64,000 bases of DNA from Archangium gephyra. GTDB lineage: Bacteria > Myxococcota > Myxococcia > Myxococcales > Myxococcaceae. The notes beneath the pieces were generated by a model, which did no database searches, had not been told where the DNA came from, and saw only the letters and a program-made list of their open reading frames with translations. The translations under genes and the position numbers were made by a program. The stretch is from contig NZ_CP011509.1 in NCBI RefSeq assembly GCF_001027285.1, forward strand, positions 3,232,501 through 3,296,500, read 5' to 3'. This document shows positions 1 through 64,000 of this stretch, piece by piece. Each line of letters begins with the position of its first letter. The stretch's first letter is position 1.

Positions 1-335
1 ACGATCATGAGAGGGCCAACCTAGTCGTACGGGGTGTCTTCTGCACCCGGCGCCTGACGCAGCGGAGCCACGCGGTCTGACTTCGCTCCGGGTGAGATGA
101 CGCGCCATTCCAGAATTGCGGACTCCCGGTGGGATACCGGGGACACCCGGAGAGTCGTGTGTCACCCAGTTGCTTATAAGTCGGGGTTGTCTGCATATGA
201 GTGTGCTCATTGCCTGACTGGCGGAGTCAGGACCTGGGGCTTCATGCCCTGGGTTGAGCACGGGGGGGGCTGTGTGTGGATGACGCAAGCCTTGCCTCGC
301 ATCCGTCGTCGCCGAGGCATGAACGAGAGGGATGC
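1..335. other. Leader region upstream of the RCC1 lipoprotein, no gene seen
   Basis: I see no convincing gene here. A perfect 7-bp hairpin (CCTGACT, loop GGCGG, AGTCAGG) lies at 213-231 and a run of G at about 261-268. The hairpin has no following T run, so it is not a clear intrinsic terminator; it may be a 5' leader structure of the gene that starts at 336, or the end of an upstream transcript. Confidence 0.4.
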
Positions 336-3300
336 ATGATGGGGAGCACCTTGTCGAGGAGCCTGCCGGTGACGCTCCTCCTGGCCATGGCCGCGCTGGT
401 GGTGGGATGTGGGGAGAGGGAGGGGGAAGACGAAGGGACGCGGGTTCCTCGACGGGCGCCCCTCATCATCGTGCAGGGCATGCCCTACCGCCTGGCGGCG
501 GGGTTGGGCCACTCGCTGTATGTGCTGCCGACGGGCACGGTGTGGAGCTGGGGCAACAACGCCCAGGGGCAGCTGGGGGATGGCACCACCAGCCAGCGGT
601 TGAACCCGGGGCAGGTGGTGGGACTCACGGGCATGACGGCCGTGGCGGCCGGCAACAACCACTCGTTGGCCCTGAGTGACCTGGGCCGGGTGTGGGCCTG
701 GGGAGGCAACGGGGAAGGGCAGCTGGGGGATGGCACCACCGCGCAGCGCACGAGCCCCGTGCAGGTGCCGGACCTCCTGGATGTCTCGGCCATCGCCGCT
801 GGCAACCTGCACTCGCTGGCGCTGAGGACGGATGGCACCGTGTGGGCGTGGGGCAACAATGCCTCCGGCCAGCTTGGGGATGGCACCACCACCAGCCGCA
901 ACGTCCCCACCCAGGTACCGGGGTTGACGCAGGTGTCCGCCATCGCGGCCGGGGACTCCCATTCCCTGGCCCTGCGCGCGGACGGCACGGTGTGGGCGTG
1001 GGGCAACAACGCCTCCGGCCAGCTCGGGGACGGCACCACCACCTCGCGCTCCCTGCCGGTGCAGGTGCTCGGCCTCACGGGCATCGTGTCCATCGCCGGT
1101 GGCGGCGCCCATTCCGTGGCGGCCGACTCCGCGCGCGACGTGTGGGCCTGGGGGGACAACTCCCGCGGCCAGCTCGGAGATGAGGGGACGGCGCCGTCCT
1201 CCGCGCCGGTGCAGGTGCACGGCCTGGCGGGCATCGTGGCCGTCGCCAGTGGGACGCACCACTCCGTGGCCCAGCACATCGACGGCTCCGTGCTGGTCTG
1301 GGGTGACAACAGCCAGGGCCAGGCGGGGCAGAACCTCGCCAGCCCGCTGCGCCTCCCGCAGCTGGTGCAAGGCGTGACGGCGCAGGCCATTGCCTGTGGC
1401 AACTCCTACGTGCTGGCCGGGCGCAGTGATGCCTCCGTCCAGGCGTGGGGCGCCAACTCCTTCGGCCAGCTGGGCAATGGCAGCGCCGGCTGGCGCCCCC
1501 TTCCGGAGCCGGTGCAGGGCCTCTCCGGCATCTCGGCCGTGTCCGCGGGGGACGTGCACGCGCTCGCGCTGCGGCCGGATGGAACGGTGTGGGCCTGGGG
1601 CGACAACGGTCAGGGTCAGCTGGGGGATGGCACCTTCTCCCAGCGCCCGCTCCCGGTGCAGCTGCAGGGGCTCTCGGGTGTGACGTCCGTCGCCGTGTCC
1701 AGCTACCACTCGCTGGCGCTGAAGTCGGATGGGACGGCGTGGGCCTGGGGTGACAACTCGTTCGGCCAGCTGGGAGACGGCTCGGGCGGCAAGCGTGCCA
1801 CGCCGGGAGCGGTGCCGGGGGTGTCGGACGCCACGGCCCTCGCCGCGGGCGGCTACCACTCGCTGGCGCTGAAGTCGGATGGGACGGTGTGGTCCTGGGG
1901 CGACAACACCTACGGCCAGCTCGGCGAGGGCACCACCTCCTTCACCCCGCGCCCCACGGCCCTGCAGGTGGCGTCGCTCGCGGGCATCACCCACGTGTCC
2001 GCCGGCCTCTACCACTCGCTGGCGCTGAAGTCGGATGGGACGGTGTGGGCCTGGGGTGACAACTCCTACGGCCAGCTCGGCGAGGGCACCACCACCGTGC
2101 GCAGTGCCCCCGTGCAGGTGCAGGGGCTCTCCCACATCGTGTCCATCGAGGCCGGGCCCTTCCACTCGGCGGCGGTGCGCGTGGACGGCTCGGTGTGGAT
2201 GTGGGGGGACAACTTCTACGGCCAGCTCGGGGATGGGACCACGAACCCCCGCACCCTGCCGGCCCCGGTCGCGGGCATCGTGGGCGCCATCTCGGCCGTC
2301 TCCTCCCGGGGCAGCCACGTGCTGGCCCAGGGCACCCAGGGCCAGCTCTGGACGTGGGGGCGCAACGCCACGGGCCAGCTCGGCGTGGGCAACAACACCT
2401 CGGTGAGCACGCCGGTGCGGGTGCCGGGCTTCTCGCGCGCCACGGCCCCGTCGGCCGGGGGCCGCATGTCCATCGTCCTGCGCGAGGGAGGCACGGTGTG
2501 GGCCTGGGGTGACAACACCTATGGCCAGCTCGGCAATGGGGCCACCAGCATGTACCCCTTCCCGGTGCGGGTGCGGGGCCTTCCACGCGCCGCGCGGCTC
2601 TCCGCGGGCTCCGGCCACTCCCTCTACGCGCGCAACGACGGCATCGTGTCGAGCTGGGGCAGCAACAGCGACGGGCAGCTCGGCGTCGAGGACGTCACCT
2701 TCAGTGAGGCGCCCTTCCTGCTGGCGGCGCCCCGCTGCGTCGAGGTGGTGTCGGCGGGCGCCTACTACTCCCTGGCGTTGCGCTGTGACGGCACGGTGTG
2801 GGCCTGGGGAGACAACACCTCGGGCCAGCTCGGGGACGGCACCACCACCTCGCGCACCACGCCGCTGCAGGTGCAGGGGCTCACCAACGTCATCGCCCTC
2901 TGGGCGGGCGCCCACCATGCCCTGGCGGTGCGCGTCGATGGCTCCGTGTGGAGCTGGGGCGACAACGGCCAGGGTCAGCTGGGGGATGGCACCACCACCT
3001 CGCGCACCACCCCGGTGCAGGTGCAGGGCCTGCTCGGCGTGAAGGCCGTGGCGGGCGGCTCCGGCCACTCGCTGGCGCTGCGCGAGGACGGCACGGTGTG
3101 GGCCTGGGGTGCCAACGCCTCGGGCCAGCTCGGGGACGGCACCTTCTACTCGAGCCGCACGCCGGTGCTGCTGCCCTCGCCGGTGCTCACGGGCGTCACG
3201 GCCATCGCCGCCGGTGGCGTGCACTCGCTGGCGCTGCGCGAGGACGGTACGGTGTGGGCCTGGGGTGACAACGCCTCGGGCCAGCTCGGGGATGGCACCA

Positions 3301-3629
3301 CCACCGCGAGCGCCACTCCCGTCCAGGTGGTGGGCCTCGAGAACGTCACGGCCCTCGCGGCCGGCCAGTCGCATTCGCTGGCCCGGCTGAGCGATGGGAC
3401 GGTGTGGGCCTGGGGGGACAACACCTTCGGGCAGCTCGGGGACGGCACCTCGACTCCCAGCTCCCTGGCGGCCGCGGTGCCGGAGCTCGCGGGCGTCACG
3501 GCCCTCGCCGCTGGCGGCGGCCACTCCCTGGCGCTGAAGTCGGACGGCACCCTCAGCACCTGGGGCGGCAACGCGTACGGCCAGCTCGGGGATGGCACCC
3601 CGGGCTTCCGGATGATGGAGCTGGAGTGA
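336..3629 (+). CDS. RCC1-repeat lipoprotein, about 21 repeats
   Basis: A predicted exported lipoprotein of 1097 residues. The start at 336 (or the adjacent ATG at 339) follows AGAGGG and gives a signal peptide ending in a lipobox (LVVGC) near residue 25; the open frame reaches back to 276 but that extension would bury the signal. The rest is a tandem array of about 50-residue RCC1 (regulator of chromosome condensation) units. I count 21 variants of the core W-x-W-G-x-N-x-x-G-Q-L-G-D-G. RCC1 repeats form seven-bladed beta-propellers, so this chain could build about three propellers in a row. Such proteins are frequent in myxobacteria, with unknown ligands. The repeats are also very similar as DNA, so unit number may vary. 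Surface binding or scaffolding is inference; no enzyme motif is visible. Confidence 0.9.
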   Translation: MMGSTLSRSLPVTLLLAMAALVVGCGEREGEDEGTRVPRRAPLIIVQGMPYRLAAGLGHSLYVLPTGTVWSWGNNAQGQLGDGTTSQRLNPGQVVGLTGMTAVAAGNNHSLALSDLGRVWAWGGNGEGQLGDGTTAQRTSPVQVPDLLDVSAIAAGNLHSLALRTDGTVWAWGNNASGQLGDGTTTSRNVPTQVPGLTQVSAIAAGDSHSLALRADGTVWAWGNNASGQLGDGTTTSRSLPVQVLGLTGIVSIAGGGAHSVAADSARDVWAWGDNSRGQLGDEGTAPSSAPVQVHGLAGIVAVASGTHHSVAQHIDGSVLVWGDNSQGQAGQNLASPLRLPQLVQGVTAQAIACGNSYVLAGRSDASVQAWGANSFGQLGNGSAGWRPLPEPVQGLSGISAVSAGDVHALALRPDGTVWAWGDNGQGQLGDGTFSQRPLPVQLQGLSGVTSVAVSSYHSLALKSDGTAWAWGDNSFGQLGDGSGGKRATPGAVPGVSDATALAAGGYHSLALKSDGTVWSWGDNTYGQLGEGTTSFTPRPTALQVASLAGITHVSAGLYHSLALKSDGTVWAWGDNSYGQLGEGTTTVRSAPVQVQGLSHIVSIEAGPFHSAAVRVDGSVWMWGDNFYGQLGDGTTNPRTLPAPVAGIVGAISAVSSRGSHVLAQGTQGQLWTWGRNATGQLGVGNNTSVSTPVRVPGFSRATAPSAGGRMSIVLREGGTVWAWGDNTYGQLGNGATSMYPFPVRVRGLPRAARLSAGSGHSLYARNDGIVSSWGSNSDGQLGVEDVTFSEAPFLLAAPRCVEVVSAGAYYSLALRCDGTVWAWGDNTSGQLGDGTTTSRTTPLQVQGLTNVIALWAGAHHALAVRVDGSVWSWGDNGQGQLGDGTTTSRTTPVQVQGLLGVKAVAGGSGHSLALREDGTVWAWGANASGQLGDGTFYSSRTPVLLPSPVLTGVTAIAAGGVHSLALREDGTVWAWGDNASGQLGDGTTTASATPVQVVGLENVTALAAGQSHSLARLSDGTVWAWGDNTFGQLGDGTSTPSSLAAAVPELAGVTALAAGGGHSLALKSDGTLSTWGGNAYGQLGDGTPGFRMMELE

Positions 3630-3677
3630 CACGCGCCTCGGCGTGAACCCCAGCGCGCCAGGTGCTTGCGGCGCGGG

Positions 3678-3711
3678 GGCTTGCCCTCCTGGAACAGGAA
3701 GCGGGCAAGCC
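3678..3711 (+). terminator. Possible transcription terminator after the RCC1 gene
   Basis: A 9-bp perfect inverted repeat (GGCTTGCCC at 3678-3686, GGGCAAGCC at 3703-3711) encloses a second short pairing (TCCT/AGGA). It lies 49 bases after the RCC1 stop. There is no T run, so termination is only probable. Confidence 0.4.
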
Positions 3712-3804
3712 TCTGGCCGGACGTCAGCGGGACGAAGGCCCCGGCGGGCCGGGCGGACGGCTCCCGGAGGGAGGGGGAGACGCTCTCCCGATGATAGCCG
3801 GACC

Positions 3805-3819
3805 CTCTCATTTTGAGAG
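3805..3819. promoter_or_regulatory. Small palindrome upstream of the yceI-like gene
   Basis: CTCTCA-TTT-TGAGAG is a perfect 6-bp inverted repeat 113 bases before the yceI-like start, in otherwise empty sequence (3712-3931). It could be an operator or a weak hairpin. No regulator is identified. Confidence 0.25.
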
Positions 3820-3931
3820 CTTTGCGCCCCATGCAAGGGCGCTGCGCATGTGATTCCAGGGGTTTGCGCGTTGGCAGGCGGGTTGCTCCAGGGAGAGGCC
3901 AGAGAGGCACCTTCCTTCGGAGACGACTTCC

Positions 3932-4480
3932 ATGGCCATCGAGACCTGGCGCATCGACACCCAGCACTCCTCCATCGGCTTCACCGTGCGGCACATGGTG
4001 GTGGCGCGGGTGCACGGCCGCTTCACCCGCTACGAGGGGAGGCTGTTCACGAACGGCGACCTGCTGAAGGCGCAGGCGGAGGTGAAGATCGAGGCGGCGA
4101 GCCTCGACACCCAGGTGGAGGCGAGGGACCAGCACCTGCGCTCGCCGGACTTCTTCGACGTGGGGGCCTTCCCGCGCGTCATCTTCCACAGCAAGCGGGT
4201 GCAGGCGGCGGGCAAGGACCGCTACGTGGTGGTGGGGGACCTGACCATCAAGGACACCACGCGCGAGGTGGCGATGGAGACGGAGTTCCTCGGCCGGGTG
4301 ACGGACCCGTACGGCACGGAGCGCCTGGCGTTCAGCGCGCGCACGAGCGTGGACCGCAAGGACTTCGGGCTGACGTGGAACAAGGCGCTGGAGACGGGCG
4401 GGGTGCTGGTGGGCGAGCGCATCGACATCGAGCTGGACGTGCAGGTGGTGAAGGCGGCGGTGGTGGAGAAGGCGGCGTGA
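3932..4480 (+). CDS. YceI family protein
   Basis: A 182-residue protein of the YceI/lipocalin-like family, which binds polyisoprenoid chains in a beta-barrel. The family signature is present from the start: W-R-I-D-T-x-H-S-S-I-G-F-x-V-x-H near residues 5-20, the F-x-R-Y-E-G segment, and the C-terminal D-R-x-D-F-G-L-T-W motif. There is no signal peptide, so unlike E. coli YceI it is probably cytoplasmic. The ATG follows GGAG-like sequence (cggagacgacttcc). It is followed on the same strand by a pirin-like gene and msrA. The three may answer to oxidative or electrophile stress, which is inference from neighbourhood only. Confidence 0.88.
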   Translation: MAIETWRIDTQHSSIGFTVRHMVVARVHGRFTRYEGRLFTNGDLLKAQAEVKIEAASLDTQVEARDQHLRSPDFFDVGAFPRVIFHSKRVQAAGKDRYVVVGDLTIKDTTREVAMETEFLGRVTDPYGTERLAFSARTSVDRKDFGLTWNKALETGGVLVGERIDIELDVQVVKAAVVEKAA

Positions 4481-4635
4481 GGCGGCGGGCGGCTGGCCGG
4501 GGCCCGGGCCGGCGTGAAGTGGTGGGTGGGCTGCTGGCCGGCGTGACGGGCCTGATGGGCGGCATGGAGCTCGCCCGAGGTGAATCGCCACCGGCGGCCC
4601 GAGCATCCAAACGGATTGGAGACAAGGAGTACCCC

Positions 4636-5331
4636 ATGATGAGCGTTCGACCCTCTGAAGCACGCGGCCATGCGAACCACGGCTGGCTGGATTCCCATCA
4701 CACCTTCTCGTTCGCGGACTACTACGACCCGAGCTTCATGGGCTTCCGCGCGCTGCGTGTCATCAACGAGGACCGGGTGGCGGCGCGCAGTGGCTTCGGC
4801 ACGCACCCGCACCGGGACATGGAGATCATCACGTACGTGCTCTCGGGGCAGATCGAGCACCGGGACAGCATGGGGACGCTGGGGTTGCTGCGCGCGGGAG
4901 AGCTGCAGCGGATGACGGCGGGCACGGGCGTGCTGCACAGCGAGATGAACCGGAGCAACGAGGAGCTGCACTTCCTGCAGATCTGGATCCTCCCCGAGCG
5001 CCAGGGCCTGACGCCGAGCTACGAGCAGAAGGCCTTCACGAAGGAGGAGCGCCAGGGCCGCTTCCGGCTGGTGGTGTCGCCGGAGGGGAAGGAGGGGGCG
5101 CTGAAGGTGCACCAGGACCTGAGGCTGTACAGCACGCTGCTGGGCAAGGGCGAGAAGACGGAGTACGCGCTGGCACCGGGCCGGCACGCGTGGCTGCAGG
5201 TGGCGCGCGGGGCGGGCTCGCTCAACGGCGTGGAGCTGAAGGCCGGGGACGGGGTAGCCGTGACCGATGAGGCGCGGTTGGTGCTCTCGGCGACGGAGCC
5301 GCTGGAAGCCCTGCTCTTCGACCTGGCGTGA
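4636..5331 (+). CDS. Pirin family protein (YhhW-like bicupin)
   Basis: A 231-residue pirin-like bicupin. The frame is open from 3850, but the start at 4636 (second ATG at 4639) has AAGGAG six bases upstream and begins at the family N-terminus. The N-terminal cupin carries the metal-binding pattern H-P-H-R-D-M-E near residue 57 and a later H-S-E-M-N segment; H-R-D and G-T-G-V-x-H-S-E motifs match YhhW-type proteins, some of which have quercetin 2,3-dioxygenase activity in vitro. The physiological substrate is unknown. It starts 155 bases after the yceI-like gene and ends 60 bases before msrA, all in the same direction, so co-transcription is possible. Confidence 0.88.
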   Translation: MMSVRPSEARGHANHGWLDSHHTFSFADYYDPSFMGFRALRVINEDRVAARSGFGTHPHRDMEIITYVLSGQIEHRDSMGTLGLLRAGELQRMTAGTGVLHSEMNRSNEELHFLQIWILPERQGLTPSYEQKAFTKEERQGRFRLVVSPEGKEGALKVHQDLRLYSTLLGKGEKTEYALAPGRHAWLQVARGAGSLNGVELKAGDGVAVTDEARLVLSATEPLEALLFDLA

Positions 5332-5391
5332 GCGGGGAAGAGAAGTAACCTGGGGGTGGGTTCATTCGTAGAGGCAGGTGGAGGACATGCC

Positions 5392-6084
5392 ATGAAGCCA
5401 GCCGACCGCGTCGAAGCTCCCACCCCCCGGTTGTTCCCCGTGGACGCGCTGGCGCCCACGCGGGTGGAGACGGCCACCTTCTCGTTGGGTTGATTCTGGG
5501 GTCCTGACGCCCAGTTCGGGCGTCTGCCTGGAGTGATTCGGACCCGTGTGGGCTACACCGGCGGCGGCCAGCCGGACCCGACGTACCATCAGCTCGGGGA
5601 CCACACGGAGTCCTTCCAGCTCGACTACGATCCGGCGCGCATCTCCTACGAGACGCTGCTGGGCTGGTTCTGGAAGGACGCGGACCCGACGGAGCGTCCC
5701 CGCAACCGCCAATACATGGCGGCGGTGTTCTACGCGGACGAGTCGCAGAAGCGGCTGGCGCTCGCCACGGCGAAGCAGGCCATGGCGGGGAGGAGCGGGC
5801 CCATCGGCCTGCCCATCCTGCCGTTGGGCCCGTTCTACCGGGCCGAGGACTACCACCAGAAGTATTACCTGCGCCGCTACACGGACCTGATGCGCGAGTT
5901 CAGCGGCTACGGCGAGCGCGAGTTCGAGGACTCCACCGTGGCGATGTGGCTCAACGCCTGCGTGGGCGGCTACTTGAAGCGGGAAGAGTTGGAGGCCGAA
6001 GTCGAGCGCCTCGGATTGCCGGAGGCCGAGCGCCAGCGGGTGCTGAGGCTCGGCCATGCGGCCCTGGCGCACCGCCGCCGGTGA
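5392..6084 (+). CDS. msrA: Peptide-methionine (S)-S-oxide reductase MsrA, probable selenoprotein with Sec34 encoded by TGA
   Basis: MsrA reduces methionine-S-sulfoxide using a nucleophilic Cys in the motif G-C-F-W. From ATG 5392, preceded by GGAGG at 5380-5384, the frame reads A-T-F-S-L-G-stop-F-W-G-P-D-A, with TGA at 5491-5493 exactly where the catalytic Cys codon belongs (codon 34). The frame then continues without interruption for 196 more codons with the expected family sequence (R-V-G-Y-T-G-G, Y-D-P-x-x-I-S-Y-E, P-F-Y-x-A-E-D-Y-H-Q-K-Y). Conservation on both sides of the TGA and a perfect hairpin at 5506-5524 argue for selenocysteine rather than a nonsense mutation. An automatic caller would start at GTG 5533 and lose the active site. 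Sec-containing MsrA is known in some bacteria and algae. No classical resolving Cys pair is obvious; a single Cys lies near the C-terminus. No Sec machinery lies in the window. The alternative is a decayed gene or a sequencing error. Confidence 0.8.
5491..5524 (+). promoter_or_regulatory. In-frame TGA plus SECIS-like hairpin in msrA
   Basis: The TGA (5491-5493) is followed after 12 bases by GACGCCC-AGTTC-GGGCGTC (5506-5524), a perfect 7-bp stem with a 5-base loop whose second base is G. The loop begins 19 bases after the TGA. As I recall, bacterial SECIS elements are coding-region hairpins with the apical loop roughly 16-37 bases after UGA and a G among the first two loop bases; this fits. 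A further GGG/CCT pairing (5499-5501 with 5527-5529) may extend the stem below an internal loop. Recognition by SelB is inferred. Confidence 0.65.
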
Positions 6085-6131
6085 GTGTCAACGTAGTTGT
6101 CGCGAGAAACTGACTCAAGCAGTGGGCCTGA

Positions 6132-6455
6132 AAGAAGGCACTGCAGGAGGGCGGGGAGGGGTTGAGGCGGACGGGCCCAGAGGGAGTCCAGTCACGGGTG
6201 CTGAACCCCGGTCCGGAGCCCTGGACGCTGGCGGGGGCGGCGCTGGTGGACTCGACGGGGGAAGAGGTGGAGCTTACCCGGTGGCAAAAGGCACCTATCC
6301 CCGCGAATGGTGCCGGTGCCGTCGTGGTGGGCATCAAGGGGGAGCGCGCGCAGCTCGGCTGCCCCTGCACCCTCAAGCTGTGGGAGGCAACCGGGCCGCG
6401 CACCGTCACCCTTGGGAACGTCACGTTCCCCGAGAGCAAAGCGAAGGGGCCCTGA
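6132..6455 (+). pseudogene. DUF2381 family C-terminal fragment
   Basis: The reading frame opens after a stop at 6129-6131 and encodes about 107 residues resembling the C-terminal part of myxobacterial DUF2381 proteins (N-P-G-P-E-P-W-T-L-A-G-A-A-L, then an E-x-A-P-I-P-A-N-G-like segment and C-P-C-T-L-K-L-W-E). Full-length members, as I remember them, are two to three times longer and start with a signal peptide. Here the N-terminal part is missing and only a TTG at 6162 could act as start. It sits beside the SitA-like toxin pair, in a neighbourhood with several other broken genes. I call it a remnant; the family assignment is from memory of family sequences. Confidence 0.55.
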
Positions 6456-6483
6456 GCACGGCCAGCGCGAGCCGTGCCGAGCC

Positions 6484-7245
6484 TCAAGGGGCTGCGCGCC
6501 CGCCAATTTCCGGGAAGCGCTCGTAGGCCCGTTTAAGCGCGTCCAGGTGGGCGGGGTTGTCCAGGTCGAGCGGCGCCTCGGTGAGCTGCACGACCCACCC
6601 ACCCGTCGCGGTACGCCGTGAGGGTGACAGCAACTCCGCGTCGCGGGCTGGGTCCGGAAAGCCGATAGCTTTTGCGGCAGCGGCGGACCAGTAGTTCAGC
6701 CACCCCAGGTGATGCGGAATCTCAGGTGAGCGGAGCTCCTCTGTGAGCTTGATCGTTGGCAGCCCCAGGGGCGGAACATGTGGCTCACGTACGGAATGGC
6801 GCATCTGCTGCGCCATCTTCGCCGCCACGCCCTCCGGCGTCGCACGCCCCCAGAACGCGCGTGTGGTCTCCCCCATGCTTTCAAGCACATCCACCGCCGC
6901 TGCGCTCCCCGCTACATGCAGCGGCAGTTTTGCATGAACCTCAAACTGTGCCTGCCCTCCTGGGGAGATCCCCGCAGGTCTTTCCCATCCAGAAAGCGTT
7001 ACCCGGTAGCTCTCGTCTCCATTGCAAATGAGCGGAAATCCCCTCCCGGTCGGTCTCCCTTTGGCGAGCCATGCCTCACGCTGCGGTAGCTGGATCAACT
7101 TCCCCTCACTGGAAATCGTCCACTCCAGGCGCAAGCCAGGAAGGGCTCGCTCCATTGCACGAACGACGGCTAAAGGGCGGCTGTCACCACCCGCGAGAGC
7201 AGGCGCGTAAAAGATGAGGATGACGGTACTCTGTGGGTTTGCCAT
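6484..7245 (-). CDS. DUF5953-like protein, probable immunity partner of the adjacent toxin
   Basis: A 253-residue soluble protein without signal peptide, resembling the myxobacterial DUF5953 family. Recognisable segments are the R-A-M-E-R-A-L-P-G-L stretch near residue 29, H-L-G-W-L-N-Y-W-S-A near residue 180, and a C-terminal D-N-P-A-H-L-D-A-L. Its ATG lies one base after the stop of the SitA-like toxin gene, so the two are surely co-transcribed and probably translationally coupled. In the Myxococcus Sit systems a cytoplasmic immunity protein is encoded directly after the lipoprotein toxin, which is why I infer an immunity role; the sequence itself shows no catalytic motif. Confidence 0.65.
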   Translation of the reverse strand: MANPQSTVILIFYAPALAGGDSRPLAVVRAMERALPGLRLEWTISSEGKLIQLPQREAWLAKGRPTGRGFPLICNGDESYRVTLSGWERPAGISPGGQAQFEVHAKLPLHVAGSAAAVDVLESMGETTRAFWGRATPEGVAAKMAQQMRHSVREPHVPPLGLPTIKLTEELRSPEIPHHLGWLNYWSAAAAKAIGFPDPARDAELLSPSRRTATGGWVVQLTEAPLDLDNPAHLDALKRAYERFPEIGGRAAP

Positions 7246-7246
7246 T

Positions 7247-8171
7247 TCAGCACCAATTCATGACTACGATATCGAGGGTACCATCTCGGTCGAGCAACGC
7301 GGCTTGGTGCGCGGCGCTGCGCACGCCGACCTTGAAGGCAAATCCGCAGGCCAGCGCAAGGGCGCGCTCATGCTGCAACTTCGGCAATTGTTCCTCAAGC
7401 ACGAACTCGCGGAGTTCGGGCGGGTACGTGTCAAAGTTGTCGGTCTTGACCTCCCACAGCGTGCGCGTGGCCAGTTGCAGCGCGTCGAAGTTTTTCCCAT
7501 TCACGAACACATCCCCACCGGGGAAACTGTTGAGCGGAATTCGGTCAGCGCACTTGTCGTGCAGTTTATTGCCGCCACGGTGGTAGGGCACTGGGACGGG
7601 CTCGCACTTGTGGCGAGCTCGCTCCGTGACTTCGGGTGGCTCCAGAGGAGGGAAATCCGGCCCTTTGGGCTCCGGCTTGGGCCTCTTTTTCGGCGAGGGT
7701 GTCTGTGGAGCGGGCGCTGTTTCAGGCACGAGCCGCGTTTCAGGCACGGGCCTTACCTCGGGGCGACCCATATCCAGCGCATACGCATCCAACGCCTCTT
7801 TGATGGCAAAGCCCACCACCACCACGCCCGCGACGATCACCGCTCCCACGACGCTCTCCGGTGCCGCCAGCACGCAAACCCCGACCCCCAGGGCAGCGGC
7901 ACCGGCAGAGGCAACCGCGCATCGCCCCGTGGTGTCGTGAAATTCGATCCGGTCATGCTCGAGGGTAGGAAAGCACCGCTCCGCCAGTTCGGGCCAGGGC
8001 TCAGAAGCTTCGCGGACGGCGCACCGCCCCCCATCCGTCCAGGGCAGCTTCGCCGCGCGCTGGAGGTTGGCAAGCCTCGGGTCGCGTGCCGCTGGCTCTC
8101 TTGGGCTTGGGGGGGGTCGTCGTACAGGCTGAGAGAAAGAGCAGAAGTGCGAAGCACGCTCGGAGACGCAT
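7247..8171 (-). CDS. SitA5/DUF6310-like lipoprotein nuclease toxin, frameshifted at a C8 tract
   Basis: Sit toxins are outer-membrane lipoproteins passed between myxobacterial cells through TraA/TraB-dependent exchange. The ATG at 8171 follows a strong GGGAGGA site and encodes a signal peptide with lipobox (F-L-S-A-C). After about 20 residues the frame meets eight C (8109-8116). In the sequence as given, the signal-peptide frame runs on into the wrong register, while the toxin body (P-R-L-A-N-L-Q-R-A-A onward) is one frame away; seven C would join them. The body has a hydrophobic stretch (A-A-L-G-V-G-V-C-V-L-A-A, then V-I-V-A-G-V-V-V-V-G-F-A-I), a proline-rich linker and a C-terminal domain with N-G-K-N-F-D-A-L and W-E-V-K-T-D, an E-x-K motif of PD-(D/E)XK nucleases. 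Phase variation, decay or a sequencing slip are all possible. Confidence 0.7.
8109..8116 (-). repeat. Homopolymer C8 (coding strand) at the toxin frameshift
   Basis: Eight consecutive C on the coding strand just after the lipobox. Length seven restores one continuous frame from signal peptide to nuclease; length eight, as given, does not. Such tracts are typical sites of slipped-strand variation and of base-calling error. Confidence 0.8.
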
Positions 8172-8190
8172 GACCGGTCCTCCCTTGGAA

Positions 8191-8211
8191 CCAGGACCTG
8201 GCGGGTCCTGG
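8191..8211. promoter_or_regulatory. Hairpin in the toxin 5' leader
   Basis: CCAGGACC-TGGCG-GGTCCTGG is a perfect 8-bp stem with a 5-base loop, 20 bases upstream of the toxin ATG and about 6 bases from its ribosome-binding site. It could modulate translation or be an operator. No matching regulator is seen. Confidence 0.4.
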
Positions 8212-8605
8212 TGGGGCCGGTCGGAGTATGACAATGCGCCTCGATAGCGACGAACGAGCGCGCCGGGGGCTGTAGCGGTGCCAGCGGGCGCGCTCTCGCG
8301 GACTGTGCCGGGACTGGCGACCGCTTGCCCGTAGCTGTAGCGGTGCCGGGCACCCAGACTATTGGCGAGGTCACGACGCGCTAGCTGAGCGTCGGAACGG
8401 TGGGACCACGCATGTCGCGTGGCTCCGCACGTGTGCGTCCTCGCCTGCATGGGCGCTTGCCACGAGGGGCGCGTCGACGTACTCGGCCTGGACGCTCGCC
8501 GCGAGCCCCAATGCGCCACGAGGCCCCAGGCCCGGTCAGAAAGTAGCCGTACGCCTGCTGGCTTACCGGAACCGGCCCTGGAAGAGAGCGCTTGAGCGCA
8601 ACGGT
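8212..8605. other. Intergenic region with a 14-base direct repeat
   Basis: No gene is supported between the toxin and protease genes. The 14-mer GCTGTAGCGGTGCC occurs twice in direct orientation (8269-8282 and 8334-8347, 65 bases apart), upstream of the toxin leader. It may be a binding-site pair for the toxin promoter; this is only inference. Confidence 0.35.
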
Positions 8606-9892
8606 CTACATGAAGCGCGAGCGATACTCGGCGCTGCTGATGAAGCCGTGGATGACCAGATTGTAATCACCCGTTGAATTCAGGGTATCCAGCCAGAGGG
8701 TGCCGTCGCCAGCACTCTGTGGACGCCGCAGGAAGGCCCTGTAGCAGTTGTTGATGTAGGCGGCTTTGTAGTTCGGCGAGTTCGGATCCAGTTCCGGGTG
8801 CTGCTGACGATGCTCCGCGGACTCGAAGAACGAGCGTGCTTCGGCGACACGAGTCGAGTCCAGGCAAGTCTGATTCCCGGAACAGCTCTTCAGGAGGTCC
8901 AGGTGGTGTACAAATCCGTTCTCGTCAGGGTCACGGCCGAGCACATCCATGTAGAGCTGCTGGACGAAAAACTCCGGGTCATCAATGGAGTAGATGCTCC
9001 TGATGGAGGCCACGTCTCCAGCGCTCAGCACGGAGTTCGCTGGGATGAGTTGGCCTCCTAGCGTCTCGATCGTTGCCTCGCCGTTCTTGGAAAACATTAA
9101 CGAATCGTAGTGCATGATGGAGCGGTAGTCGTAGGCCAACACGTCCCTGCTGTAGTCCTTCTTTTCGAATTGGGCAGCGTAGCTCTCCAGGATGTTTTCC
9201 CACCGGATGCGCACGTGGGCGTCGCGGTCGTTGCGGCTCTGCTCGTGATACAGGCCCAGCACATGGCCGAGCTCATGGACGATGCTCTCCGTGTTACAGC
9301 CAAGGCTTAGGTACACCGACCCCGGGGCACTATCCCTCCCGACTGGGGCATTGCAGCCGGTTCCCACCCTGAAGGTGATGTAGTTCGGGTACTGTGTGGC
9401 GTTGCTCGCCGTACGCAGCACGAAGCGGATATGCGTGGAACTCTGCCAGGAGTTGATGGCGGCTGTCACCCGCTGGGGGTTCGGCAGGAGGGGATCGATG
9501 GTGTACGGGACTAGCGCGTTGGGCCAACGCCACCAGTATTTGAATCCGGTCACGGCTATCCCCTGCGCCTGGACACCACCGGCTTCGAGCCCGCCCCGCG
9601 CCTCCACCGCGCGAGTACGCGCCTCTACCTCTTCCGCTGAGCCGATGACGATATCCCCCTCGACGATCGCCAGCCCGTCCACCTTCGCGTAGTGAACCGA
9701 TTCCAGCTTCTTGCTGGTGGTGTTCCAAGCGTATCCCTTGTGGATGGGGGCGTGGGCCGCGACCTGAGCCTTCTCCGGATTCACGGGCGGACGCAAGGTT
9801 TCCAAGCCTGACTCAGAACCGCAGGCGGTGAGCAGGAGGCAGGGAACAAACAGCGCGGCGCCAAGCGCCGATTTCCTCGTGTTGCGATGCAT
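8606..9892 (-). CDS. Astacin-type (M12A) metalloprotease lipoprotein with DUF4214 domain
   Basis: A 428-residue secreted lipoprotein: signal peptide with lipobox L-L-T-A-C near residue 24, ATG preceded by GGAGAAG. The catalytic domain has the astacin zinc motif HELGHVLGLYHE at residues 206-217 and a Met-turn (S-I-M-H-Y) about 40 residues later, with the Trp/Pro-containing N-terminal strand typical of the fold (W-R-W-P-N-A-L-V-P-Y near 121). Residues about 300-427 match DUF4214, a repeated helical domain of secreted proteins (F-V-Q-Q-L-Y-M-D-V-L-G-R-D-P). It is likely an extracellular or outer-surface endopeptidase used in predation or matrix turnover. It is a single gene, in the same direction as the toxin pair but separated by over 400 bases. 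Confidence 0.88.
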   Translation of the reverse strand: MHRNTRKSALGAALFVPCLLLTACGSESGLETLRPPVNPEKAQVAAHAPIHKGYAWNTTSKKLESVHYAKVDGLAIVEGDIVIGSAEEVEARTRAVEARGGLEAGGVQAQGIAVTGFKYWWRWPNALVPYTIDPLLPNPQRVTAAINSWQSSTHIRFVLRTASNATQYPNYITFRVGTGCNAPVGRDSAPGSVYLSLGCNTESIVHELGHVLGLYHEQSRNDRDAHVRIRWENILESYAAQFEKKDYSRDVLAYDYRSIMHYDSLMFSKNGEATIETLGGQLIPANSVLSAGDVASIRSIYSIDDPEFFVQQLYMDVLGRDPDENGFVHHLDLLKSCSGNQTCLDSTRVAEARSFFESAEHRQQHPELDPNSPNYKAAYINNCYRAFLRRPQSAGDGTLWLDTLNSTGDYNLVIHGFISSAEYRSRFM

Positions 9893-10191
9893 GGCTTCTC
9901 CAGTACGAGTTCAACAGCATGAACGGGTGCCCAGCTCGTCCCGAGCTCATCCCCTCTCGGAACTGGGTGTGGCGACCGTAAAGGCCTGAAACCCTTGGCA
10001 GCAATGCGCCAGGAAGTCAATTTTGAGAGAGGTTTTAACCATCCTTGCCGCTCAAGTGTCACCACGAGGGTCATGTCGACGTGTCCGACGGTGCCCCGCC
10101 TGGACGCTCACCAGGAGGCCCCAGCGCTCACCACGTCCGTCGTGTTGCACGTAGGTCGCGGGAATCTGCGGAACGGGCTGGAACTGGACGG
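9893..10191. other. Intergenic region upstream of the protease
   Basis: I recognise nothing here. A 64-codon frame from ATG 10004 to a stop at 10195 overlaps the next frame by GTGA (10192-10195), the pattern of coupled genes, but its composition is not convincing and no family is recognised. Confidence 0.3.
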
Positions 10192-10551
10192 GTGAGCGCC
10201 GTGGAGAACAAGGCGCTACGGGAGCTGCTGTGGCGGGCGACCACCGCCAGCCTGACTCCCGAGCAGCGCCTGCGTTTCCTGATGGAAGCTCCCGCGCAAG
10301 CAAGGGCTGGCTATGAGGAGTGCGAGCGCATGTCCGGACGCAAACCCCTGGAGGCACCACGCCCCCTCGAAGAATGCACTGACCAAGGCCATTCAACCCC
10401 GCGGGCGCTTGCCCTTCTTGGGGCGAGGAGGTGGAGCTTTCCGCGTGGCGGGAGCCCGCCATGGCTCCCGGTGCCCTTGGTCATCGGTAGCCGCATCGGG
10501 TGCAAGGAGATGGCTTGCACCGTCAGAGCGCGGACAATCGCGCCGCCGTAG
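10192..10551 (+). CDS. Hypothetical small protein
   Basis: A 119-residue frame from GTG 10192 (alternative GTG 10201). The first 50 residues look coding (an amphipathic helix, L-T-P-E-Q-R-L-R-F-L-M-E-A, then E-E-C-E-R). After about residue 55 the composition turns basic and Pro/Gly-rich, and the neighbouring frame is also open, so a frameshift or a shorter original protein is possible. No family is recognised and no ribosome-binding site is strong. Treat it as tentative. Confidence 0.3.
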   Translation: MSAVENKALRELLWRATTASLTPEQRLRFLMEAPAQARAGYEECERMSGRKPLEAPRPLEECTDQGHSTPRALALLGARRWSFPRGGSPPWLPVPLVIGSRIGCKEMACTVRARTIAPP

Positions 10552-10709
10552 GCGGCAATGAGGGAGAGAGGCGGGTGCGGAGGGGCTGAGCCGCGACTTC
10601 CTGAAAAAGACAATGGGCTGCCAGATCGCTTGAACCTCGCCTCATTGCCGAGCACGGTTCCTGGCGAGCCGCTCACGCGGAGTGAGCTCAACCGCAGGGG
10701 GGGAATGCC

Positions 10710-11009
10710 GTGGAACTGGTCACGACAGCGCAACTCTTTGTCCTCATCTTCTTCATGCTCGTGGGGAAGATTGTGAATGGAATCTCGGGGCGTCCGCTGA
10801 TGAATGGAGCGAAGTGGTACCTGGTCCAGGGTGCCATCTGCTTCCCGCTGGTGATGCTCCCAGTCATCGCGGCTGGAGGGAATGGACAGTTCGATGACGT
10901 GCGCCTGGGGGAGATTCTCGCGGCCTTCTTCATTCCGGGGGCGGTCGCCCTCCATTACTCACGGAAATTCTCCGGGGCCCAGAGGGCTCCTTCCCCCGCC
11001 AGACCGTAG
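10710..11009 (+). CDS. Small two-segment membrane protein, hypothetical
   Basis: A 99-residue protein starting at GTG 10710 behind a purine-rich GGGGGGAA stretch. It has a membrane segment at about residues 7-25 (Q-L-F-V-L-I-F-F-M-L-V-G), a second at about 40-55 (I-C-F-P-L-V-M-L-P-V-I-A-A) and a possible third near 68-80. No family is recognised. It stands alone between an unassigned frame and a convergent lipoprotein gene. Confidence 0.45.
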   Translation: MELVTTAQLFVLIFFMLVGKIVNGISGRPLMNGAKWYLVQGAICFPLVMLPVIAAGGNGQFDDVRLGEILAAFFIPGAVALHYSRKFSGAQRAPSPARP

Positions 11010-11127
11010 CAAGGCACTCGCTCTGCTGGGTGTGGGGGGTCGTCATGGTTCGCCGGGGTCGTGACGGCCAGGGCTTGCTCAACCGCCAGGGGGCACATCC
11101 CTGCCCAGGTGTTCCATTGAGAAACAC

Positions 11128-12075
11128 CTACGGCAGCTTTTGCACAATCAACGTCCCGGCACCCAGGTTCGGCGTCAAGAGCAGGCCCTTGTCCGCGTCG
11201 ACGAAGATATCGGCCACACCGCGGAAGCCGAGGCCCTCGACGACCACGGTCGGGTTTCCGCCGTTGGAGTCGGTCCTGTAGACGCGGCCCTCTTCGAACA
11301 CGCCCAGGTAGAGATTTCCGCTCTTGTCCTCACCGATGCCGTCGACGCCGCGCGGCACGGCCAACGTCCGCTGCTGGTTGTTCGCGAGCTCGGTCAAATC
11401 GCCACCGAAGTAATCGGCGATGAGGATTCTGCCGCTCTTGCTCGCGAAGACGCCGTTGAGGATGCGGTTGTCTGTCGAGGCCTCGAGTACCGGGGTCACC
11501 GTGCCATCGGCGACATCGACGCGAAACACCCGCGCGGTCTGGGGCATCGCCTGCGCTTCGGCGCTGTTGACGGGGAGCAAGGTGTTGGTGCTTCCCGCCG
11601 GGCGCATCTGGCTCGAAGGTCCCATCTCGGTGACGAGCAAGGTCTTGCCGCCGGGCTCGACCGAGAGATCATTGAGGTTGCTCACCGTGACGGGGAATCG
11701 GGTGCTGTCAGCGACGACGCGCTTGTTTCCGTCTTTGTCCACGGCCCAGATGCGGTCCAGGTCGGTCACGACGAGCTCGGTGCCGGTGAAGTCGAGGCCG
11801 CGCGGTTCTCTCATGCCGCTGGCGAAGACGCTGACCTCGCCATTCTCATGGACGCGCTTGAGGGTACCGTCTTCCGCCGAGGCCACGTTCGTTTCTTGAA
11901 TCGAGACGAAGTAGTGTCCATCGAAGCCACGGGCCACGCTTTCAACGCGTGGGCCGACGGTGTACGTGCCTTCCGGCGGGGCGCGCGAGGGTTTCTCTTC
12001 CTCTGCCTTGTCGCACGCGGCGAATCCCAACGCTGTCACTGCGAACACCGTGATGAGCGGCCGGTTTTTCTTCAT
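11128..12075 (-). CDS. SMP-30/NHL-like beta-propeller lipoprotein
   Basis: A 315-residue lipoprotein. The ATG at 12075 gives a signal peptide and lipobox (F-A-A-C at about residue 18); the frame extends upstream to 12177 but that part lacks signal features. The mature part reads as a six-bladed propeller of the SMP-30/gluconolactonase/NHL type: repeated G-x-x-x-V-x-D blade motifs, E-P-R-G-L-D-F near residue 95, V-S-N-L-N-D-L-S-V, N-G-V-F-A-S-K-S-G-R-I-L-I-A-D-Y and D-G-I-G-E-D-K-S-G-N-L-Y-L-G. SMP-30 proteins hydrolyse lactones with bound divalent metal; a substrate here cannot be told, and a pure binding role is possible. Confidence 0.72.
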   Translation of the reverse strand: MKKNRPLITVFAVTALGFAACDKAEEEKPSRAPPEGTYTVGPRVESVARGFDGHYFVSIQETNVASAEDGTLKRVHENGEVSVFASGMREPRGLDFTGTELVVTDLDRIWAVDKDGNKRVVADSTRFPVTVSNLNDLSVEPGGKTLLVTEMGPSSQMRPAGSTNTLLPVNSAEAQAMPQTARVFRVDVADGTVTPVLEASTDNRILNGVFASKSGRILIADYFGGDLTELANNQQRTLAVPRGVDGIGEDKSGNLYLGVFEEGRVYRTDSNGGNPTVVVEGLGFRGVADIFVDADKGLLLTPNLGAGTLIVQKLP

Positions 12076-12318
12076 GCCGCGAAAGTGTAGGCGGAATGGC
12101 CGAGGAGGACGGGTCAACACCCCAAAAGGGTTTCTGGAAAAACAGTGCGGCGACGTCACGATGCTGCTCGCGAACACCCTTCAGGCCGCGCGGCAGGCCG
12201 GGCAGGTGCACGAGCTGCCGGGAAGCCCGCGTTGAAGCGCCTGCGTTTTCGAGTTGCGCGCGACGGTGCGCCTGGGCCGGCCACGGCCCAGGGGCGTGCG
12301 TGCTCCTTCAAGCCGGGC

Positions 12319-13635
12319 TCAACGCGGCGGCGCGCGTCGGGTCAGTGCGCTCGTGCTCACCGAAGGCGGCTCGGCGGCGCGGGTGAGGGTGGTCAGGCCC
12401 AGGATGCGGCGCTCGTGGTTCACCCGCGAGCCGAGGATGAAGTCGGGCGCCGAGGGGTCCTCGGACGACGTGCCCGAGAAGGCCGTCAGGAAGAGCCCGC
12501 CGCCCAGGGCCACGTCCGGAACCGTCTCTCGCTCGAGGTCGCTGTTGGAGACGGAGAAGCCGCTCGGCTCCATCAAGGTCCCGTCCTCGTGGACGCGCGC
12601 GCCCCGGATGCTGCTGCTTCCCCCGCTGGTCTCCTCCTGCCAGACGACCAGGGACTTCGAGTTGTGGTGGGCGACGGCGGGGAAGAGCTGGCCCTCCGGG
12701 GCGGTGCCGATGGGAATCCCCGCCGGGTCGTCCACGTGCCCGTTGGAGTTCACGCGCGCCCCGAAGATGTCCCGGTTCCCGCTACGGCCATCGGACCAGA
12801 CGACGAGGAAGCGCCGCCCCGTCCAGACGACGTCCGGGGTGCGCTGCTCACCCGGGGCCGCGGCGATGGAGAAGCCGCCGGGGTCCACCACCGTGCCATC
12901 CGGTTTCACCCGGGCGCCGAAGATGTCGGGCGTGGTGTCCCCGCCACGCGAGTCCGTCCAGGCGATGAGGAAGTGCTTTCCATTCCAGGCCACCGTCGAC
13001 TCCCCGGCGAGCCGGGCGCCGGTGCTGAGTCCTCGGACGAGCTCGGGGAGCACCACGCCGTCCGTCGTCACCCGCCGGGCGTTGATGTTGCTGCCTTCGT
13101 CGTTGTCCACCGAGAAGGTGACGAGGCAGAGCTTCGAGGAGCAGGCGAGGTCGACCGGGCCGAAGACCTCGCCCGAGCTGATGACGGTGAAGACGGGCCC
13201 CACCACCGTACCGTCCGGCTTCACGCGCACGCCGTCGATGCCATCCCCCGTGTCCCAGACGACGATGAACTGCTGGCCGTCATAGGCGATGGAGGGAGGC
13301 CCGCCGGGCCCGGTGCCGATGTTGACGCGGAAGCCCTCCGGGTCGACGAGCGTGCCATCCGGCTTCTGGCGCGTGCCGTAGACGCCGCCCTCGCGCACGT
13401 CCCACCACACCACCAGGAACTTGCCCCCGCCATAGGCCACGGCCGGGCCGGAGAGCGCGAGCGGCCGAGGAGGCGGTGGCAAGGGTGTGGTCACCTGGTG
13501 CTGTGCGGTGACTTCCTCGTCCTGAGCGGCCTCGTCCTCCGGGGCTTCGGTGTCGGGCACGGGCTCGCAGGCGGCCAGCAGCGCACCAAACAGCAGGGCC
13601 CAACGCAGCCCCGCGCGGGTGTTGCGTCTCTTCAT
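12319..13635 (-). CDS. Repeat lipoprotein, probable beta-propeller
   Basis: A 438-residue lipoprotein: ATG behind AGGGGGG, signal peptide and lipobox (L-L-A-A-C) near residue 23, followed by an acidic linker. The rest contains about six imperfect repeats of about 50-60 residues with the pattern (P-x-V-A-Y/W-x-G-x-x-F-L-V-V-W-x-D-x-R, then I-x-G-A-R-V-x-x-D-G-T-V-x-D-P-x-G-F). These are common in large secreted myxobacterial proteins and probably form propeller blades. No catalytic motif is seen. It lies in the same direction as the SMP-30-like gene, 243 bases away. Confidence 0.75.
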   Translation of the reverse strand: MKRRNTRAGLRWALLFGALLAACEPVPDTEAPEDEAAQDEEVTAQHQVTTPLPPPPRPLALSGPAVAYGGGKFLVVWWDVREGGVYGTRQKPDGTLVDPEGFRVNIGTGPGGPPSIAYDGQQFIVVWDTGDGIDGVRVKPDGTVVGPVFTVISSGEVFGPVDLACSSKLCLVTFSVDNDEGSNINARRVTTDGVVLPELVRGLSTGARLAGESTVAWNGKHFLIAWTDSRGGDTTPDIFGARVKPDGTVVDPGGFSIAAAPGEQRTPDVVWTGRRFLVVWSDGRSGNRDIFGARVNSNGHVDDPAGIPIGTAPEGQLFPAVAHHNSKSLVVWQEETSGGSSSIRGARVHEDGTLMEPSGFSVSNSDLERETVPDVALGGGLFLTAFSGTSSEDPSAPDFILGSRVNHERRILGLTTLTRAAEPPSVSTSALTRRAPPR

Positions 13636-13770
13636 GTGTGTCCCCCCTCTGTTTCAGGACACCGGCAATGTCGTGCTCACGCCAGCGAGGCACATCGGCC
13701 AGCGGGTGGGAGCGACGGCTCGCTCCCATGGCTGGACTTCCCCTAGGGGCAACGCGCGGCGCACGTCCAA

Positions 13771-13862
13771 CGCGTCGAAGTTCTTCCCATTCACGAACAC
13801 ATCCCCGCTAGGGAAACTGTTGTTCGGAATTCTGTTGGCGCACTTGTCGTGCGGTTTATTGG
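13771..13862 (-). pseudogene. Fragment of a SitA5-like toxin gene
   Basis: These 92 bases match 7481-7572 inside the SitA-like toxin with about 11 mismatches and no gap, and translate on the minus strand to a diverged copy of the segment around F-V-N-G-K-N-F-D-A-L. The match stops where the IS91-like remnant begins at about 13861, and the E-x-K nuclease motif that would follow is absent on the other side. It is the relic of a second toxin gene cut by the element. Confidence 0.75.
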
Positions 13863-14359
13863 CGTATAGGCGGGAGAGAGGCCGTGTGGAGGGAGAGGGC
13901 TGGTGCGGAGGGGCGGAGGAGGGCCGCTGACGGGTGCCGGCCGAGCTGTGAGTCGGGCCGGTGGAGAGGCCTCGCAGCCTCCTTGGGCATGTCTGCCCAG
14001 GCCGCCCTCCCAGGAGGGGCGCGGCAGGGGCAGCAGGTCTCTTGGCTGTGGCGGCGTAAGCCTCAACACCCTGCGCCCTTGGGTGGCGCTCGCGCCGGGT
14101 TCAGGCTCGCACCTGCCGTGGGTAGTCCCAGGTGCTCCAAAGTCGCGCGCACCCCTCTGGCTTGCTTCACGTACGCCAGCACCCGCCGCCTGCCTCCACA
14201 CCTGACGCAGGTGAACACGTCCAGCGCGAAGGTCCTGCGCAGCAGCCCCGCGAAAGTCTCCTGGCGGCGTCCTCTTCTTGCTCCGCTCCTGCCTTGCCCC
14301 TGCCTCAGGCGCCACGCTCGCCTCTTCTGCTCCTACCTGGGGGCGCGTCACGCTCCTCT
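13861..14359 (-). mobile_element. IS91-like insertion sequence remnant, copy 1
   Basis: On the minus strand, the frame ending at the stop 14063-14065 encodes a transposase C-terminus: L-L-R-R-T-F-A-L-D-V-F, the zinc-ribbon-like C-V-R-C-G-G-R, then G-V-R-A-T-L-E-H-L-G-L-P-T, as in IS91/ISCR-family transposases. Only the last 65-100 residues remain. Downstream, 13861-13999 is the element's terminal region, repeated near 20985-21122. IS91 elements move by rolling circle and can carry neighbouring DNA. The family call is from the recalled C-terminal motif, not from a search. Confidence 0.6.
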
Positions 14360-14533
14360 CCTCCGCACCTCCTTGGGGAGCTGCAGGACAAGCGCGTCAC
14401 CGCGCGATGTGTGCTCAAGGACGTAGAGGCAGCATCCGAAGGGAATGGGTCCACCGCAACCGCAGGGCGGCCCGAGCCCCCCGTCCGGAGCGCGGATGCC
14501 CACCGCGAACCGCCTCGCCGAAGCACTTCATGT
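14360..14533. other. Junction between IS remnant and tcmP
   Basis: No gene is recognised in these 174 bases. They separate the 5' limit of the recognisable transposase fragment from the 3' end of the TcmP gene. Confidence 0.4.
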
Positions 14534-15739
14534 TCAGCTCGCGATGGTCGCTGTGACAGCGGGGCCAGTCCAGACGACATGATGATCGCCGTCGAGCTTT
14601 GGCACGCGCTCTCGCCCCTGCAGTCCATCAATCTTCAGCAGCCCCAGTCCCGACCACTCTTTCAGCCACTGCTTGAGGTCGGACTCGAACGTGAGTGGAA
14701 CGGTGAGCACGCTCGAATAGAGATCGCCGTAGCGGACTCGCCTCTTGTCTTCGAGGACCCGCCGCATCTTACGCTGCGCGAGCTTTCCGTAGTGCTCGCG
14801 CAGGCTCTGGTAGTGCCTGTCGTGCCGCGGAACCTCGTTCACCATGTCGAACAAGCCAGTCTGGCGTTGGTCACCCTTGCGGTCCTGAACGACAGCGCGC
14901 TGCTGGCACATCGCCTCCATCGCCTTCTTCTCTGCGCCCTTGAAGACCTCCAACCCCTTGGGGTTACGCGTCCCAAAGATCAGGTGGAAGTGCGTGCGGT
15001 CCATCGACGGGTTGAGCACGACAGCCGCAGAGACGTGTTCGTACCCGCCCGTCTCGCGAATGGCACGTAGGTACTCCGAGACCAGGATGTCCTCGCGCTC
15101 CAAGCCGGTTTTCCCTTCGACCCGTTCGAGCACTCGGGCGCACCGAGTAGACCCGTAGAGCGCCTCGAATCCCTCCCTCTGCCCTTCCTCGGGGTGCTCG
15201 ACGAGGCGGCGGATGTGGCCCGTCATGAAGTTGATGAGCACCTCACCGGGGTTGAGCTGCAGGAGCGGCTTGATCGCCTCCAAGCCGAAGCCGGTCCAAC
15301 CGGTAGGGTCGATGAACAGGAAGGGGAAGTTCTTCGGAGGACCGGCCTTGACGAAGCGGACGATGTCCTCAATGCGGTTTTCCAGTTCGTCGTGACGGGT
15401 CTCGACCTCGACGCCAGCCTCCGTTCCCCGCCTGTCGGCGAAGTCTTTGAGCCGCCTGTAGGCGTCGGCGTCCCTCTCCACGAAGAACGCTCGGAGGTTG
15501 AGCTCGCCACCTGCCGCCTCGCGCGCCTTCTCGAGCTCCTCTAGGGCGATAGAAAAGGAAGTGTCCTTGAGGTCCTCCGACTGCTCCTGCCAGGGACCGG
15601 AGAAGCAGTCGACGTACGTAATGGTCTTGCACCAGGAGCGGATGATAGGTGCGAACCGCTGGAGGTACTCCGACAGGAAGAGATGCTTAACTCCTGTCTG
15701 CTCTCGCCCTTTGTACAGAGAAAAGTCGATCACGAGCAC
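14534..15739 (-). CDS. tcmP: Three-Cys-motif partner protein TcmP
   Basis: A 401-residue protein of the TcmP family, defined by linkage to a three-Cys protein such as DUF5131. The N-terminus has K-H-L-F-L-S-E-Y-L-x-x-F and T-Y-V-D-C-F-S-G-P-W, the family signature, followed by F-F-V-E-R-D-A-D-A-Y and F-L-F-I-D-P-T-G-W; the arrangement recalls a Rossmann-like (methyltransferase-related) core with D-x-F-x-G-P as the nucleotide-binding loop. The start is GTG 15739 (GTG 15733 is an alternative), overlapping the end of the DUF5131 gene by 10 bases, so the two are translated from one transcript. Enzymatic function is not established to my knowledge. The LexA-like box upstream of the pair suggests DNA-damage control. 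Confidence 0.82.
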   Translation of the reverse strand: MLVIDFSLYKGREQTGVKHLFLSEYLQRFAPIIRSWCKTITYVDCFSGPWQEQSEDLKDTSFSIALEELEKAREAAGGELNLRAFFVERDADAYRRLKDFADRRGTEAGVEVETRHDELENRIEDIVRFVKAGPPKNFPFLFIDPTGWTGFGLEAIKPLLQLNPGEVLINFMTGHIRRLVEHPEEGQREGFEALYGSTRCARVLERVEGKTGLEREDILVSEYLRAIRETGGYEHVSAAVVLNPSMDRTHFHLIFGTRNPKGLEVFKGAEKKAMEAMCQQRAVVQDRKGDQRQTGLFDMVNEVPRHDRHYQSLREHYGKLAQRKMRRVLEDKRRVRYGDLYSSVLTVPLTFESDLKQWLKEWSGLGLLKIDGLQGRERVPKLDGDHHVVWTGPAVTATIAS

Positions 15740-16533
15740 CTCGCGAGGTGGGTTTGTACCTCTTCTATAGCAGCTCGGCGGTCCTCCAAGCTTGCGATGG
15801 GCAGATTTGGCACGGCGGGCAACTCATCATGGGTGCGGCCCTCCAGCTCTCGGCCCATGCGGCTCTTTTGCACTCCACCCCACTGCTTGAAGAAGAAGGG
15901 CACGCGCGCACGTAGGCACTGGTCCCTGAGCGAGGTCACCCACTCAGGGCTAAGCGGACGCGCTCCTGGGCCGCTCTCGCCTCCAACGATGACCCAGTGG
16001 ATGCCGTCGAGATTGATGGTTTCCAGCCCTTCGAGCAGCGGCTCAACCGACAAGAAGCGGACGCGGGCCGGGGCTTTTCGCAGGTGCTCAATGCGCGGCA
16101 GACCGTACCGGCGATCCTCGACACTCACGCCCCACCAAATGTGCGACCGCTTCGAGGCGAAGCGCAGTTTCGTCTTGAGTAAGTCGCGCATCCGCTCCGA
16201 ACGCTTGGTAAGCACCTGGTAGGTGTGCCAGTCGGCCATCAACATCACGCGAACGACCGAGACGATGTAGTCGTCGGGCACATCCTTGTGGAACAGGTCG
16301 CTCATTGAATTGACGAAGACCCGCTTAGGCGCGGACCAGCGCAGGGGCTCGGCGAGCTTCTCGGGAACGAGCCGAAGGTCGAAGCCCTGCTCATATGGGT
16401 GCCCGGGCACGCCTCGGAAGCGCTCGGCGAATGTCTCGGCGTAGCAGTGCTTGCATCCGGGCGAGATCTTCGTGCAGCCGCGAACGGGGTTCCACGTCGC
16501 GTCCGTCCACTCGATCTTTGACGTAGCAGCCAT
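15730..16533 (-). CDS. DUF5131 / phage Gp37-Gp68 family protein (three-Cys motif)
   Basis: A 267-residue protein. The N-terminus W-T-D-A-T-W-N-P-V-R-G-C is followed by the three-cysteine cluster C-T-K-I-S-P-G-C-K-H-C-Y-A-E near residues 20-33; spacing C-x6-C-x2-C resembles, but is not identical to, the radical-SAM C-x3-C-x2-C cluster. Later segments include V-F-V-N-S-M-S-D-L-F, Q-V-L-T-K-R-S-E-R-M, W-x-G-V-S-V-E-D and F-L-S-V-E-P-L-L-E, all typical of the family. The ATG has AGGAGGG seven bases upstream. It is first in a two-gene operon with tcmP. Members occur in phages and bacterial chromosomes. A metal-cluster enzyme acting on a nucleic-acid-related substrate is plausible, but function is inference. 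Confidence 0.85.
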   Translation of the reverse strand: MAATSKIEWTDATWNPVRGCTKISPGCKHCYAETFAERFRGVPGHPYEQGFDLRLVPEKLAEPLRWSAPKRVFVNSMSDLFHKDVPDDYIVSVVRVMLMADWHTYQVLTKRSERMRDLLKTKLRFASKRSHIWWGVSVEDRRYGLPRIEHLRKAPARVRFLSVEPLLEGLETINLDGIHWVIVGGESGPGARPLSPEWVTSLRDQCLRARVPFFFKQWGGVQKSRMGRELEGRTHDELPAVPNLPIASLEDRRAAIEEVQTHLARCS

Positions 16534-16551
16534 TTTCCCTCCTGAGGAGGT

Positions 16552-16568
16552 CTGAACCTTCGTTCAGA
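16552..16568. promoter_or_regulatory. LexA-box-like palindrome upstream of DUF5131-tcmP
   Basis: CTGAACCTTCGTTCAGA lies 19 bases before the DUF5131 start and is the core of a perfect 8-bp inverted repeat (GTCTGAAC-CTTC-GTTCAGAC, 16550-16569). It agrees at 15 of 17 positions with the Myxococcus xanthus LexA motif as I recall it (CTRHAMRYBYGTTCAGS) and contains the GAAC-N4-GTTC core of Gram-positive SOS boxes. It shares CT-R-A-A-C-N4-GTTCAG with the box before recA at 60045, apart from one base. Confidence 0.6.
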
Positions 16569-16750
16569 CTAGCACTGCGCGTGGACAGGAGTGTGCTCGA
16601 AGTGGCCGCAGGCGGGGTTCTTGCCGTCGGTTAAGCCAGGTGCTTGGAGCCTCCTCAGTGACCCTCCTCGAAACCTCCAGCCGGTCTCCCGCCGGGGCAG
16701 GTAGCCCAAGGAATCGGGTCCCGCCCCTTCGCGCGCGTCCGCGCGTCTGT

Positions 16751-19700
16751 TCAGCGTGAGGTGGAGATTGCCGGCCATCTATCACCATCAGGCGGCAGTT
16801 CCACCCAGTCACCACGAGGGGCGACGAAGAAAGCGTAGGGAAGCGTTTTCATGAAATAGGGCACCGAGCCAACGGGAGGGCCCGGAGGGGGCGGCGCGTG
16901 AAAGTAGAGCTGAAGGTAGTACCGGAGGAACATCCGCCAGGCCCCTCCTTCTGCGAGTTCCGCCAGCCAGTTCAGGGCTCCGGCATGGGCCAGCCAGGAC
17001 TCCGTCGAATCAGGTGCACGCGCCATCAGCCACTCCAGGCACTGCACCGCTTTGGTGGGAAGCAGCGCACGCACCCCTTCGGGAGGTAGCACGTGATGCG
17101 CCCGGAGCCACTCCGCCCCGTGTAGGAACGCCCTTTCCCAATGCCCTGCCTCGCCAAGCGCAGCCTCAGCTCCGGGCCAGGCCGCGAGCCCCATGCGTCC
17201 AAGCACGAGACACGCACCGCCGGAGAGGACTGGGTCGGGATGAAGGGCGGCTTCTACCAGTGGTTGAAGCTCGAGCCGCTGCGCCAGCTCCGGGTGCCAG
17301 GTGATTTGCTGCAACAGCGCCCAGGCAGCCCCCTTGCGAACGGGGTAGTGAACCTGGAGCCGCACGACACGGCGCATGGGGCTCTGGAGGAGCTCGACGA
17401 ATGACGAAAACGCCTCGTCCACTTCCTGAGTCATGAAGAGCACCATGAGTTGCTGGTGCACAATGGCATCCCGGTTGCTCTGAGTCCCCGCGCGGAGGAA
17501 ATCGAGGAGCCTGCGCGCGAGCGACTCCGGCAGTGGCGCCAGCTCGACGAGTGCCTGGGCCGCAGCATAGGCCACTCCATGCTCGCGCGACTCCTCCGTG
17601 TAGCCGATGCCGAGGTCCTGTGCGTCGGAAAGCAGCTCGAAGAGGGTGTCGAGTCCCTCATTCCACCGGTGGTTTCGGATGGCGGCGATACAGGCATCTC
17701 GCACCAGCCAGCTCGGGTCTTTCGCGGTGGCCAGCACGGATTGTCTTCCGGACGCATCCGCCCGAGGTGCGAGCGCGAGAATGGCGGCGGCCCGGCATTT
17801 CCAGTCAGGGTCCTGAAGTGCGCGCTCTAGTAGGGCAGTGGCCTCGCGCGACACGTCCGAGAAGAGCGCCTGAATCACCGTCTTGCGGAAGGGCGCGAAC
17901 GAAGATTCCAGCATCGCCGCAGCGGCCGCCGCGACGGGTTCACCCGCTGCGGCCAGCACGCGAATGGCCGCACCGTGAAGCTCTGGAGATGGGCTGCCCA
18001 CCCACTTCCAGAGGCGCTCGCGGTCATCGGCGGACAGCTCGCCCAAGTTGGGAGGCCAGGGGCTCCGGGCCTGCGCCTTGATGCAGGCGCGCAGCGCCGT
18101 GCACCCCTCGGGGAACAGAATGCGCGCCAGGGTCTCCTGGGCTCCAGGCTCCGTCTCGTCGCGCTCGTCCCAGGGAAGAGCGCTCCCGACAATCGCGACC
18201 AGCGCGGCCCTTCGCTCTTCGGGTTGCGCCAGCAAGGGACTCAGCTCGGCATTGAGCGCCTCCAGTGGCCACAACGTGAAGAGCGCTTGCAGAGCCGCTC
18301 GTGCCTCATGTCCCTCGGCAGTGACCAGTGCAGCGAACAGCAACGAGGCGCTCCCCGTGTGCCTCGTGCGGCCGATAACCTCGTAGACCTGCCAGCGCTG
18401 CCCGGGCTCACAGGCGTCTCTGAGCGCGCGGAACTCATCCAGCGACGCATTCTTTGGTTGGATGGCCTTGCACCAGGAGAAGATCAGCTCGCGACGTCGC
18501 GGGTGCCCGGGCAACCACTCATACCCCTCACGAGCCCTACGCCACGCGACCAGCCGATCAAGCGCATCCGCGAGAATCACGCGATCATCGAGGTCTTGCT
18601 CGTCGATGGCCGCGGCTTCGAGCATATCCAGGTGCCCCTGCTCGGCCTCCCTGCGCTCGGGAATTGCGTGGAGCTTGTCCCAGCGCCGCTTCAGTTCGGA
18701 GTCGAGCAACTCGATCAGCTCATCGAAAGGCGGCGACGCGCAGAGCAGGGCCCCCAACATGATGGCGCTGAGGGCAGTCGTCGCCTCCCGGGTAGCGACA
18801 GGGGCCGCTGCGGCAAATGCCTCGGGAAAGTGCCATCCCAGGAGGTCCAGGTCCCATACGAACTGCTCATAGAACACGTTGTTGATGCCAGGCAGCACGT
18901 ACTGGATGAACCGCTCCATGACCTGCCGCCCGTCGGCACTGGAGCGAATGGCCTCCAGGAGCGAGCCGGGCCAATTGGGAAGCCGCCATGGCGTCACCTG
19001 CCGGGAGCCGTCTTCGATGATGGGCGGGGGGGAAAGAGCCCTAACCAGGGCTGCTACGGGATCTACCCCTCGCAGCCACCGGGCGGCGGTGACGTAGACC
19101 TCTGGCAGGAAGGCGCCCTCCGCCGTCAGCAGCGCTGAACGGAGCCACGCGTCGAATGCGCCATGGACCTCGCGGGAGAGAAGCTGGGGGGTGGATGGCA
19201 GCGCTCCCGCGAGGTCCAGTACATCCCTGAAGTCCTCTTCCGCCAGCAAGCCTTTGAACAACGCGGAGAAGACGTTGGCGGCCTGGGCGGGCTCTTCACC
19301 CAGCAGGAACTCGAGCCCCGCGGTGACTTGCGGGTGGGCTCGGTACCCTTCAGGCTCCTCGGTCAGCCAGCTGGCCGCGAGCATCCAGTCGAGCAGCTTC
19401 CGGATGTCCACGTGAAGGCTCCGGTCAGCCCCATGGAGGACTTCTGACCGCGTAAGGGCTGCCTCCAAGGGGAACACCGCCCCCCGCGTCAGCAGGCTCC
19501 AGAGGACGAGGGCTGATGGAATCGCGTTCCAGGGCAGCCCTCGAACCTCTTGCGCCACGATGCTGGCGATCTGGTCGACGGCCGATTCCCGCAGCAGCGC
19601 ACGAAGGCGGAGCACGTTTTGAGGCTCCAGCTGCCGCACCTTCGCCGCGAAGGTCTTGATGGAAAGCGGGGCGTGGAGGCGCTCCAGGACTTCGTCACGA

Positions 19701-20926
19701 TGGTCATCCACCAGAGCGCGCTGCCACCCCTCGGCCCTCTTGAGCTTGTTCTGGAGAATCCGCCAGCGCGCGGAGGCGTCATAGTCCGTGCCGTCCAGAT
19801 GCATCGCCTCGGCCCGTAGTTGCTGGAACTGCTTCTGCCCGCTGGAGGCGCGAAGAACCGCCAGCCGGGACATGATGATGATCTTCTTGTCGGACCGGGC
19901 CTCGTCCAGCAGCCCGGGGAGGGCATGGAGCCAACGTTCCGCCTTGTCACCCGGACGGACGGGCCCAAAGGGGTCCTCGACGAAGAAGACGGTCGGCTCC
20001 CTCGTGGCCTCGAGTTTGTCTTGAAGCTCGGTGGGTTCCTGAATGCGCACGAACGCGAAGGGCTCTTCGGCGGTCTGGTACTCATACGCGAGCTTGCGCG
20101 CGACCAGCGTCTTGCCCACCCCTGGTGGACCGAGCAGCACGAGCAGGTGTCTGCTATCGAGCTGAGCCTTCATTGCCTGGAAGTTCCGTGGCGCCACGAA
20201 GTCGTCCAGCTCCTCGGTGGGCGAGAGCGCGCCCTGGTACTGGCGGGCTCTCGCGACGATGTCCTGCTTCGTCCAGAACCGGGAGGCCGCACCTTGGAGC
20301 ATCTTGGCGCGCACCGCTTCGGCCAGGGCCTCACGGCACTGCCGCACGGTGAGCCCGGGAACGTGCAGGTGCCGCTTCAGCAGTTCCTCCGAGAGCAGTT
20401 GGAAGTGCTCCTTCTCCTTCGGCTGGAGCACCGTGATGCGAGGTGCCAACTCTTCAAGGCGTACACCTGGGGGAATGCGCTCCTTGAGTGAGTCTGGCAA
20501 GCGGGGTGTGGGCGCCAGGTCCAGGATGCCACTGACCTGCAGCGATTGAAGGGAGGTATCGAGCGTGGTGTTGGTGATGAGCAGGTAGTGCTCGCCGGAA
20601 GTGGCGGCCAACCGCTCCACGGGAGATAACCGCCGCTTGGGACCTCGCGTGCCTGGAGGCCGTTGCGGGATGCCGACGAGCTCGACGAACTCTGCCTTGC
20701 CCCAGTGCTTGCTCCGGTACTTCACTTGGATGCTGAGGTGACGTCTCTCACCGGGCGCCGGAAGCAAGACCGCGAGATCTTCCTGGGACTCCGGCTCGAA
20801 CTCGACACGCTCGATGCCCTCGTTCCGAGCGAACATCAGCTCGAGCGCGACCCATACGGTTACGGCCTCCTGATACGCGAAGCCCTGGTACACCGCCCGG
20901 CCGCCAATGTCCTGATTCGCCGACAT
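16751..20926 (-). CDS. Antiviral STAND-like NTPase: PD-(D/E)XK nuclease, nSTAND, HEAT-like repeats
   Basis: A 1391-residue protein; the frame reaches back to 21394 through IS sequence, but ATG 20926 is the first sensible start (its ribosome-binding site is weak). Residues 10-75 resemble Cap4/DUF4297-type nucleases: G-F-A-Y-Q-E-A, acidic D50 in Q-E-D-L-A-V, and Q-V-K at 67-69. A P-loop NTPase follows, with Walker A GPPGVGKT at 266-273 and Walker B F-F-V-E-D-P-F at about 314-320, consistent with nSTAND3-type domains. From about residue 800 the chain is helical with HEAT-like repeats (L-x-x-A-L-Q-D-P-D-W-K-C-R-A-A-A-I-L-A-L). Nuclease-STAND-repeat order is that of Avs anti-phage proteins, which sense a phage protein with the repeats, assemble, and cut DNA. 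Location between IS remnants supports transfer. Which ligand it senses cannot be seen. Confidence 0.78.
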   Translation of the reverse strand: MSANQDIGGRAVYQGFAYQEAVTVWVALELMFARNEGIERVEFEPESQEDLAVLLPAPGERRHLSIQVKYRSKHWGKAEFVELVGIPQRPPGTRGPKRRLSPVERLAATSGEHYLLITNTTLDTSLQSLQVSGILDLAPTPRLPDSLKERIPPGVRLEELAPRITVLQPKEKEHFQLLSEELLKRHLHVPGLTVRQCREALAEAVRAKMLQGAASRFWTKQDIVARARQYQGALSPTEELDDFVAPRNFQAMKAQLDSRHLLVLLGPPGVGKTLVARKLAYEYQTAEEPFAFVRIQEPTELQDKLEATREPTVFFVEDPFGPVRPGDKAERWLHALPGLLDEARSDKKIIIMSRLAVLRASSGQKQFQQLRAEAMHLDGTDYDASARWRILQNKLKRAEGWQRALVDDHRDEVLERLHAPLSIKTFAAKVRQLEPQNVLRLRALLRESAVDQIASIVAQEVRGLPWNAIPSALVLWSLLTRGAVFPLEAALTRSEVLHGADRSLHVDIRKLLDWMLAASWLTEEPEGYRAHPQVTAGLEFLLGEEPAQAANVFSALFKGLLAEEDFRDVLDLAGALPSTPQLLSREVHGAFDAWLRSALLTAEGAFLPEVYVTAARWLRGVDPVAALVRALSPPPIIEDGSRQVTPWRLPNWPGSLLEAIRSSADGRQVMERFIQYVLPGINNVFYEQFVWDLDLLGWHFPEAFAAAAPVATREATTALSAIMLGALLCASPPFDELIELLDSELKRRWDKLHAIPERREAEQGHLDMLEAAAIDEQDLDDRVILADALDRLVAWRRAREGYEWLPGHPRRRELIFSWCKAIQPKNASLDEFRALRDACEPGQRWQVYEVIGRTRHTGSASLLFAALVTAEGHEARAALQALFTLWPLEALNAELSPLLAQPEERRAALVAIVGSALPWDERDETEPGAQETLARILFPEGCTALRACIKAQARSPWPPNLGELSADDRERLWKWVGSPSPELHGAAIRVLAAAGEPVAAAAAAMLESSFAPFRKTVIQALFSDVSREATALLERALQDPDWKCRAAAILALAPRADASGRQSVLATAKDPSWLVRDACIAAIRNHRWNEGLDTLFELLSDAQDLGIGYTEESREHGVAYAAAQALVELAPLPESLARRLLDFLRAGTQSNRDAIVHQQLMVLFMTQEVDEAFSSFVELLQSPMRRVVRLQVHYPVRKGAAWALLQQITWHPELAQRLELQPLVEAALHPDPVLSGGACLVLGRMGLAAWPGAEAALGEAGHWERAFLHGAEWLRAHHVLPPEGVRALLPTKAVQCLEWLMARAPDSTESWLAHAGALNWLAELAEGGAWRMFLRYYLQLYFHAPPPPGPPVGSVPYFMKTLPYAFFVAPRGDWVELPPDGDRWPAISTSR

Positions 20927-20984
20927 CCGGAATTCTTCGCTTGGACCCCCAGAGATTTCAATATGGGGCCATGTTGAGGGGAAG

Positions 20985-21445
20985 GGCGTATAGGCGGAGA
21001 GAGGCCGTGTGGAGGGGGAGGGCTGGTGCAGAGGGGCGGAGGAGGGCCGCTGACGGGTGCCGGCCGAGCTGTGAGCCGGGCCGGTGCAGAGGCCACGCAG
21101 CCTCCTTGGGCATGTCTGCCCAACGGGATTCGAACCCGTGGAGAAGGCTGGCCGTTCCCCGGAGTTAGTTCCCGAGGCCCGACACCTGGACGCGCACCAA
21201 CCGCTCCGCCTTCTTGGCGTACCAAAGTCGCGCGCACCCCTCTGGCTTGCTCCACGTACGCCAACGCCCGCCACCTGCCTCCACACCTGACGAATGTGAA
21301 GCCCATCCAGCGCGAAGGTCCCGCGCAGCCGCCCCGCGAAAGTCTCCTGGCGGCGTCCTCTCCTTGCTCCGCTCCTGCCTCGCCCCTGCCTCAAGCGCCA
21401 CGCTCGCCTCTTCTGCTCCTCCCTGGGGGCGCGTCACGCTCCTCT
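20985..21445 (-). mobile_element. IS91-like insertion sequence remnant, copy 2
   Basis: 20985-21122 repeats 13861-13999 almost base for base, and 21222-21445 repeats 14137-14359; both copies point the same way. On the minus strand 21222-21445 encodes the decayed transposase C-terminus (F-A-L-D-G-F-T-F-V-R-C-G-G, A-R-G-V-R-A-T-L), with the first Cys of the C-x2-C lost to Phe. The stretch 21123-21221 replaces the end of the transposase gene and its stop, which copy 1 retains. The terminal edge at 20985 lies 59 bases from the STAND gene start. Confidence 0.6.
21123..21228 (-). other. tRNA-like T-arm and structured insert inside IS copy 2
   Basis: On the minus strand, 21139-21123 reads ACGGG-TTCGAAT-CCCGT, a canonical tRNA T-arm (5-bp stem, 7-base loop). 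Upstream on that strand lie two more stems: AGAAGGC pairing with GCCTTCT, and CCTCGG pairing with CCGGGG around a 9-base loop. I cannot find a 5' acceptor strand (CTGCCCA would be needed) or a proper anticodon arm, so this is not a functional tRNA. It may be a tRNA fragment left by an integration event, or chance. Confidence 0.35.
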
Positions 21446-21579
21446 ACTCGTTCCGCGGGAGCGGGGTGAGCACCTCGGCTTGAGCCGTGAGGGGGGGCGC
21501 CGACGAGGCAGAGGGCTCTGACGAACCCCACCCGGCGGCGGCCCCGTTCATGCGCCGATGATGATCACGTCGTCACCGC

Positions 21580-21888
21580 TCACGACGGCAGTGCCTCTCC
21601 GGACTCCTCCGCCGTCATGTACCGCGCGTACCAGTCGGGCCAGTCCTCGTCGGCCTTGCCGCTGCGCTTCTCGTGCTCGCCGTGGGCAGCCGCTGCGCGC
21701 CGGAGCGCGCTCGCCAGGTCCCTCGCGGAGCTGAACGACATCAGGGAGCGGTCCACCCGCCCGGGGAACCGGGTGGTCACCTCCTGCAAGAGCCAGGTGT
21801 TGCCGTCCGGGTCGTTGAACGACGGGGTGCTGCGGGGGAAGGGATGAAGACGTGATGGAGGCGCACGTCCTCCACCGCTAGTGCGCAA
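21580..21888 (-). pseudogene. VOC (glyoxalase-fold) family protein, C-terminal fragment
   Basis: Minus-strand residues F-N-D-P-D-G-N-T-W-L-L-Q-E-V-T-T-R (about 21770-21820) are the usual C-terminal beta-strand region of VOC-superfamily proteins, followed by A-A-A-H-G-E-H-E and D-W-P-D-W-Y-A-x-Y-M, a tail of one subfamily. The N-terminal VOC repeat with its metal ligand is missing and the upstream sequence gives no continuation, so it is a 5'-truncated remnant near the edge of the IS-bounded island. Confidence 0.7.
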
Positions 21889-22235
21889 CGCTCGAAGTCA
21901 TGCGTGGTGCACGTCGCTCACTCTCCAGTGGGCACTCCGCCGTTGGCGAGCGAGGGATGGGCTGGCTCGCCGACCGGCTGCCGCGCGAGCCGGACGCCGC
22001 TTGGCCTCGCCGCTGCAGGGAGGCGCGCAGCGCGGCCTTCCCACCTGGCCAGGATCATTCCGCCCAGCCGGCGCCGCACTCGCGAACTTCGCCGGCACGT
22101 CGACTCACAGCGAACATCCTCCTCACCCCGCCGTTCCATGGTACATCCACCAGGACTCGATGACAGTACGTCCCGCCGAGCGGCGTTCAGTTCCCTGCGC
22201 CAGGCCTTGTCTGACGGATGCAAGGAGTACGTCTC
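21889..22235. other. Intergenic region, no gene seen
   Basis: All frames here look non-coding (high Pro/Arg, no family). The right end includes AAGGAG at 22222-22227, the ribosome-binding site of the cytochrome gene. Confidence 0.4.
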
Positions 22236-22760
22236 GTGAAGCGAATCGGGCTCTGGCTGGCTGTCGTTGCAACGGTGGCCGGCGTCGTCGTCCCTACGGC
22301 TATCGAAGCCCAACAACCCACGGAAGAGGCCGCTCCGGTCTTCGTCAAGAAAATCCCCCCCGGGTACCGCGACTGGAGGCTCATCACCGTGGCCCAGGAG
22401 AGAGGCGAGCTCAACGACATCCGCGCGGTTCTGGGCAACGATAAAGCCATCAAAGCCTACCGGGCAGGGACGCTCCCGTTCCCCGAGGGGACCATCATCG
22501 CGCGGCTTGCTTACGACTACGTCCCGTCGGAGGAGAACAACAAGGTCTTCGGCCGTCCCCAATCCTTCGTGGCCGGGCCCCCGAAGAACGGGGTTCAGTT
22601 CATGGTCAAGGACTCGAAGAAATACGCCGCGACTGGCGGCTGGGGATACGCTCAGTTCGACGACGGCAAACCCGCCGATGATGCGATGCTCAAGACCTGC
22701 TTTCCCTGTCACGAGGCGGTCAAGAGTCGCGACTACGTTTTCAGCCGTTACTCACCCTGA
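22236..22760 (+). CDS. Cytochrome P460 family protein
   Basis: A 174-residue exported haem protein. I choose GTG 22236 because AAGGAG lies 8 bases upstream and the signal peptide (K-R-I-G-L-W-L-A-V-V-A-T-V-A-G-V-V-V) then starts cleanly; ATG 22218 is the alternative. The mature part has the P460 pattern: W-x-L-I-T-V-A, L-N-D-I-R-A-V-L-G-N, P-F-P-E-G-T-I-I-A-R-L, and a C-terminal haem c site C-F-P-C-H with K-x-R-D-Y-V-F-x-R-Y after it. P460 proteins oxidise hydroxylamine or bind NO in the periplasm; many non-nitrifiers carry them with unknown roles. It stands alone, with the IS island to its left. Confidence 0.88.
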   Translation: MKRIGLWLAVVATVAGVVVPTAIEAQQPTEEAAPVFVKKIPPGYRDWRLITVAQERGELNDIRAVLGNDKAIKAYRAGTLPFPEGTIIARLAYDYVPSEENNKVFGRPQSFVAGPPKNGVQFMVKDSKKYAATGGWGYAQFDDGKPADDAMLKTCFPCHEAVKSRDYVFSRYSP

Positions 22761-22853
22761 TAACAGCGCGGACCCCCTCCAACAGGAACACCAGCGTCCT
22801 ACCGCACAGGTGCGTTGTCGGCCCTGGGAAGGCGGGGCCCGCGCGTCAGGCGG

Positions 22854-23603
22854 TCAGACCATGCCGCCGTTGGCGCGGAGGACCTGGCCGTTGATCCACC
22901 CGCCGTCCGGCCCGGCGAGGAACGCGACGGACGCGGCGATGTCCTCTGGCGTGCCCAGCCGCTCCATGGGGTTGAGCTTCGCCATGCGGTCCACCAGCTC
23001 GGGGGACTTGCCGTGCAGGAAGAGGTCGGTGGCGGTGGGGCCGGGCGCGACGCAGTTGACGGTGATGTTCCGGCCGCGCAGCTCCTTGGAGAGCACGGCG
23101 GTCATCGTCTCCACGGCGGCCTTGGTGGCCGCGTAGACGCCGTAGGTCTCCATCCTCATGCCCACGACGCTGGTGGAGAAGTTGATGATGCGCCCACCGT
23201 CGCGCAGGCGGCGCGCGGCTTCCCGCAGGCCGTTGAACGTGCCCTTGAAGTTGACGGCCACATGCTGGTCGAACAGGGCGTCGTCGAAGTCCGCGAAGCG
23301 GGCGAACTTCCCCATGCCGGCGTTGTTCACCAGCACGTCCACCCCGCCGAAGGCCGCTTCCGCCGCGTCGAACATCCGGGGGAAGGCGGTGGGGTCGGAG
23401 ACATCCGCCTGGACGCTCAGCGCCCGGCCCCCGGCCGCTTCAATCCGGCGCACCAGGGCGTCCGCGGCGTCCTGGCGGCCCGCGTAGTTGACGAGGACGC
23501 TGAAGCCGTCGCGAGCGAGCCGCTCGGCCACCGCGGCGCCGATGCCGCGCGAGGCGCCCGTCACGAGGGCGGTCTTCTTCTGCTGGGTCTGGGGGGTCGT
23601 CAT
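22854..23603 (-). CDS. SDR family oxidoreductase
   Basis: A 249-residue classical short-chain dehydrogenase/reductase. The start at 23603 has GGAG upstream; earlier in-frame codons fall into the promoter shared with the LysR gene. The NAD(P) motif T-G-A-S-R-G-I-G lies at about residues 15-22, N-N-A-G near 92, the catalytic Ser in F-S-T-S-V, and Y-x-x-x-K (Y-A-A-T-K) near 158. N-Y-A-G-R after strand beta2 suggests NADPH preference. It diverges from a LysR regulator with 110 bases between the starts, the usual arrangement of a regulator and its target. The substrate is unknown. Confidence 0.92.
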   Translation of the reverse strand: MTTPQTQQKKTALVTGASRGIGAAVAERLARDGFSVLVNYAGRQDAADALVRRIEAAGGRALSVQADVSDPTAFPRMFDAAEAAFGGVDVLVNNAGMGKFARFADFDDALFDQHVAVNFKGTFNGLREAARRLRDGGRIINFSTSVVGMRMETYGVYAATKAAVETMTAVLSKELRGRNITVNCVAPGPTATDLFLHGKSPELVDRMAKLNPMERLGTPEDIAASVAFLAGPDGGWINGQVLRANGGMV

Positions 23604-23713
23604 GGCTTGCTCCGGGAGTTCGCCGTCGCCGGCGTCGTGTGAGGAGAAGATGGACCTTTCCGCCTCGCGGATAATCGGCTTTGTTCCGGCATCACTGTTC
23701 GACAGGGCGGACA

Positions 23714-24604
23714 ATGGACCGGTTCGACGCCATGAAGGCCTTCACGCGCATCGTGGAGTGCCGGAGTTTCACCCAGGCCGCGAGGGATCTGGGGCTGCCG
23801 CGCTCGTCGGTGACGGACGCGGTGAAGCAGCTGGAGGAGCGGCTGGGGGTCCGCCTGCTCCAGCGCACCACGCGGCAGGTGAGCCCCACGCTGGACGGCG
23901 AGGCGTACTACCAGCGTTGCGTGGCGCTGCTCGCGGACCTGGAGGAGGCGGACGCGGCGTTCGTGGGGGCGCAGCCGAAGGGGCTGGTGCGCGTGGAGGT
24001 GCAAGGAACGCTGGCGCGCCGGGTCGTGCTGCCCCGGCTGCCGGAATTCCTGGCGCGCTACCCGGGCATCGAGCTGTACATGAGCGAGGGCGACCGCTTC
24101 GTGGACCTGGTGCGCGAGGGAGTCGACTGCGTGCTGCGCTCGGGCGAGCCGCGGGACAGCGACATGGTGGGCCGCCGGGTGGCGCTGCTGGAGGAGGTGA
24201 CGTGCGCGTCGCCGGCCTACCTGGCGCGGCACGGCGTGCCGGAGAGCCTCGAGGCGCTCCAGCAGGGGCACCGCATGGTGGGCTTCCGCTCCTCGCTGAC
24301 GGGAAGCCTGATGCCGCTGGAGTTCACGGTGGGCGGAGAGGTCCGCCACGTCATGCTGCCCACGACGATGTCCGTGAACGGCGCGGAGACCTTCGTGGCG
24401 GCCGCGCGGCTGGGCCTGGGCCTCATCCAGGCGCCGCGCTACCACCTGGAGGAGGACTTCGGGCGCGGCACGCTGGTGCTCGTGCTGCCCCAGTACCCGC
24501 CGACGCCGACGCCCGTGTCCCTGCTGTACCCGCGCAACCGGCAGCTGGCCCCGCGCGTACGCGTCTTCATCGACTGGCTGACGCGGGGCTTCGCCGCGCC
24601 CTGA
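23714..24604 (+). CDS. LysR family transcriptional regulator
   Basis: A 296-residue LysR regulator. The helix-turn-helix is at residues about 18-40 (F-T-Q-A-A-R-D-L-G-L-P-R-S-S-V-T-D-A-V-K), followed by L-E-x-R-L-G-V-R-L-L-Q-R-T-T-R, the family hallmark, and a periplasmic-binding-like effector domain. R-S-G-E-P at about residue 150 and the D-x-V-x-E-G-V-D-C segment match the CrgA/YhjC-type group that often controls divergent SDR genes. The start M-D-R-F-D is the family N-terminus; the frame extends to 23681 but without a better site. It probably acts on the shared 23604-23713 promoter. Confidence 0.93.
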   Translation: MDRFDAMKAFTRIVECRSFTQAARDLGLPRSSVTDAVKQLEERLGVRLLQRTTRQVSPTLDGEAYYQRCVALLADLEEADAAFVGAQPKGLVRVEVQGTLARRVVLPRLPEFLARYPGIELYMSEGDRFVDLVREGVDCVLRSGEPRDSDMVGRRVALLEEVTCASPAYLARHGVPESLEALQQGHRMVGFRSSLTGSLMPLEFTVGGEVRHVMLPTTMSVNGAETFVAAARLGLGLIQAPRYHLEEDFGRGTLVLVLPQYPPTPTPVSLLYPRNRQLAPRVRVFIDWLTRGFAAP

Positions 24605-24759
24605 AGGAGCCCTCCGTGCCACGGGAAGAAGCAGGGGCGGGCCCGAAGACGGGCAAGCGAGAGGGCGAGCGCTCCAGGAGGCCGTCCGCCGGGCTGGGTT
24701 GAAGTCCCTGGAATGACCGTGTACATCCCCACGCCCCACCCGCGAGGCGAGAGACTGGA

Positions 24760-26034
24760 ATGAGCGTTGGACACCCGAGCGAGGCCCGGCGTGAGCACAC
24801 GCCCGGAGTGTTGGGCAACCGCATGGCCTTCGTGGACGTCCTGCGGGCCATCGCCATCCTCACCGTGCTCTTCCATCACCTGCCCTCGGGTCTGGGGCAT
24901 CACTTCGGCAAGCTCGGCGAGTGGGGCGGCCGGGGCGTGGATCTCTTCTTCGTCCTGTCGGGCTTCCTGATCGGCAGCACCTGCCTGGAGCGGGCCGCCA
25001 CCGCGGGCGAGCGCGGCCCGGGCAACCAGGCCAAGGCGTACTGGCTTTTGCGCTCGGCGCGCATCTTCCCGCTCTACTTCGCGCTGCTCGCCGTCTACGC
25101 CCTGGGGCTGCCTGGCTTCAATCCGGACGCCGCCTCGATCCTGCGCGACTGGTGGCGGCCCTACGTCACCTTCACGTCCAACTACTTCGCGCAGATCACG
25201 CTCGAGCTGGGCATCTTCTGGTCGCTGGCCATCGAGGAGCAGTTCTACCTCGCGGTGGGTCTGCTCATCCTCGTCTGCTCGCGGCGCCGCGAGACGCTGG
25301 CCTCGGCGTTCCTCGGGCTGTCCCTGGCCGCCATCGCCGTGTCGCTCGTGTACCGGCACGAGTTGTTCGCCCTGCGCGCGGACGGGGTCCTCCCGGAGGA
25401 CCTCTACACCTTCAAGCTCTTCCACAGCACGCTGTCGCGCATGGACCAGCTCGCGGTGGGGCTCATCAGCGCCGTTGCCTCGCACGCGTTCAATGGCTGG
25501 AAGTGGGCGCGCTCCGGGTACCAGGCCCGCCTCTCCACCTGGGCCGTCATCGCCCTGTGCCTGGGCTTCCTCGTGTACTTCCCCCACCACCCCGTCGTGG
25601 GTTTCCTGGTGATCGGCCTGGTCTTCGGCGTGTGTCTGCTCTGGGTGCAGCGTCCCGCGGCACGCATGCTCATCCTGGGCCGCTGGGAGGGCCGTGCGCT
25701 CGGGCCGCTGACGTACATCGGCAAGCTCAGCTTCGGGCTCTACATCTTCCATCCCATCACCCGCACGTGGGTGGACAAGCTGCTCCCCACCTCCGTCCTG
25801 CCCGCGGACTCTGTCCTGCGCGCCGTCGTCCTCCTGGCGGTGTGGATCGCGGTGACCACGGTGCTGGCCGCCGTCAGCTACCAGTTCTTCGAGGAGCCCC
25901 TCCTCTCCGCCGCGCGCCGCAAGTCGCGGAGCATCCTCCAGCCCCCCGCGGAGGCGAACCCCGGCGCCGCGGCACCGGGACGTCTCGCCGAGCGGGAGCT
26001 GTCGGCGGGAGTGGCTGGACCGCCCGCTTCCTGA
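24760..26034 (+). CDS. Acyltransferase 3 family membrane protein
   Basis: A 424-residue integral membrane acyltransferase (Acyl_transf_3). The family opening is at residues 22-40 (F-V-D-V-L-R-A-I-A-I-L-x-V-L-F-H-H), with the conserved Arg and the catalytic-type His pair; F-F-V-L-S-G-F-L-I-G and F-W-S-L-A-I-E-E-Q-F-Y are the next signatures. About ten membrane helices can be seen. Members acetylate or acylate sugars of O-antigen, exopolysaccharide or glycolipids in the inner membrane. The last 30 residues are Pro/Ala-rich and non-membrane. No operon partner; it ends 40 bases before a convergent gene. Confidence 0.92.
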   Translation: MSVGHPSEARREHTPGVLGNRMAFVDVLRAIAILTVLFHHLPSGLGHHFGKLGEWGGRGVDLFFVLSGFLIGSTCLERAATAGERGPGNQAKAYWLLRSARIFPLYFALLAVYALGLPGFNPDAASILRDWWRPYVTFTSNYFAQITLELGIFWSLAIEEQFYLAVGLLILVCSRRRETLASAFLGLSLAAIAVSLVYRHELFALRADGVLPEDLYTFKLFHSTLSRMDQLAVGLISAVASHAFNGWKWARSGYQARLSTWAVIALCLGFLVYFPHHPVVGFLVIGLVFGVCLLWVQRPAARMLILGRWEGRALGPLTYIGKLSFGLYIFHPITRTWVDKLLPTSVLPADSVLRAVVLLAVWIAVTTVLAAVSYQFFEEPLLSAARRKSRSILQPPAEANPGAAAPGRLAERELSAGVAGPPAS

Positions 26035-26074
26035 GCCCGCGCGACGCCGTCGCGGACCAGGAACGCGTTGGCCG

Positions 26075-26866
26075 CTACAGGAAGAGCGCGGCGGCGATTC
26101 CACCCGGCTTGTGGGCCTCTTCGCGGAACACGAACCACGGTGTCCCGAAGAGCTTCCGGGTATGGACGCGGGCCGGAGGTGCCTGGGCGGCCAGCAGGCC
26201 GTTGATGACGCTCACCACGGTGTCGCCATGCCCCACCGAGACCTTGTGCTGCTGGCCGGAGCGATCGGTCAGGACACCCGTGTGGGCGTTCTTGAGCTTG
26301 AGCGAGCAGAAGTCCGGCACGCCGATGATGGCGCACAGCCCCGCCACGAGCGCCTGGGCATACCGGGCATGGGTGTCCACCGCTGGCACCAGGAAGGTGC
26401 GATCCACCAGGGCCCGCGCCGTGACGCCCTCGCCGTAGTAGTCGACGAGCAGCCCCGCCGCGTCGTCGCGGTCCATGTCCTCCCCGGAAGAGTCCGCGGG
26501 GCGGGGCCTCCCACCGGTCAGCTCGTTGATGGCCCGGAGGGGCAGGGCGCGCAGCCGCTCCTGGCACGTCGCGGGCGTCCACTCCGTGAGCAGCCCCCAG
26601 GCATGGAGCTGGGCCACCGCTTCCCCCATGGGCACTCGCAGGGACGTAGGATCCGGCGGCGCGAGCAGCACCCGCAACGCCTTGGGCTTGCCGGTCAGCC
26701 CGGTGCCGATCAGTACCTTCCCCCGGGCACCCTCCTGGACGTTGCGGGTGTCGCACGCCGAGATGTCGAAGGAGAGCTCCTCGCCCCCCTCGAGCACGAG
26801 CGTGCCGAAGCCCTGCATGGGTTTGAAGCTCTTCACGGTGCAGGGAACGGGGGGGCGTTGAGTCAT
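26075..26866 (-). CDS. Hypothetical protein with cold-shock-like N-terminus
   Basis: A 263-residue protein from ATG 26866; ATG 26902/26899 or further upstream are possible, as no start has a clear ribosome-binding site. The first 60 residues (T-V-K-S-F-K-P-M-Q-G-F-G-T-L-V-L-E, then L-S-F-D-I-S and G-A-R-G-K-V-L-I-G) have the length and strand pattern of a cold-shock/OB fold, but the RNP motifs are poor. The rest, including D-D-A-A-G-L-L-V-D-Y-Y-G and a C-terminal G-T-P-W-F-V-F-R-E-E, is unrecognised. Convergent with the acyltransferase and divergent from the VWA lipoprotein. Confidence 0.55.
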   Translation of the reverse strand: MTQRPPVPCTVKSFKPMQGFGTLVLEGGEELSFDISACDTRNVQEGARGKVLIGTGLTGKPKALRVLLAPPDPTSLRVPMGEAVAQLHAWGLLTEWTPATCQERLRALPLRAINELTGGRPRPADSSGEDMDRDDAAGLLVDYYGEGVTARALVDRTFLVPAVDTHARYAQALVAGLCAIIGVPDFCSLKLKNAHTGVLTDRSGQQHKVSVGHGDTVVSVINGLLAAQAPPARVHTRKLFGTPWFVFREEAHKPGGIAAALFL

Positions 26867-27059
26867 GAGCATGAGCGTGATGGGGAGAGGCTTCAGCATC
26901 ATCCTGGGGTGGAGCTTCATTCTCCGCCTCCGAGCCAGGACATGGCTGTCAGGGGCCAGGGGGAAGCATGTGCTCGCGCACCGTGAAATCAAGGGGTTGA
27001 GCGCGGAATGGGACTTGCTGTGGCGCGAGGTCCCCTTCCCTGGATGGAGGATGACAGAC

Positions 27060-28472
27060 ATGACGCGAAAGCATCTGGCCGCGCTGTGGGTGGCGTTGTC
27101 GTTGGTGGGCTGTGGTGGTGGTTCCTCGGGCTTTGGAGCGACTCCGGGCGGTGCGCAGGACATCTCGCTGGCGCGAACGAAGATCGATCAGGGCGTGGTG
27201 CCCTCTCCGGAGGACTTCGTCGTCGAGGGGCTCTACTCGGAGCATGACCTGCCGCTGGACGGCCCGCCCTGCGAGCAGGTGCTGTGCCTGCGCACGGCGA
27301 CGGGCATCGCGCCGGCCATCGACACGGGGCGCCAGGAGGTGTTCGTGCAGGTGGGGTTCTCCTCGGGCGTGGACCCGGCCACCTTCCACCGCAAGCCGCT
27401 CGACGTGGCCCTGGTCATCGACCACTCGGGCTCCATGGGGGGCGAGCCGATGGAGGCGGTGAAGGCCGCCGCGCGCACGCTGGTGGACAAGCTGAACGAG
27501 AACGACACCCTCTCGCTGGTCATCTTCGATAACACGGCCAGCACGCTGGTGGCTCAGGGCGGCGTGAAGGATCGCGCGGCACTCAAGCGCTCCATCGACA
27601 CGATCCATGAGGCGGGCGGCACGTGCATCGAGTGTGGGCTGCGCGAGGGATTCAAGCAGCTCGCCACGAGGCAGGTGGAGCCGTCGAGGGCCCGCCGGCT
27701 CTTCCTCTTCACGGACGCGATGCCCAACGTGGGCGCCACGGGCGACGGTGAGTTCATGGACCTGCTGCGTGACAACTCCCAGAAGGGCCTGGACACGACG
27801 GTGTTCGGCGTGAACGTCGCGTTCGGGCAGGAGCTCGTCACGAAGATGTCCGCCGTGCGCGGTTCGAACTACTACTACCTGGGCAACGCGGAGCAGACGC
27901 GGAAGGTGTTCGACGAGGACTTCGACTTCCTGGTGACGCCCATCGCCTATGACTTGAAGATGGCGCTCACGCCGGCCGAGGGCACCCGGGTGGAGGCGGT
28001 GTATGGCCTGCCCGGAGTGGAGCCCGGGGTGAGCGAGGCGGTGATGGAGGTGTCCACGGTGTTCCTCTCGCGGCGTCGCGGCGCGGTGCTGGTGCGGCTG
28101 AGCCGGCCGGAGCAGGGGCAGGTGCCGCCCAACCAGCAGCTGGTGTCGAGCGCGTTCTCCTTCAGCGCGGCGGAGGGGAACTCGTCCACGGGTGTCTCGC
28201 TCACGGCGAGCTACGAGGGCAGCGAGCCGCTCGCGTCCTCGGAGGCGTGGTACTCGCAGCGCACGGTGCGCAAGACGGTGGCGCTGACGAACTTCATCCT
28301 CGGGGCCCGGAGGGCGTGCGAGCAGTGGAACAAGGGCGAGAAGGCACAGGCCCGCGAGGTAGCGGACCGGACGGCGGCCCTGCTGCGGTCGGAGGCGGAG
28401 GTGCTGGATGACGCGCCGCTGCGCGCCGAGGCGGAGCTCGCGAACAAGCTCGCCGCGTTGATGGCGCGCTGA
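27060..28472 (+). CDS. VWA domain lipoprotein
   Basis: A 470-residue lipoprotein. ATG 27060 is nine bases after GGAGG; ATG 27051 abuts it and is unlikely. Signal peptide and lipobox (S-L-V-G-C) at about residue 19. Residues about 118-300 form a von Willebrand A domain with a complete MIDAS (D-H-S-G-S near 127, a downstream Thr, and F-T-D-A-M-P), so it can bind Mg and a protein ligand. The order VIT-like strand region, VWA, and C-terminal helical domain resembles inter-alpha-trypsin-inhibitor/YfbK-like proteins. Two cysteines in G-T-C-I-E-C-G may pair. It faces the outer membrane or periplasm. Ligand unknown. Confidence 0.85.
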   Translation: MTRKHLAALWVALSLVGCGGGSSGFGATPGGAQDISLARTKIDQGVVPSPEDFVVEGLYSEHDLPLDGPPCEQVLCLRTATGIAPAIDTGRQEVFVQVGFSSGVDPATFHRKPLDVALVIDHSGSMGGEPMEAVKAAARTLVDKLNENDTLSLVIFDNTASTLVAQGGVKDRAALKRSIDTIHEAGGTCIECGLREGFKQLATRQVEPSRARRLFLFTDAMPNVGATGDGEFMDLLRDNSQKGLDTTVFGVNVAFGQELVTKMSAVRGSNYYYLGNAEQTRKVFDEDFDFLVTPIAYDLKMALTPAEGTRVEAVYGLPGVEPGVSEAVMEVSTVFLSRRRGAVLVRLSRPEQGQVPPNQQLVSSAFSFSAAEGNSSTGVSLTASYEGSEPLASSEAWYSQRTVRKTVALTNFILGARRACEQWNKGEKAQAREVADRTAALLRSEAEVLDDAPLRAEAELANKLAALMAR

Positions 28473-28525
28473 CAAGAGCCCTGAAACCCCAAGGACCCCC
28501 AGAGCCCCCAAGAACCCCCAAGAAC

Positions 28526-28561
28526 CCCTCTCCCGCCGGGAGAGGGACGGGGTGAGGGTAT
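28526..28561. repeat. REP-like palindromic element, copy A
   Basis: CCCTCTCCC-GCC-GGGAGAGGG (28526-28546) is followed by ACGGGGTGAGGGTAT. The same unit occurs at 36117. Both lie just after a + strand gene, so it may help stabilise or end transcripts. Short direct C-rich repeats precede it (28490-28525). Confidence 0.7.
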
Positions 28562-28593
28562 CGAGAACCCGGGGTTGAACCCAGGGCCTGTGA

Positions 28594-29361
28594 CTACTTG
28601 CCCGGAGTCCCAGGCCGCGCGGGCCAGCGCACGGTCCACGTCTGGATCTGGAACAGCCCCTTCTGGTTGGGAACATGGGCGGCCACCAGGGCCACGTCGC
28701 CGTTCACCGCGGAGGAGAGGGACGTCTCGGGGCCGAACTCATTCCACACGAGCCGGGTGCGCACGGGCCCGTAGGAATAGGGTGTCCAGGTGCTGAACAC
28801 CAGTTGGTAGTACTCGTTGATCCAGAAGACGCCGCGCTCGGAGCCTTGCTGAAGCGGCTCGGCGATCAGCTCGATCCCCATGGGGCCGTCGAGGATCCTG
28901 CCGAACGCGGCACAGCGCTGCTCGAGGGAGGCGATCCGCAGGTGGCACCGCAAGGCCTCACCCCGGTAGATGTGGATCCACTCCACGTTCGCGCCGTCGC
29001 TCACGATGGCGGTGCTCGTTCCGTACCCCAGGAAGACGCGCCGGAGGACGGCCTGCTCCGTCTCGGCGGACATGCCCGGGACCCTGGGCCACCGGTTGGC
29101 CGTCCGGAAGGAGGGAGGGGCCTTGGAGGCGGGGATGACCTGGGCCTCGGTCGAGGGCTTTCCATCGAGGCCGTACGGCTGGGAGAAGGAGCGCCCATCG
29201 ATTGACGAGCGGTACGTCACGACGAAGCCCTGATCCGAGCGGGTGACGTTCGGATAGACGTCACCGGGAGGCGTCTGGTGCGCGTGGGCGAGGGCGCCCG
29301 TCATCCACGCGGCGAGCAGGACTCCGCGCGCCACGGCTCCAACCTGGGGGTTCTGGCTCAT
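28594..29361 (-). CDS. Secreted hypothetical protein
   Basis: A 255-residue protein with a signal peptide (residues about 8-27, cleavage near A-H-A-H). The mature part has strands and two cysteines (L-R-C-H and Q-R-C-A) but no recognised family motif. It is tail-to-tail with the VWA lipoprotein and lies 44 bases upstream of the sulfatase-like gene that follows on the same strand, so the two might share a transcript. Function unknown. Confidence 0.6.
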   Translation of the reverse strand: MSQNPQVGAVARGVLLAAWMTGALAHAHQTPPGDVYPNVTRSDQGFVVTYRSSIDGRSFSQPYGLDGKPSTEAQVIPASKAPPSFRTANRWPRVPGMSAETEQAVLRRVFLGYGTSTAIVSDGANVEWIHIYRGEALRCHLRIASLEQRCAAFGRILDGPMGIELIAEPLQQGSERGVFWINEYYQLVFSTWTPYSYGPVRTRLVWNEFGPETSLSSAVNGDVALVAAHVPNQKGLFQIQTWTVRWPARPGTPGK

Positions 29362-29405
29362 TCCCCGAGCCTACCCGAGAGCCCGGCCACGGTGGGCCCC
29401 CCGGG

Positions 29406-31640
29406 TCATTCGCGGGGCCGGTTCGCCTCGGGCTCGGGGTCCGGAGTCCCCTGGAGGTAGCCGGCCTGCTGGAGGGCCTCGATGGCGGCCTGGCCGATGT
29501 GGCCCTGGGCCGTGGTGGTGCTCTGGCGCTTCCACAGCTCGAGCTGCGCGCGCAGGGCGGTGGAGGCCGCTTCGGCCCGGGCGGAGTCCTCTCCGGCGAT
29601 GTCGCGCTGTCCGGAGGGATCCTTCGCCAGGTCATACAGCTCACGCGGCTTCACGGTGGTGACCAGCCCGTAGGAGAGAACGGACTCCTTCCCCTCGGGG
29701 TTGATGATGACGAGCTCATCGCCGCGGTACTGCGCGAAGAAGTAGCCCTTGCAGTCGGCGTAGGCGGGGGCCTCGGGGAGTGGCTCGCCCCGGAGCGCGG
29801 GGGACAGGTCCCTGCCGTCCAGCCCGGGCGGGTGCGGCACTCCGGCGAGCGAGAGCAGGGTGGGGAACAGGTCGATGAGCTGGACGCGGGACGGGATGCG
29901 CAGCCCGGAGGCGAGGTTCCCCTCCCAGGCGATGATGAGCGGGACCTGGAGGACGGAATGGTGGGGCGCGACGTGCTCGAGCACGGCACCGTGCTCGCCG
30001 AGCCGCTCGCCATGGTCGGCGGTGATGACGACGATGGTGCGCTCCAGCACGCCCTGCTGGTCCAGCATGGCGAGCATCGTCTGGATCTCCTGGTCCGCGT
30101 CCACGATGGCCGAGTCATAGAGCGCGTTGATGTGCTCCTGCTCGCGGGGCGTGACGTCCCCGGGCGACATGAACTGGTTGTGGTCCTCCTGGGTGAAGGC
30201 GTTCTGGAAGCGTCCCTCGTAGCCCGGGTCGAAGCGGAGCGGCTGCCGGGGGGTGAGCGGGTAGTGGACGTTCTCCAGGTGGAACCAGGCGAAGGTGGGG
30301 TGGTCGGCGAACTGCGCGGCGAGCCGCTCGAGCTGCTTCTGGGGCGAGGGCTTGATGAAGACGTTGATGCGGTCCGCGTCGTCGAAGTCGGACAGGTCGA
30401 TGGGCGGGAAGAGCGCCTGGTCGGTGCCGGCGAAGGTGTCGTAGCCGTGCGCGGCGAGGAGCTGGGGAAGGGTCGCGAGGTCGGGCGGAGGACGCTGCCC
30501 GCGGTCCTGGACGCCGGTGTTGAGGGGGTAGCGGCCGGTCATCAGGGAGGTGATGGAGGGCCAGGTCAGGCAGGACTGGGCGGTCGCGCGGTCGAACTGG
30601 ACGCCCGAGCGCGCCACGTGATCGATCATCGGCGAGGTGTTGCGCCCATGGCCATAGGTGCCCAGGTGATCGGCGCGCAGGGCGTCCACGGTGATGAGCA
30701 GGATGTTGGGAGCGGACGAGGCGCTCATGACGCGGGGAGTGGCCCAGAGGCCCCGCGCCTCGCCCGTGCCGCCGGCGGCCTGGGCCTCCAGGGTGATGCG
30801 CGAGCGCTGGCCGGCCTCGCCCTCCAGGCGCAGCCGCTGGTCGTGCCACTTCAGGTCCGCGGGGACCACCTCGTCGAGCAGCACGCGGTCATCCTGGCGG
30901 GCGATGAAGCGCACCGGGGCTCCGCGCGAGCCCTGCTCGTGGCCCAGGCCCACCCAGAGCTCGGCGCGCTCGGGCAGGGTGACCTCGAAGGTGTAGCGGC
31001 CGCCGGGACGCGCCACGAGCCCCGTGCGCCAGCTGGAGCCCGTCGGGCTGGCGTTGGCGGCGCGGCGGATGAGTCGCGAGAGGATGGGGTTGCCCGGGGT
31101 GCGCCAGTCCGGCATGTCCGCGTTCAGCACCTCGATGCGCCGCACGGCGTTGGCCGCGCCGGAGATGACGAGCAGGCCCGCCCCCGCGTTCGCGGGCAGG
31201 TGAGCGAAGCGCTGGCACATCCACTGCCCGTTGGGAGCGCGCGAGGAGCGCAGGCAGGGCCCCAGCTCCTTGCCGGGGAGGGGCCCGTCGATGGGCCGGG
31301 GCTGACCCCCGAAGGCCGCGGCCTCGGCGGCGTTGAGGCTGCGCAGGGTGATGACGGGACGGGGGGCACCGGTGTCCGCCATCAGGACGCGGAGCACGAA
31401 GCCGCGCACGGGCTCCACCGGGATGGGCACGGCGAGCGCGGCGTGGCCCGTGGCATCCGGGAAGCTGTCCAGCTCGAGCAGCGCCGGCTCCGAGGGCGGG
31501 GCCGGGACCTCGAGGGCGTTCGCCAGGGCATCGATGAGGCGCGGGGACGTGGGGGGCGCGGCGTGGGGCCGCAGGGTGAAGGCCAGCCCCAGCGCGCCGG
31601 CCAGCAGCACCAGCAGGACGAGCATCCGCGCGCGCTTCAT
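29406..31640 (-). CDS. Sulfatase-fold protein with Thr at the nucleophile site
   Basis: A 744-residue protein of the alkaline phosphatase/sulfatase superfamily. ATG 31640 has GGGAGGA upstream and overlaps the stop of the preceding sulfatase-like gene (ATGA). A single N-terminal membrane anchor (residues about 6-25) places it in the periplasm. After about 330 residues of beta-rich N-domain comes N-I-L-L-I-T-V-D-A-L-R-A-D-H-L-G, the first metal site, then T-W-P-S-I-T-S-L-M-T-G where true sulfatases have C-x-P-S-R, and V-I-T-A-D-H-G-E-R. The formylglycine Cys is Thr and the Arg is Ile, so it is probably not an active sulfatase; Thr nucleophiles occur in phosphotransferases of this superfamily. 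This is inference. Confidence 0.82.
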   Translation of the reverse strand: MKRARMLVLLVLLAGALGLAFTLRPHAAPPTSPRLIDALANALEVPAPPSEPALLELDSFPDATGHAALAVPIPVEPVRGFVLRVLMADTGAPRPVITLRSLNAAEAAAFGGQPRPIDGPLPGKELGPCLRSSRAPNGQWMCQRFAHLPANAGAGLLVISGAANAVRRIEVLNADMPDWRTPGNPILSRLIRRAANASPTGSSWRTGLVARPGGRYTFEVTLPERAELWVGLGHEQGSRGAPVRFIARQDDRVLLDEVVPADLKWHDQRLRLEGEAGQRSRITLEAQAAGGTGEARGLWATPRVMSASSAPNILLITVDALRADHLGTYGHGRNTSPMIDHVARSGVQFDRATAQSCLTWPSITSLMTGRYPLNTGVQDRGQRPPPDLATLPQLLAAHGYDTFAGTDQALFPPIDLSDFDDADRINVFIKPSPQKQLERLAAQFADHPTFAWFHLENVHYPLTPRQPLRFDPGYEGRFQNAFTQEDHNQFMSPGDVTPREQEHINALYDSAIVDADQEIQTMLAMLDQQGVLERTIVVITADHGERLGEHGAVLEHVAPHHSVLQVPLIIAWEGNLASGLRIPSRVQLIDLFPTLLSLAGVPHPPGLDGRDLSPALRGEPLPEAPAYADCKGYFFAQYRGDELVIINPEGKESVLSYGLVTTVKPRELYDLAKDPSGQRDIAGEDSARAEAASTALRAQLELWKRQSTTTAQGHIGQAAIEALQQAGYLQGTPDPEPEANRPRE

Positions 31641-33715
31641 TGTTCCTCCCGGAAGACGAGCTGCTCGCGCGCGTCCAGCCAGCGCAGGGGATCCTTCGCC
31701 ATCCAGCGCAGCAGCTCCGCTCTCAGCGAGGCGGTGACGTCCGGGTGCTCGCCGGCCACGTCCCGCTGCGCGTGGGGGTCGGCCTTCAAGTCGAACAGCC
31801 GCCAGCGGGGCGACTCGTTCGTCGGCGTGTAGACGAGCTCCCAGGGTCCCCGCCGCGCGGCGCGGAGCTTGGCCGTCACCGTCCGGTCCAGCCACGAGCG
31901 CTTGAGCACGAGCGCATGCGTACCGGGCTCGACCTCCAGCAGCTCCAGCAGGGCCGGGTAGGTGAGGGCGCCGGGCGGTTGAGAGCGGGGGCCTCCGAGC
32001 CAGAGGGTGGTCTCGGCGAAGACGGTGCGGTCCTCGGGAATCGGCTGGAGCAGGGAGCGGCCGTCGAGGCCCTCGGGCACCTTCAGTTGGAGCGCGTCGA
32101 GGAGGGTGGGCATGAGGTCCACCCCGCTGGCGAGCCCCTCGCGGGTAACGGGCGTGATGCCGGGGCCCTGGAGCAACAGGGCGGTGCGGTTGGCGGCGTC
32201 ACCGCCCTCGAACCACTTGCCGTGCTCGGTGGTGGTGCCGGGCTCGAAGAGGTTCTCGCCGTGGTCTCCCGTCACCACGAGGAGCCGGTCCTTGACGCCG
32301 TCGGCCTCGAGCCGCTCGACGAGCCGGCCCACCTCGCGATCGAAGGCCCGGAGGCTGCCGTCGTAGAGGGCGCGGATCTGCTCGATGTCGGCGTCGGCCG
32401 GACGCTCGGAGACGCGGGCGAGGTCGTTGAGCTGCTGGAGCTCGTAGGAGTAGCGGCTGGAGCCGGAGTAGTCGGGCCGTGTATAGGCGCGCGCGTCCGG
32501 CATGGGCGGAGCGAAGGGCGCGTGGGTGACGGAGTAGAAGGCCACCAGGAGGAAGGGCTTGTCGCTGGCCTCGAGCCGCTCGAGCTGGGCGAGGACGCGC
32601 CCGGTGAGCACGGACGGGTCGGCGTTCACCGGGAGGTAGCGGGCCACGGGGAACAGGCGCTGGCCGAGCGGGCCGCTGAAGAAGGCGAGCGCGAGGGGCA
32701 GGCGCTGGAAGGACTCGCGATCCGCGAAGACCTCGACGCTCGTTTCGGGAGGGGCGTCGACGACGTCGAAGCCGTAGCGGACGCGGTTGAACATCTCACC
32801 GGCGTAGTCGCTCACCACGGCGGTGTTGTAGCCCTGGGCGGCGAGCACGCGGGGGAGCGTGGGCAGGAGCACGTTCGACACCTCGGCGCGGGGGAAGAGG
32901 TCCCGGATGCCGTGGCGGTGTGGGTAGACGCCCGTGAGCAGCGAGGTCCACGACGCGGTGGTGCTGGCGATGGGCACGACGTGGTTGGCCACCCACAGGC
33001 TCTTGCCGCGCAGGGCATCCAGGTGGGGGGTGGTGTCGCGCGGGTTGCCCTCGGAGGTGAAGCGGTCGGGCCGGAGCGAGTCGGCGGCGAGGATGATGAT
33101 GGACCTGCCCTGGGCGCGCGAGGTGTGCTTCATCGGCAGCGCGGAGGCGAGGGCCACGAGGAGCGCCGCTCCACCGGTGAAGAGGGCCTTGCGTCCGAGC
33201 AGGAGCCGGCGGTGCCGCACGAGCGCGGCCACGGCCCAGGCGGCGCCGAGGCAGAGCAGGAGCAGGTCCAGGCCGCGCTCGCCGAGGCCTTCCACGAGTG
33301 CCACCTGGAAGCGCGCGCGCGGGCCACCGGCGCGCCAGAGCATGTCCTCGAAGAGGGCGGGGCGGTGGGCGATCGTCCGTGCCACCTGGACGGCGGCGAG
33401 CAGCACCCCGAGGCCGGCCACCCGGGGACGGGAGGGACGGAGGCCGAGCCCGAGCAGGAGGACGCGGGCCGCGACGCCGCAGAGGGCCCCCACGAGCACC
33501 ACCCCCAGGATGAGCGCGGCCTGGAAACCGAGGATGTGGGCAGTGAGGGCCGACATCTCCTCGCGCACCTGACCGGTGAGTTGCCGCCACGCGGGGAGCA
33601 GGAAGGCCCCGAGCGAGAGCAGGTGCAGCGCCAGGAGGAGGCCGGCGCCCAGGCCAGCCGCCTCGAGCCAGGGCCGTGCCCTCGAGACCCGGGAAGCGGG
33701 CGGGTGAGAACTCAT
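31637..33715 (-). CDS. Membrane-anchored sulfatase-fold protein
   Basis: A 692-residue protein with about five membrane segments in the first 200 residues, then a periplasmic sulfatase-like domain: S-I-I-I-L-A-A-D-S-L-R-P-D-R-F (metal ligands), T-T-A-S-W-T-S-L-L-T-G in place of the C-x-P-S-R loop, and V-V-T-G-D-H-G-E-N-L-F. As in its neighbour the modified Cys is Thr. The layout (several helices plus a periplasmic catalytic domain) is like phosphoethanolamine or glycerophosphate transferases. It overlaps the next gene by four bases, so both are co-translated and may act together on envelope polymers. Start chosen at ATG 33715; an ATG 36 bases upstream is possible. Confidence 0.82.
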   Translation of the reverse strand: MSSHPPASRVSRARPWLEAAGLGAGLLLALHLLSLGAFLLPAWRQLTGQVREEMSALTAHILGFQAALILGVVLVGALCGVAARVLLLGLGLRPSRPRVAGLGVLLAAVQVARTIAHRPALFEDMLWRAGGPRARFQVALVEGLGERGLDLLLLCLGAAWAVAALVRHRRLLLGRKALFTGGAALLVALASALPMKHTSRAQGRSIIILAADSLRPDRFTSEGNPRDTTPHLDALRGKSLWVANHVVPIASTTASWTSLLTGVYPHRHGIRDLFPRAEVSNVLLPTLPRVLAAQGYNTAVVSDYAGEMFNRVRYGFDVVDAPPETSVEVFADRESFQRLPLALAFFSGPLGQRLFPVARYLPVNADPSVLTGRVLAQLERLEASDKPFLLVAFYSVTHAPFAPPMPDARAYTRPDYSGSSRYSYELQQLNDLARVSERPADADIEQIRALYDGSLRAFDREVGRLVERLEADGVKDRLLVVTGDHGENLFEPGTTTEHGKWFEGGDAANRTALLLQGPGITPVTREGLASGVDLMPTLLDALQLKVPEGLDGRSLLQPIPEDRTVFAETTLWLGGPRSQPPGALTYPALLELLEVEPGTHALVLKRSWLDRTVTAKLRAARRGPWELVYTPTNESPRWRLFDLKADPHAQRDVAGEHPDVTASLRAELLRWMAKDPLRWLDAREQLVFREEQ

Positions 33716-33821
33716 GTCGGGCAAGAAACCTGATCCGCCGATGGGCATGCAAGGAATTGCGGCTGGGAAGCTCCCCTGCCCGTTCCCGGTCCCGGCGGTC
33801 GAGCGCCAGGCGGGGCACAGC

Positions 33822-34721
33822 TCACCGGAAGACGGAGAGGGCGGCCTCGTAGGTGCCCACGTGGGCCTCGAGGGTGGCGGTGATGGGCTTCGCGTAGCCG
33901 CCCCCGAGGGTGAGCACGATGGGCAGGCCTCGGTGCCACGCGGCCTGCAGGACGAACAGATCCCTCTCACGAATGCCCGCGTGGGAGAGGGACAGCCGGC
34001 CGAGCGAGTCCTCGGCGAGCGGGTCCACTCCGGCCTGGTAGAAGAGGATGTCGGCGCCCGCGGCCTCGAGCACCTCGGGCAGGTGGGTGGCGAGCACCTC
34101 GAGGTAGGCGCGATCGTCCACGCCATCGGGCAGTCCCACGTCGCGGCTGGAGCGCTGCTTGCGGAAGGGGAAGTTGTGCTCGCCGTGGATGGAGAAGGTG
34201 AAGACGGAGTCATCGCCCTCGAAGACGGCGGCGGTGCCATTGCCCTGGTGGACGTCGAGGTCCACGACGACGGCGCGCTGGATGCGCCGCTCGGCCTGGA
34301 GGACGCGGATGGCCACGGCGATGTCGTTGAAGACGCAGTAGCCCTCGCCATGGTCGGGGAAGGCGTGGTGGGTGCCGCCGGCGAGGTTGCCGGAGAGGCC
34401 GTCCTCGAGGGCGGCGCGGGCGGCGCCCACGGTGCCACCCACGGAGGCGCACGAGCGCACGAGCAGATCCTCGGACCAGGGGAAGCCCAGGCGGCGGAGC
34501 TCGGCCTCGGAGAGGGTGCCCGTCCAGAGGGCCTCGAGGTAGCGCGGGGTGTGGACGCGCTCCAGGTCCGTGCGCGAGATGGGGATGGAGGGCTGGAGTT
34601 GGCTGGGGGAGAGCACGCCGCGCGCCAGGAGGAGCTCGCGCAGCAGGCGGTACTTCTCCATGGGGAAGCGGTGCCCGGGAGGGAGGGGGACGGCGTACTG
34701 GTCGCAGTGGAAGACGCGCAC
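33822..34721 (-). CDS. Histone deacetylase family protein
   Basis: A 299-residue zinc amidohydrolase of the HDAC/AcuC/APAH superfamily. I prefer GTG 34721, which yields the family start V-R-V-F-H-C-D-x-Y; the longer frame uses TTG and adds a Pro-rich tail. Visible catalytic elements are P-P-G-H-R-F-P-M-E-K-Y, G-G-T-H-H-A-F (His pair), D-L-D-V-H-Q-G-N-G-T (zinc Asp and His), Y-Q-A-G-V-D-P-L-x-x-D (zinc Asp) and L-G-G-G-Y. The bacterial substrate may be an acetylated protein, polyamine or small amide. Divergent from the VWA gene at 34854. Confidence 0.92.
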   Translation of the reverse strand: MRVFHCDQYAVPLPPGHRFPMEKYRLLRELLLARGVLSPSQLQPSIPISRTDLERVHTPRYLEALWTGTLSEAELRRLGFPWSEDLLVRSCASVGGTVGAARAALEDGLSGNLAGGTHHAFPDHGEGYCVFNDIAVAIRVLQAERRIQRAVVVDLDVHQGNGTAAVFEGDDSVFTFSIHGEHNFPFRKQRSSRDVGLPDGVDDRAYLEVLATHLPEVLEAAGADILFYQAGVDPLAEDSLGRLSLSHAGIRERDLFVLQAAWHRGLPIVLTLGGGYAKPITATLEAHVGTYEAALSVFR

Positions 34722-34853
34722 GGGTGGACAGGCGTAGCGCCTGGGCGGAGCGGGTGCAACGGGAGGGGTTAGACCCAACGGGAGGCTCGTCCGTTACACC
34801 AGCGAGCGCGCGCTGGAATTTCGACCCGGATTACCTCTCCCCGGAGCCCTGCC

Positions 34854-36071
34854 ATGACCCTGAAGTCCTTTTCGCGCCCCGTGCTCGGGGCCGCGCTGGC
34901 CCTCGTTGCGTTCGCGTCTCCCCTGGCCCTCGCCGAGGCGCCCCAGAAGCCCGCCCCGCCCCAGTCCCAGGTGCAGGGAGCGCCCGTCCCGCCCCCGCCG
35001 TCCCAGCAGCAGCAAGCGCGGCCGAGGATCGACGTGGTGTTCGTGCTGGACACGACGGGCTCGATGGCGGGGCTGATCGAGGGGGCGAAGCAGAAGATCT
35101 TCTCGATCGCGTCGCGCATCGCGCAGGGCAAGCCCACGCCCCAGGTGAGGGTGGGGTTGGTGGCGTACCGGGACGTGGGGGACGCCTACGTGACGAAGCG
35201 GTACGAGCTGACGGAGGACCTGGATGGCCTCTTCACGCATCTGCGGAAGCTGGATGCGGACGGAGGGGGTGACACGCCGGAGCACGTGGGGAGGGGGTTG
35301 GGCGAGGCGGTGTCGAAGCTGTCGTGGGACCAGAGCCGGGAGACGATGAAGCTCATCTTCCTGGTGGGGGACGCGCCGCCGGCGCAGCGCAACGACGACT
35401 GGAACTTCAAGCACTGGGTGAAGCGGGCGGCGGAGAAGCACATCGTGGTGAACACGGTGAGGTGCGGAGGGGACGCGGAGACGGAGACGCACTGGAAGCT
35501 GGCGGCGAAGACGACGGATGGGCGGTACGAGTCGCTGGAGCAGTCGGGAGGGATGGTGGCGGTGGCGACGCCGTATGACGCGGAGCTGGCGAAGGTGAAC
35601 GCGGAGCTGGCGGGCAAGACGCTGTACGCGGGGAAGAAGGAAGCGCAGGTGGCGAACCGGGCGAGGGCGGAGCAGATGGCGACCCTGGCGCCGGAGGCGG
35701 CGGCGGAGCGCATCCAGTACCTGAAGACGACGCGAGGAGCGGGGAGGGCGCCGGCGGCGGCGGCGGCGGTGAGCAGTGCGCCGGAGGCGGTGGGGGGAGC
35801 GGTGGACCTGGCGGCGCAGCCCGAGGCGTTGGCGAGCGTGAAGGCCGAGGAGTTGCCGCAGGAGTTGAAGGGGCTGGACGCGGCGGCGCGGGACGCGAAG
35901 GTGAAGCAGCTGGCGGGGGAGCGGAAGGCGCTGGAGGAGAAGGCGGCGAAGCTGGCGGCGGAGCGGGACGCGTGGAGGGCGAAGAACGTGGCGGACAAGG
36001 ACGACTCGTTCGACGCGAACGTGATGAAGGGCGTGAAGGAGAAGGCGGCGAAGTACGGCCTGACCTACTGA
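34854..36071 (+). CDS. Exported VWA domain protein
   Basis: A 405-residue protein with signal peptide (L-A-L-V-A-F-A-S-P-L-A-L-A, cleavage about residue 26) and GGAG before the ATG. The VWA domain follows at once: V-F-V-L-D-T-T-G-S-M (MIDAS start near residue 68), then R-V-G-L-V-A-Y-R-D and L-I-F-L-V-G-D-A-P-P. The C-terminal half is Ala/Lys/Glu-rich and probably a helical or coiled-coil rod. Periplasmic metal-dependent protein binding is the likely role. A REP-like element follows. Confidence 0.85.
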   Translation: MTLKSFSRPVLGAALALVAFASPLALAEAPQKPAPPQSQVQGAPVPPPPSQQQQARPRIDVVFVLDTTGSMAGLIEGAKQKIFSIASRIAQGKPTPQVRVGLVAYRDVGDAYVTKRYELTEDLDGLFTHLRKLDADGGGDTPEHVGRGLGEAVSKLSWDQSRETMKLIFLVGDAPPAQRNDDWNFKHWVKRAAEKHIVVNTVRCGGDAETETHWKLAAKTTDGRYESLEQSGGMVAVATPYDAELAKVNAELAGKTLYAGKKEAQVANRARAEQMATLAPEAAAERIQYLKTTRGAGRAPAAAAAVSSAPEAVGGAVDLAAQPEALASVKAEELPQELKGLDAAARDAKVKQLAGERKALEEKAAKLAAERDAWRAKNVADKDDSFDANVMKGVKEKAAKYGLTY

Positions 36072-36116
36072 GCGGCCCCAGCAGTCACACCCCAATGCCT
36101 CCGAGGCCCCAAATAC

Positions 36117-36152
36117 CCCTCTCCCTTCGGGAGAGGGACGGGGTGAGGGTAT
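36117..36152. repeat. REP-like palindromic element, copy B
   Basis: CCCTCTCCC-TTC-GGGAGAGGG (36117-36137) followed by ACGGGGTGAGGGTAT, the same as copy A except for the three loop bases. It lies between two + strand genes. Confidence 0.7.
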
Positions 36153-36188
36153 CTGGAGCACGCGGGTTGCGAGTACCTTGGGGACCCC

Positions 36189-37511
36189 ATGTCCCTTGTT
36201 CGCAATCCGGTTCCCACGGTGTCATTGCGCTGGGCCGTGGTGTTGCTCCTGGCCTTCCTGGAGGGCTGTACGGCGATGGGCTCGGGTCGGAGGACGCCCG
36301 AGCCTGACGCGGGAGCGCTTCTCTACATCCGGTGGGGAGGTGCGGGGACCGACCTCTGGCTCCAATCCCTGGAGAGTGGACGCCACCGTCCGCTGACCTC
36401 CAGTGGGAGGGTGCCGCACGTGCCGGGCGGAAGTGGGCTGGACCCGTGGAGGGGGGCGGTCATCTCGCCAGATGGGAAGCAGGTGGCCTACGTCGAGCTC
36501 CAGCACCCCGAAGCGCCCGCGGGGCGTCGGGTGGGAGGCTGGAACGCGCTCTTCGTGGTGAACGCGGATGGGACAGGGCGTCGCAAGCTGGTGGACCTGA
36601 CGCAGCTGCTCCTACCGGAGGGGCAGCGCCTCCGAGCCGGGAGCTTCATCTGGTCCGACGACGGGAACAGCCTCGCCTACGTCCTCGCGAGCCTGCCCAA
36701 GCAAGGGGCCAGCTTGAAGGACTGCTCGCAGGTGACCCTCCACTCCGTGGACGTGGTGTCGGGCCGTGGCGCCACGTTGTCCGAGGCGCGTCCCCTGGGA
36801 AGCGTCGCGTTGCTCGGGTGGTACCCGGCACGTGCGGAGGCCGTGCTCTATGGCGAGTGCGGCTATCCCGAGGAGCCCTCTCCAGCCATCCCCATCCCGA
36901 ATGGCAGTGTGACCGTGCTTCGGGTGAGCGATGGGACGGCGAGCCAGCGGCTCGCGCTGAAGCCCTCGTTGTCTCCAGCGGGGAGCTCTGTCTTCATCCC
37001 TTCGCATCCACGCGCCCTGGCGGGTCCGCCCACGCTCTACCGGACGGATGCTCTCGGAGGGCCACCCACCGTGACGCTCACGCTGCCGCGCGGTCATCTG
37101 GGACGCATCCACTGGATGCACCGCGCACCGGCCGCGCTCCTCAGCTCGACCGAGTGGGAGTTGCCCTTCCTGGACTGCGTGGGCACGCAGCCGCAACCGC
37201 GGGTGCTATTCAGGCTGGACTTGGGGACGGGGACACTTCAGCGGGTGAGGGAAGACGCCCGCAGGTTGAATGTGTTGGCCATCAGTCCCGATGACACGCA
37301 CGCGCTCGTCGGAATCATCACGGGCGAGGACGATCGCTTCCATCCCCCCTGCGTGAGCCGGCCTGTCGAGCGGCTGTTCCTGGTGCGTCTGGATGAGATC
37401 GCGAGCGAGCTGCCCATCCAGGAACTCCGGCGCCGCGCCAGGCCCCTCACGCCGCCTCGCCTGTGGAGTGACGTGGCGGCCTTCAACGAGTACGTGGGCT
37501 GGGTGCGCTGA
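36189..37511 (+). CDS. TolB-like beta-propeller lipoprotein
   Basis: A 440-residue lipoprotein (lipobox L-E-G-C near residue 23, after a hydrophobic segment). Repeats of the WD40-like/PD40 type are visible: A-V-I-S-P-D-G-K-Q-V-A-Y-V, F-V-V-N-A-D-G-T-G-R-R-K-L, F-I-W-S-D-D-G-N-S-L-A-Y-V and L-A-I-S-P-D-D-T-H-A-L-V-G. These build a six-bladed propeller as in TolB. Several cysteines (D-C-S-Q, G-E-C-G, D-C-V-G, P-P-C-V) are probably disulfide-bonded. No partner gene is adjacent; convergent with the next gene, sharing the stop region. Confidence 0.75.
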   Translation: MSLVRNPVPTVSLRWAVVLLLAFLEGCTAMGSGRRTPEPDAGALLYIRWGGAGTDLWLQSLESGRHRPLTSSGRVPHVPGGSGLDPWRGAVISPDGKQVAYVELQHPEAPAGRRVGGWNALFVVNADGTGRRKLVDLTQLLLPEGQRLRAGSFIWSDDGNSLAYVLASLPKQGASLKDCSQVTLHSVDVVSGRGATLSEARPLGSVALLGWYPARAEAVLYGECGYPEEPSPAIPIPNGSVTVLRVSDGTASQRLALKPSLSPAGSSVFIPSHPRALAGPPTLYRTDALGGPPTVTLTLPRGHLGRIHWMHRAPAALLSSTEWELPFLDCVGTQPQPRVLFRLDLGTGTLQRVREDARRLNVLAISPDDTHALVGIITGEDDRFHPPCVSRPVERLFLVRLDEIASELPIQELRRRARPLTPPRLWSDVAAFNEYVGWVR

Positions 37512-38084
37512 CTACGGCCAGCGCACGCTCCCACCGGCGGCCATGGCGGATCCGACGAACGGAGTCATGGTCTTGAAACCCGGCGGTGGCGTCATGGCGG
37601 TGGTGCTGGACACACCGAGCTGGGTGATGCCGTGGGGCAGAAGCCGCTCGAGGTTGTAGCTCCTGCCCTGGAAGTGGAACGTGGTGCTGGAGCGCAGGGC
37701 CGCGGAGAACAGGTTGGTGCCGAGCGGACCCACGGAGGTTCCCACGACGGAGGACAGCCGCTGGAAGGTGGCGATGGGCTCGCCGCGGGAGAACGTGTCC
37801 GGGCGGGAGAAGTCCCCACAGGGCTCGCGGTTGAGGTACAGCGTGAAGGTGCCGGTGGCGTCGATCGACACCGACAGATCGCCATTCTGGAACTTCCGGG
37901 CGGTGAAGGGCTCGGAGCGGAAGGTGAAGAAGGCCGAGCCCTCACCGTGAGCAGGGCCCTTGAAGAGGGGCTCGATGCCCGCGAGGTGGGCGAAGTAGCC
38001 CAGGTCCTGCAGAGACCCATCCTGGGCCTCGTAGAAGCGCCCGATGGCATACCAGACGACTCCAGCGACGGGATGCGGGTCCAT
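37512..38084 (-). CDS. Hypothetical protein, second gene after an alpha/beta hydrolase
   Basis: A 190-residue protein without signal peptide from ATG 38084, eight bases after GGAGG. It starts 17 bases after the hydrolase stop, so they form an operon. Segments such as V-W-Y-A-I-G-R-F-Y-E-A-Q-D and L-G-Y-F-A-H-L-A-G-I are seen in uncharacterised proteobacterial proteins, but I cannot name a family. Mostly beta-rich, one Cys. Confidence 0.6.
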   Translation of the reverse strand: MDPHPVAGVVWYAIGRFYEAQDGSLQDLGYFAHLAGIEPLFKGPAHGEGSAFFTFRSEPFTARKFQNGDLSVSIDATGTFTLYLNREPCGDFSRPDTFSRGEPIATFQRLSSVVGTSVGPLGTNLFSAALRSSTTFHFQGRSYNLERLLPHGITQLGVSSTTAMTPPPGFKTMTPFVGSAMAAGGSVRWP

Positions 38085-38101
38085 GGCCGTGCCTCCGAGA
38101 C

Positions 38102-38887
38102 TCACGCGTGGGCGCGCAGGAACTCCACGAGGGGAGGATTGAGGGCGTCGGGGTGGGTCATGTTGGCGGCATGGGCGGCGCCGGGGACGAGGACGAGGCG
38201 CGTGCTGCCGGGGAGGCTCTTGTGGAGGAGCTCGCCCTCGGAGGGCGGGATGCCGGTGTCATCGGTGCCGTGGAAGACGATGGCGGGGCAGCGGATGTCA
38301 CCGAGCCGGGGCCGGATGTCATCGCGGTCGATGAGGTTGTTCATCGCGGCGACGAAGTGAGCCTTGGGGGTCTGGCGCCAGCGGTCGAGCCAGGGGGAGT
38401 GGAAGCGGGAGTCGCCGATGATGCCGCCGGCGAGGAACTGGATGATGTTCTCGGTGGCGCCCGGGGTGCCCCAGAGGTCGCGCGTCTGGAGGTAGCCGGC
38501 GCGGACTTCGGGCTCGTCGATGGTGCCGCGGGTGCTCATGAGGACGAGGGCGCGGACGCGGTCGGGGTAGCGGAGGGCGACGCGGAGGGCGCAGTAGCCG
38601 CCCTGGGACATGCCGCCGACGACGGCCTGGCGGATGCCGAGGTGGTCGAGCAGGGCGATGCAGTCGGCGGCGGAGTCATAGAGGTCGAAGGGCTTGCCGT
38701 CCCAGCGGGTGCGGCCGAAGCCGCGGGCGTCCCAGCGGATGACGCGGAACGCGGGGGCGAGCGCCTGGACCTGCGCGTCGAACATGCGGCTGTCCATGAG
38801 GAAGCCGTGAGCGAGGATGAGGGCGGGACCGGAGCCGCCGGAGTCCTCGAAATAGATGCCTTGGTGGTTGAGCTCGGCGATGGGCAT
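38102..38887 (-). CDS. Alpha/beta fold hydrolase
   Basis: A 261-residue hydrolase. The start M-P-I-A-E-L at 38887 is the family N-terminus. Visible are the oxyanion motif H-G-F-L near residue 26, the nucleophile elbow G-M-S-Q-G-G near residue 93, the Asp in G-T-D-D-T, and the catalytic His in P-G-A-A-H-A-A-N. The overall pattern (W-D-A-R-G-F-G-R-T, L-L-D-H-L-G-I) is that of 3-oxoadipate enol-lactonase-like and haloperoxidase-like enzymes. First gene of a two-gene operon with the hypothetical at 37512. Confidence 0.9.
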   Translation of the reverse strand: MPIAELNHQGIYFEDSGGSGPALILAHGFLMDSRMFDAQVQALAPAFRVIRWDARGFGRTRWDGKPFDLYDSAADCIALLDHLGIRQAVVGGMSQGGYCALRVALRYPDRVRALVLMSTRGTIDEPEVRAGYLQTRDLWGTPGATENIIQFLAGGIIGDSRFHSPWLDRWRQTPKAHFVAAMNNLIDRDDIRPRLGDIRCPAIVFHGTDDTGIPPSEGELLHKSLPGSTRLVLVPGAAHAANMTHPDALNPPLVEFLRAHA

Positions 38888-38919
38888 GGCGGGGCTTTCT
38901 AGCACGCGAGGGGAGCGTC

Positions 38920-39663
38920 TCAATCCTCGTCGTGGTTGGCCATCAGCTCGCGGAGGTAGCGTTCGCGATGGAGGAGGAAGTCGCGAGTCAGGCGGTAGTG
39001 CTCGGTGTCCTCGTAGGCAATGGGGGCGAGACCCTGCTTGGACAACCAGTAGATGCGCGAGTCCGGGTAGGCCAGGAGGATGGGCGAGTGCGTGGCGATG
39101 AGGAGCTGCGAGGACTTGCGGCGGGCCAGGTCGTCGATGTGGCGCAGCAGGGTGAGCTGATGCTGGGGAGACAGGGCGGCCTCGGGCTCGTCGAGGATGT
39201 AGAGGCCGTTGGCCCAGAAGCGGTTGCGCACGAGCATCAGGAACGACTCGCCGTGGGACTGCTCGTGTGGCGAGACACCACCGTAGGCGTCCTGGAGGAT
39301 GTCTGGCATCTGCTCGAGCACGGTGCCCACGTTGAAATAGCTCTCCGCGCGCAGGAAGAAGCCGGTGCGAGGGCGGCGATAGCCGCGGATGAGCCGGAGG
39401 AACCGATGCAGCTCGGATTCGGAGCTGCGGGTGGAGAAGTTGAAGCTGCGCGTGCCTCCTTCGGGGTTGAACCCGGCGGCGGTGGCGATGGCCTCGAGCA
39501 ACGTGGACTTCCCGCTGCCGTTCTCCCCGGCGAAGAAGGTGACGCGCGGGTGGAGCTCCAGTCCATCCAGCTCTCGCACCACGGGGAGGTTGAACGGATA
39601 GCGGTTGAAGTCCGGCACCTGCTCGCGCAGGAGCGTCACCGTACGGATGAAGGTCGGGTCCAT
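38920..39663 (-). CDS. AAA family ATPase (YhgB/OLD-like, ABC-ATPase fold)
   Basis: A 247-residue ATPase; ATG 39663 matches the family N-terminus, the upstream extension does not. Walker A G-E-N-G-S-G-K-S-T near residues 44-52, an F-N-F-S-T-R-S insert, signature-like S-H-G-E-S-F near 140, Walker B L-Y-I-L-D-E-P-E-A-A-L-S and switch His in I-A-T-H-S-P. Such stand-alone ATPases are common, with largely unknown roles. Single gene, divergent from the lipoprotein at 39743. Confidence 0.88.
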   Translation of the reverse strand: MDPTFIRTVTLLREQVPDFNRYPFNLPVVRELDGLELHPRVTFFAGENGSGKSTLLEAIATAAGFNPEGGTRSFNFSTRSSESELHRFLRLIRGYRRPRTGFFLRAESYFNVGTVLEQMPDILQDAYGGVSPHEQSHGESFLMLVRNRFWANGLYILDEPEAALSPQHQLTLLRHIDDLARRKSSQLLIATHSPILLAYPDSRIYWLSKQGLAPIAYEDTEHYRLTRDFLLHRERYLRELMANHDED

Positions 39664-39742
39664 GGTCCTCGCGGGTGCCTCGCGGCCGAGGATACACGAG
39701 CCGGATTGTCGGGCTCGGGTGCCCGAGGTAGCGTCGGAAGAC

Positions 39743-40204
39743 ATGAAGCACTGGATGGTGCTGTTCCTGGCCTTGATGTGCGCATGCGTGCGAGGTCCCT
39801 ACCCGGTGGTGTATGGCGCGGGACCGTCCAAGGGGCGGTTGGAGCAGAGCCTGGACTCGGCTTCGAGCGCCTGCCGGCAGAACCCGGCGTACTGCACCGC
39901 TGTGGCGGGTGAGGAGACGGTTCTTCCCGTTCCCGTGAGTACGACTCCGTCGCCTGTTCCTCCGGAAGCCGCGGCGCCGGCAAAAGACCAGGCCTCTGAG
40001 GGTGCAAAGGCTGAAACGACGGAGTTGTCACCGGAGAAAATCAAGAGAAGTTGCAACGAGGAATTTACTCGATGCCTGGGAACGGCGGTGCAAAGCATTC
40101 GCGGGCCCAAATTCAACCACAGTCAGTGTGTCGCATGCCGTGATGTCTGCATGCAGAACAATGGAGTCTGGCCCTCCGAGGCCAATGGGAAGCCTTGTCC
40201 ATGA
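39743..40204 (+). CDS. Small cysteine-rich lipoprotein
   Basis: A 153-residue lipoprotein, lipobox L-M-C-A-C near residue 15. The middle is Pro/Ala/Glu-rich linker (residues 60-100), the end has six or more cysteines (S-C-N-E-E-F-T-R-C, C-V-A-C-R-D-V-C) probably in disulfides; this end recalls short cysteine motifs of uncharacterised myxobacterial lipoproteins. Overlaps the next gene by ATGA, so translationally coupled. Function unknown. Confidence 0.65.
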   Translation: MKHWMVLFLALMCACVRGPYPVVYGAGPSKGRLEQSLDSASSACRQNPAYCTAVAGEETVLPVPVSTTPSPVPPEAAAPAKDQASEGAKAETTELSPEKIKRSCNEEFTRCLGTAVQSIRGPKFNHSQCVACRDVCMQNNGVWPSEANGKPCP

Positions 40205-40698
40205 GCCAGGATCGAGACGAGGATGCCTTTCATCAACGTTGGATGGCGGGCGCTGATGCCATCGCCAGGCTCTACGTCACTCTGCTGGACGCTCCGTTCG
40301 AGCAATACGAACGGGAGTTTCTCGCATTGCAACGCAAGCTGCTCGCTACGGTGAAGACCCCTTGGGAGCACCTGGAGACACGTCGGCGCATCGCGGAGGA
40401 AATCCTGCTGGGCGCCTTTGGTTGCAATGCTCCGTGGCCAGACTTCGGGCGTGCGCTTCGTCGAATCCGGCGGCTGGGCTACACGGACGTCGAGCGTCAG
40501 GTGCACGTTGCCATTTTGTTCGCGCGATGGGCGAAGTTCCATCCAGAGCAGCTGCTGGCCGCGAGACGCATGCTTGATCTGGCCGAGCGCCAGTTTCAAT
40601 CCGTCTCGCCGGAACATACCCAGTACAAGGACATGAAAGGCAGTTTGGAGTTGATCCGGAAGGAGAAGGAGTTCAGACCGGATTCATCCATTCCTTGA
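40201..40698 (+). CDS. Hypothetical helical protein coupled to the small lipoprotein
   Basis: A 165-residue soluble, all-helical protein without known motif (segments R-L-Y-V-T-L-L-D-A-P-F-E-Q-Y-E-R-E-F and T-R-R-R-I-A-E-E-I-L). Its ATG overlaps the stop of the lipoprotein gene. A lipoprotein plus a small cytoplasmic protein in this arrangement could be a toxin-immunity type pair, but no toxin domain is visible, so this is only a suggestion. Confidence 0.55.
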   Translation: MSQDRDEDAFHQRWMAGADAIARLYVTLLDAPFEQYEREFLALQRKLLATVKTPWEHLETRRRIAEEILLGAFGCNAPWPDFGRALRRIRRLGYTDVERQVHVAILFARWAKFHPEQLLAARRMLDLAERQFQSVSPEHTQYKDMKGSLELIRKEKEFRPDSSIP

Positions 40699-40723
40699 GC
40701 GGTGGCGTTGACTGCTCCAACGC

Positions 40724-42379
40724 TCACTCCCTCGTCACCGCGCGCAACACGATCTCCCTCCGCTGTCCGAGCAGCCGCAGGGCCAGGGGAAGCAGCGAGC
40801 GGTACAGGATGACGTTGAAGGCGGCGCACAAGGCGATCATCGCCAGCGTCTGCCCACTCGGCCCGCTCTTCCCGGCGAACCGCAGGGCCCAGACGAACGG
40901 GGCACAGCCCACGCTCGCCGCGACGATGCCGAGCATGGAGGCGGTGAGGGGCAGCTTGTCCCGGCGCTTGAGGCTCGCGTGGAACTTCACGGGGAAGTAC
41001 AGGGACAGGAAGTTGCCGGCCGCGAGCAGCACGGGGACGACGGCCACCACGGCCGCCATGGCGCACAGGAAGTCCAGCGCCGAGCCCTTGCCGAAGTACA
41101 CCCGGTAGAACAGTCCCACCAGCAGGGCCATGCCACCGGCCGCCGTGCCCTGCACCACGTTCTTCGCCCGCAGCACGTCTCCCAGCTCCACGGGGGCGGC
41201 GATGAGCATGGCCAGTCCGTGCCCGTCATAGGCGAACGTGTTCTGCGAGAACGTGGACGCCATCACCACCGCGCCGTAGATGCACAGGCCGCCCATCAAC
41301 CAGGCATCCGCGCTCGCGCCCAGCAGGTACTCGAAGAGGGCCCGGCCCGACGTCAGCTTCAGCAGGATGGCCAGTACGAAGGGCACGGCCGCGAGCAGCC
41401 GGGCGCGCGGGTTGCGCCACAAGTCCAGCGCCTCGCGCGCCAGCAGCGTGGTGTACGTGGTGCGCGTCCGGGCGAATGGATCCTTGTCCCCGGACTCCTT
41501 CACGGACGGGCCGGCGCGGCCCACGTTGCGGTGGAAGCGCAGCAGCAGCGCGTAGGCGAGCCCCAGCCCCATCAGGGCGAAGAAGACCATGCCCACGCCG
41601 TCCACCAGCGCCTTGCGCCGGTACCCATAGCTGAGCTGGAGCAGCGCATCCCCGAAGAAGCCCGAGGGCACCCGTCCCAGGGCAAGCGTCGCGTCGATGA
41701 TGAGGGCCATGTCCAGCTTCTCCACGCCCCCCTCGCCCACGGCCGTCAGCCACGAGGTGTCGATGGGTGGGATGAGCGAGGCGGCCACGAGGAACACCAC
41801 GAAGCCGCCGCCAATCAACTGGGCGCTGTGCTTCTCGCGCAGCACATTGAGCACCAGGTGCAGGCCCACCCGGCTCCACGCCGCGTTGAGCAGCGCGAAC
41901 AGCACGTAGAGCAGCACGGCGAACCACTTCAGGCGCACCGGGTGCACCGAGGCGAAGCCGAGCGCCGCTCCCGTCAACGGCGCGTAGAAGACGAGCGCGC
42001 GCGGCTCGAAGAGGCTCGCCACCGTGGAGGCGATGAGCAGCCGGAAGGGCGAGATGGGGAAGGGCGCGTAGCGGCTCAGCTCCGAGTGGTCATCCACGCC
42101 CGCGCTCATCAGCGGCCACGTCACCCACACCGCCGACGTGACGAAGCACAGCAGGTTGAGGATGAAGAAGGGCCACACCCCGTTCTCGGCGATGGGCTTG
42201 AGCCTCATCAACCCGTAGAACGTCACGCCCAGGCCCCAGGCCGGCGCGCTCGAGAGCAGGAAGGCGGCCACCGCCATGAACGGGCTCCGGCCCGCTCCCT
42301 GGTTGAGTCCAATGTCCAGGCGCAGGCCCCACAACAGCCACAGGTGCCGGAAGAAGCCCGGCGCGGCCACCCGGTTCAC
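40724..42379 (-). CDS. ABC-2 type exporter permease
   Basis: A 551-residue membrane protein with about 12-14 hydrophobic helices in two halves. It overlaps the ATPase gene by four bases (ATGA), giving a standard two-gene ABC exporter. Family features are the length, the P-x-S-P-F-R-L-L-I-A-S segment and L-A-R-E-A-L-D-L-W-R-N-P near residue 315. Substrate unknown; such exporters often move lipids, peptides or antibiotics. Confidence 0.85.
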   Translation of the reverse strand: MNRVAAPGFFRHLWLLWGLRLDIGLNQGAGRSPFMAVAAFLLSSAPAWGLGVTFYGLMRLKPIAENGVWPFFILNLLCFVTSAVWVTWPLMSAGVDDHSELSRYAPFPISPFRLLIASTVASLFEPRALVFYAPLTGAALGFASVHPVRLKWFAVLLYVLFALLNAAWSRVGLHLVLNVLREKHSAQLIGGGFVVFLVAASLIPPIDTSWLTAVGEGGVEKLDMALIIDATLALGRVPSGFFGDALLQLSYGYRRKALVDGVGMVFFALMGLGLAYALLLRFHRNVGRAGPSVKESGDKDPFARTRTTYTTLLAREALDLWRNPRARLLAAVPFVLAILLKLTSGRALFEYLLGASADAWLMGGLCIYGAVVMASTFSQNTFAYDGHGLAMLIAAPVELGDVLRAKNVVQGTAAGGMALLVGLFYRVYFGKGSALDFLCAMAAVVAVVPVLLAAGNFLSLYFPVKFHASLKRRDKLPLTASMLGIVAASVGCAPFVWALRFAGKSGPSGQTLAMIALCAAFNVILYRSLLPLALRLLGQRREIVLRAVTRE

Positions 42380-43197
42380 GCGGACCCCCGGCGCAGCGGA
42401 ACCACCTCGGCGGGCGGCGCGTCCCCGTAGAAGGACAGCTTCGCGTTGCGCGCGGCCGGCACGGAGATGAGCTTCTCGAAGACGGCCTCCAGCGAGGGCG
42501 CGTCATAGCGCTGCATCAACTGCTGCACCGTGCCCTGGTCCAGCATCCTCCCGCCGCGGATGACGCCCGCGTGCGTGGCCAGCCGCTCGGCGATCTCCAG
42601 CACGTGCGTGGTGAGCAGCAGCGTCACGCCCCGCCGGCTCAGCTCGCGCAGCAGCTCGCGGATGACGCCCGCGGCCAGCACGTCGATGCCCTCGAAGGGC
42701 TCGTCCAGCAGCACCAGCTCCGGCGCGTGGATCAGCGCCGCGGCGATGGCCAGCCGCCGCCGCATGCCCTTGGAGTACTCGGCCACCAGCGCGCCCGCCT
42801 TGTACGTCAGCTCCGTGAGCTCGAGCAGCTCGGCCGCCCGCGCCGCCGCCTCGTCTCCGCTCAGCCCGTACATGCGCCCGCAGAAGGTGAGGTACTGCCG
42901 GCCGGTGAGCCGCTCGAAGAGGCTCAGCTCCTCGGGCACCACGCCGATGTGGCGCTTCACTTCCAGCGGCCGGGCCACCGCGTCCACCCCCAGGAGGGAG
43001 ATGCGGCCGGCGTCTGGCGCGTACACGCCGGTGAGCAGCGCGATGGTGGTGGACTTGCCCGCCCCGTTGGGGCCGAGGAAGGCGTAGAAGGAGCCGCGGG
43101 GGATGGCCAGCTCCATCCCGTTGAGCGCGGTGAATTCGCCGAAGCGCTTCACGAGCCCATGGGCATCGACGGCCAGATCAGGGGGGGTGGGGGACAT
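42376..43197 (-). CDS. ABC transporter ATP-binding protein
   Basis: A 273-residue ATPase of the ABC-2 exporter type (CcmA-like). Walker A GPNGAGKST at residues 42-50, signature Y-S-K-G-M-R-R-R-L near 135 (the usual SGGM is SKGM), Walker B L-V-L-L-D-E-P-F-E-G near 155, and H-loop T-T-H-V-L-E. The C-terminal tail of about 50 residues is normal for this group. Co-translated with the permease. Confidence 0.93.
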   Translation of the reverse strand: MSPTPPDLAVDAHGLVKRFGEFTALNGMELAIPRGSFYAFLGPNGAGKSTTIALLTGVYAPDAGRISLLGVDAVARPLEVKRHIGVVPEELSLFERLTGRQYLTFCGRMYGLSGDEAAARAAELLELTELTYKAGALVAEYSKGMRRRLAIAAALIHAPELVLLDEPFEGIDVLAAGVIRELLRELSRRGVTLLLTTHVLEIAERLATHAGVIRGGRMLDQGTVQQLMQRYDAPSLEAVFEKLISVPAARNAKLSFYGDAPPAEVVPLRRGSA

Positions 43198-43309
43198 GCG
43201 CGGGCCGGATCAGAGCCGACTCCGCCGCCCTCCCGCAATCCCCCCGATGTCCGAGGCCCGCGGAGCGGGACCTGGCACCTGGGAGGTGGAGCGGAAGAGG
43301 CCGTGCTGC

Positions 43310-43687
43310 TCAGTGCACCATGGCCACTTCGGGCGGGCCGATGATGCGCTGCACCGTCATGCGCACCTTGTCCAGGTCCACGGGCTTGGAGATGTAGCCG
43401 GCGGCGCCCACCAGCTCCGCTTCCCACTCGAAGCCGTAGCCCGAGATGATGATGATCGGCAGCCCGCGCGCCCGCGGCATCTTCTTGAGGGCGTCCAGCA
43501 GGCCCCAGCCGCTCATCACCGGCATGCGCAGGTCCAACAGGACGGCCTGGGGAATCTCGCCCTCGAGGGTGTCGAGGGCCTCTCGGCCGTTGCCGGCCTG
43601 CTCCGTGCGATAGCCCATCTCCTCTAGGGCATCGCAGATGAGCGTGCGGTGGCTCGCGTCGTCGTCGACGACCAGGATGTAGGACAT
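43310..43687 (-). CDS. Single-domain response regulator
   Basis: A 125-residue receiver domain alone, CheY-like. Acidic pocket D8-D10, phospho-acceptor D52 in L-D-L-R-M-P, S82 and K101 (Y-I-S-K-P). No output domain, so it must work through a partner; no kinase gene is adjacent. Lies between the ABC operon and the amidohydrolase in the same direction, 96 bases after the latter. Confidence 0.93.
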   Translation of the reverse strand: MSYILVVDDDASHRTLICDALEEMGYRTEQAGNGREALDTLEGEIPQAVLLDLRMPVMSGWGLLDALKKMPRARGLPIIIISGYGFEWEAELVGAAGYISKPVDLDKVRMTVQRIIGPPEVAMVH

Positions 43688-43783
43688 GGCAAGGCCTCGA
43701 TGCGTATTCCGGCAGGGAAGGCAGATTCTATGGGGGGCAAGATGCGAATGGCTTTCCGGTTCCGGAAGGGGTGTGCCCGGTTT

Positions 43784-44728
43784 TCAACATCCCTCGAAAA
43801 GCTGGAGGGCGTTCTGCCCCAGGAGGCCCGCCTCCACCTCGTCCCCGAGCTTGAGGGCCAACAACTGCTTGAGCTCGCGGTCCCAGGCGTAGGGCAGGTT
43901 GGGGAAGTCCGTGCCGTAGAGAATGCGCTCGGGTCGGGCTTCCAGCAAGCGGCGGGGCACCGGAATGGGGAAATAACCGGCCACGGCCATGGTGGTGTCC
44001 AGCCAGAGGTTGTCGTGGCGCTCCAGGAGCCGCTCGTACGCGTCGAACTCGTCCGCGCCCAGGTGGGGGATGCACAGCTGGAGGCCCGGGTGGTCCTTGA
44101 GGACCCGCTCCACGCGCTCGGCCGAGCAGAGGGCATGCACGTCGCACTTGTATTGGGGGCTGGCGGGCTCGCGGCCGGCGTGCATCACCAGCGGCCGCCC
44201 GGCCCGGGCACAGGCCTCATACACCTCGTGCAGCGCGGGCGCGTCCGGGGCGAAGCACTGCACGTGGCAGTGCAGCTTCACGCCCTTGAGACCCGCCGCG
44301 AAGGCCTCGGCCAGGATGTCCGCCGCCCCCTCTTCGCCCGGCATCACGGTGGCCAGCCCCAGCACGCGTGGCTCGGCCCGGGCCACCTCGGCCACGTAGG
44401 CATTGAGGAAGCGCGCCATGCCCGGCTTGTGGGCGTAGTGCAGCGCCACCACCCGGTGCACCCCGCGGGACAGCAGGAAGGACACCACCTGGGGCGTGTG
44501 CAGCTTGTAGCGGATGGGCCAGCCGTACCGGTCGAACCAGCGCCAGATGGCCTCGAAGACGCCGTCCGGGAAGAGGTGGACGTGGGCATCCACCACGGGT
44601 GGCAGCCCCTCGGGCAGCCGGGGCCCCTCCTCGTCATTCAAGGCTGGCAGGGGCAGTGGCGAGCTTCCAGACGTCAGCCAGCCGGAAGCGGGGCCCAGGC
44701 AGGCCGGGGACTCGTCGGGGTGATCCAT
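43784..44728 (-). CDS. Amidohydrolase family protein (amidohydrolase 2)
   Basis: A 314-residue TIM-barrel metal hydrolase. V-D-A-H-V-H-L-F near residue 43 is the HxH metal site; K-L-H-C-H-V-Q near 153, V-M-H-A-G-R-E-P near 182, and Y-G-T-D-F-P-N-L-P near 275 (catalytic Asp) complete it. This is the amidohydrolase 2/ACMSD-like branch (decarboxylases and hydrolases). Starts 13 bases after the small upstream gene. Substrate unknown. Confidence 0.9.
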   Translation of the reverse strand: MDHPDESPACLGPASGWLTSGSSPLPLPALNDEEGPRLPEGLPPVVDAHVHLFPDGVFEAIWRWFDRYGWPIRYKLHTPQVVSFLLSRGVHRVVALHYAHKPGMARFLNAYVAEVARAEPRVLGLATVMPGEEGAADILAEAFAAGLKGVKLHCHVQCFAPDAPALHEVYEACARAGRPLVMHAGREPASPQYKCDVHALCSAERVERVLKDHPGLQLCIPHLGADEFDAYERLLERHDNLWLDTTMAVAGYFPIPVPRRLLEARPERILYGTDFPNLPYAWDRELKQLLALKLGDEVEAGLLGQNALQLFEGC

Positions 44729-44741
44729 GCGCCGGAAAGTC

Positions 44742-44978
44742 CTACTCCTTCTTGCGCTCGGCGTCCCCCGGCTGCTGCTGTTTGTCCAGCCGCTGGAGGT
44801 AGGCGTTGTTCGAGTAGCCGGTGCGCTCCAGTCGCTGCGTCTCGATGAGATCGGCGACCTTGGTGCACACCTGGCTGAGCAGACGGAGCGACTCGGCCAA
44901 TACCTTCTCGGCCTGGTCCTGCGCGTCCGCGCGCTTGATGACGGTCCGATCGCGGCGGAACAACTGGGTCAACTTCAT
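44742..44978 (-). CDS. Small conserved-looking hypothetical protein
   Basis: A 78-residue basic helical protein (F-R-R-D-R-T-V-I-K-R-A-D-A-Q-D, then E-S-L-R-L-L-S-Q-V-C-T-K-V) from ATG 44978; the frame is open to 45116 but the extension is Pro/Arg-rich. The ribosome-binding site is weak. Positioned as the first gene before the amidohydrolase. Function unknown. Confidence 0.5.
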   Translation of the reverse strand: MKLTQLFRRDRTVIKRADAQDQAEKVLAESLRLLSQVCTKVADLIETQRLERTGYSNNAYLQRLDKQQQPGDAERKKE

Positions 44979-45352
44979 CCCAACCAATCTAAGGGAAGGC
45001 GTGCCCTCTTGCCACCGCACTGACGGGCGCCGCGCCCACGCCTCGCGCCGCTCGGGGCTCCCCCGGGGGCGAGCGGGGGGCGCCTCCTGCCCGCGAGTGT
45101 CGGGCGGTTGACGCATCCGGACGACGCGGGGCGGTAGGAATCAACAACTTAACATCCGAGCAAATTTACAAGGTGGACCCCGCCCGGCTGGGGAGGGGCG
45201 CCGCTCCAGGGGAAAGCGTCGGGTAAACGACCAATATCAGGGGCCTTTCACGAATTTTCAGCAGGGGGGGTGACGCGCGGAAAATTTGTGCTTACAGTGC
45301 AGCCATTCACTTCCCGACTTCCTGTCGAGACGGTCGAAAGGGGGAACTGCGC
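44979..45352. other. AT-richer intergenic region with an inverted repeat
   Basis: No gene is supported. The region between divergent genes is less GC-rich than its surroundings (45140-45300) and holds a 7-bp inverted repeat AATTTTC (45253-45259) / GAAAATT (45280-45286), centres 27 bases apart, about 66 bases before the gene at 45353. It is the likely promoter/operator region of that gene. Confidence 0.4.
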
Positions 45353-45619
45353 ATGGCTTACGATGGCGAGCTTGTGAAGATGGAGAATGGCCGCTGGGCG
45401 CGGTTCCAGCGTTGCCAGGTGTACCGCCCCGGCGTCGAGGACGCGGGCGAGACGATGATGTTGATCGCCGTGGAGCTGGACGAGCGCTACCAGTTGTTGC
45501 TGGACGAAGTGGCGGACTCGCTGGCGCAGTACCGGCATCGGGGCATCCCGGTGCAGGCCCGGCTGGACGAGGCGCAGCGGTTGACGCTGCACCCGGAAGA
45601 GTCCAGCGCGCTTCACTAA
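45353..45619 (+). CDS. Small hypothetical protein
   Basis: An 88-residue acidic protein with GGGGGAA before the ATG. Sequence M-A-Y-D-G-E-L-V-K-M-E-N-G-R-W-A-R-F near the start, then a helical half (D-E-R-Y-Q-L-L-L-D-E-V-A-D-S-L). No family recognised. Its stop overlaps the stop of the convergent TatD-like gene by four bases. Good coding look and a clear site make it a likely real gene. Confidence 0.65.
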   Translation: MAYDGELVKMENGRWARFQRCQVYRPGVEDAGETMMLIAVELDERYQLLLDEVADSLAQYRHRGIPVQARLDEAQRLTLHPEESSALH

Positions 45620-46398
45620 CGAGGCCGGTAGAAGCGCGCGGCGTTGTCATGAGCCACGCGCTTCACCACTCGTTCCGACAGCTTCGCCTTGGCCAGCAGG
45701 TTGGCCACGCGCGCGAGCCCCAGAATGTCCCCGGCGCCATCGCCGGCATCCGAGTTGAGCACCAGCCTTTCGCTGCCAAGCCGGCGCACCAGCGCCACGG
45801 CACGCTCGGCCTTGAGTGCCTCGGGGTGCAGTGTCAGCCCCGCCCAATGCCCACAGCCGAGGATGTTGCGCACGGTGCGGCCGTTGGCGTGGTCCACCAG
45901 CACGCGCGAGGGCCGGACGCCGGACTCGCGCAGCAGGGTGAGGATGCGCCGGGTGTGGCGCTCCTTGTCGCGCACCGGGGTGTGCACCACCACCTTCAGC
46001 TTGAGCTGGCGCGCCAGTGCGAGCTGCTCGAGGAAGGCCTCCTCCTCCTCGATGCCGCCCGAGTGCAGTCCCGTCTCGCCCAGGGCCACCACGCGTCCGC
46101 CCCGGAAGTAGTCCGGGAGGCTGGAGAGCACCTCGGACAGGCCGCGGCGGGGGATGCAGCGCGGGTGCACGCCCAGGGCGGCCCAGGCGCGGATGCCCAG
46201 CCGCTCCAGGCGGGGCAGCTGCCGGAGCATCAGGTCGTCGAAGTGCTTGCGCAGGGCCTTGGGCGTGGGCTCGGGCAGGTGGTGGGCGACCACCAACGCC
46301 CGCTCCACCCCGAAGAAGCGCATGGACTCGAGGTCCTGGTCGCTGAGGGCCTCCGGGTGGAGGTGCGCGTCGAAGAGCTGGAGGAGCGTGGTGGGCAC
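45616..46398 (-). CDS. TatD family metal-dependent hydrolase
   Basis: A 260-residue TIM-barrel hydrolase. I use GTG 46398, 20 bases after the stop of the gamma-glutamyltransferase gene; the frame is open to 46599 but that overlaps the upstream gene. F-D-A-H-L-H-P-E near residue 8 (HxH metal site), A-L-G-E-T-G-L-H near 115, V-V-V-H-T-P-V-R near 145, V-L-V-D-H-A-N and L-V-L-N-S-D-A-G-D. TatD-like enzymes are Mg-dependent nucleases or deacylases; this lineage-specific branch is not characterised. Likely operon with ggt. Confidence 0.85.
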   Translation of the reverse strand: MPTTLLQLFDAHLHPEALSDQDLESMRFFGVERALVVAHHLPEPTPKALRKHFDDLMLRQLPRLERLGIRAWAALGVHPRCIPRRGLSEVLSSLPDYFRGGRVVALGETGLHSGGIEEEEAFLEQLALARQLKLKVVVHTPVRDKERHTRRILTLLRESGVRPSRVLVDHANGRTVRNILGCGHWAGLTLHPEALKAERAVALVRRLGSERLVLNSDAGDGAGDILGLARVANLLAKAKLSERVVKRVAHDNAARFYRPR

Positions 46399-46418
46399 GG
46401 GGTGTCTTGTCCTGTCCG

Positions 46419-48185
46419 TCAGTCCTGGCCGAGGGCGGCGCCCTCGTTGCGGGGGTCGCTCGCCGCGTAGCGCAGGTTCGTCTTGGGATCGCTGTAGACG
46501 GCCTCGGCGTCGCCCCAGGCCTCCTGCTTGCGAAGCTTGTGGCCCTTGGCCTCCAGCGCCGCCTGCGTGGCGGGCTCCAGGCCGTAGCGGTCCACCCACA
46601 GCTCATCCGGCAGGTACTGGTGGTGCAGCCGGCCCAGTCCCACCGCGCGCACCACGTCCATCTTCTGGTCCACGACGCTGGAGATGACCTGGATGACGGT
46701 GGTGGGGATGGTGGAGCCGCCCGGGCTGCCCACCGCCAGCATCACCTTCTTGGGGTCCTCCTTGGAGAAGACGAGGGTGGGGGACATGGAGGACAGGGGC
46801 ACCTTGCCCGGGGCGATGGCGTTGGCCTCGCCCGTCACCAGCCCGTAGGCGTTGGGCACGCCGGGCCGCGCGGCGAAGTCGTCCATCTCGTCGTTGAGGA
46901 GGATGCCGGTGCCCTTGGCGACGACACACGAGCCGAAGGCGTAGTTCACCGTGGTGGTGAGGGCCACCGCGTTGCCGTCCTTGTCGATGACGGAGATGTG
47001 CGTGGTGTTCTTCTTCTCGGGCGCGCTGGAGGGGTCGTACCAGGTGCCGTCCGGCTTCTTGAGCGTGGAGCCGCCGGCGCCCTCCACGGGGGGCAGCAGC
47101 GAGGCGCTCGGCGTGGCCTTCTTGGGGTCGATGCTGCCCGCGAGGTCCGCGATGTAGCCGGACGAGGTGAGGCTCTCCATGGGGATCTTCACGAAGGCCG
47201 GGTCGCCCAGGTACTTCACCCGGTCCACGTACACGCGGCGCACCGCCTCGGTGTACAGGTGGAGCGACTCCGGCTCACGGAAGTCCAGGCCCTGGGGGCG
47301 CAGCCGCTCCAGCGCGCCGAGCACCTGCACCACCGCGAGTCCACCCGCGCTCGGCGGCGGCATGGTGAGGAGGCGGTGGCCGCGGTAGCTGCCCTCCAAC
47401 GGCGCATGGGCGCGCGTCTTGTAGTCCTTCAAATCCTCGAGCGAGAGCGTGCCGCCGCCCGCCTTCACCGTGTCCGCCATGGCCTGGGCCAGGGGGCCCG
47501 AGTAGAAGGCCTTGGCGCCGCTCTTCGCGAGCGTCTGGAGCGTGCGGGCCAGCTCCGGCTGGCGCACGAGGTGGCCGATGGGCGGCACGTCCAGCTCTCC
47601 CTTGTCGTTCTTCGCGAGGAAGATGCGCGAGGCCTCCGGATCCTGCCGCAGGCAGTCGCGCCGCAGGGTGGCCATGCCCTGGTACTTGGGGGACACCCAG
47701 AAGCCGTTGCGAGCGGCGTCGATGGCCGGCTGGAGCACCACGGCGCGGGGCAGCTTGCCGTGCTTCTCCAGCAGCTCCAGGTAGCCGGCCACCGCGCCGG
47801 GCACCGCCACGCTCGTCGCACCGTCCGTGGACAGCCCTGGCACCACCTGTCCGTCCTTCAGGTACATGTCGCGCGTGGCCCCCTTGGGCGCCACCTCGCG
47901 GAAGTCCAGCACCTGCGTCCCGCCCGTCTTCGCGTCGTGCACCAGCGCGAAGCCGCCGCCGCCAATGCCCGAGTGGTACGGGCCCACCACGCCCAGGGTG
48001 AAGGCCGCCGCCACCGCCGCGTCCACCGAGTTGCCGCCCTTCTCCAGCATCCGCAGCGCGGCCTCGCTCGCCACCGGGTGCGCCGTGGCCACTGCTCCGC
48101 CCCGGTACGGCCTCGCCGCCCACGCGGGCCACGCCATTACCAGTGCTATCAGTGCCACTGCCCACCCATTTTGGTGAGTCCGCAT
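46419..48185 (-). CDS. ggt: Gamma-glutamyltransferase
   Basis: A 588-residue periplasmic enzyme that cleaves gamma-glutamyl bonds (glutathione) and transfers the glutamyl group. Signal peptide at residues 1-23 (cleavage after A-W-A), ATG preceded by GGAGAC. It is made as a precursor that cuts itself before the nucleophile Thr in N-T-T-H-I-S-V near residue 378. Other motifs: G-G-N-S-V-D-A-A-V-A-A near 50, D-F-R-E-V-A-P (Arg binding the alpha-carboxylate), L-L-N-D-E-M-D-D-F, and P-L-S-S-M-S-P-T. Length matches the family. Followed by the TatD-like gene. Confidence 0.95.
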   Translation of the reverse strand: MRTHQNGWAVALIALVMAWPAWAARPYRGGAVATAHPVASEAALRMLEKGGNSVDAAVAAAFTLGVVGPYHSGIGGGGFALVHDAKTGGTQVLDFREVAPKGATRDMYLKDGQVVPGLSTDGATSVAVPGAVAGYLELLEKHGKLPRAVVLQPAIDAARNGFWVSPKYQGMATLRRDCLRQDPEASRIFLAKNDKGELDVPPIGHLVRQPELARTLQTLAKSGAKAFYSGPLAQAMADTVKAGGGTLSLEDLKDYKTRAHAPLEGSYRGHRLLTMPPPSAGGLAVVQVLGALERLRPQGLDFREPESLHLYTEAVRRVYVDRVKYLGDPAFVKIPMESLTSSGYIADLAGSIDPKKATPSASLLPPVEGAGGSTLKKPDGTWYDPSSAPEKKNTTHISVIDKDGNAVALTTTVNYAFGSCVVAKGTGILLNDEMDDFAARPGVPNAYGLVTGEANAIAPGKVPLSSMSPTLVFSKEDPKKVMLAVGSPGGSTIPTTVIQVISSVVDQKMDVVRAVGLGRLHHQYLPDELWVDRYGLEPATQAALEAKGHKLRKQEAWGDAEAVYSDPKTNLRYAASDPRNEGAALGQD

Positions 48186-48607
48186 CTTTACCGTCTCCAC
48201 GTGAAAAGCCTCCGTCGGGGCCCTACCTGGCGCTTTCGCGAGTGGGCGTTCTGGAGTATCCCGGCCACCGCTCGGACTCGCTAACAAACGTTTCAACATC
48301 GAGAAGTGTCCGGCGGACACCAGCACGCCCGGCCTGGAGTTTGACCGGGGCACAGGTGAGGGCATCCTGTGCATGACGGTTCGTCGCGCCGGGGGAAACA
48401 TGAACGCCAACCTGACGACAATGAAGCAGACGTCGGCCTCGCCAGAGGTCACGGTGACGACGGTGTTCCTCAAACCGACGTTCGGTATCACCGTGCAGAG
48501 CAACACGCTGTCCGTTTCCGTGAAGGCGCGTCCGGAGGGCATCCGCCCCACGCGCCCACCCGCTCGCGGTTGACGGGCCGCTTTCGCATCCCTAGTAATC
48601 GCCGCCT
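48186..48607. other. Intergenic region between ggt and glmU
   Basis: Apart from the doubtful small frame at 48373-48573, I see no gene. The region is the shared upstream sequence of the divergent ggt and glmU genes. A reading frame on the + strand is open from 48205, with protein-like sequence but no start before 48373. Confidence 0.35.
48373..48573 (+). CDS. Doubtful small hypothetical protein
   Basis: A 66-residue frame (ATG 48373). The frame is open back to 48205 and the extra part (F-N-I-E-K-C-P-A-D-T-S-T-P-G-L-E-F) looks coding, but no ATG, GTG or TTG is found there; a frameshift near 48250 could link it to GTG 48201. The second half (T-T-V-F-L-K-P-T-F-G-I-T-V-Q) is beta-like. Unknown; possibly a decayed secreted protein. 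Confidence 0.25.
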   Translation: MTVRRAGGNMNANLTTMKQTSASPEVTVTTVFLKPTFGITVQSNTLSVSVKARPEGIRPTRPPARG

Positions 48608-50044
48608 ATGACAGCTCTTCTGGCGGCGGTGGTGTTGTGCGCGGGCAAGGGCACGCGGATGAAGTCGGAGAAGGCCAAGGTCCTTCACCCCATCCTCGGC
48701 AAGCCCATCTGTGCCTATCCCCTCATGCGAGCGCTGGAGCTGGGCGCCTCTCCCGTGGTGCCGGTGGTGGGCCACCAGGCAGACGAGGTGGAGCGCTCCA
48801 TCCGCGCTCATTTCCCTACCGCGCCCCTGCGCTTCGCGCTCCAGAAGGAGCAGCGGGGCACGGCGGACGCGGTGCGCTCGGCGGAAAGCGCGCTCAAGGA
48901 CTTCAACGGGCGCGTGCTCATCCTCTACGGGGACGTGCCGCTGGTGCGCCGCGAGACGCTCGAGGCCCTGTCGGCCGCGCACGACAAGAGCGGCGGGGTG
49001 CTCTCCCTGGTGTCCACCTCCCCGGCGGATCCCACCGGCTACGGCCGCGTCATCCGCGAGATGGGCAAGGTGGTGCGCATCGTCGAGCACAAGGACGCCA
49101 CCCCCGAGCAGCGCCAGGTGCGCGAGTGCAACGCCGGCATCTACCTGGTGGAGTCCTCCTTCCTGTGGAAGGCGCTGGCCAACATCCGCAGCGCCAATGC
49201 GCAGGGCGAGTTCTACCTGACGGACCTGGTGGAGATGGCCGCGGCCCAGGGCCCGGTGGGCTCCATCGACGCCGAGTTCGGCGAGACGGCCGGCGTGAAT
49301 GACCGGGTGGAGCTGGCGGCGCGCGCCAAGGAGCTCCAGGCGCGCATCAACACCTGGCACATGCGCAACGGCGTCACCCTGACGGACCCCGCCACCACCT
49401 ACATCGAGGAGGGCGTGGCCATCGGCTCCGACACGGAGCTCGCCCCCATGGTGACGCTGTCGGGCGCCACGGTGGTCGGCCGCAACGTCACCGTCGGACA
49501 GGGCAGCGTCCTGCATGCCTCCTCGGTGGCCGACGGGACGACCATCAAGCCGTACACCGTCCTGGAGGAGGCCCGGGTGGGCGAGCGCTGCATCCTCGGC
49601 CCCTTCGCGCGGCTGCGCCCCGGTACGGACCTCGCCGAGGAGGTGCACCTGGGCAACTTCGTGGAGACGAAGAAGGCCCGCCTCGGCCGCGGCTCCAAGG
49701 CCAACCACCTGGCCTACCTGGGCGACGCGAAGATCGGCGCCAAGGTCAACGTGGGCGCCGGCACCATCACCTGTAATTACGACGGGGTGAACAAGCACGT
49801 CACCGAGCTGGGCGATGGGGTCTTCATCGGTTCGGACACCCAGCTGGTGGCCCCTGTGAAAGTCGGGGACGGTGCGTATGTCGGTGCGGGCACCACGGTG
49901 ACGAAAGATGTGCCTCCCGGGAGCCTCGCCGTGTCCCGTACGCCACAGCTCAACATGGAAGGCTGGGTGGAGAGGAAGAAGGCGCGCATGGCCAAGTCCG
50001 CGGAAGCAGGCCCTTCCAAATCGGACAAGGTCTCCGCGGGTTAG
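48608..50044 (+). CDS. glmU: Bifunctional UDP-N-acetylglucosamine pyrophosphorylase / glucosamine-1-phosphate acetyltransferase GlmU
   Basis: A 478-residue cytoplasmic enzyme making UDP-GlcNAc for peptidoglycan and lipopolysaccharide. N-terminal uridyltransferase: [11 protein letters not shown] at residues 12-22, with the downstream Lys (A-K-V-L-H), Q-x-E-Q-R-G-T-A-D-A near 80 and Y-G-D-V-P-L. C-terminal left-handed beta-helix from about 255 (hexapeptide repeats such as [13 protein letters not shown]), with R-P-G-T-D-L, N-F-V-E-T-K-K and the [11 protein letters not shown] acetyltransferase motif. Length is normal. glmS follows 108 bases later, a natural pair as GlmS makes the upstream sugar. 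Confidence 0.97.
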
Positions 50045-50152
50045 TCGGCCCGCGTTTTGCTTGTCGTCAGGGTGACAGGTGTCGCCCGATGTGGGTGGAG
50101 ATGCCCCCGGAATTTGCAATCCGGGGTTCGGGCGTGAGAGAGGACGGACAAC

Positions 50153-51988
<1,836 letters not shown>

Positions 51989-52018
51989 TCCGCGCTGGAT
52001 CGGTCAGCCGATCCCACC

Positions 52019-52057
52019 CGCCCGGGGATGCCTCGCTTCGAGGCCCCCGGGCGTTTT
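52019..52057 (+). terminator. Intrinsic terminator after glmS
   Basis: A 9-bp stem (CGCCCGGGG at 52019-52027 with CCCCGGGCG at 52045-52053), then an upper 5-bp stem (CCTCG/CGAGG) with loop CTT, followed at once by TTTT (52054-52057). It sits 30 bases after the glmS stop and before the convergent nrdB end. Confidence 0.85.
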
Positions 52058-52079
52058 CATGTCCAGCCAGGCTTTCCGG

Positions 52080-53189
52080 TCAGAAGGCCGCGTCGAAGGT
52101 GACCTCTCCGGCGACGCCCACCTGGTAGGCCGAGACGCGGCGCTCGAAGAAGTTCGCCAACTCCTGCACGTCCTGCAGATCCATGAAGCCGAACGGGTTC
52201 TTCGCCCCGTAGCGCTTGGGCAGGTCCAGCATCACCAGCCGCTGATCGGCGACGAACTCCAGGTACTGCCGCATCTCGTGCACCGAGAGGCCCGCGACGC
52301 CCAGGCCCAGGATGTCCTCGGCGAACTGGAGCTCGCACGCCACCGCCTCCTCCAGCATGGTGGCCACCTCCCGCTCCATCTCCGCGTCGAAGAGGCCAGG
52401 CTCCTCGCGGCGCACCGTCTTCACCACCTCGAAGGCGAAGGCCATGTGCGCGCTCTCGTCGCGGAAGACCCAGTTCGTCCCGGCCGCCAGCCCGTGCAGC
52501 AGCCCTCGCGAGCGCAGGAAGTACACGTAGGCGAACGCCGCGAAGAAGAAGAGCCCCTCGATGCAGGCCGCGAAGCAGATGAGGTTCAGCAGGAACTTCC
52601 TCCGCTGCTCCCGCGTCTCCAGCCGCTCCAACTCGCCGATGGAGTCCATCCACTTGAAGCAGAACTCCGCCTTCTTGCGGATGCTCGGGATGGTGTCGAT
52701 CGCCGCGAAGGCCCGGGCCCGCTCGGCCGGGTCCGGCACGTACGTGTCGAGCAGCGTGAGGTAGAACTGCACGTGCAGCGCCTCCTCGTAGAGCTGCCGC
52801 GACAGGTACATGCGCGCCTCGGGGGCGTTCACGTGCTTGTAGAGGTTCAGCACGAGGTTGTTCGACACGATGGAGTCGCCCGTCGCGAAGAAGGCCACCA
52901 GCCGCTGGATGAGGTGGCGGTCCGCCGCCGTCATCTTCGAGCGCAGGTCTCCCACGTCCGTCGAGAAGTCCACCTCCTCCACCGTCCAGGTGTTCTTGAT
53001 GGCGTTGCGGTACATCTCGAAGAAGACCGGGTACTGCATCGGGCGCAGCGTGAGGTTCATGCCCGGGTCCAGCAGGCGCCCCCCCGTCTTGGGCGTCGCG
53101 TGCGAGACCTTGTTGGGCACCACGGGGGCCGTCTCCCGCACGGGCGGGAGGTTCATCGGAGTCCAGGTGTCGTTCGTCGGTGCGCTCAC
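52080..53189 (-). CDS. nrdB: Ribonucleotide reductase class I, beta subunit NrdB
   Basis: A 369-residue di-iron protein that generates the tyrosyl radical for the alpha subunit. Metal ligands and radical residue are all visible: W-T-V-E-E-V-D, Y-E-E-A-L-H-V-Q-F-Y (Glu, His and the radical Tyr four residues later), I-E-G-L-F-F-F-A-A-F (Glu), and F-R-D-E-S-A-H-M (Glu, His). It starts 4 bases inside the end of nrdA (ATGA), so both are co-translated, and shares the cobalamin-riboswitch control of nrdA. Convergent with glmS. Confidence 0.95.
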   Translation of the reverse strand: MSAPTNDTWTPMNLPPVRETAPVVPNKVSHATPKTGGRLLDPGMNLTLRPMQYPVFFEMYRNAIKNTWTVEEVDFSTDVGDLRSKMTAADRHLIQRLVAFFATGDSIVSNNLVLNLYKHVNAPEARMYLSRQLYEEALHVQFYLTLLDTYVPDPAERARAFAAIDTIPSIRKKAEFCFKWMDSIGELERLETREQRRKFLLNLICFAACIEGLFFFAAFAYVYFLRSRGLLHGLAAGTNWVFRDESAHMAFAFEVVKTVRREEPGLFDAEMEREVATMLEEAVACELQFAEDILGLGVAGLSVHEMRQYLEFVADQRLVMLDLPKRYGAKNPFGFMDLQDVQELANFFERRVSAYQVGVAGEVTFDAAF

Positions 53190-55621
53190 TGGCAGGCCTC
53201 GCAGGCTTCGGGGTTCTCGAGAGAGCAGGCGATGGCCTGCTCATCGGTGGGCTTCGGCTCCGCTCGCACGACTTCGCCAGCGCCGTTCGTCTTCGTGTCC
53301 GCGCCGTTCCGGGACGCGTCGGCGGTGGTCTTCGCGATGCGCGTGGCCGGCCGCGAGCGCAGGTAGTACGTCGTCTTCAGCCCCTTCTTCCACGCGTACA
53401 TGTACATGGAGCTGAGCTGGCCGATGTTCGGCGCCTCCATGAACAGGTTGAGCGACTGGCTCTGGTCGATGAAGGCGCCCCGGTCCGCCGCCATGTCGAT
53501 GAGCGAGCGCATCGGCAGCTCCCACGCCGTGCGGTAGATGGCGCGCACGTCCGCGGGAATCTCCTCGAGCGACTGGATGGAGCCCTCCGCGAGCTTGATG
53601 CGGGCCCGCATGTCCTCGGTCCACAGCCCGAGCGTCTTCAGCTCCTCGACGAGGTAGCGGTTGACCTGGAGGAAGTCCCCCGAGAGCGTCTCGCGCTTGA
53701 AGAGGTTGGACACCTGGGGCTCGATGCACTCGTAGCAGCCCGCGATGGACGCGATGGTCGCCGTCGGGGCGATCGCGATCAGCAGCGAGTTGCGCAGGCC
53801 CACCTGCTTCACCCGGGCGCGCAGCGCGTCCCAACGCGCCGTGTCCTCGGGGACCACGTTCCACGCGTCGAACTGGAGCTCGCCGCGCGCCGCCCGCGTC
53901 TCGGAGAAGGCCGGGTGCGCACCGTGCTCGGACGCCAGCTCCGTCGAGGCGGAGAGCGCGTGGAAGTAGATCTCCTCGGAGATCTTCCGCGAGACGGCCC
54001 GCGCCTCGGCACTGTCGAAGGGCAGGTGCATCTGGAAGAACACGTCCTGCAGGCCCATGACGCCCAGGCCCACCGGACGCCAGCGGAGGTTCGAGCTCTT
54101 CGCCGAGGGGATGGGGTAGTAGTTCAGGTCGATCACCCGATCCAACTGCCGCACCGCCGTCCGTACCGTCTTCCCCAGCTTCTCCCAGTCGAAGCCCACC
54201 CGGCCGCTCTCGTCCACCGACGTGTGCCGCGCGAGGTTGATGGAGCCGAGGTTGCACACGGCCGTCTCGTCCCCCGACGTCACCTCGAGGATCTCCGTGC
54301 AGAGGTTCGACAGGTGGACGACCCGGCCCGGCAGCGCCGTCTGGTTGCAGGCCCGGTTCGACTTGTCCTTGAACGTCATCCACCCGTTCCCGGTCTGCGC
54401 CAGCGTCCGCATCATGCGCCCGTACAGCTCGCGCGCCTTCAGCGTCCTCGCCGCCAGGCCCTTCTGCTCGGCCTGCTCGTAGGCGCGCTCGAACTCCTCG
54501 CCGTAGAGGTCCGTGAGGTGCGGCACCCCCTTCGGGTCGAAGAGGGACCAGTTTCCATCCGCCTCGACGCGCCTCATGAAGAGGTCGGGGATCCAGTTCG
54601 CGAGGTTCAGGTTGTGCGTGCGCCGCGCCTCGTCGCCGGTGTTGTCGCGCAGCTCGAGGAACTCCTCCAGGTCCGCGTGCCACGTCTCCAGGTACACGCA
54701 GGCCGCGCCCTTGCGCTTCCCGCCCTGGTTCACCGCCGCCACCGACGCATCCAGCGTCTTCAGCCACGGGACGATGCCGTTGCTGTGCCCGTTCGTGCTC
54801 CCGATCAGCGAGCCGCGCGAGCGCACCCGGTGGTACGCCAGCCCGATGCCTCCCGAGAACTTCGAGAGCATCGCCACGTCCGTGTACCGCTGATAGATGC
54901 TCTCCAGCTCGTCCCCGGGCGAGTCCAGCAGGAAGCACGATGACAACTGCTCGTGGCACGTGCCCGAGTTGAAGAGGGTGGGGGAGCTCGGCACGTACTC
55001 GAGCATCGAGAAGAGCCGGTAGAGCTCCAGTGCCTCGGGCACCGTCTCGCCGAGCGCCACCGCGATGCGCATGAAGAAGTGCTGCGGCGTCTCCAGCACC
55101 TCGCGCGTCGTCGGGTGCTTGAGCAGGTAGCGGTCGTAGACCGTCCGCAGCCCGAAGTACTCGAAGAGCCGGTTGCGCGAAGGATCGATCGTGTCGTTCA
55201 GCTTGCGCGCGTTCGTCGTGACGAGCCGGGCCACGCGCTCGTTCACGAGGCCGAGCCGGTGCGCGGCGGCGATCGACTGCGAGAAGGAGTGGATCTCCTG
55301 CCCGGAGACCTCCTTGTCGATGTACGTCGCGAGCAGCCGCGCCGCGAGCTTCGCGTACTCGGGCTCCTCCAGCGTCAGCGAGGCCGCGGTCTGGATGGAG
55401 AGCTGATCCAACTCCTGCGTCGAGGCTCCGTCATAGAGGCCGGCGATCGTCTTCGTGGCCACGCGGATGGCATCCACCTGGCGCAGCCCATCGCAACAGC
55501 GGCCGATCGCCCGGACGATCTTGTTCAGGTCCGCGCCCTCGAGCACCCCGTTGCGCTTGCGCACCCTCATGGTGGTGTGCGGCGGCGTTGTCGTGGACGT
55601 GATGTGGGTTCCGTTCAGCAT
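53186..55621 (-). CDS. nrdA: Ribonucleotide reductase class I, alpha subunit NrdA
   Basis: An 811-residue subunit that reduces ribonucleoside diphosphates. Start at ATG 55621, six bases after a long GGAGGAGGAGG stretch. An ATP-cone (V-R-K-R-N-G-V) at residues about 20-110 suggests dATP feedback. Catalytic residues: C in S-S-C-F-L-L-D, N-x-C-x-E in N-L-C-T-E-I, C in V-C-N-L-G-S-I-N-L, the Tyr pair in K-T-T-Y-Y-L-R, and the C-terminal shuttle pair E-A-C-E-A-C-Q. An NrdAB aerobic enzyme behind a B12 riboswitch implies that a B12-dependent NrdJ exists elsewhere in the genome, so that cobalamin supply decides which enzyme is made; this is inference from other bacteria. Confidence 0.96.
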   Translation of the reverse strand: MLNGTHITSTTTPPHTTMRVRKRNGVLEGADLNKIVRAIGRCCDGLRQVDAIRVATKTIAGLYDGASTQELDQLSIQTAASLTLEEPEYAKLAARLLATYIDKEVSGQEIHSFSQSIAAAHRLGLVNERVARLVTTNARKLNDTIDPSRNRLFEYFGLRTVYDRYLLKHPTTREVLETPQHFFMRIAVALGETVPEALELYRLFSMLEYVPSSPTLFNSGTCHEQLSSCFLLDSPGDELESIYQRYTDVAMLSKFSGGIGLAYHRVRSRGSLIGSTNGHSNGIVPWLKTLDASVAAVNQGGKRKGAACVYLETWHADLEEFLELRDNTGDEARRTHNLNLANWIPDLFMRRVEADGNWSLFDPKGVPHLTDLYGEEFERAYEQAEQKGLAARTLKARELYGRMMRTLAQTGNGWMTFKDKSNRACNQTALPGRVVHLSNLCTEILEVTSGDETAVCNLGSINLARHTSVDESGRVGFDWEKLGKTVRTAVRQLDRVIDLNYYPIPSAKSSNLRWRPVGLGVMGLQDVFFQMHLPFDSAEARAVSRKISEEIYFHALSASTELASEHGAHPAFSETRAARGELQFDAWNVVPEDTARWDALRARVKQVGLRNSLLIAIAPTATIASIAGCYECIEPQVSNLFKRETLSGDFLQVNRYLVEELKTLGLWTEDMRARIKLAEGSIQSLEEIPADVRAIYRTAWELPMRSLIDMAADRGAFIDQSQSLNLFMEAPNIGQLSSMYMYAWKKGLKTTYYLRSRPATRIAKTTADASRNGADTKTNGAGEVVRAEPKPTDEQAIACSLENPEACEACQ

Positions 55622-55835
55622 GCTCCTCCTCCTCCGTTCGCGACCGTGTGGATCCGCGGAGGAAAAGGTCTGCCCGTGTCGCGCCTTGCGACGTGCGAGG
55701 ACTCTCGCCGAGCCGACCCTCGCCCCCTCGGGCGACTGGAGCACCACACGAGGAGGGCGGACGGGCCGGACGGACACGGGCAACCCGTGGCGCACGGAAC
55801 CTTCCACCTCCCCACGAGGCGTCCAGGTCGATCCA

Positions 55836-55857
55836 CCCCCGGATTTCTCCCCGGGGG
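55836..55857 (-). promoter_or_regulatory. Expression-platform hairpin after the cobalamin aptamer
   Basis: On the minus strand CCCCCGG-GGAGAAAT-CCGGGGG forms a 7-bp stem with an 8-base loop containing GGAG, a few bases downstream of the riboswitch aptamer. No T run follows, so it is not a textbook intrinsic terminator; it could be an antiterminator partner or act through Rho. Confidence 0.5.
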
Positions 55858-55861
55858 CAGG

Positions 55862-56060
55862 TGGCTGGCAGGTCTTCGGGCTCGCGAGCACCCGGCTCAT
55901 CGCCGGCGCCTACTGCCGTCCCCTTCCCAGCCTCTCGGCCAGTGTGCGTGGACGGGTTCGTTCTCGCTGACCGCTGCGGGGCAGCTCCGGATTCACACCG
56001 GATTCCCTTTCAAGCCCGAGCCGAGACCCGGGCACCAGCGACGCGCGCCACCGTAAGGGC
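55862..56060 (-). ncRNA. Cobalamin riboswitch upstream of nrdAB
   Basis: On the minus strand, GGGAATCCGGTGTGAATCC (just before 55980-55999, GGTGTGAATCCGGAGCTGCC) is the conserved B12-box core, followed by CGCAGCGGTCAGCGAG, and the 3' element GAGCCCGAAGACCTGCCAGCC (core GAAGACCTGCC at 55877-55867). Order and spacing (about 190 bases) match the adenosylcobalamin riboswitch. The aptamer ends about 240 bases before nrdA. High cobalamin is expected to switch nrdAB off. Confidence 0.92.
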
Positions 56061-56137
56061 GGTACCCCAGGCTGTCAAAGGATCAGTGCCGAGCGCTCCG
56101 GGCCCTGTGTCCTGCTTCGAGCGGTCGTCCTTCTGGA

Positions 56138-57103
56138 CTACCGTGGGTGGCCCTTCTCGCGCTCCCAGAGGGCAAGAGAGAGCGCTTGTTGCAGCCCCGC
56201 CTGGACCTCGCGCGGACTGAAGGGCTGGCCCGTGTCCAGGGCCCACGCCAGGAGCGCTCCGGCGAATTCACCCGCCGTGCGGTAGCGCTGGTTCACGTCC
56301 GGCGCCAGCGCCTTGCGGATCACCGCCGCCAGCCGCTTGTCCAGCGTGTCCGGCAGGTTCAGCTTCGCCGCGCGGATGGCCGCCATCACCACCTCGGGAT
56401 CGTCGCTGCCGCGCTCGAAGGGATGGAAGCCCAGCACCAGCTCGTGCAGGACGATGCCCATCGAGAAGAGATCCGAGGCCAGCGTCACTGTGTTCCCGCG
56501 CGTCTGCTCCGGCGACAGGTAGTGCAGCTTGCCCGCCGTCACGCCTTCCTCCGGGCCCAGGTCCAGCCCGCGCGCCTTGGCCACGCCGAAGTCGCCGAGC
56601 TTCACCTCGCACTGCCCGGAGAAGAAGATGTTGGCGGGATTCACGTCCCCGTGGACGAGCTCCAGCGGCCGGCCGGTGCGCGTGCGCGCCTGGTGGAAGT
56701 AGGCCAGCGCCCGCAGCACCTCGAGGCACACGTGGACGCCCGCGGCCAACGGGATGCGCTGCCCCTGCCGCTCGTGCGCCCGGAGCATCCCGTCCAGGTC
56801 TCCGCCCAGCAGGAACTCCATGGCGATGAAGTAGCGCCCGAAGGCCTCGCCAATCTCCAGCCGGCGCACCAGGTTGGGGTGCTCCAGCAGGCCCATCAAG
56901 TCCGCCTCGTCGGCGAAGGCCTCGGCGGGGACGTCCTTGCGCATCAACTTCAGCGCCACCTTGAAGGGCGTCCCCTTCTCGTCCTTCGCCTCCGCGAGGA
57001 AGACCTCCGCCATTCCCCCCGAGCCCAGGCGTGAGCGGAGCACATAGCGCCCGAAACGGCGCGAGGGGATTTCCACGGTCTTGGGCTGTGCGGGGGGCTG
57101 CAC
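56138..57103 (-). CDS. Serine/threonine protein kinase (Hanks type), soluble
   Basis: A 321-residue kinase domain without membrane segment or sensor domain. Gly loop L-G-S-G-G-M-A-E-V at 26-34, ATP Lys K52 (V-A-L-K), catalytic loop H-G-D-V-N-P-A-N at 151-158, D-F-G at 171-173, activation segment to L-S-P-E-Q near 200, and D-L-F-S-M-G-I-V-L-H-E. The catalytic loop lacks the usual HRD Arg (HGD) and Lys (N155 for K), variations also seen in other myxobacterial kinases, so activity is probable but may differ. It follows the sigma-factor operon on the same strand, 20 bases after the small secreted gene. Confidence 0.88.
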   Translation of the reverse strand: MQPPAQPKTVEIPSRRFGRYVLRSRLGSGGMAEVFLAEAKDEKGTPFKVALKLMRKDVPAEAFADEADLMGLLEHPNLVRRLEIGEAFGRYFIAMEFLLGGDLDGMLRAHERQGQRIPLAAGVHVCLEVLRALAYFHQARTRTGRPLELVHGDVNPANIFFSGQCEVKLGDFGVAKARGLDLGPEEGVTAGKLHYLSPEQTRGNTVTLASDLFSMGIVLHELVLGFHPFERGSDDPEVVMAAIRAAKLNLPDTLDKRLAAVIRKALAPDVNQRYRTAGEFAGALLAWALDTGQPFSPREVQAGLQQALSLALWEREKGHPR

Positions 57104-57123
57104 GGTGCCGCCAGTCTACCCCG

Positions 57124-57390
57124 TCACCGCTTGTCCGTGCCTTCCTCTTCCTTGGACAGCTCCAGCAACAGGTCCAGGTCCTCCACCGTGTCCAGGCTCT
57201 CCAGCAGCTCGAGGTTCTCCACCACCTCCTTGTCCTCCGCGGACAGCTCCGGCGCCGGAGTCCGGGGCGCTGGGGGGCGCTGCTGAGGCGTGGGCGCAGG
57301 GGGCTGCCTGGCAGGAGGAGGGGGCTCGGCGGCCGCGGCCGTCCCCGAGACCAGCACGGCGGCCAGCAGCACCGCGTGGCGCCAGCTCAT
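57124..57390 (-). CDS. Small secreted Pro-rich protein
   Basis: An 88-residue protein with a signal peptide (cleavage near A-A-A-A-E at residue 21), a Pro/Gln-rich middle, and an acidic helical end (E-D-K-E-V-V-E-N-L-E-L-L-E-S-L-D, D-L-L-L-E-L). The acidic end resembles that of the neighbouring anti-sigma factor (V-V-E-D-Y-D-V-V-G-L-E-N-D-E-D-L). ATG overlaps the DUF3106 stop. Last gene of the sigma operon; role unknown. Confidence 0.7.
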   Translation of the reverse strand: MSWRHAVLLAAVLVSGTAAAAEPPPPARQPPAPTPQQRPPAPRTPAPELSAEDKEVVENLELLESLDTVEDLDLLLELSKEEEGTDKR

Positions 57391-57923
57391 TGCCGCCGCC
57401 TCTCACGCATCCGCTCGCGCATCTGCTGGCGCTGCTCGGGCGTCATCTGCCGCCAGCGCCGCATGTTCTCCATCATCTGCTCGCGCCGCTCCGGGTGCGC
57501 GCGCAGGTACGCCCTCATCCGCTGGCGCACCTCCGCCTTGCGCTCGGGGCTCATCCCGCGGAACTCGCGGAAGCGCTCGCGCAGCTGGTTGCGCTCCTCG
57601 GGCGTCAGCCGCTGGAACTCGCGCAGGTTGGCCCGCACGCGCTCCCGCTCCTCCTCGGGCATCTGCTTCCAGCGCTCCAGGTTGCCCTTGATGCGCTCGC
57701 GCTCCTCCGGCGGCATCGCCTTGAGCTCGCGCAGCTTCGCCCGCATCGCCTCCTTCTGCTCGGGGGACAGCTGCTGGAAACGCTCGGCCGCCGTCTGGGG
57801 CCGCTGCGCCTGCTCCTGCCTGGGCGGCTCCGGCGGCTGGGTCTCCTCCGCGCGGCCCGCTCCGCCCAGCAGCAGCGCCACCATCAGCCCCGCTCGCGCC
57901 AGGTTGCTCCGGCCCCTCATCAC
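57387..57923 (-). CDS. DUF3106 family exported protein
   Basis: A 178-residue protein with a signal peptide (about 24 residues), then highly charged helical repeats of about 20-25 residues, each with the form L-x-P-E-x-R-x-x-x-R-x-x-x-x-x-W/F (Q-L-S-P-E-Q-K-E-A-M-R, R-L-T-P-E-E-R-N-Q-L-R). This is the DUF3106 pattern. In other bacteria it accompanies ECF sigma/anti-sigma genes, possibly as a periplasmic sensor. Overlaps both neighbours (ATGA type), third in the operon. Confidence 0.85.
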   Translation of the reverse strand: MMRGRSNLARAGLMVALLLGGAGRAEETQPPEPPRQEQAQRPQTAAERFQQLSPEQKEAMRAKLRELKAMPPEERERIKGNLERWKQMPEEERERVRANLREFQRLTPEERNQLRERFREFRGMSPERKAEVRQRMRAYLRAHPERREQMMENMRRWRQMTPEQRQQMRERMRERRRQ

Positions 57924-58390
57924 CGCACCTCCAGCTCGTGGAGGCTCGCAATCACCTCCAGGTCCTCGTCATTCTCCAGGCCGACGACGTCGTAGTCCTC
58001 GACCACTTCCAGGTTCATCGCCAGCTCCAACGTGCCCGCGTCCGCCACGTCCAGCGTGGGCTCGCCCGGCGTGGCGGTGTAGAGCGCCAGCCCCGCCACC
58101 GCCGCCAGCCCCGCCGCCGGCACCAGCACCGAGGGCTTGAGCAGCGCCCGCAGCCGCTCGCCCAGCGTCGGCGGCAGTGCGTCCAGCTTCGCCAGCACCT
58201 CGCGCCGCATGGCCGGGGAGGGCGTGTACTCGGGCAGTCCGGCCATGCTCGCCACCGTGCGCCGCAGCAGCGCCTCCGTCCCCTGGCAGCCCGCGCAGCC
58301 ACCCAGGTGCGCCTCGAGCTCGGCGCGCCGCGCGGACGCCAGCTCCCCGTCCACGTACGCCGTCAGGTCTTCCTCATATGGACAACTCAT
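57920..58390 (-). CDS. Anti-sigma factor with zinc finger (zf-HC2)
   Basis: A 156-residue membrane protein. N-terminal zinc-binding anti-sigma domain with Cys at residue 3 and H-L-x-x-C-x-x-C at about 27-34; one membrane helix near residues 92-110 (L-V-P-A-A-G-L-A-A-V-A-G-L-A); acidic C-terminal tail outside. ATG 58390 overlaps the sigma-factor stop. It should hold the neighbouring sigma factor inactive until a signal; the Cys/His ligands could make it redox-sensitive. Confidence 0.88.
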   Translation of the reverse strand: MSCPYEEDLTAYVDGELASARRAELEAHLGGCAGCQGTEALLRRTVASMAGLPEYTPSPAMRREVLAKLDALPPTLGERLRALLKPSVLVPAAGLAAVAGLALYTATPGEPTLDVADAGTLELAMNLEVVEDYDVVGLENDEDLEVIASLHELEVR

Positions 58391-59103
58391 GCCCTGCTCC
58401 TCGCGGGCACGGAGCCCGTCTGCAGTTCCTCCACCTTGCGCGCCACCGCCAGCGTCGCCCGGTGGATGAGGCTCTTCACCGCCGCCTCGCTCGCCTCCAG
58501 CGCCTCCGCGATGTCCCGGTAGGCCATCCCCTCGAAGCGGCACATGGTGAAGGCCGCCCGCTCCCGCTCGCTCATCGCCTTGAGCGCCTCGCCCACCGCC
58601 CGCTCCAGCTCCCGCCCCGCCAACGCCTGGTCTGGCCTGTCTCCTTCCCCTCCCGCCACCTCCAGCCCACCCTCGTCCTCCTGCGTCTCCGTCGAGGTGT
58701 GCTCCACCCGGTACTCTCCGCGCCGCACCTCGTTGAGGCAGTGGTTGGTGGCCACCCGGAAGAGGAACGTCTTGAATTTCGCCGACGGCTTGTAGCTCTT
58801 CGCGTTGCGGTACAGCTTCACGAAGATGTCCTGCGTCAGTTCCTCGGCCCGCTCCCGGTCTCCCACGAAGCGCAACGCGAAGCGCGCCACGCTCACGTGG
58901 TACCGGTCGAACAGCAGCGCGAACGCCCGCCGGTCGCCCGCCGCCACCTTCAGCATCATCTGTGCGTCTGCGTCCGAGTCCGCTTCCACGCTTCTGTCCA
59001 ACCCGGGACCCTTCCGATAGTTGCGGGGCGATTTTCCGTCCGAGCGTAGCGGAGTCCCCGCGACCGTCTCTGGAGAAGAGGTGGGTGGATTGCCCACATG
59101 CAT
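58387..59103 (-). CDS. RNA polymerase ECF-type sigma factor
   Basis: A sigma-70-family ECF factor of 238 residues from ATG 59103; GTG 58989 or another internal start is possible, because the first 45 residues are not conserved. Region 2: L-F-D-R-Y-H and A-E-E-L-T-Q-D-I-F-V-K; region 4: L-x-x-L-S-E-R-E-R-A-A-F-x-M-x-R-F-E-G-M-A-Y-R-D-I-A-E-A-L-E-A-S-E, with the helix-turn-helix near the end. First gene of a four-gene operon (sigma, anti-sigma, DUF3106, small secreted protein). Confidence 0.92.
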   Translation of the reverse strand: MHVGNPPTSSPETVAGTPLRSDGKSPRNYRKGPGLDRSVEADSDADAQMMLKVAAGDRRAFALLFDRYHVSVARFALRFVGDRERAEELTQDIFVKLYRNAKSYKPSAKFKTFLFRVATNHCLNEVRRGEYRVEHTSTETQEDEGGLEVAGGEGDRPDQALAGRELERAVGEALKAMSERERAAFTMCRFEGMAYRDIAEALEASEAAVKSLIHRATLAVARKVEELQTGSVPARSRA

Positions 59104-59232
59104 CCCCGGAGGGCGGGGTGCTGTCCGCCGGGAGGCGTCCGGTGGTCCCGGCGTCGGCTGGCGGAAGCTCCGGGGTAGGGGAGGAGCGGGTGGCTTTGAA
59201 GGTCGTGGGAGCCGGTCGTTACAGTCCCGGCC

Positions 59233-59994
59233 GTGACCGACACCACCCATACACGCCCGCCCGGCTCCGGTTCCCGCCAGGGAGAGCTCGGGGACGAGGG
59301 AAGCGCGGAGCTGCCCTCCCTGGCTCCCTGGGAGCCGCCGGCCAGCCCCGCCGTGCCCGAGGCGGACCCGGACCGGGTGCGCGCCCTCGTCCGGGAGGCG
59401 CGGATGGCGGCCAGCGAGGCGGATCGCGCCGGGGTGGCCGGGACGCTGAACCAGCAGCTGGACGCGCTGGCGGCCGGAGGGGGCTCGCGGGAGGTGGCGG
59501 ACCTGCTCGAGCAGCTCCTGGAGAGCGGCCAGCTGGCGGGGCTGGAGGACCCGGGAGGCCGGGCGTGCCGGGCGGCGGCCACCGAGGCGCTGACGCGGCT
59601 CGGCTTCCCCTATGCGCTGGAGGTCCGCCCGGAGGACCTGGCCTTCCTGCGGGGCCAGGACGGGGCCTCCCAGGACTTCCCCTGGAGACCCACGGCGGCC
59701 GGGGCGCTCCTGGTGGCGGGCATCGCCGCGCAGTGGGGGGTGCCCCTCCTTCAAGGAGAGAGCCTGGAGGGGCCGGTGCTGCCCCTCGTCCTGCTCATGG
59801 GACTGTCCCTGATGGCCCTGGTACCGGGGTTGTTGGGCCCTGAACGCTCGGCGTCACAGCGGGCGGGCCTGCTGGGCCTGCTCGTCCTGTCACTCCTTCA
59901 GTTGTTCCTGGGTGTCTTCGGCGGTTACTACGGTGCCCTCAGCGGAGGAGCTGGACTGTTGGCCTGGTTGCTCCTCATGCTGCCTCGGCGGTGA
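59233..59994 (+). CDS. Hypothetical membrane protein
   Basis: A 253-residue protein from GTG 59233. The first 145 residues are soluble and helical ([22 protein letters not shown]); the last 100 hold four hydrophobic helices (from [11 protein letters not shown] to L-L-A-W-L-L-L-M-L). No family known. It is divergent from the sigma operon, 130 bases between starts. The small gap to recA suggests no shared transcript, since the recA promoter region lies between. Confidence 0.6.
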
Positions 59995-60044
59995 ACGCCG
60001 TGGGTCATGTCAGAGGGATGGACTAGGGTTATCCCTACGCGATA

Positions 60045-60061
60045 CTAAACGCGAGTTCAGG
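60045..60061 (+). promoter_or_regulatory. LexA-box-like site upstream of recA
   Basis: CTAAACGCGAGTTCAGG agrees at 16 of 17 positions with the Myxococcus LexA motif as I recall it (CTRHAMRYBYGTTCAGS). It lies 42 bases before the recA ATG and overlaps a possible -10 (GATACT, 60041-60046). It indicates SOS control of this recA. Confidence 0.7.
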
Positions 60062-60103
60062 TGGGCCGGGGTGGCTCGCCGCATACGCAAGGAGCAAGAC
60101 GAA

Positions 60104-61195
60104 ATGGCCGTGAATCCAGAGAAGGAGAAGGCGATCGAGTTGGCGATGTCCGCGGTGGAGCGCCAATTCGGTAAGGGGTCGATCATGCGGCTCGGCAACG
60201 AGGAGCCGCTGGTCCGGGATGTTCAGGCCATTTCGACGGGAAGCGTCTCGCTCGACATCGCGCTGGGCGTCGGCGGTGTGCCCAAGGGCCGCATCGTCGA
60301 GATCTACGGGCCGGAGTCTTCCGGTAAGACGACCCTCTGCCTCCACATCGTGGCCGAGGCGCAGAAGCGCGGCGGCGTGGCCGGCTACATCGACGCCGAG
60401 CACGCGCTGGACATCGGCTACGCGCGCAAGCTGGGCGTGCGCACCGATGACCTGCTGCTGAGCCAGCCGGACACCGGTGAGCAGGCGCTGGAAATCGCCG
60501 AGATGCTGGTGCGCTCGGGCGCCATCGACGTGCTGGTGGTGGACTCGGTGGCGGCGCTCGTTCCCAAGGCCGAGCTCGAGGGCGAGATGGGTGATGCGCA
60601 CATGGGTGTGCAGGCCCGCCTCATGAGCCAGGCGCTGCGCAAGCTGACGGGTACCATCAGCAAGAGCCAGACGTGCGTCATCTTCATCAATCAGATCCGC
60701 ATGAAGATTGGCGTGATGTTCGGCAACCCCGAGACGACGACGGGCGGCAACGCGCTGAAGTTCTACGCGTCGCAGCGCCTGGACATCCGCCGCGTGGGCG
60801 CCATCAAGAATGGCGAGAACGTGGTGGGCAGCCGCACCCGCGTGAAGGTGGTGAAGAACAAGGTGGCGCCTCCCTTCAAGGAGGTCGAGTTCGACATCAT
60901 GTACGGCACGGGTATCTCGAAGGAGGGAGACCTCATCGATCTGGCGTCCAACGACGGCATCATCGAAAAGAGCGGCAGCTGGTTCTCCTTCAAGGGAGAG
61001 CGCATCGGCCAGGGACGGGAGAACGCGAAGGACTACCTGCGCGACCACCCCGAGGTGCGCGTGGAGGTGGAGCGGCAGGTGATGGAGAAGTACGGCATCG
61101 GCAAGCCGGCGCTGGCCGCTGTCCCGGCTCCCACCGAGGAGGCTCCCGCCGAGGGCCACACCGAGAAGCGCCAGCGCGTGAAGGCCGCGAAGTAG
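60104..61195 (+). CDS. recA: Recombinase RecA
   Basis: A 363-residue RecA, the DNA strand-exchange and LexA-coprotease filament protein. AAGGAG lies nine bases before the ATG. Walker A G-P-E-S-S-G-K-T near residues 69-76, catalytic Glu in D-A-E-H-A-L, Walker B L-V-V-V-D-S-V, DNA loop L1 [10 protein letters not shown] and L2 with [15 protein letters not shown]. Length is normal; the C-terminal tail is basic (K-R-Q-R-V-K-A-A-K) rather than strongly acidic. Myxobacteria often have two recA genes; the LexA-like box suggests this is the damage-inducible one (recA2-like), which is inference. Confidence 0.97.
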
Positions 61196-61222
61196 TCCGC
61201 GCCTTCCGTGCCTGAAGTACCC

Positions 61223-61262
61223 AGGGGCCGTCTCCCGTCAGGGGGGGCGGCCCCTTGCTTTT
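61223..61262 (+). terminator. Intrinsic terminator after recA
   Basis: AGGGGCCG (61223-61230) pairs with CGGCCCCT (61248-61255), an 8-bp perfect stem with a 17-base loop, followed by TGCTTTT. It lies 27 bases after the recA stop. Confidence 0.75.
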
Positions 61263-61341
61263 CTGGTGCCCCCGCGGCCCGTCACAACCGGCTTCGCCCT
61301 CCTCCGCCCGCTGGACCGACCCACAGCCTCAGGAGGGCTTC

Positions 61342-62034
61342 ATGTCCAAGACCGTGCAGGGCCTGCTCACGTTCCTCATCTCGCTCGCCGTGCCCACGGG
61401 GGTGCTGCTGATTCTCAGTGTGCTGCCGGTGTGGCAGGGCTTCCTCTCGCCCCAGGCCGTCTCGGTATTACCCAAGGTCGCGCTCATCGTCGGAGGCGGC
61501 TTTGGCCTTCTCTACGGGCTGGAGGCGGGAATCCTATGCATCTACGACCTGGAGACCGCCGTCGGTTGGACCGAGTTGTTCGTCGATCTGACGTGGAGCC
61601 TGCCGAACACGGTGGCCGGGTTCGTGCTCGGCAACATCATCTACATCTTCTTCGGTAACCCCTCGCGCACGGACTCCGAGGGGCAGGCGTGGATCAGCTT
61701 CCAGCCGCGGAGCTCGGGGGGCTTCGGCCACAGTGTCCTGCAGACCATCGGGACGGTGAACCTCGGGGGCGCCGGACAGCACGAGCGGATGCACCTGCTG
61801 CAAGCCCGGGTGCTCGGTCCTGGCTACATTCCGCTGGTGATTGCCTCCTACGCCGTCACCTTCAGCCTCCAGGTGGTGTGGACCCTCACCCTCGGCGGGT
61901 TGCTGGCACTGACGGGCGTGCGGAACAAGGCGTACTTCGAGCCGCCCTCCCACTCGGCCGTGGGCGGCTTCTTCGGGTGGATCTACTACGCCACCCCCAT
62001 CGAGCTGTTCGCCTACGCCACGGGCAATCCGTGA
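61342..62034 (+). CDS. Hypothetical multi-pass membrane protein
   Basis: A 230-residue protein with AGGAGGG before the ATG. Four or five hydrophobic helices: residues about 8-28, 45-65 (V-A-L-I-V-G-G-G-F-G-L-L-Y-G-L), 85-105, 165-190 and a C-terminal one (F-F-G-W-I-Y-Y-A-T-P-I-E-L-F-A-Y). A polar loop holds H-E-R-M-H-L-L-Q-A-R-V-L-G-P-G-Y-I-P. This H-E-x-x-H-like segment (H-E-R-M-H) is notable as a possible metal site, but no known protease family fits. Single gene. Confidence 0.65.
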   Translation: MSKTVQGLLTFLISLAVPTGVLLILSVLPVWQGFLSPQAVSVLPKVALIVGGGFGLLYGLEAGILCIYDLETAVGWTELFVDLTWSLPNTVAGFVLGNIIYIFFGNPSRTDSEGQAWISFQPRSSGGFGHSVLQTIGTVNLGGAGQHERMHLLQARVLGPGYIPLVIASYAVTFSLQVVWTLTLGGLLALTGVRNKAYFEPPSHSAVGGFFGWIYYATPIELFAYATGNP

Positions 62035-62094
62035 CACTCCTATCGATTGCTGGTGGCGCCAGCCGAGCTGGAGCCTTCCAGCCAGGCTCCTACG

Positions 62095-64000
62095 TCACCT
62101 GCTCTCCAGCGGGCGCAACTGAGCGAAGGACTGCAGTATGCGGTGGGGATGCGCACCGCCCCGAACGCCGAAGATTCTCTTCTCAATGGCATTTGACTCG
62201 CGGAGCAGTTGCGTGGCCTCGGCGTTCTTTTGCTGTGAGAACAGCACGTCGCTCAAACGATGCAGTGAGGCAGCCACGTTGGCGCGTTCGTGTGTACCGT
62301 ACACCCTTTCTTGTATGGCGAGGGCTTCGCGGAAGGCCTGCTCGGCCTCTGCGTACCGGTCCTGGGAGGCCAGCACGAGGCCCAGGCCATGCAGCGAGAT
62401 GGCTACGTTGGAGTGCGTGCGTGAGCCGTACACGTGCTCTTGAATGGCGAGGGCTTCGCGGAACATGTGTTCTGCCTCTTCGTACCGGCTCCGGCTCGAC
62501 AGGACGTTGCCCAGACCACTGAGCGAGATGGCCACATGGGCGTGCTTCCGCGTGCCGTACACTCGCTCTTGAATGGCGAGGGCCTCGCGGAAGGCCTGCT
62601 CGGCCTCTTTGTATCGGTCCTGGCTCGATAGCACGTTACCCAGGCTACTGAGCGAAGCTGCGACATGGGCGTGCTCCCGCGTGCCGTACACTCGCTCTTG
62701 AATGGCGAGGGCCTCGTTGAAGACCCGCTCGGCCAGTGGGGCTCGACCCTGGAAGGCCAACACGATACCCAGGCCATGCAGCGAGACGGCCACGTTGGCG
62801 TGCTCACGCGTGCCGTACACGCGCTCTTGAATGGCGAGGGCCTCGTTGAAGGCCCGCTCGGCCCCTTTGTATCGGTCCTGCAAGACCAACACGAGGCCCA
62901 GGTCATGCAGAGAGATGGCCATGTCGGCATTCACGCGCGTGCGGTACAGGCGCTCTTGAATGGCGAGGGCGTCACGGAAGGTCCGCTCCGCCTCCGCGTA
63001 TTGCTCCTGGCTCAACAGCACGTTGCCCAGGCTGATCAGCGAGGCGACCGCGTTGGTATGCTCGAGAGTGCCGTATATCTGCTGTTGGATGAAGAGGGCT
63101 TCGCGGAAGGCCCGCTCCGCCTCCGCGTATCGTTTCTGTATCGACAGCACGTTGCCCAGGCCACTCAGCGCGGCGGTCCGGTTGGCGTGCCCGCTCTTTT
63201 CGATGGCGAGGGCCTCGTGGAAGGCCTGCTCTGCCTCCACGTATCTGTTTTGGCTCAACAACGCGTTGCCCCTGCGATTCAGCTCCGAGGCAGCGTCCGC
63301 GTCGCTTGGGAACTGCGTCTGATTCATGAGCGTCTGGAGGGATTCAGCCACTTGCCGTGCCAGGGTCACGGCCTTTGCAGGCGAGTCAATGCCTTCATCC
63401 AGCGCCTCGAGCATCCGGCGAATCCGCTCCTGCCCCGAGTTGAGCGCATTCGAACGGACCTGTTTGTATATGCTGTCGGAAATGCCTCCCGTTCCTCTCA
63501 GGGGAAGCACGAGTTTCTTTGCTGCACGCGCGCGCTCGAAGAGCGCGTAGGTGCTTCCGCTTCCTCCTATGAGTACGACGGCGTCCGCCCGTTGAAGTGC
63601 CTTGTTGTATTTGCTTTGGGTTTTGCTGGAAACCGGCGTTACCTGGAAAAGGGGTTCAGGGTATCTGAGCCCTGTGTGCATGAGCGTCTTTGCGAAAGAA
63701 CTCAGGATTCGTTCATCCACACCGAGTTGATCCCCAACGAACAACCCATGACCAGCCCGGGCCAGCGTCTCTCCAAGAGCATCACAAATCCACGCAAGCG
63801 GCCGTTGTTCGTGCAAAGATTCCGCGCTGCCCGCGACAAGCACCCAGAGACCCGAGGGGGCCCAGTCGATCGAGATTGACGCCTCCGGTCCGGATACCTC
63901 CAGCGGCCAGCTTCGAGCGATCTGCGGAAGCTCGATCTTGTAGTTGCCACGCCGTAACTCGAAAGGCTTTGAGCTTTGGCTGGCCTTGATCTCCAGGATC
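62095..64000 (-). CDS. SLOG domain plus TPR repeat protein, 5' end beyond the window
   Basis: The frame is open to the right edge without a stop or a convincing start, so the N-terminus lies outside; the GTG at 63843 is internal. At least 635 residues are present. An N-terminal part of unknown type (W-P-L-E-V-S-G-P-E-A-S-I-S-I) leads into a SLOG-like Rossmann domain: L-W-V-L-V-A-G-S-A-E, V-V-L-I-G-G-S-G-S-T-Y-A-L-F-E-R-A and K-K-L-V-L-P-L. Then come about nine TPRs, eight of them of the 42-residue kinesin-light-chain type (A-E-x-A-F-R-E-A-L-A-I-Q-E-R-V-Y-G). SLOG domains bind or process nucleotide-derived signals in conflict systems, so a role as sensor or effector is plausible. No partner gene is visible. 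Confidence 0.72.
   Translation of the reverse strand, partial: ILEIKASQSSKPFELRRGNYKIELPQIARSWPLEVSGPEASISIDWAPSGLWVLVAGSAESLHEQRPLAWICDALGETLARAGHGLFVGDQLGVDERILSSFAKTLMHTGLRYPEPLFQVTPVSSKTQSKYNKALQRADAVVLIGGSGSTYALFERARAAKKLVLPLRGTGGISDSIYKQVRSNALNSGQERIRRMLEALDEGIDSPAKAVTLARQVAESLQTLMNQTQFPSDADAASELNRRGNALLSQNRYVEAEQAFHEALAIEKSGHANRTAALSGLGNVLSIQKRYAEAERAFREALFIQQQIYGTLEHTNAVASLISLGNVLLSQEQYAEAERTFRDALAIQERLYRTRVNADMAISLHDLGLVLVLQDRYKGAERAFNEALAIQERVYGTREHANVAVSLHGLGIVLAFQGRAPLAERVFNEALAIQERVYGTREHAHVAASLSSLGNVLSSQDRYKEAEQAFREALAIQERVYGTRKHAHVAISLSGLGNVLSSRSRYEEAEHMFREALAIQEHVYGSRTHSNVAISLHGLGLVLASQDRYAEAEQAFREALAIQERVYGTHERANVAASLHRLSDVLFSQQKNAEATQLLRESNAIEKRIFGVRGGAHPHRILQSFAQLRPLESR
62285..63170 (-). 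repeat. Tandem 126-bp TPR-coding repeats
   Basis: About eight units of 126 bp inside the SLOG-TPR gene; the unit includes a conserved stretch encoding A-L-A-I-Q-E-R-V-Y-G-T. DNA similarity between the central units is very high, suggesting recent duplication or gene conversion. Confidence 0.85.

Follow-up and report, generated by a model that had tools for sequence, protein, structure and literature searches.

A probable selenoprotein methionine-S-sulfoxide reductase encoded by a TGA-containing msrA gene of Archangium gephyra

Introduction

Within the 64,000-nucleotide stretch of the Archangium gephyra genome analyzed here (the window), a reading frame for methionine sulfoxide reductase A (MsrA) carries a single TGA at the codon of its catalytic cysteine, which raises the question of how the cell reads this codon. 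We propose, with a high degree of confidence drawn from comparative sequence data, that the gene produces a selenoprotein methionine-S-sulfoxide reductase through insertion of selenocysteine (Sec) directed by SelB and an mRNA hairpin, and that it lies behind its own conserved promoter-like element. The locus is a new selenoprotein MsrA of an enzyme kind that has been listed since 2006, and nothing outside known biology is needed as a mechanism.

MsrA is counted among the bacterial selenoproteins by Zhang in 2006, for Syntrophobacter fumaroxidans (PMC1794560), in the GOS study of 2008 (PMC2398784), in a 2022 review and in a 2026 review that gives the motif as GUFWG/H. The Sec-MsrAs of S. fumaroxidans and of marine metagenomes are likened to the Archangium protein through this common listing as a selenoprotein family, not through sequence. 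The main text of the 2025 deep-Sep article contains no word starting with 'myxo' or 'msra' and uses 'methionine sulfoxide' once. A literature search on selenoproteins or selenocysteine in myxobacteria, Archangium and Myxococcota returned nothing relevant by title and opening of the abstract; most subscription papers fall outside its scope, so that an unpublished status is not implied.

The msrA reading frame

The msrA coding sequence (5392-6084) is of the CoMsrA type, named after the enzyme of Clostridium oremlandii, and gives a 230-residue product in which codon 34 (TGA, 5491-5493) would encode Sec, as judged from the frame, the homologue alignment, Pfam and a structural model; all msrA features described here lie on the forward strand. 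The translation reads MKPADRVEAPTPRLFPVDALAPTRVETATFSLG-U-FWGPDAQFG... and ends at a second TGA (6082-6084), the internal one occupying the catalytic Cys position of GCFWG to give the motif G-U-F-W-G. The product scores 128.2 bits with the PMSR family (PF01625), whose cut-off is 23.7; a VPGUxxT thioredoxin-like NCBIfam model was set aside, as its 33.7 bits compare with a cut-off of 275. The initial annotation had described one frame broken only at codon 34 and a ribosome-binding site ahead of the ATG at 5392, and had expected automatic annotation to start at 5533. The translation is otherwise continuous, GGAGGA (5380-5385) precedes the ATG and is conserved in relatives, and the longest table-11 open reading frame of this frame after the TGA begins with GTG 5533. 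A table-11 gene call would thus miss the MsrA active site, which makes the locus a likely annotation trap.

The existence of this shorter frame is also what the main competing explanation builds on, namely that the TGA is a true stop and the locus either a young pseudogene or the source of a shortened MsrA translated from GTG 5533, and the loss of msrA from related genomes (see below) would be in keeping with it. A product starting at 5533, however, would have no catalytic residue, and the comparison with homologues bears directly on the question.

Conservation of the TGA codon among homologues

Homologues were collected as the best 80 of 161 genome_contigs relatives, to which the gene itself and whole-genome matches from genomes G002, G018 and G012 were added (n = 84). 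Codon 34 is TGA in 76 of the best 80 of the 161 relatives and in 80 of all 84 homologues; the remaining four carry a Cys codon (TGC in L052; TGT in L062, L099 and L103), and no stop other than TGA occurs at this position. All 26 further listed loci are ordinary MsrAs, with 37-45% identity and Cys codons. The initial annotation had credited Sec-MsrA to a few bacteria, which proved too modest: the 80 Sec loci span at least eight phyla, with the phylum left unresolved for 11 of them (four being whole-genome loci), and Sec-MsrA is widespread. The lineages holding most of the loci found here are, we presume, anaerobic.

In the nearest relatives the frame is intact apart from the TGA, at 76-79% identity, and the close relatives show no random stops or frameshifts of the kind that the initial annotation had held to speak against Sec. 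This intact frame, the recurrence of TGA and of no other stop at codon 34 in 80 of 84 homologues from at least eight phyla, and the covariation of the hairpin described below leave termination at codon 34 very improbable. A sequencing or assembly error that turned a Cys codon into TGA is more improbable still: the A. gephyra genome was represented here by one assembly, but the same TGA recurs in independent assemblies of other species, and the bases of the hairpin are constrained.

Within a sample of the phylum, 8 of 195 genomes have a match at E <= 1e-35, and TGA is found in seven of these eight. SelA accompanies all seven TGA carriers; this association was rejected as support because SelA is so common in the sample (150 of 195 genomes) that the chance probability is about 0.16. 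In a tree built by a quick method with SH-aLRT support only, the A. gephyra gene groups with those of G002, Hyalangium and G018 (support 99), Hyalangium versicolor being classed under Archangiaceae. This group is joined next by L019, L095, L098 and L100 (94) and then by three cyanobacterial Cys forms (88). Other Myxococcota sequences (L063, L073, L078, L097 and L109) lie elsewhere in the tree, so the Sec-MsrA family has no single line of descent within the phylum.

Selenocysteine machinery of Archangium gephyra

The initial annotation had named the Sec machinery as a check on its proposal, and the genome, a single contig of 12,489,432 bases, holds all of it: a tRNA-Sec with anticodon TCA (UCA) scoring 73.2 bits (gathering threshold 47), SelA (576 bits), SelB (327.3 bits) and SelD (378.4 bits), the last with one in-frame TGA of its own (NCAG-U-AAKI). 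Besides msrA, four genes have one TGA in an otherwise open frame, a partial list since the search covered the AhpC-TSA and molybdopterin families: SelD, the peroxiredoxin L151 (C1:11016280-11016645) and the peroxiredoxin-like L152 (C1:11041153-11041518), a pair with TGA in TPG-U-T and TGG-U-T, and the formate dehydrogenase-like L154 (C1:273736-275409), with TGA in ARI-U-HSS. We take these TGAs to stand at catalytic positions, and L151, L152 and L154 are probable selenoproteins on this sequence evidence. The molybdopterin oxidoreductase L153 (C1:12480183-12481504) was rejected as a selenoprotein; it looks frameshifted, because the match to its profile runs on in a different frame and two TGAs lie in frame.

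The same genome encodes two ordinary MsrAs (G000:C1:7713975 and C1:6796235), which share the MsrA catalytic domain with the Sec form but differ from it by TGC at the catalytic codon and by an identity of 37-39%. A probable Sec-containing repair enzyme, found here mostly in presumably anaerobic lineages, stands in a large-genome myxobacterium beside two Cys enzymes of the same kind.

The predicted SECIS hairpin

The apical hairpin of a bacterial SECIS element (5506-5524) is predicted from fold and covariation; it consists of seven base pairs formed by GACGCCC (5506-5512) and GGGCGTC (5518-5524) around the loop AGTTC. The hairpin starts 12 bases after the TGA and its loop 19 bases after it, with G as the second loop base, exactly the geometry given in the initial annotation. 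As we understand the SECIS rules, the loop should lie 16-37 nt from the UGA with a G within its first two bases. The fold of a 61-nt segment is only mildly better than those of shuffled sequences (z -1.85; 9 of 200 shuffles as good).

The covariation analysis used 73 of the 80 Sec loci, of which 72 are distinct, and left out L017, L019, L054, L081, L086, L090 and L110. In this set, 84.1% of cells form the seven-pair hairpin versus 75.7% in shuffles, cells changed on both sides number 49 versus 22.2 +/- 3.6 (0 of 500 shuffles as high), and the covariation score is 0.231 versus 0.099. Two of the five measures are not above the shuffles, namely pairs with double changes (2 vs 2.0) and further pair types (7 vs 6.5). 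The control that counts most is the sliding of the register, since kinship alone can lift sequences above shuffles without any structure; the signal is present only in the stated register, and every slid register is far lower. Outer pairs often fail, pair 16-34 being unpaired in 24 and pair 17-33 in 34 of the 72 distinct rows, and the three inner C-G pairs are invariant across the 73 loci. With these invariant pairs goes a constraint on codon choice: Gly43 is GGG in 80 of 80 Sec loci, GGG makes up 256 of the 1283 Gly codons at other sites of the same genes, and codon 40 is GCC or TCC in all 80. No probability is attached to this constraint because the rows are related. This alignment shows conservation of a hairpin immediately 3' of the UGA, accompanied by compensatory changes.

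Of the four Cys loci, three encode Gly43 by GGA and do not form this hairpin. The fourth, L052 from Syntrophobacterales Delta_01 (TGC at 676-678), keeps GGG and the inner five stem pairs, which is what a recent change from Sec to Cys would leave, and L052 looks as if it had undergone one; its lowest-energy fold is a different structure. Some leakage at UGA is general in bacteria, and UGA 34 might be read by near-cognate suppression (for example, with Trp). Nothing specific to this gene was found in favor of such suppression, and the complete Sec machinery, the conserved hairpin and the presence of Cys, the usual alternative to Sec, in all four non-TGA homologues make this explanation negligible in our estimation.

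Together, the machinery, the TGA in close relatives and the compensated hairpin support the central claim of the initial annotation, that this organism encodes a Sec-MsrA, and the TGA at the catalytic site is almost certainly read as selenocysteine by the cell. In the mechanism that we propose, SelB held by the hairpin 12 bases downstream would deliver Sec-tRNA(Sec) at UGA 34; the Sec34 selenolate would then attack methionine-S-sulfoxide, methionine would leave, and the resulting selenenic acid would be reduced by an external reductant, which is glutaredoxin in the Clostridium enzyme that has been studied. An external reductant is proposed because no resolving Cys is conserved in the family: across the 84 rows, the catalytic column is the only conserved Cys column, and five rows, that of A. 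gephyra included, have a Cys at position 190 (see below).

Structural model, active site and Cys190

An AlphaFold2 model of the A. gephyra MsrA, built from 31 aligned sequences, reached a pLDDT of 93.8. Compared with full-length CoMsrA chains (PDB 4lwj, 4lwm and 4u66), it gave Z scores of 24.5-26.5 over 200-203 residues, the best match having Z 26.5, 203 residues, an rmsd of 2.4 and 42% identity; MsrAs of other organisms did not exceed Z 17.3, with alignments of 116-156 residues. The alignment with CoMsrA extends over residues 24-226 and includes the C-terminal helical domain, which covers about residues 163-230 (5878-6081) when its boundary is placed at CoMsrA residue 145 plus 18. The two proteins share Sec at the Cys position of GCFWG, the catalytic residues and this helical domain. 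They differ in an N-terminal extension of about 18 residues in the Archangium protein and in their hosts, which are an anaerobic Gram-positive bacterium for CoMsrA and a myxobacterium, an aerobe, here. The active-site residues reported for CoMsrA are Tyr47, Glu55, Gln89, Tyr90, His137 and Tyr140 (PMC4333827); they correspond to Y65, E73, Q107, Y108, H155 and Y158, which are invariant in 84 of 84 sequences.

CoMsrA is described as having no Cys at all, unlike the Archangium protein, in which translation and alignment place a sole Cys besides Sec34 at residue 190 (TGC, 5959-5961), within the helical domain. Column 190 holds Cys in 5 of 84 rows (A. gephyra, G002, Hyalangium, L111 and L112) and Tyr in 57; Cys190 also occurs in genomes G116 and G118, and the gene of G018, which branches next, has Tyr. 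In the tree, the Chloroflexi MAG loci L111 and L112 are remote from the myxobacterial clade, and their Cys190 is apparently a separate gain. In CoMsrA, the helical domain is reported to make no direct interactions with active-site residues (PMC4333827), an observation that argues against Cys190 acting as a resolving residue. Glutaredoxin serves as the reductant of CoMsrA, which passes through an intermolecular Cys16-Cys16 dimer in its catalytic cycle (PMC4479559).

Upstream element, gene neighborhood and loss of msrA

A promoter-like element, GTAACC-N16-CGTA (5345-5370), which we take to be an ECF-sigma-like promoter, precedes the gene and is conserved ahead of the start in the nearest relatives (G004, G002, Hyalangium, G018, G116 and G118). 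The exact string occurs once in the window, and two matches are found against 0.62 expected when one mismatch is allowed; this count alone is not significant, so the weight of the element comes from the nearest relatives. Across the wider family (83 of the 84 loci have enough upstream DNA), 4 of 83 upstream regions contain the element with CGTA or CGTT, all within the clade of A. gephyra, G002, G018 and Hyalangium; genome G054 (44% identity) has the CGTT variant. Scans of 5300-6300 for sigma-70 promoters and terminators gave no matches. The DNA of G002, Hyalangium and G018 aligns with that of A. gephyra from near the promoter to the stop codon and no further, which we read as relocation of the gene together with its promoter-like element; G002 has separate 151-base and 35-base matches outside the aligned msrA block. 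The aligned protein of G118 is identical to that of the Hyalangium locus, and both may come from one species. A YceI-domain gene and a pirin gene (3932-5331) immediately precede msrA and share its strand.

Four of the five congeneric genomes searched (G001, G003, G004 and G005) lack msrA, which is thus dispensable. All five retain selA and a selD with one TGA, so the loss concerns msrA and not the use of selenocysteine. G004 shares the upstream neighborhood with A. gephyra at 88-90% DNA identity and lacks the stretch corresponding to 5471-6055 through a seamless in-frame deletion of 585 bp, whose ends can be placed only to within a few bases because of microhomology; the deletion lies at L126 (G004:C422, about position 3000, in one assembly of 430 contigs) and leaves an open frame of 35 codons. 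After the pirin gene, G001 has GCCGGGAAGAGGCGTAGCC, in our reading a remaining stub of the promoter region of msrA, before unrelated sequence begins. G003 and G005 keep pirin without msrA, and G002 has both genes, 38.6 kb apart. Short matches in G001 and G003 were rejected as msrA remnants, as they align only over residues 71-123 and carry the inserts of ordinary MsrAs. Presence and loss of msrA within one genus that keeps selA and selD allow the contribution of Sec to be judged in a natural experiment, with the G004 deletion as a natural msrA knockout, and further interest lies in a promoter-like element that stays with the gene in changing surroundings.

A more far-reaching scenario, which we consider unlikely, is that Sec-MsrA in the Archangium-Hyalangium branch is mobile as a promoter-plus-gene cassette under an ECF-type stress sigma factor, that Cys190 has been recruited as the resolving partner of Sec34 in a 1-Sec/1-Cys enzyme, and that sister species with clean deletions serve as natural knockouts. 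Such an enzyme may have become independent of the intermolecular step known from CoMsrA.

Elsewhere in the window (276-3629), a long forward-strand gene of WGDN..GQLGDG repeats, presumably RCC1-like, is accompanied by a long open reading frame on the opposite strand.
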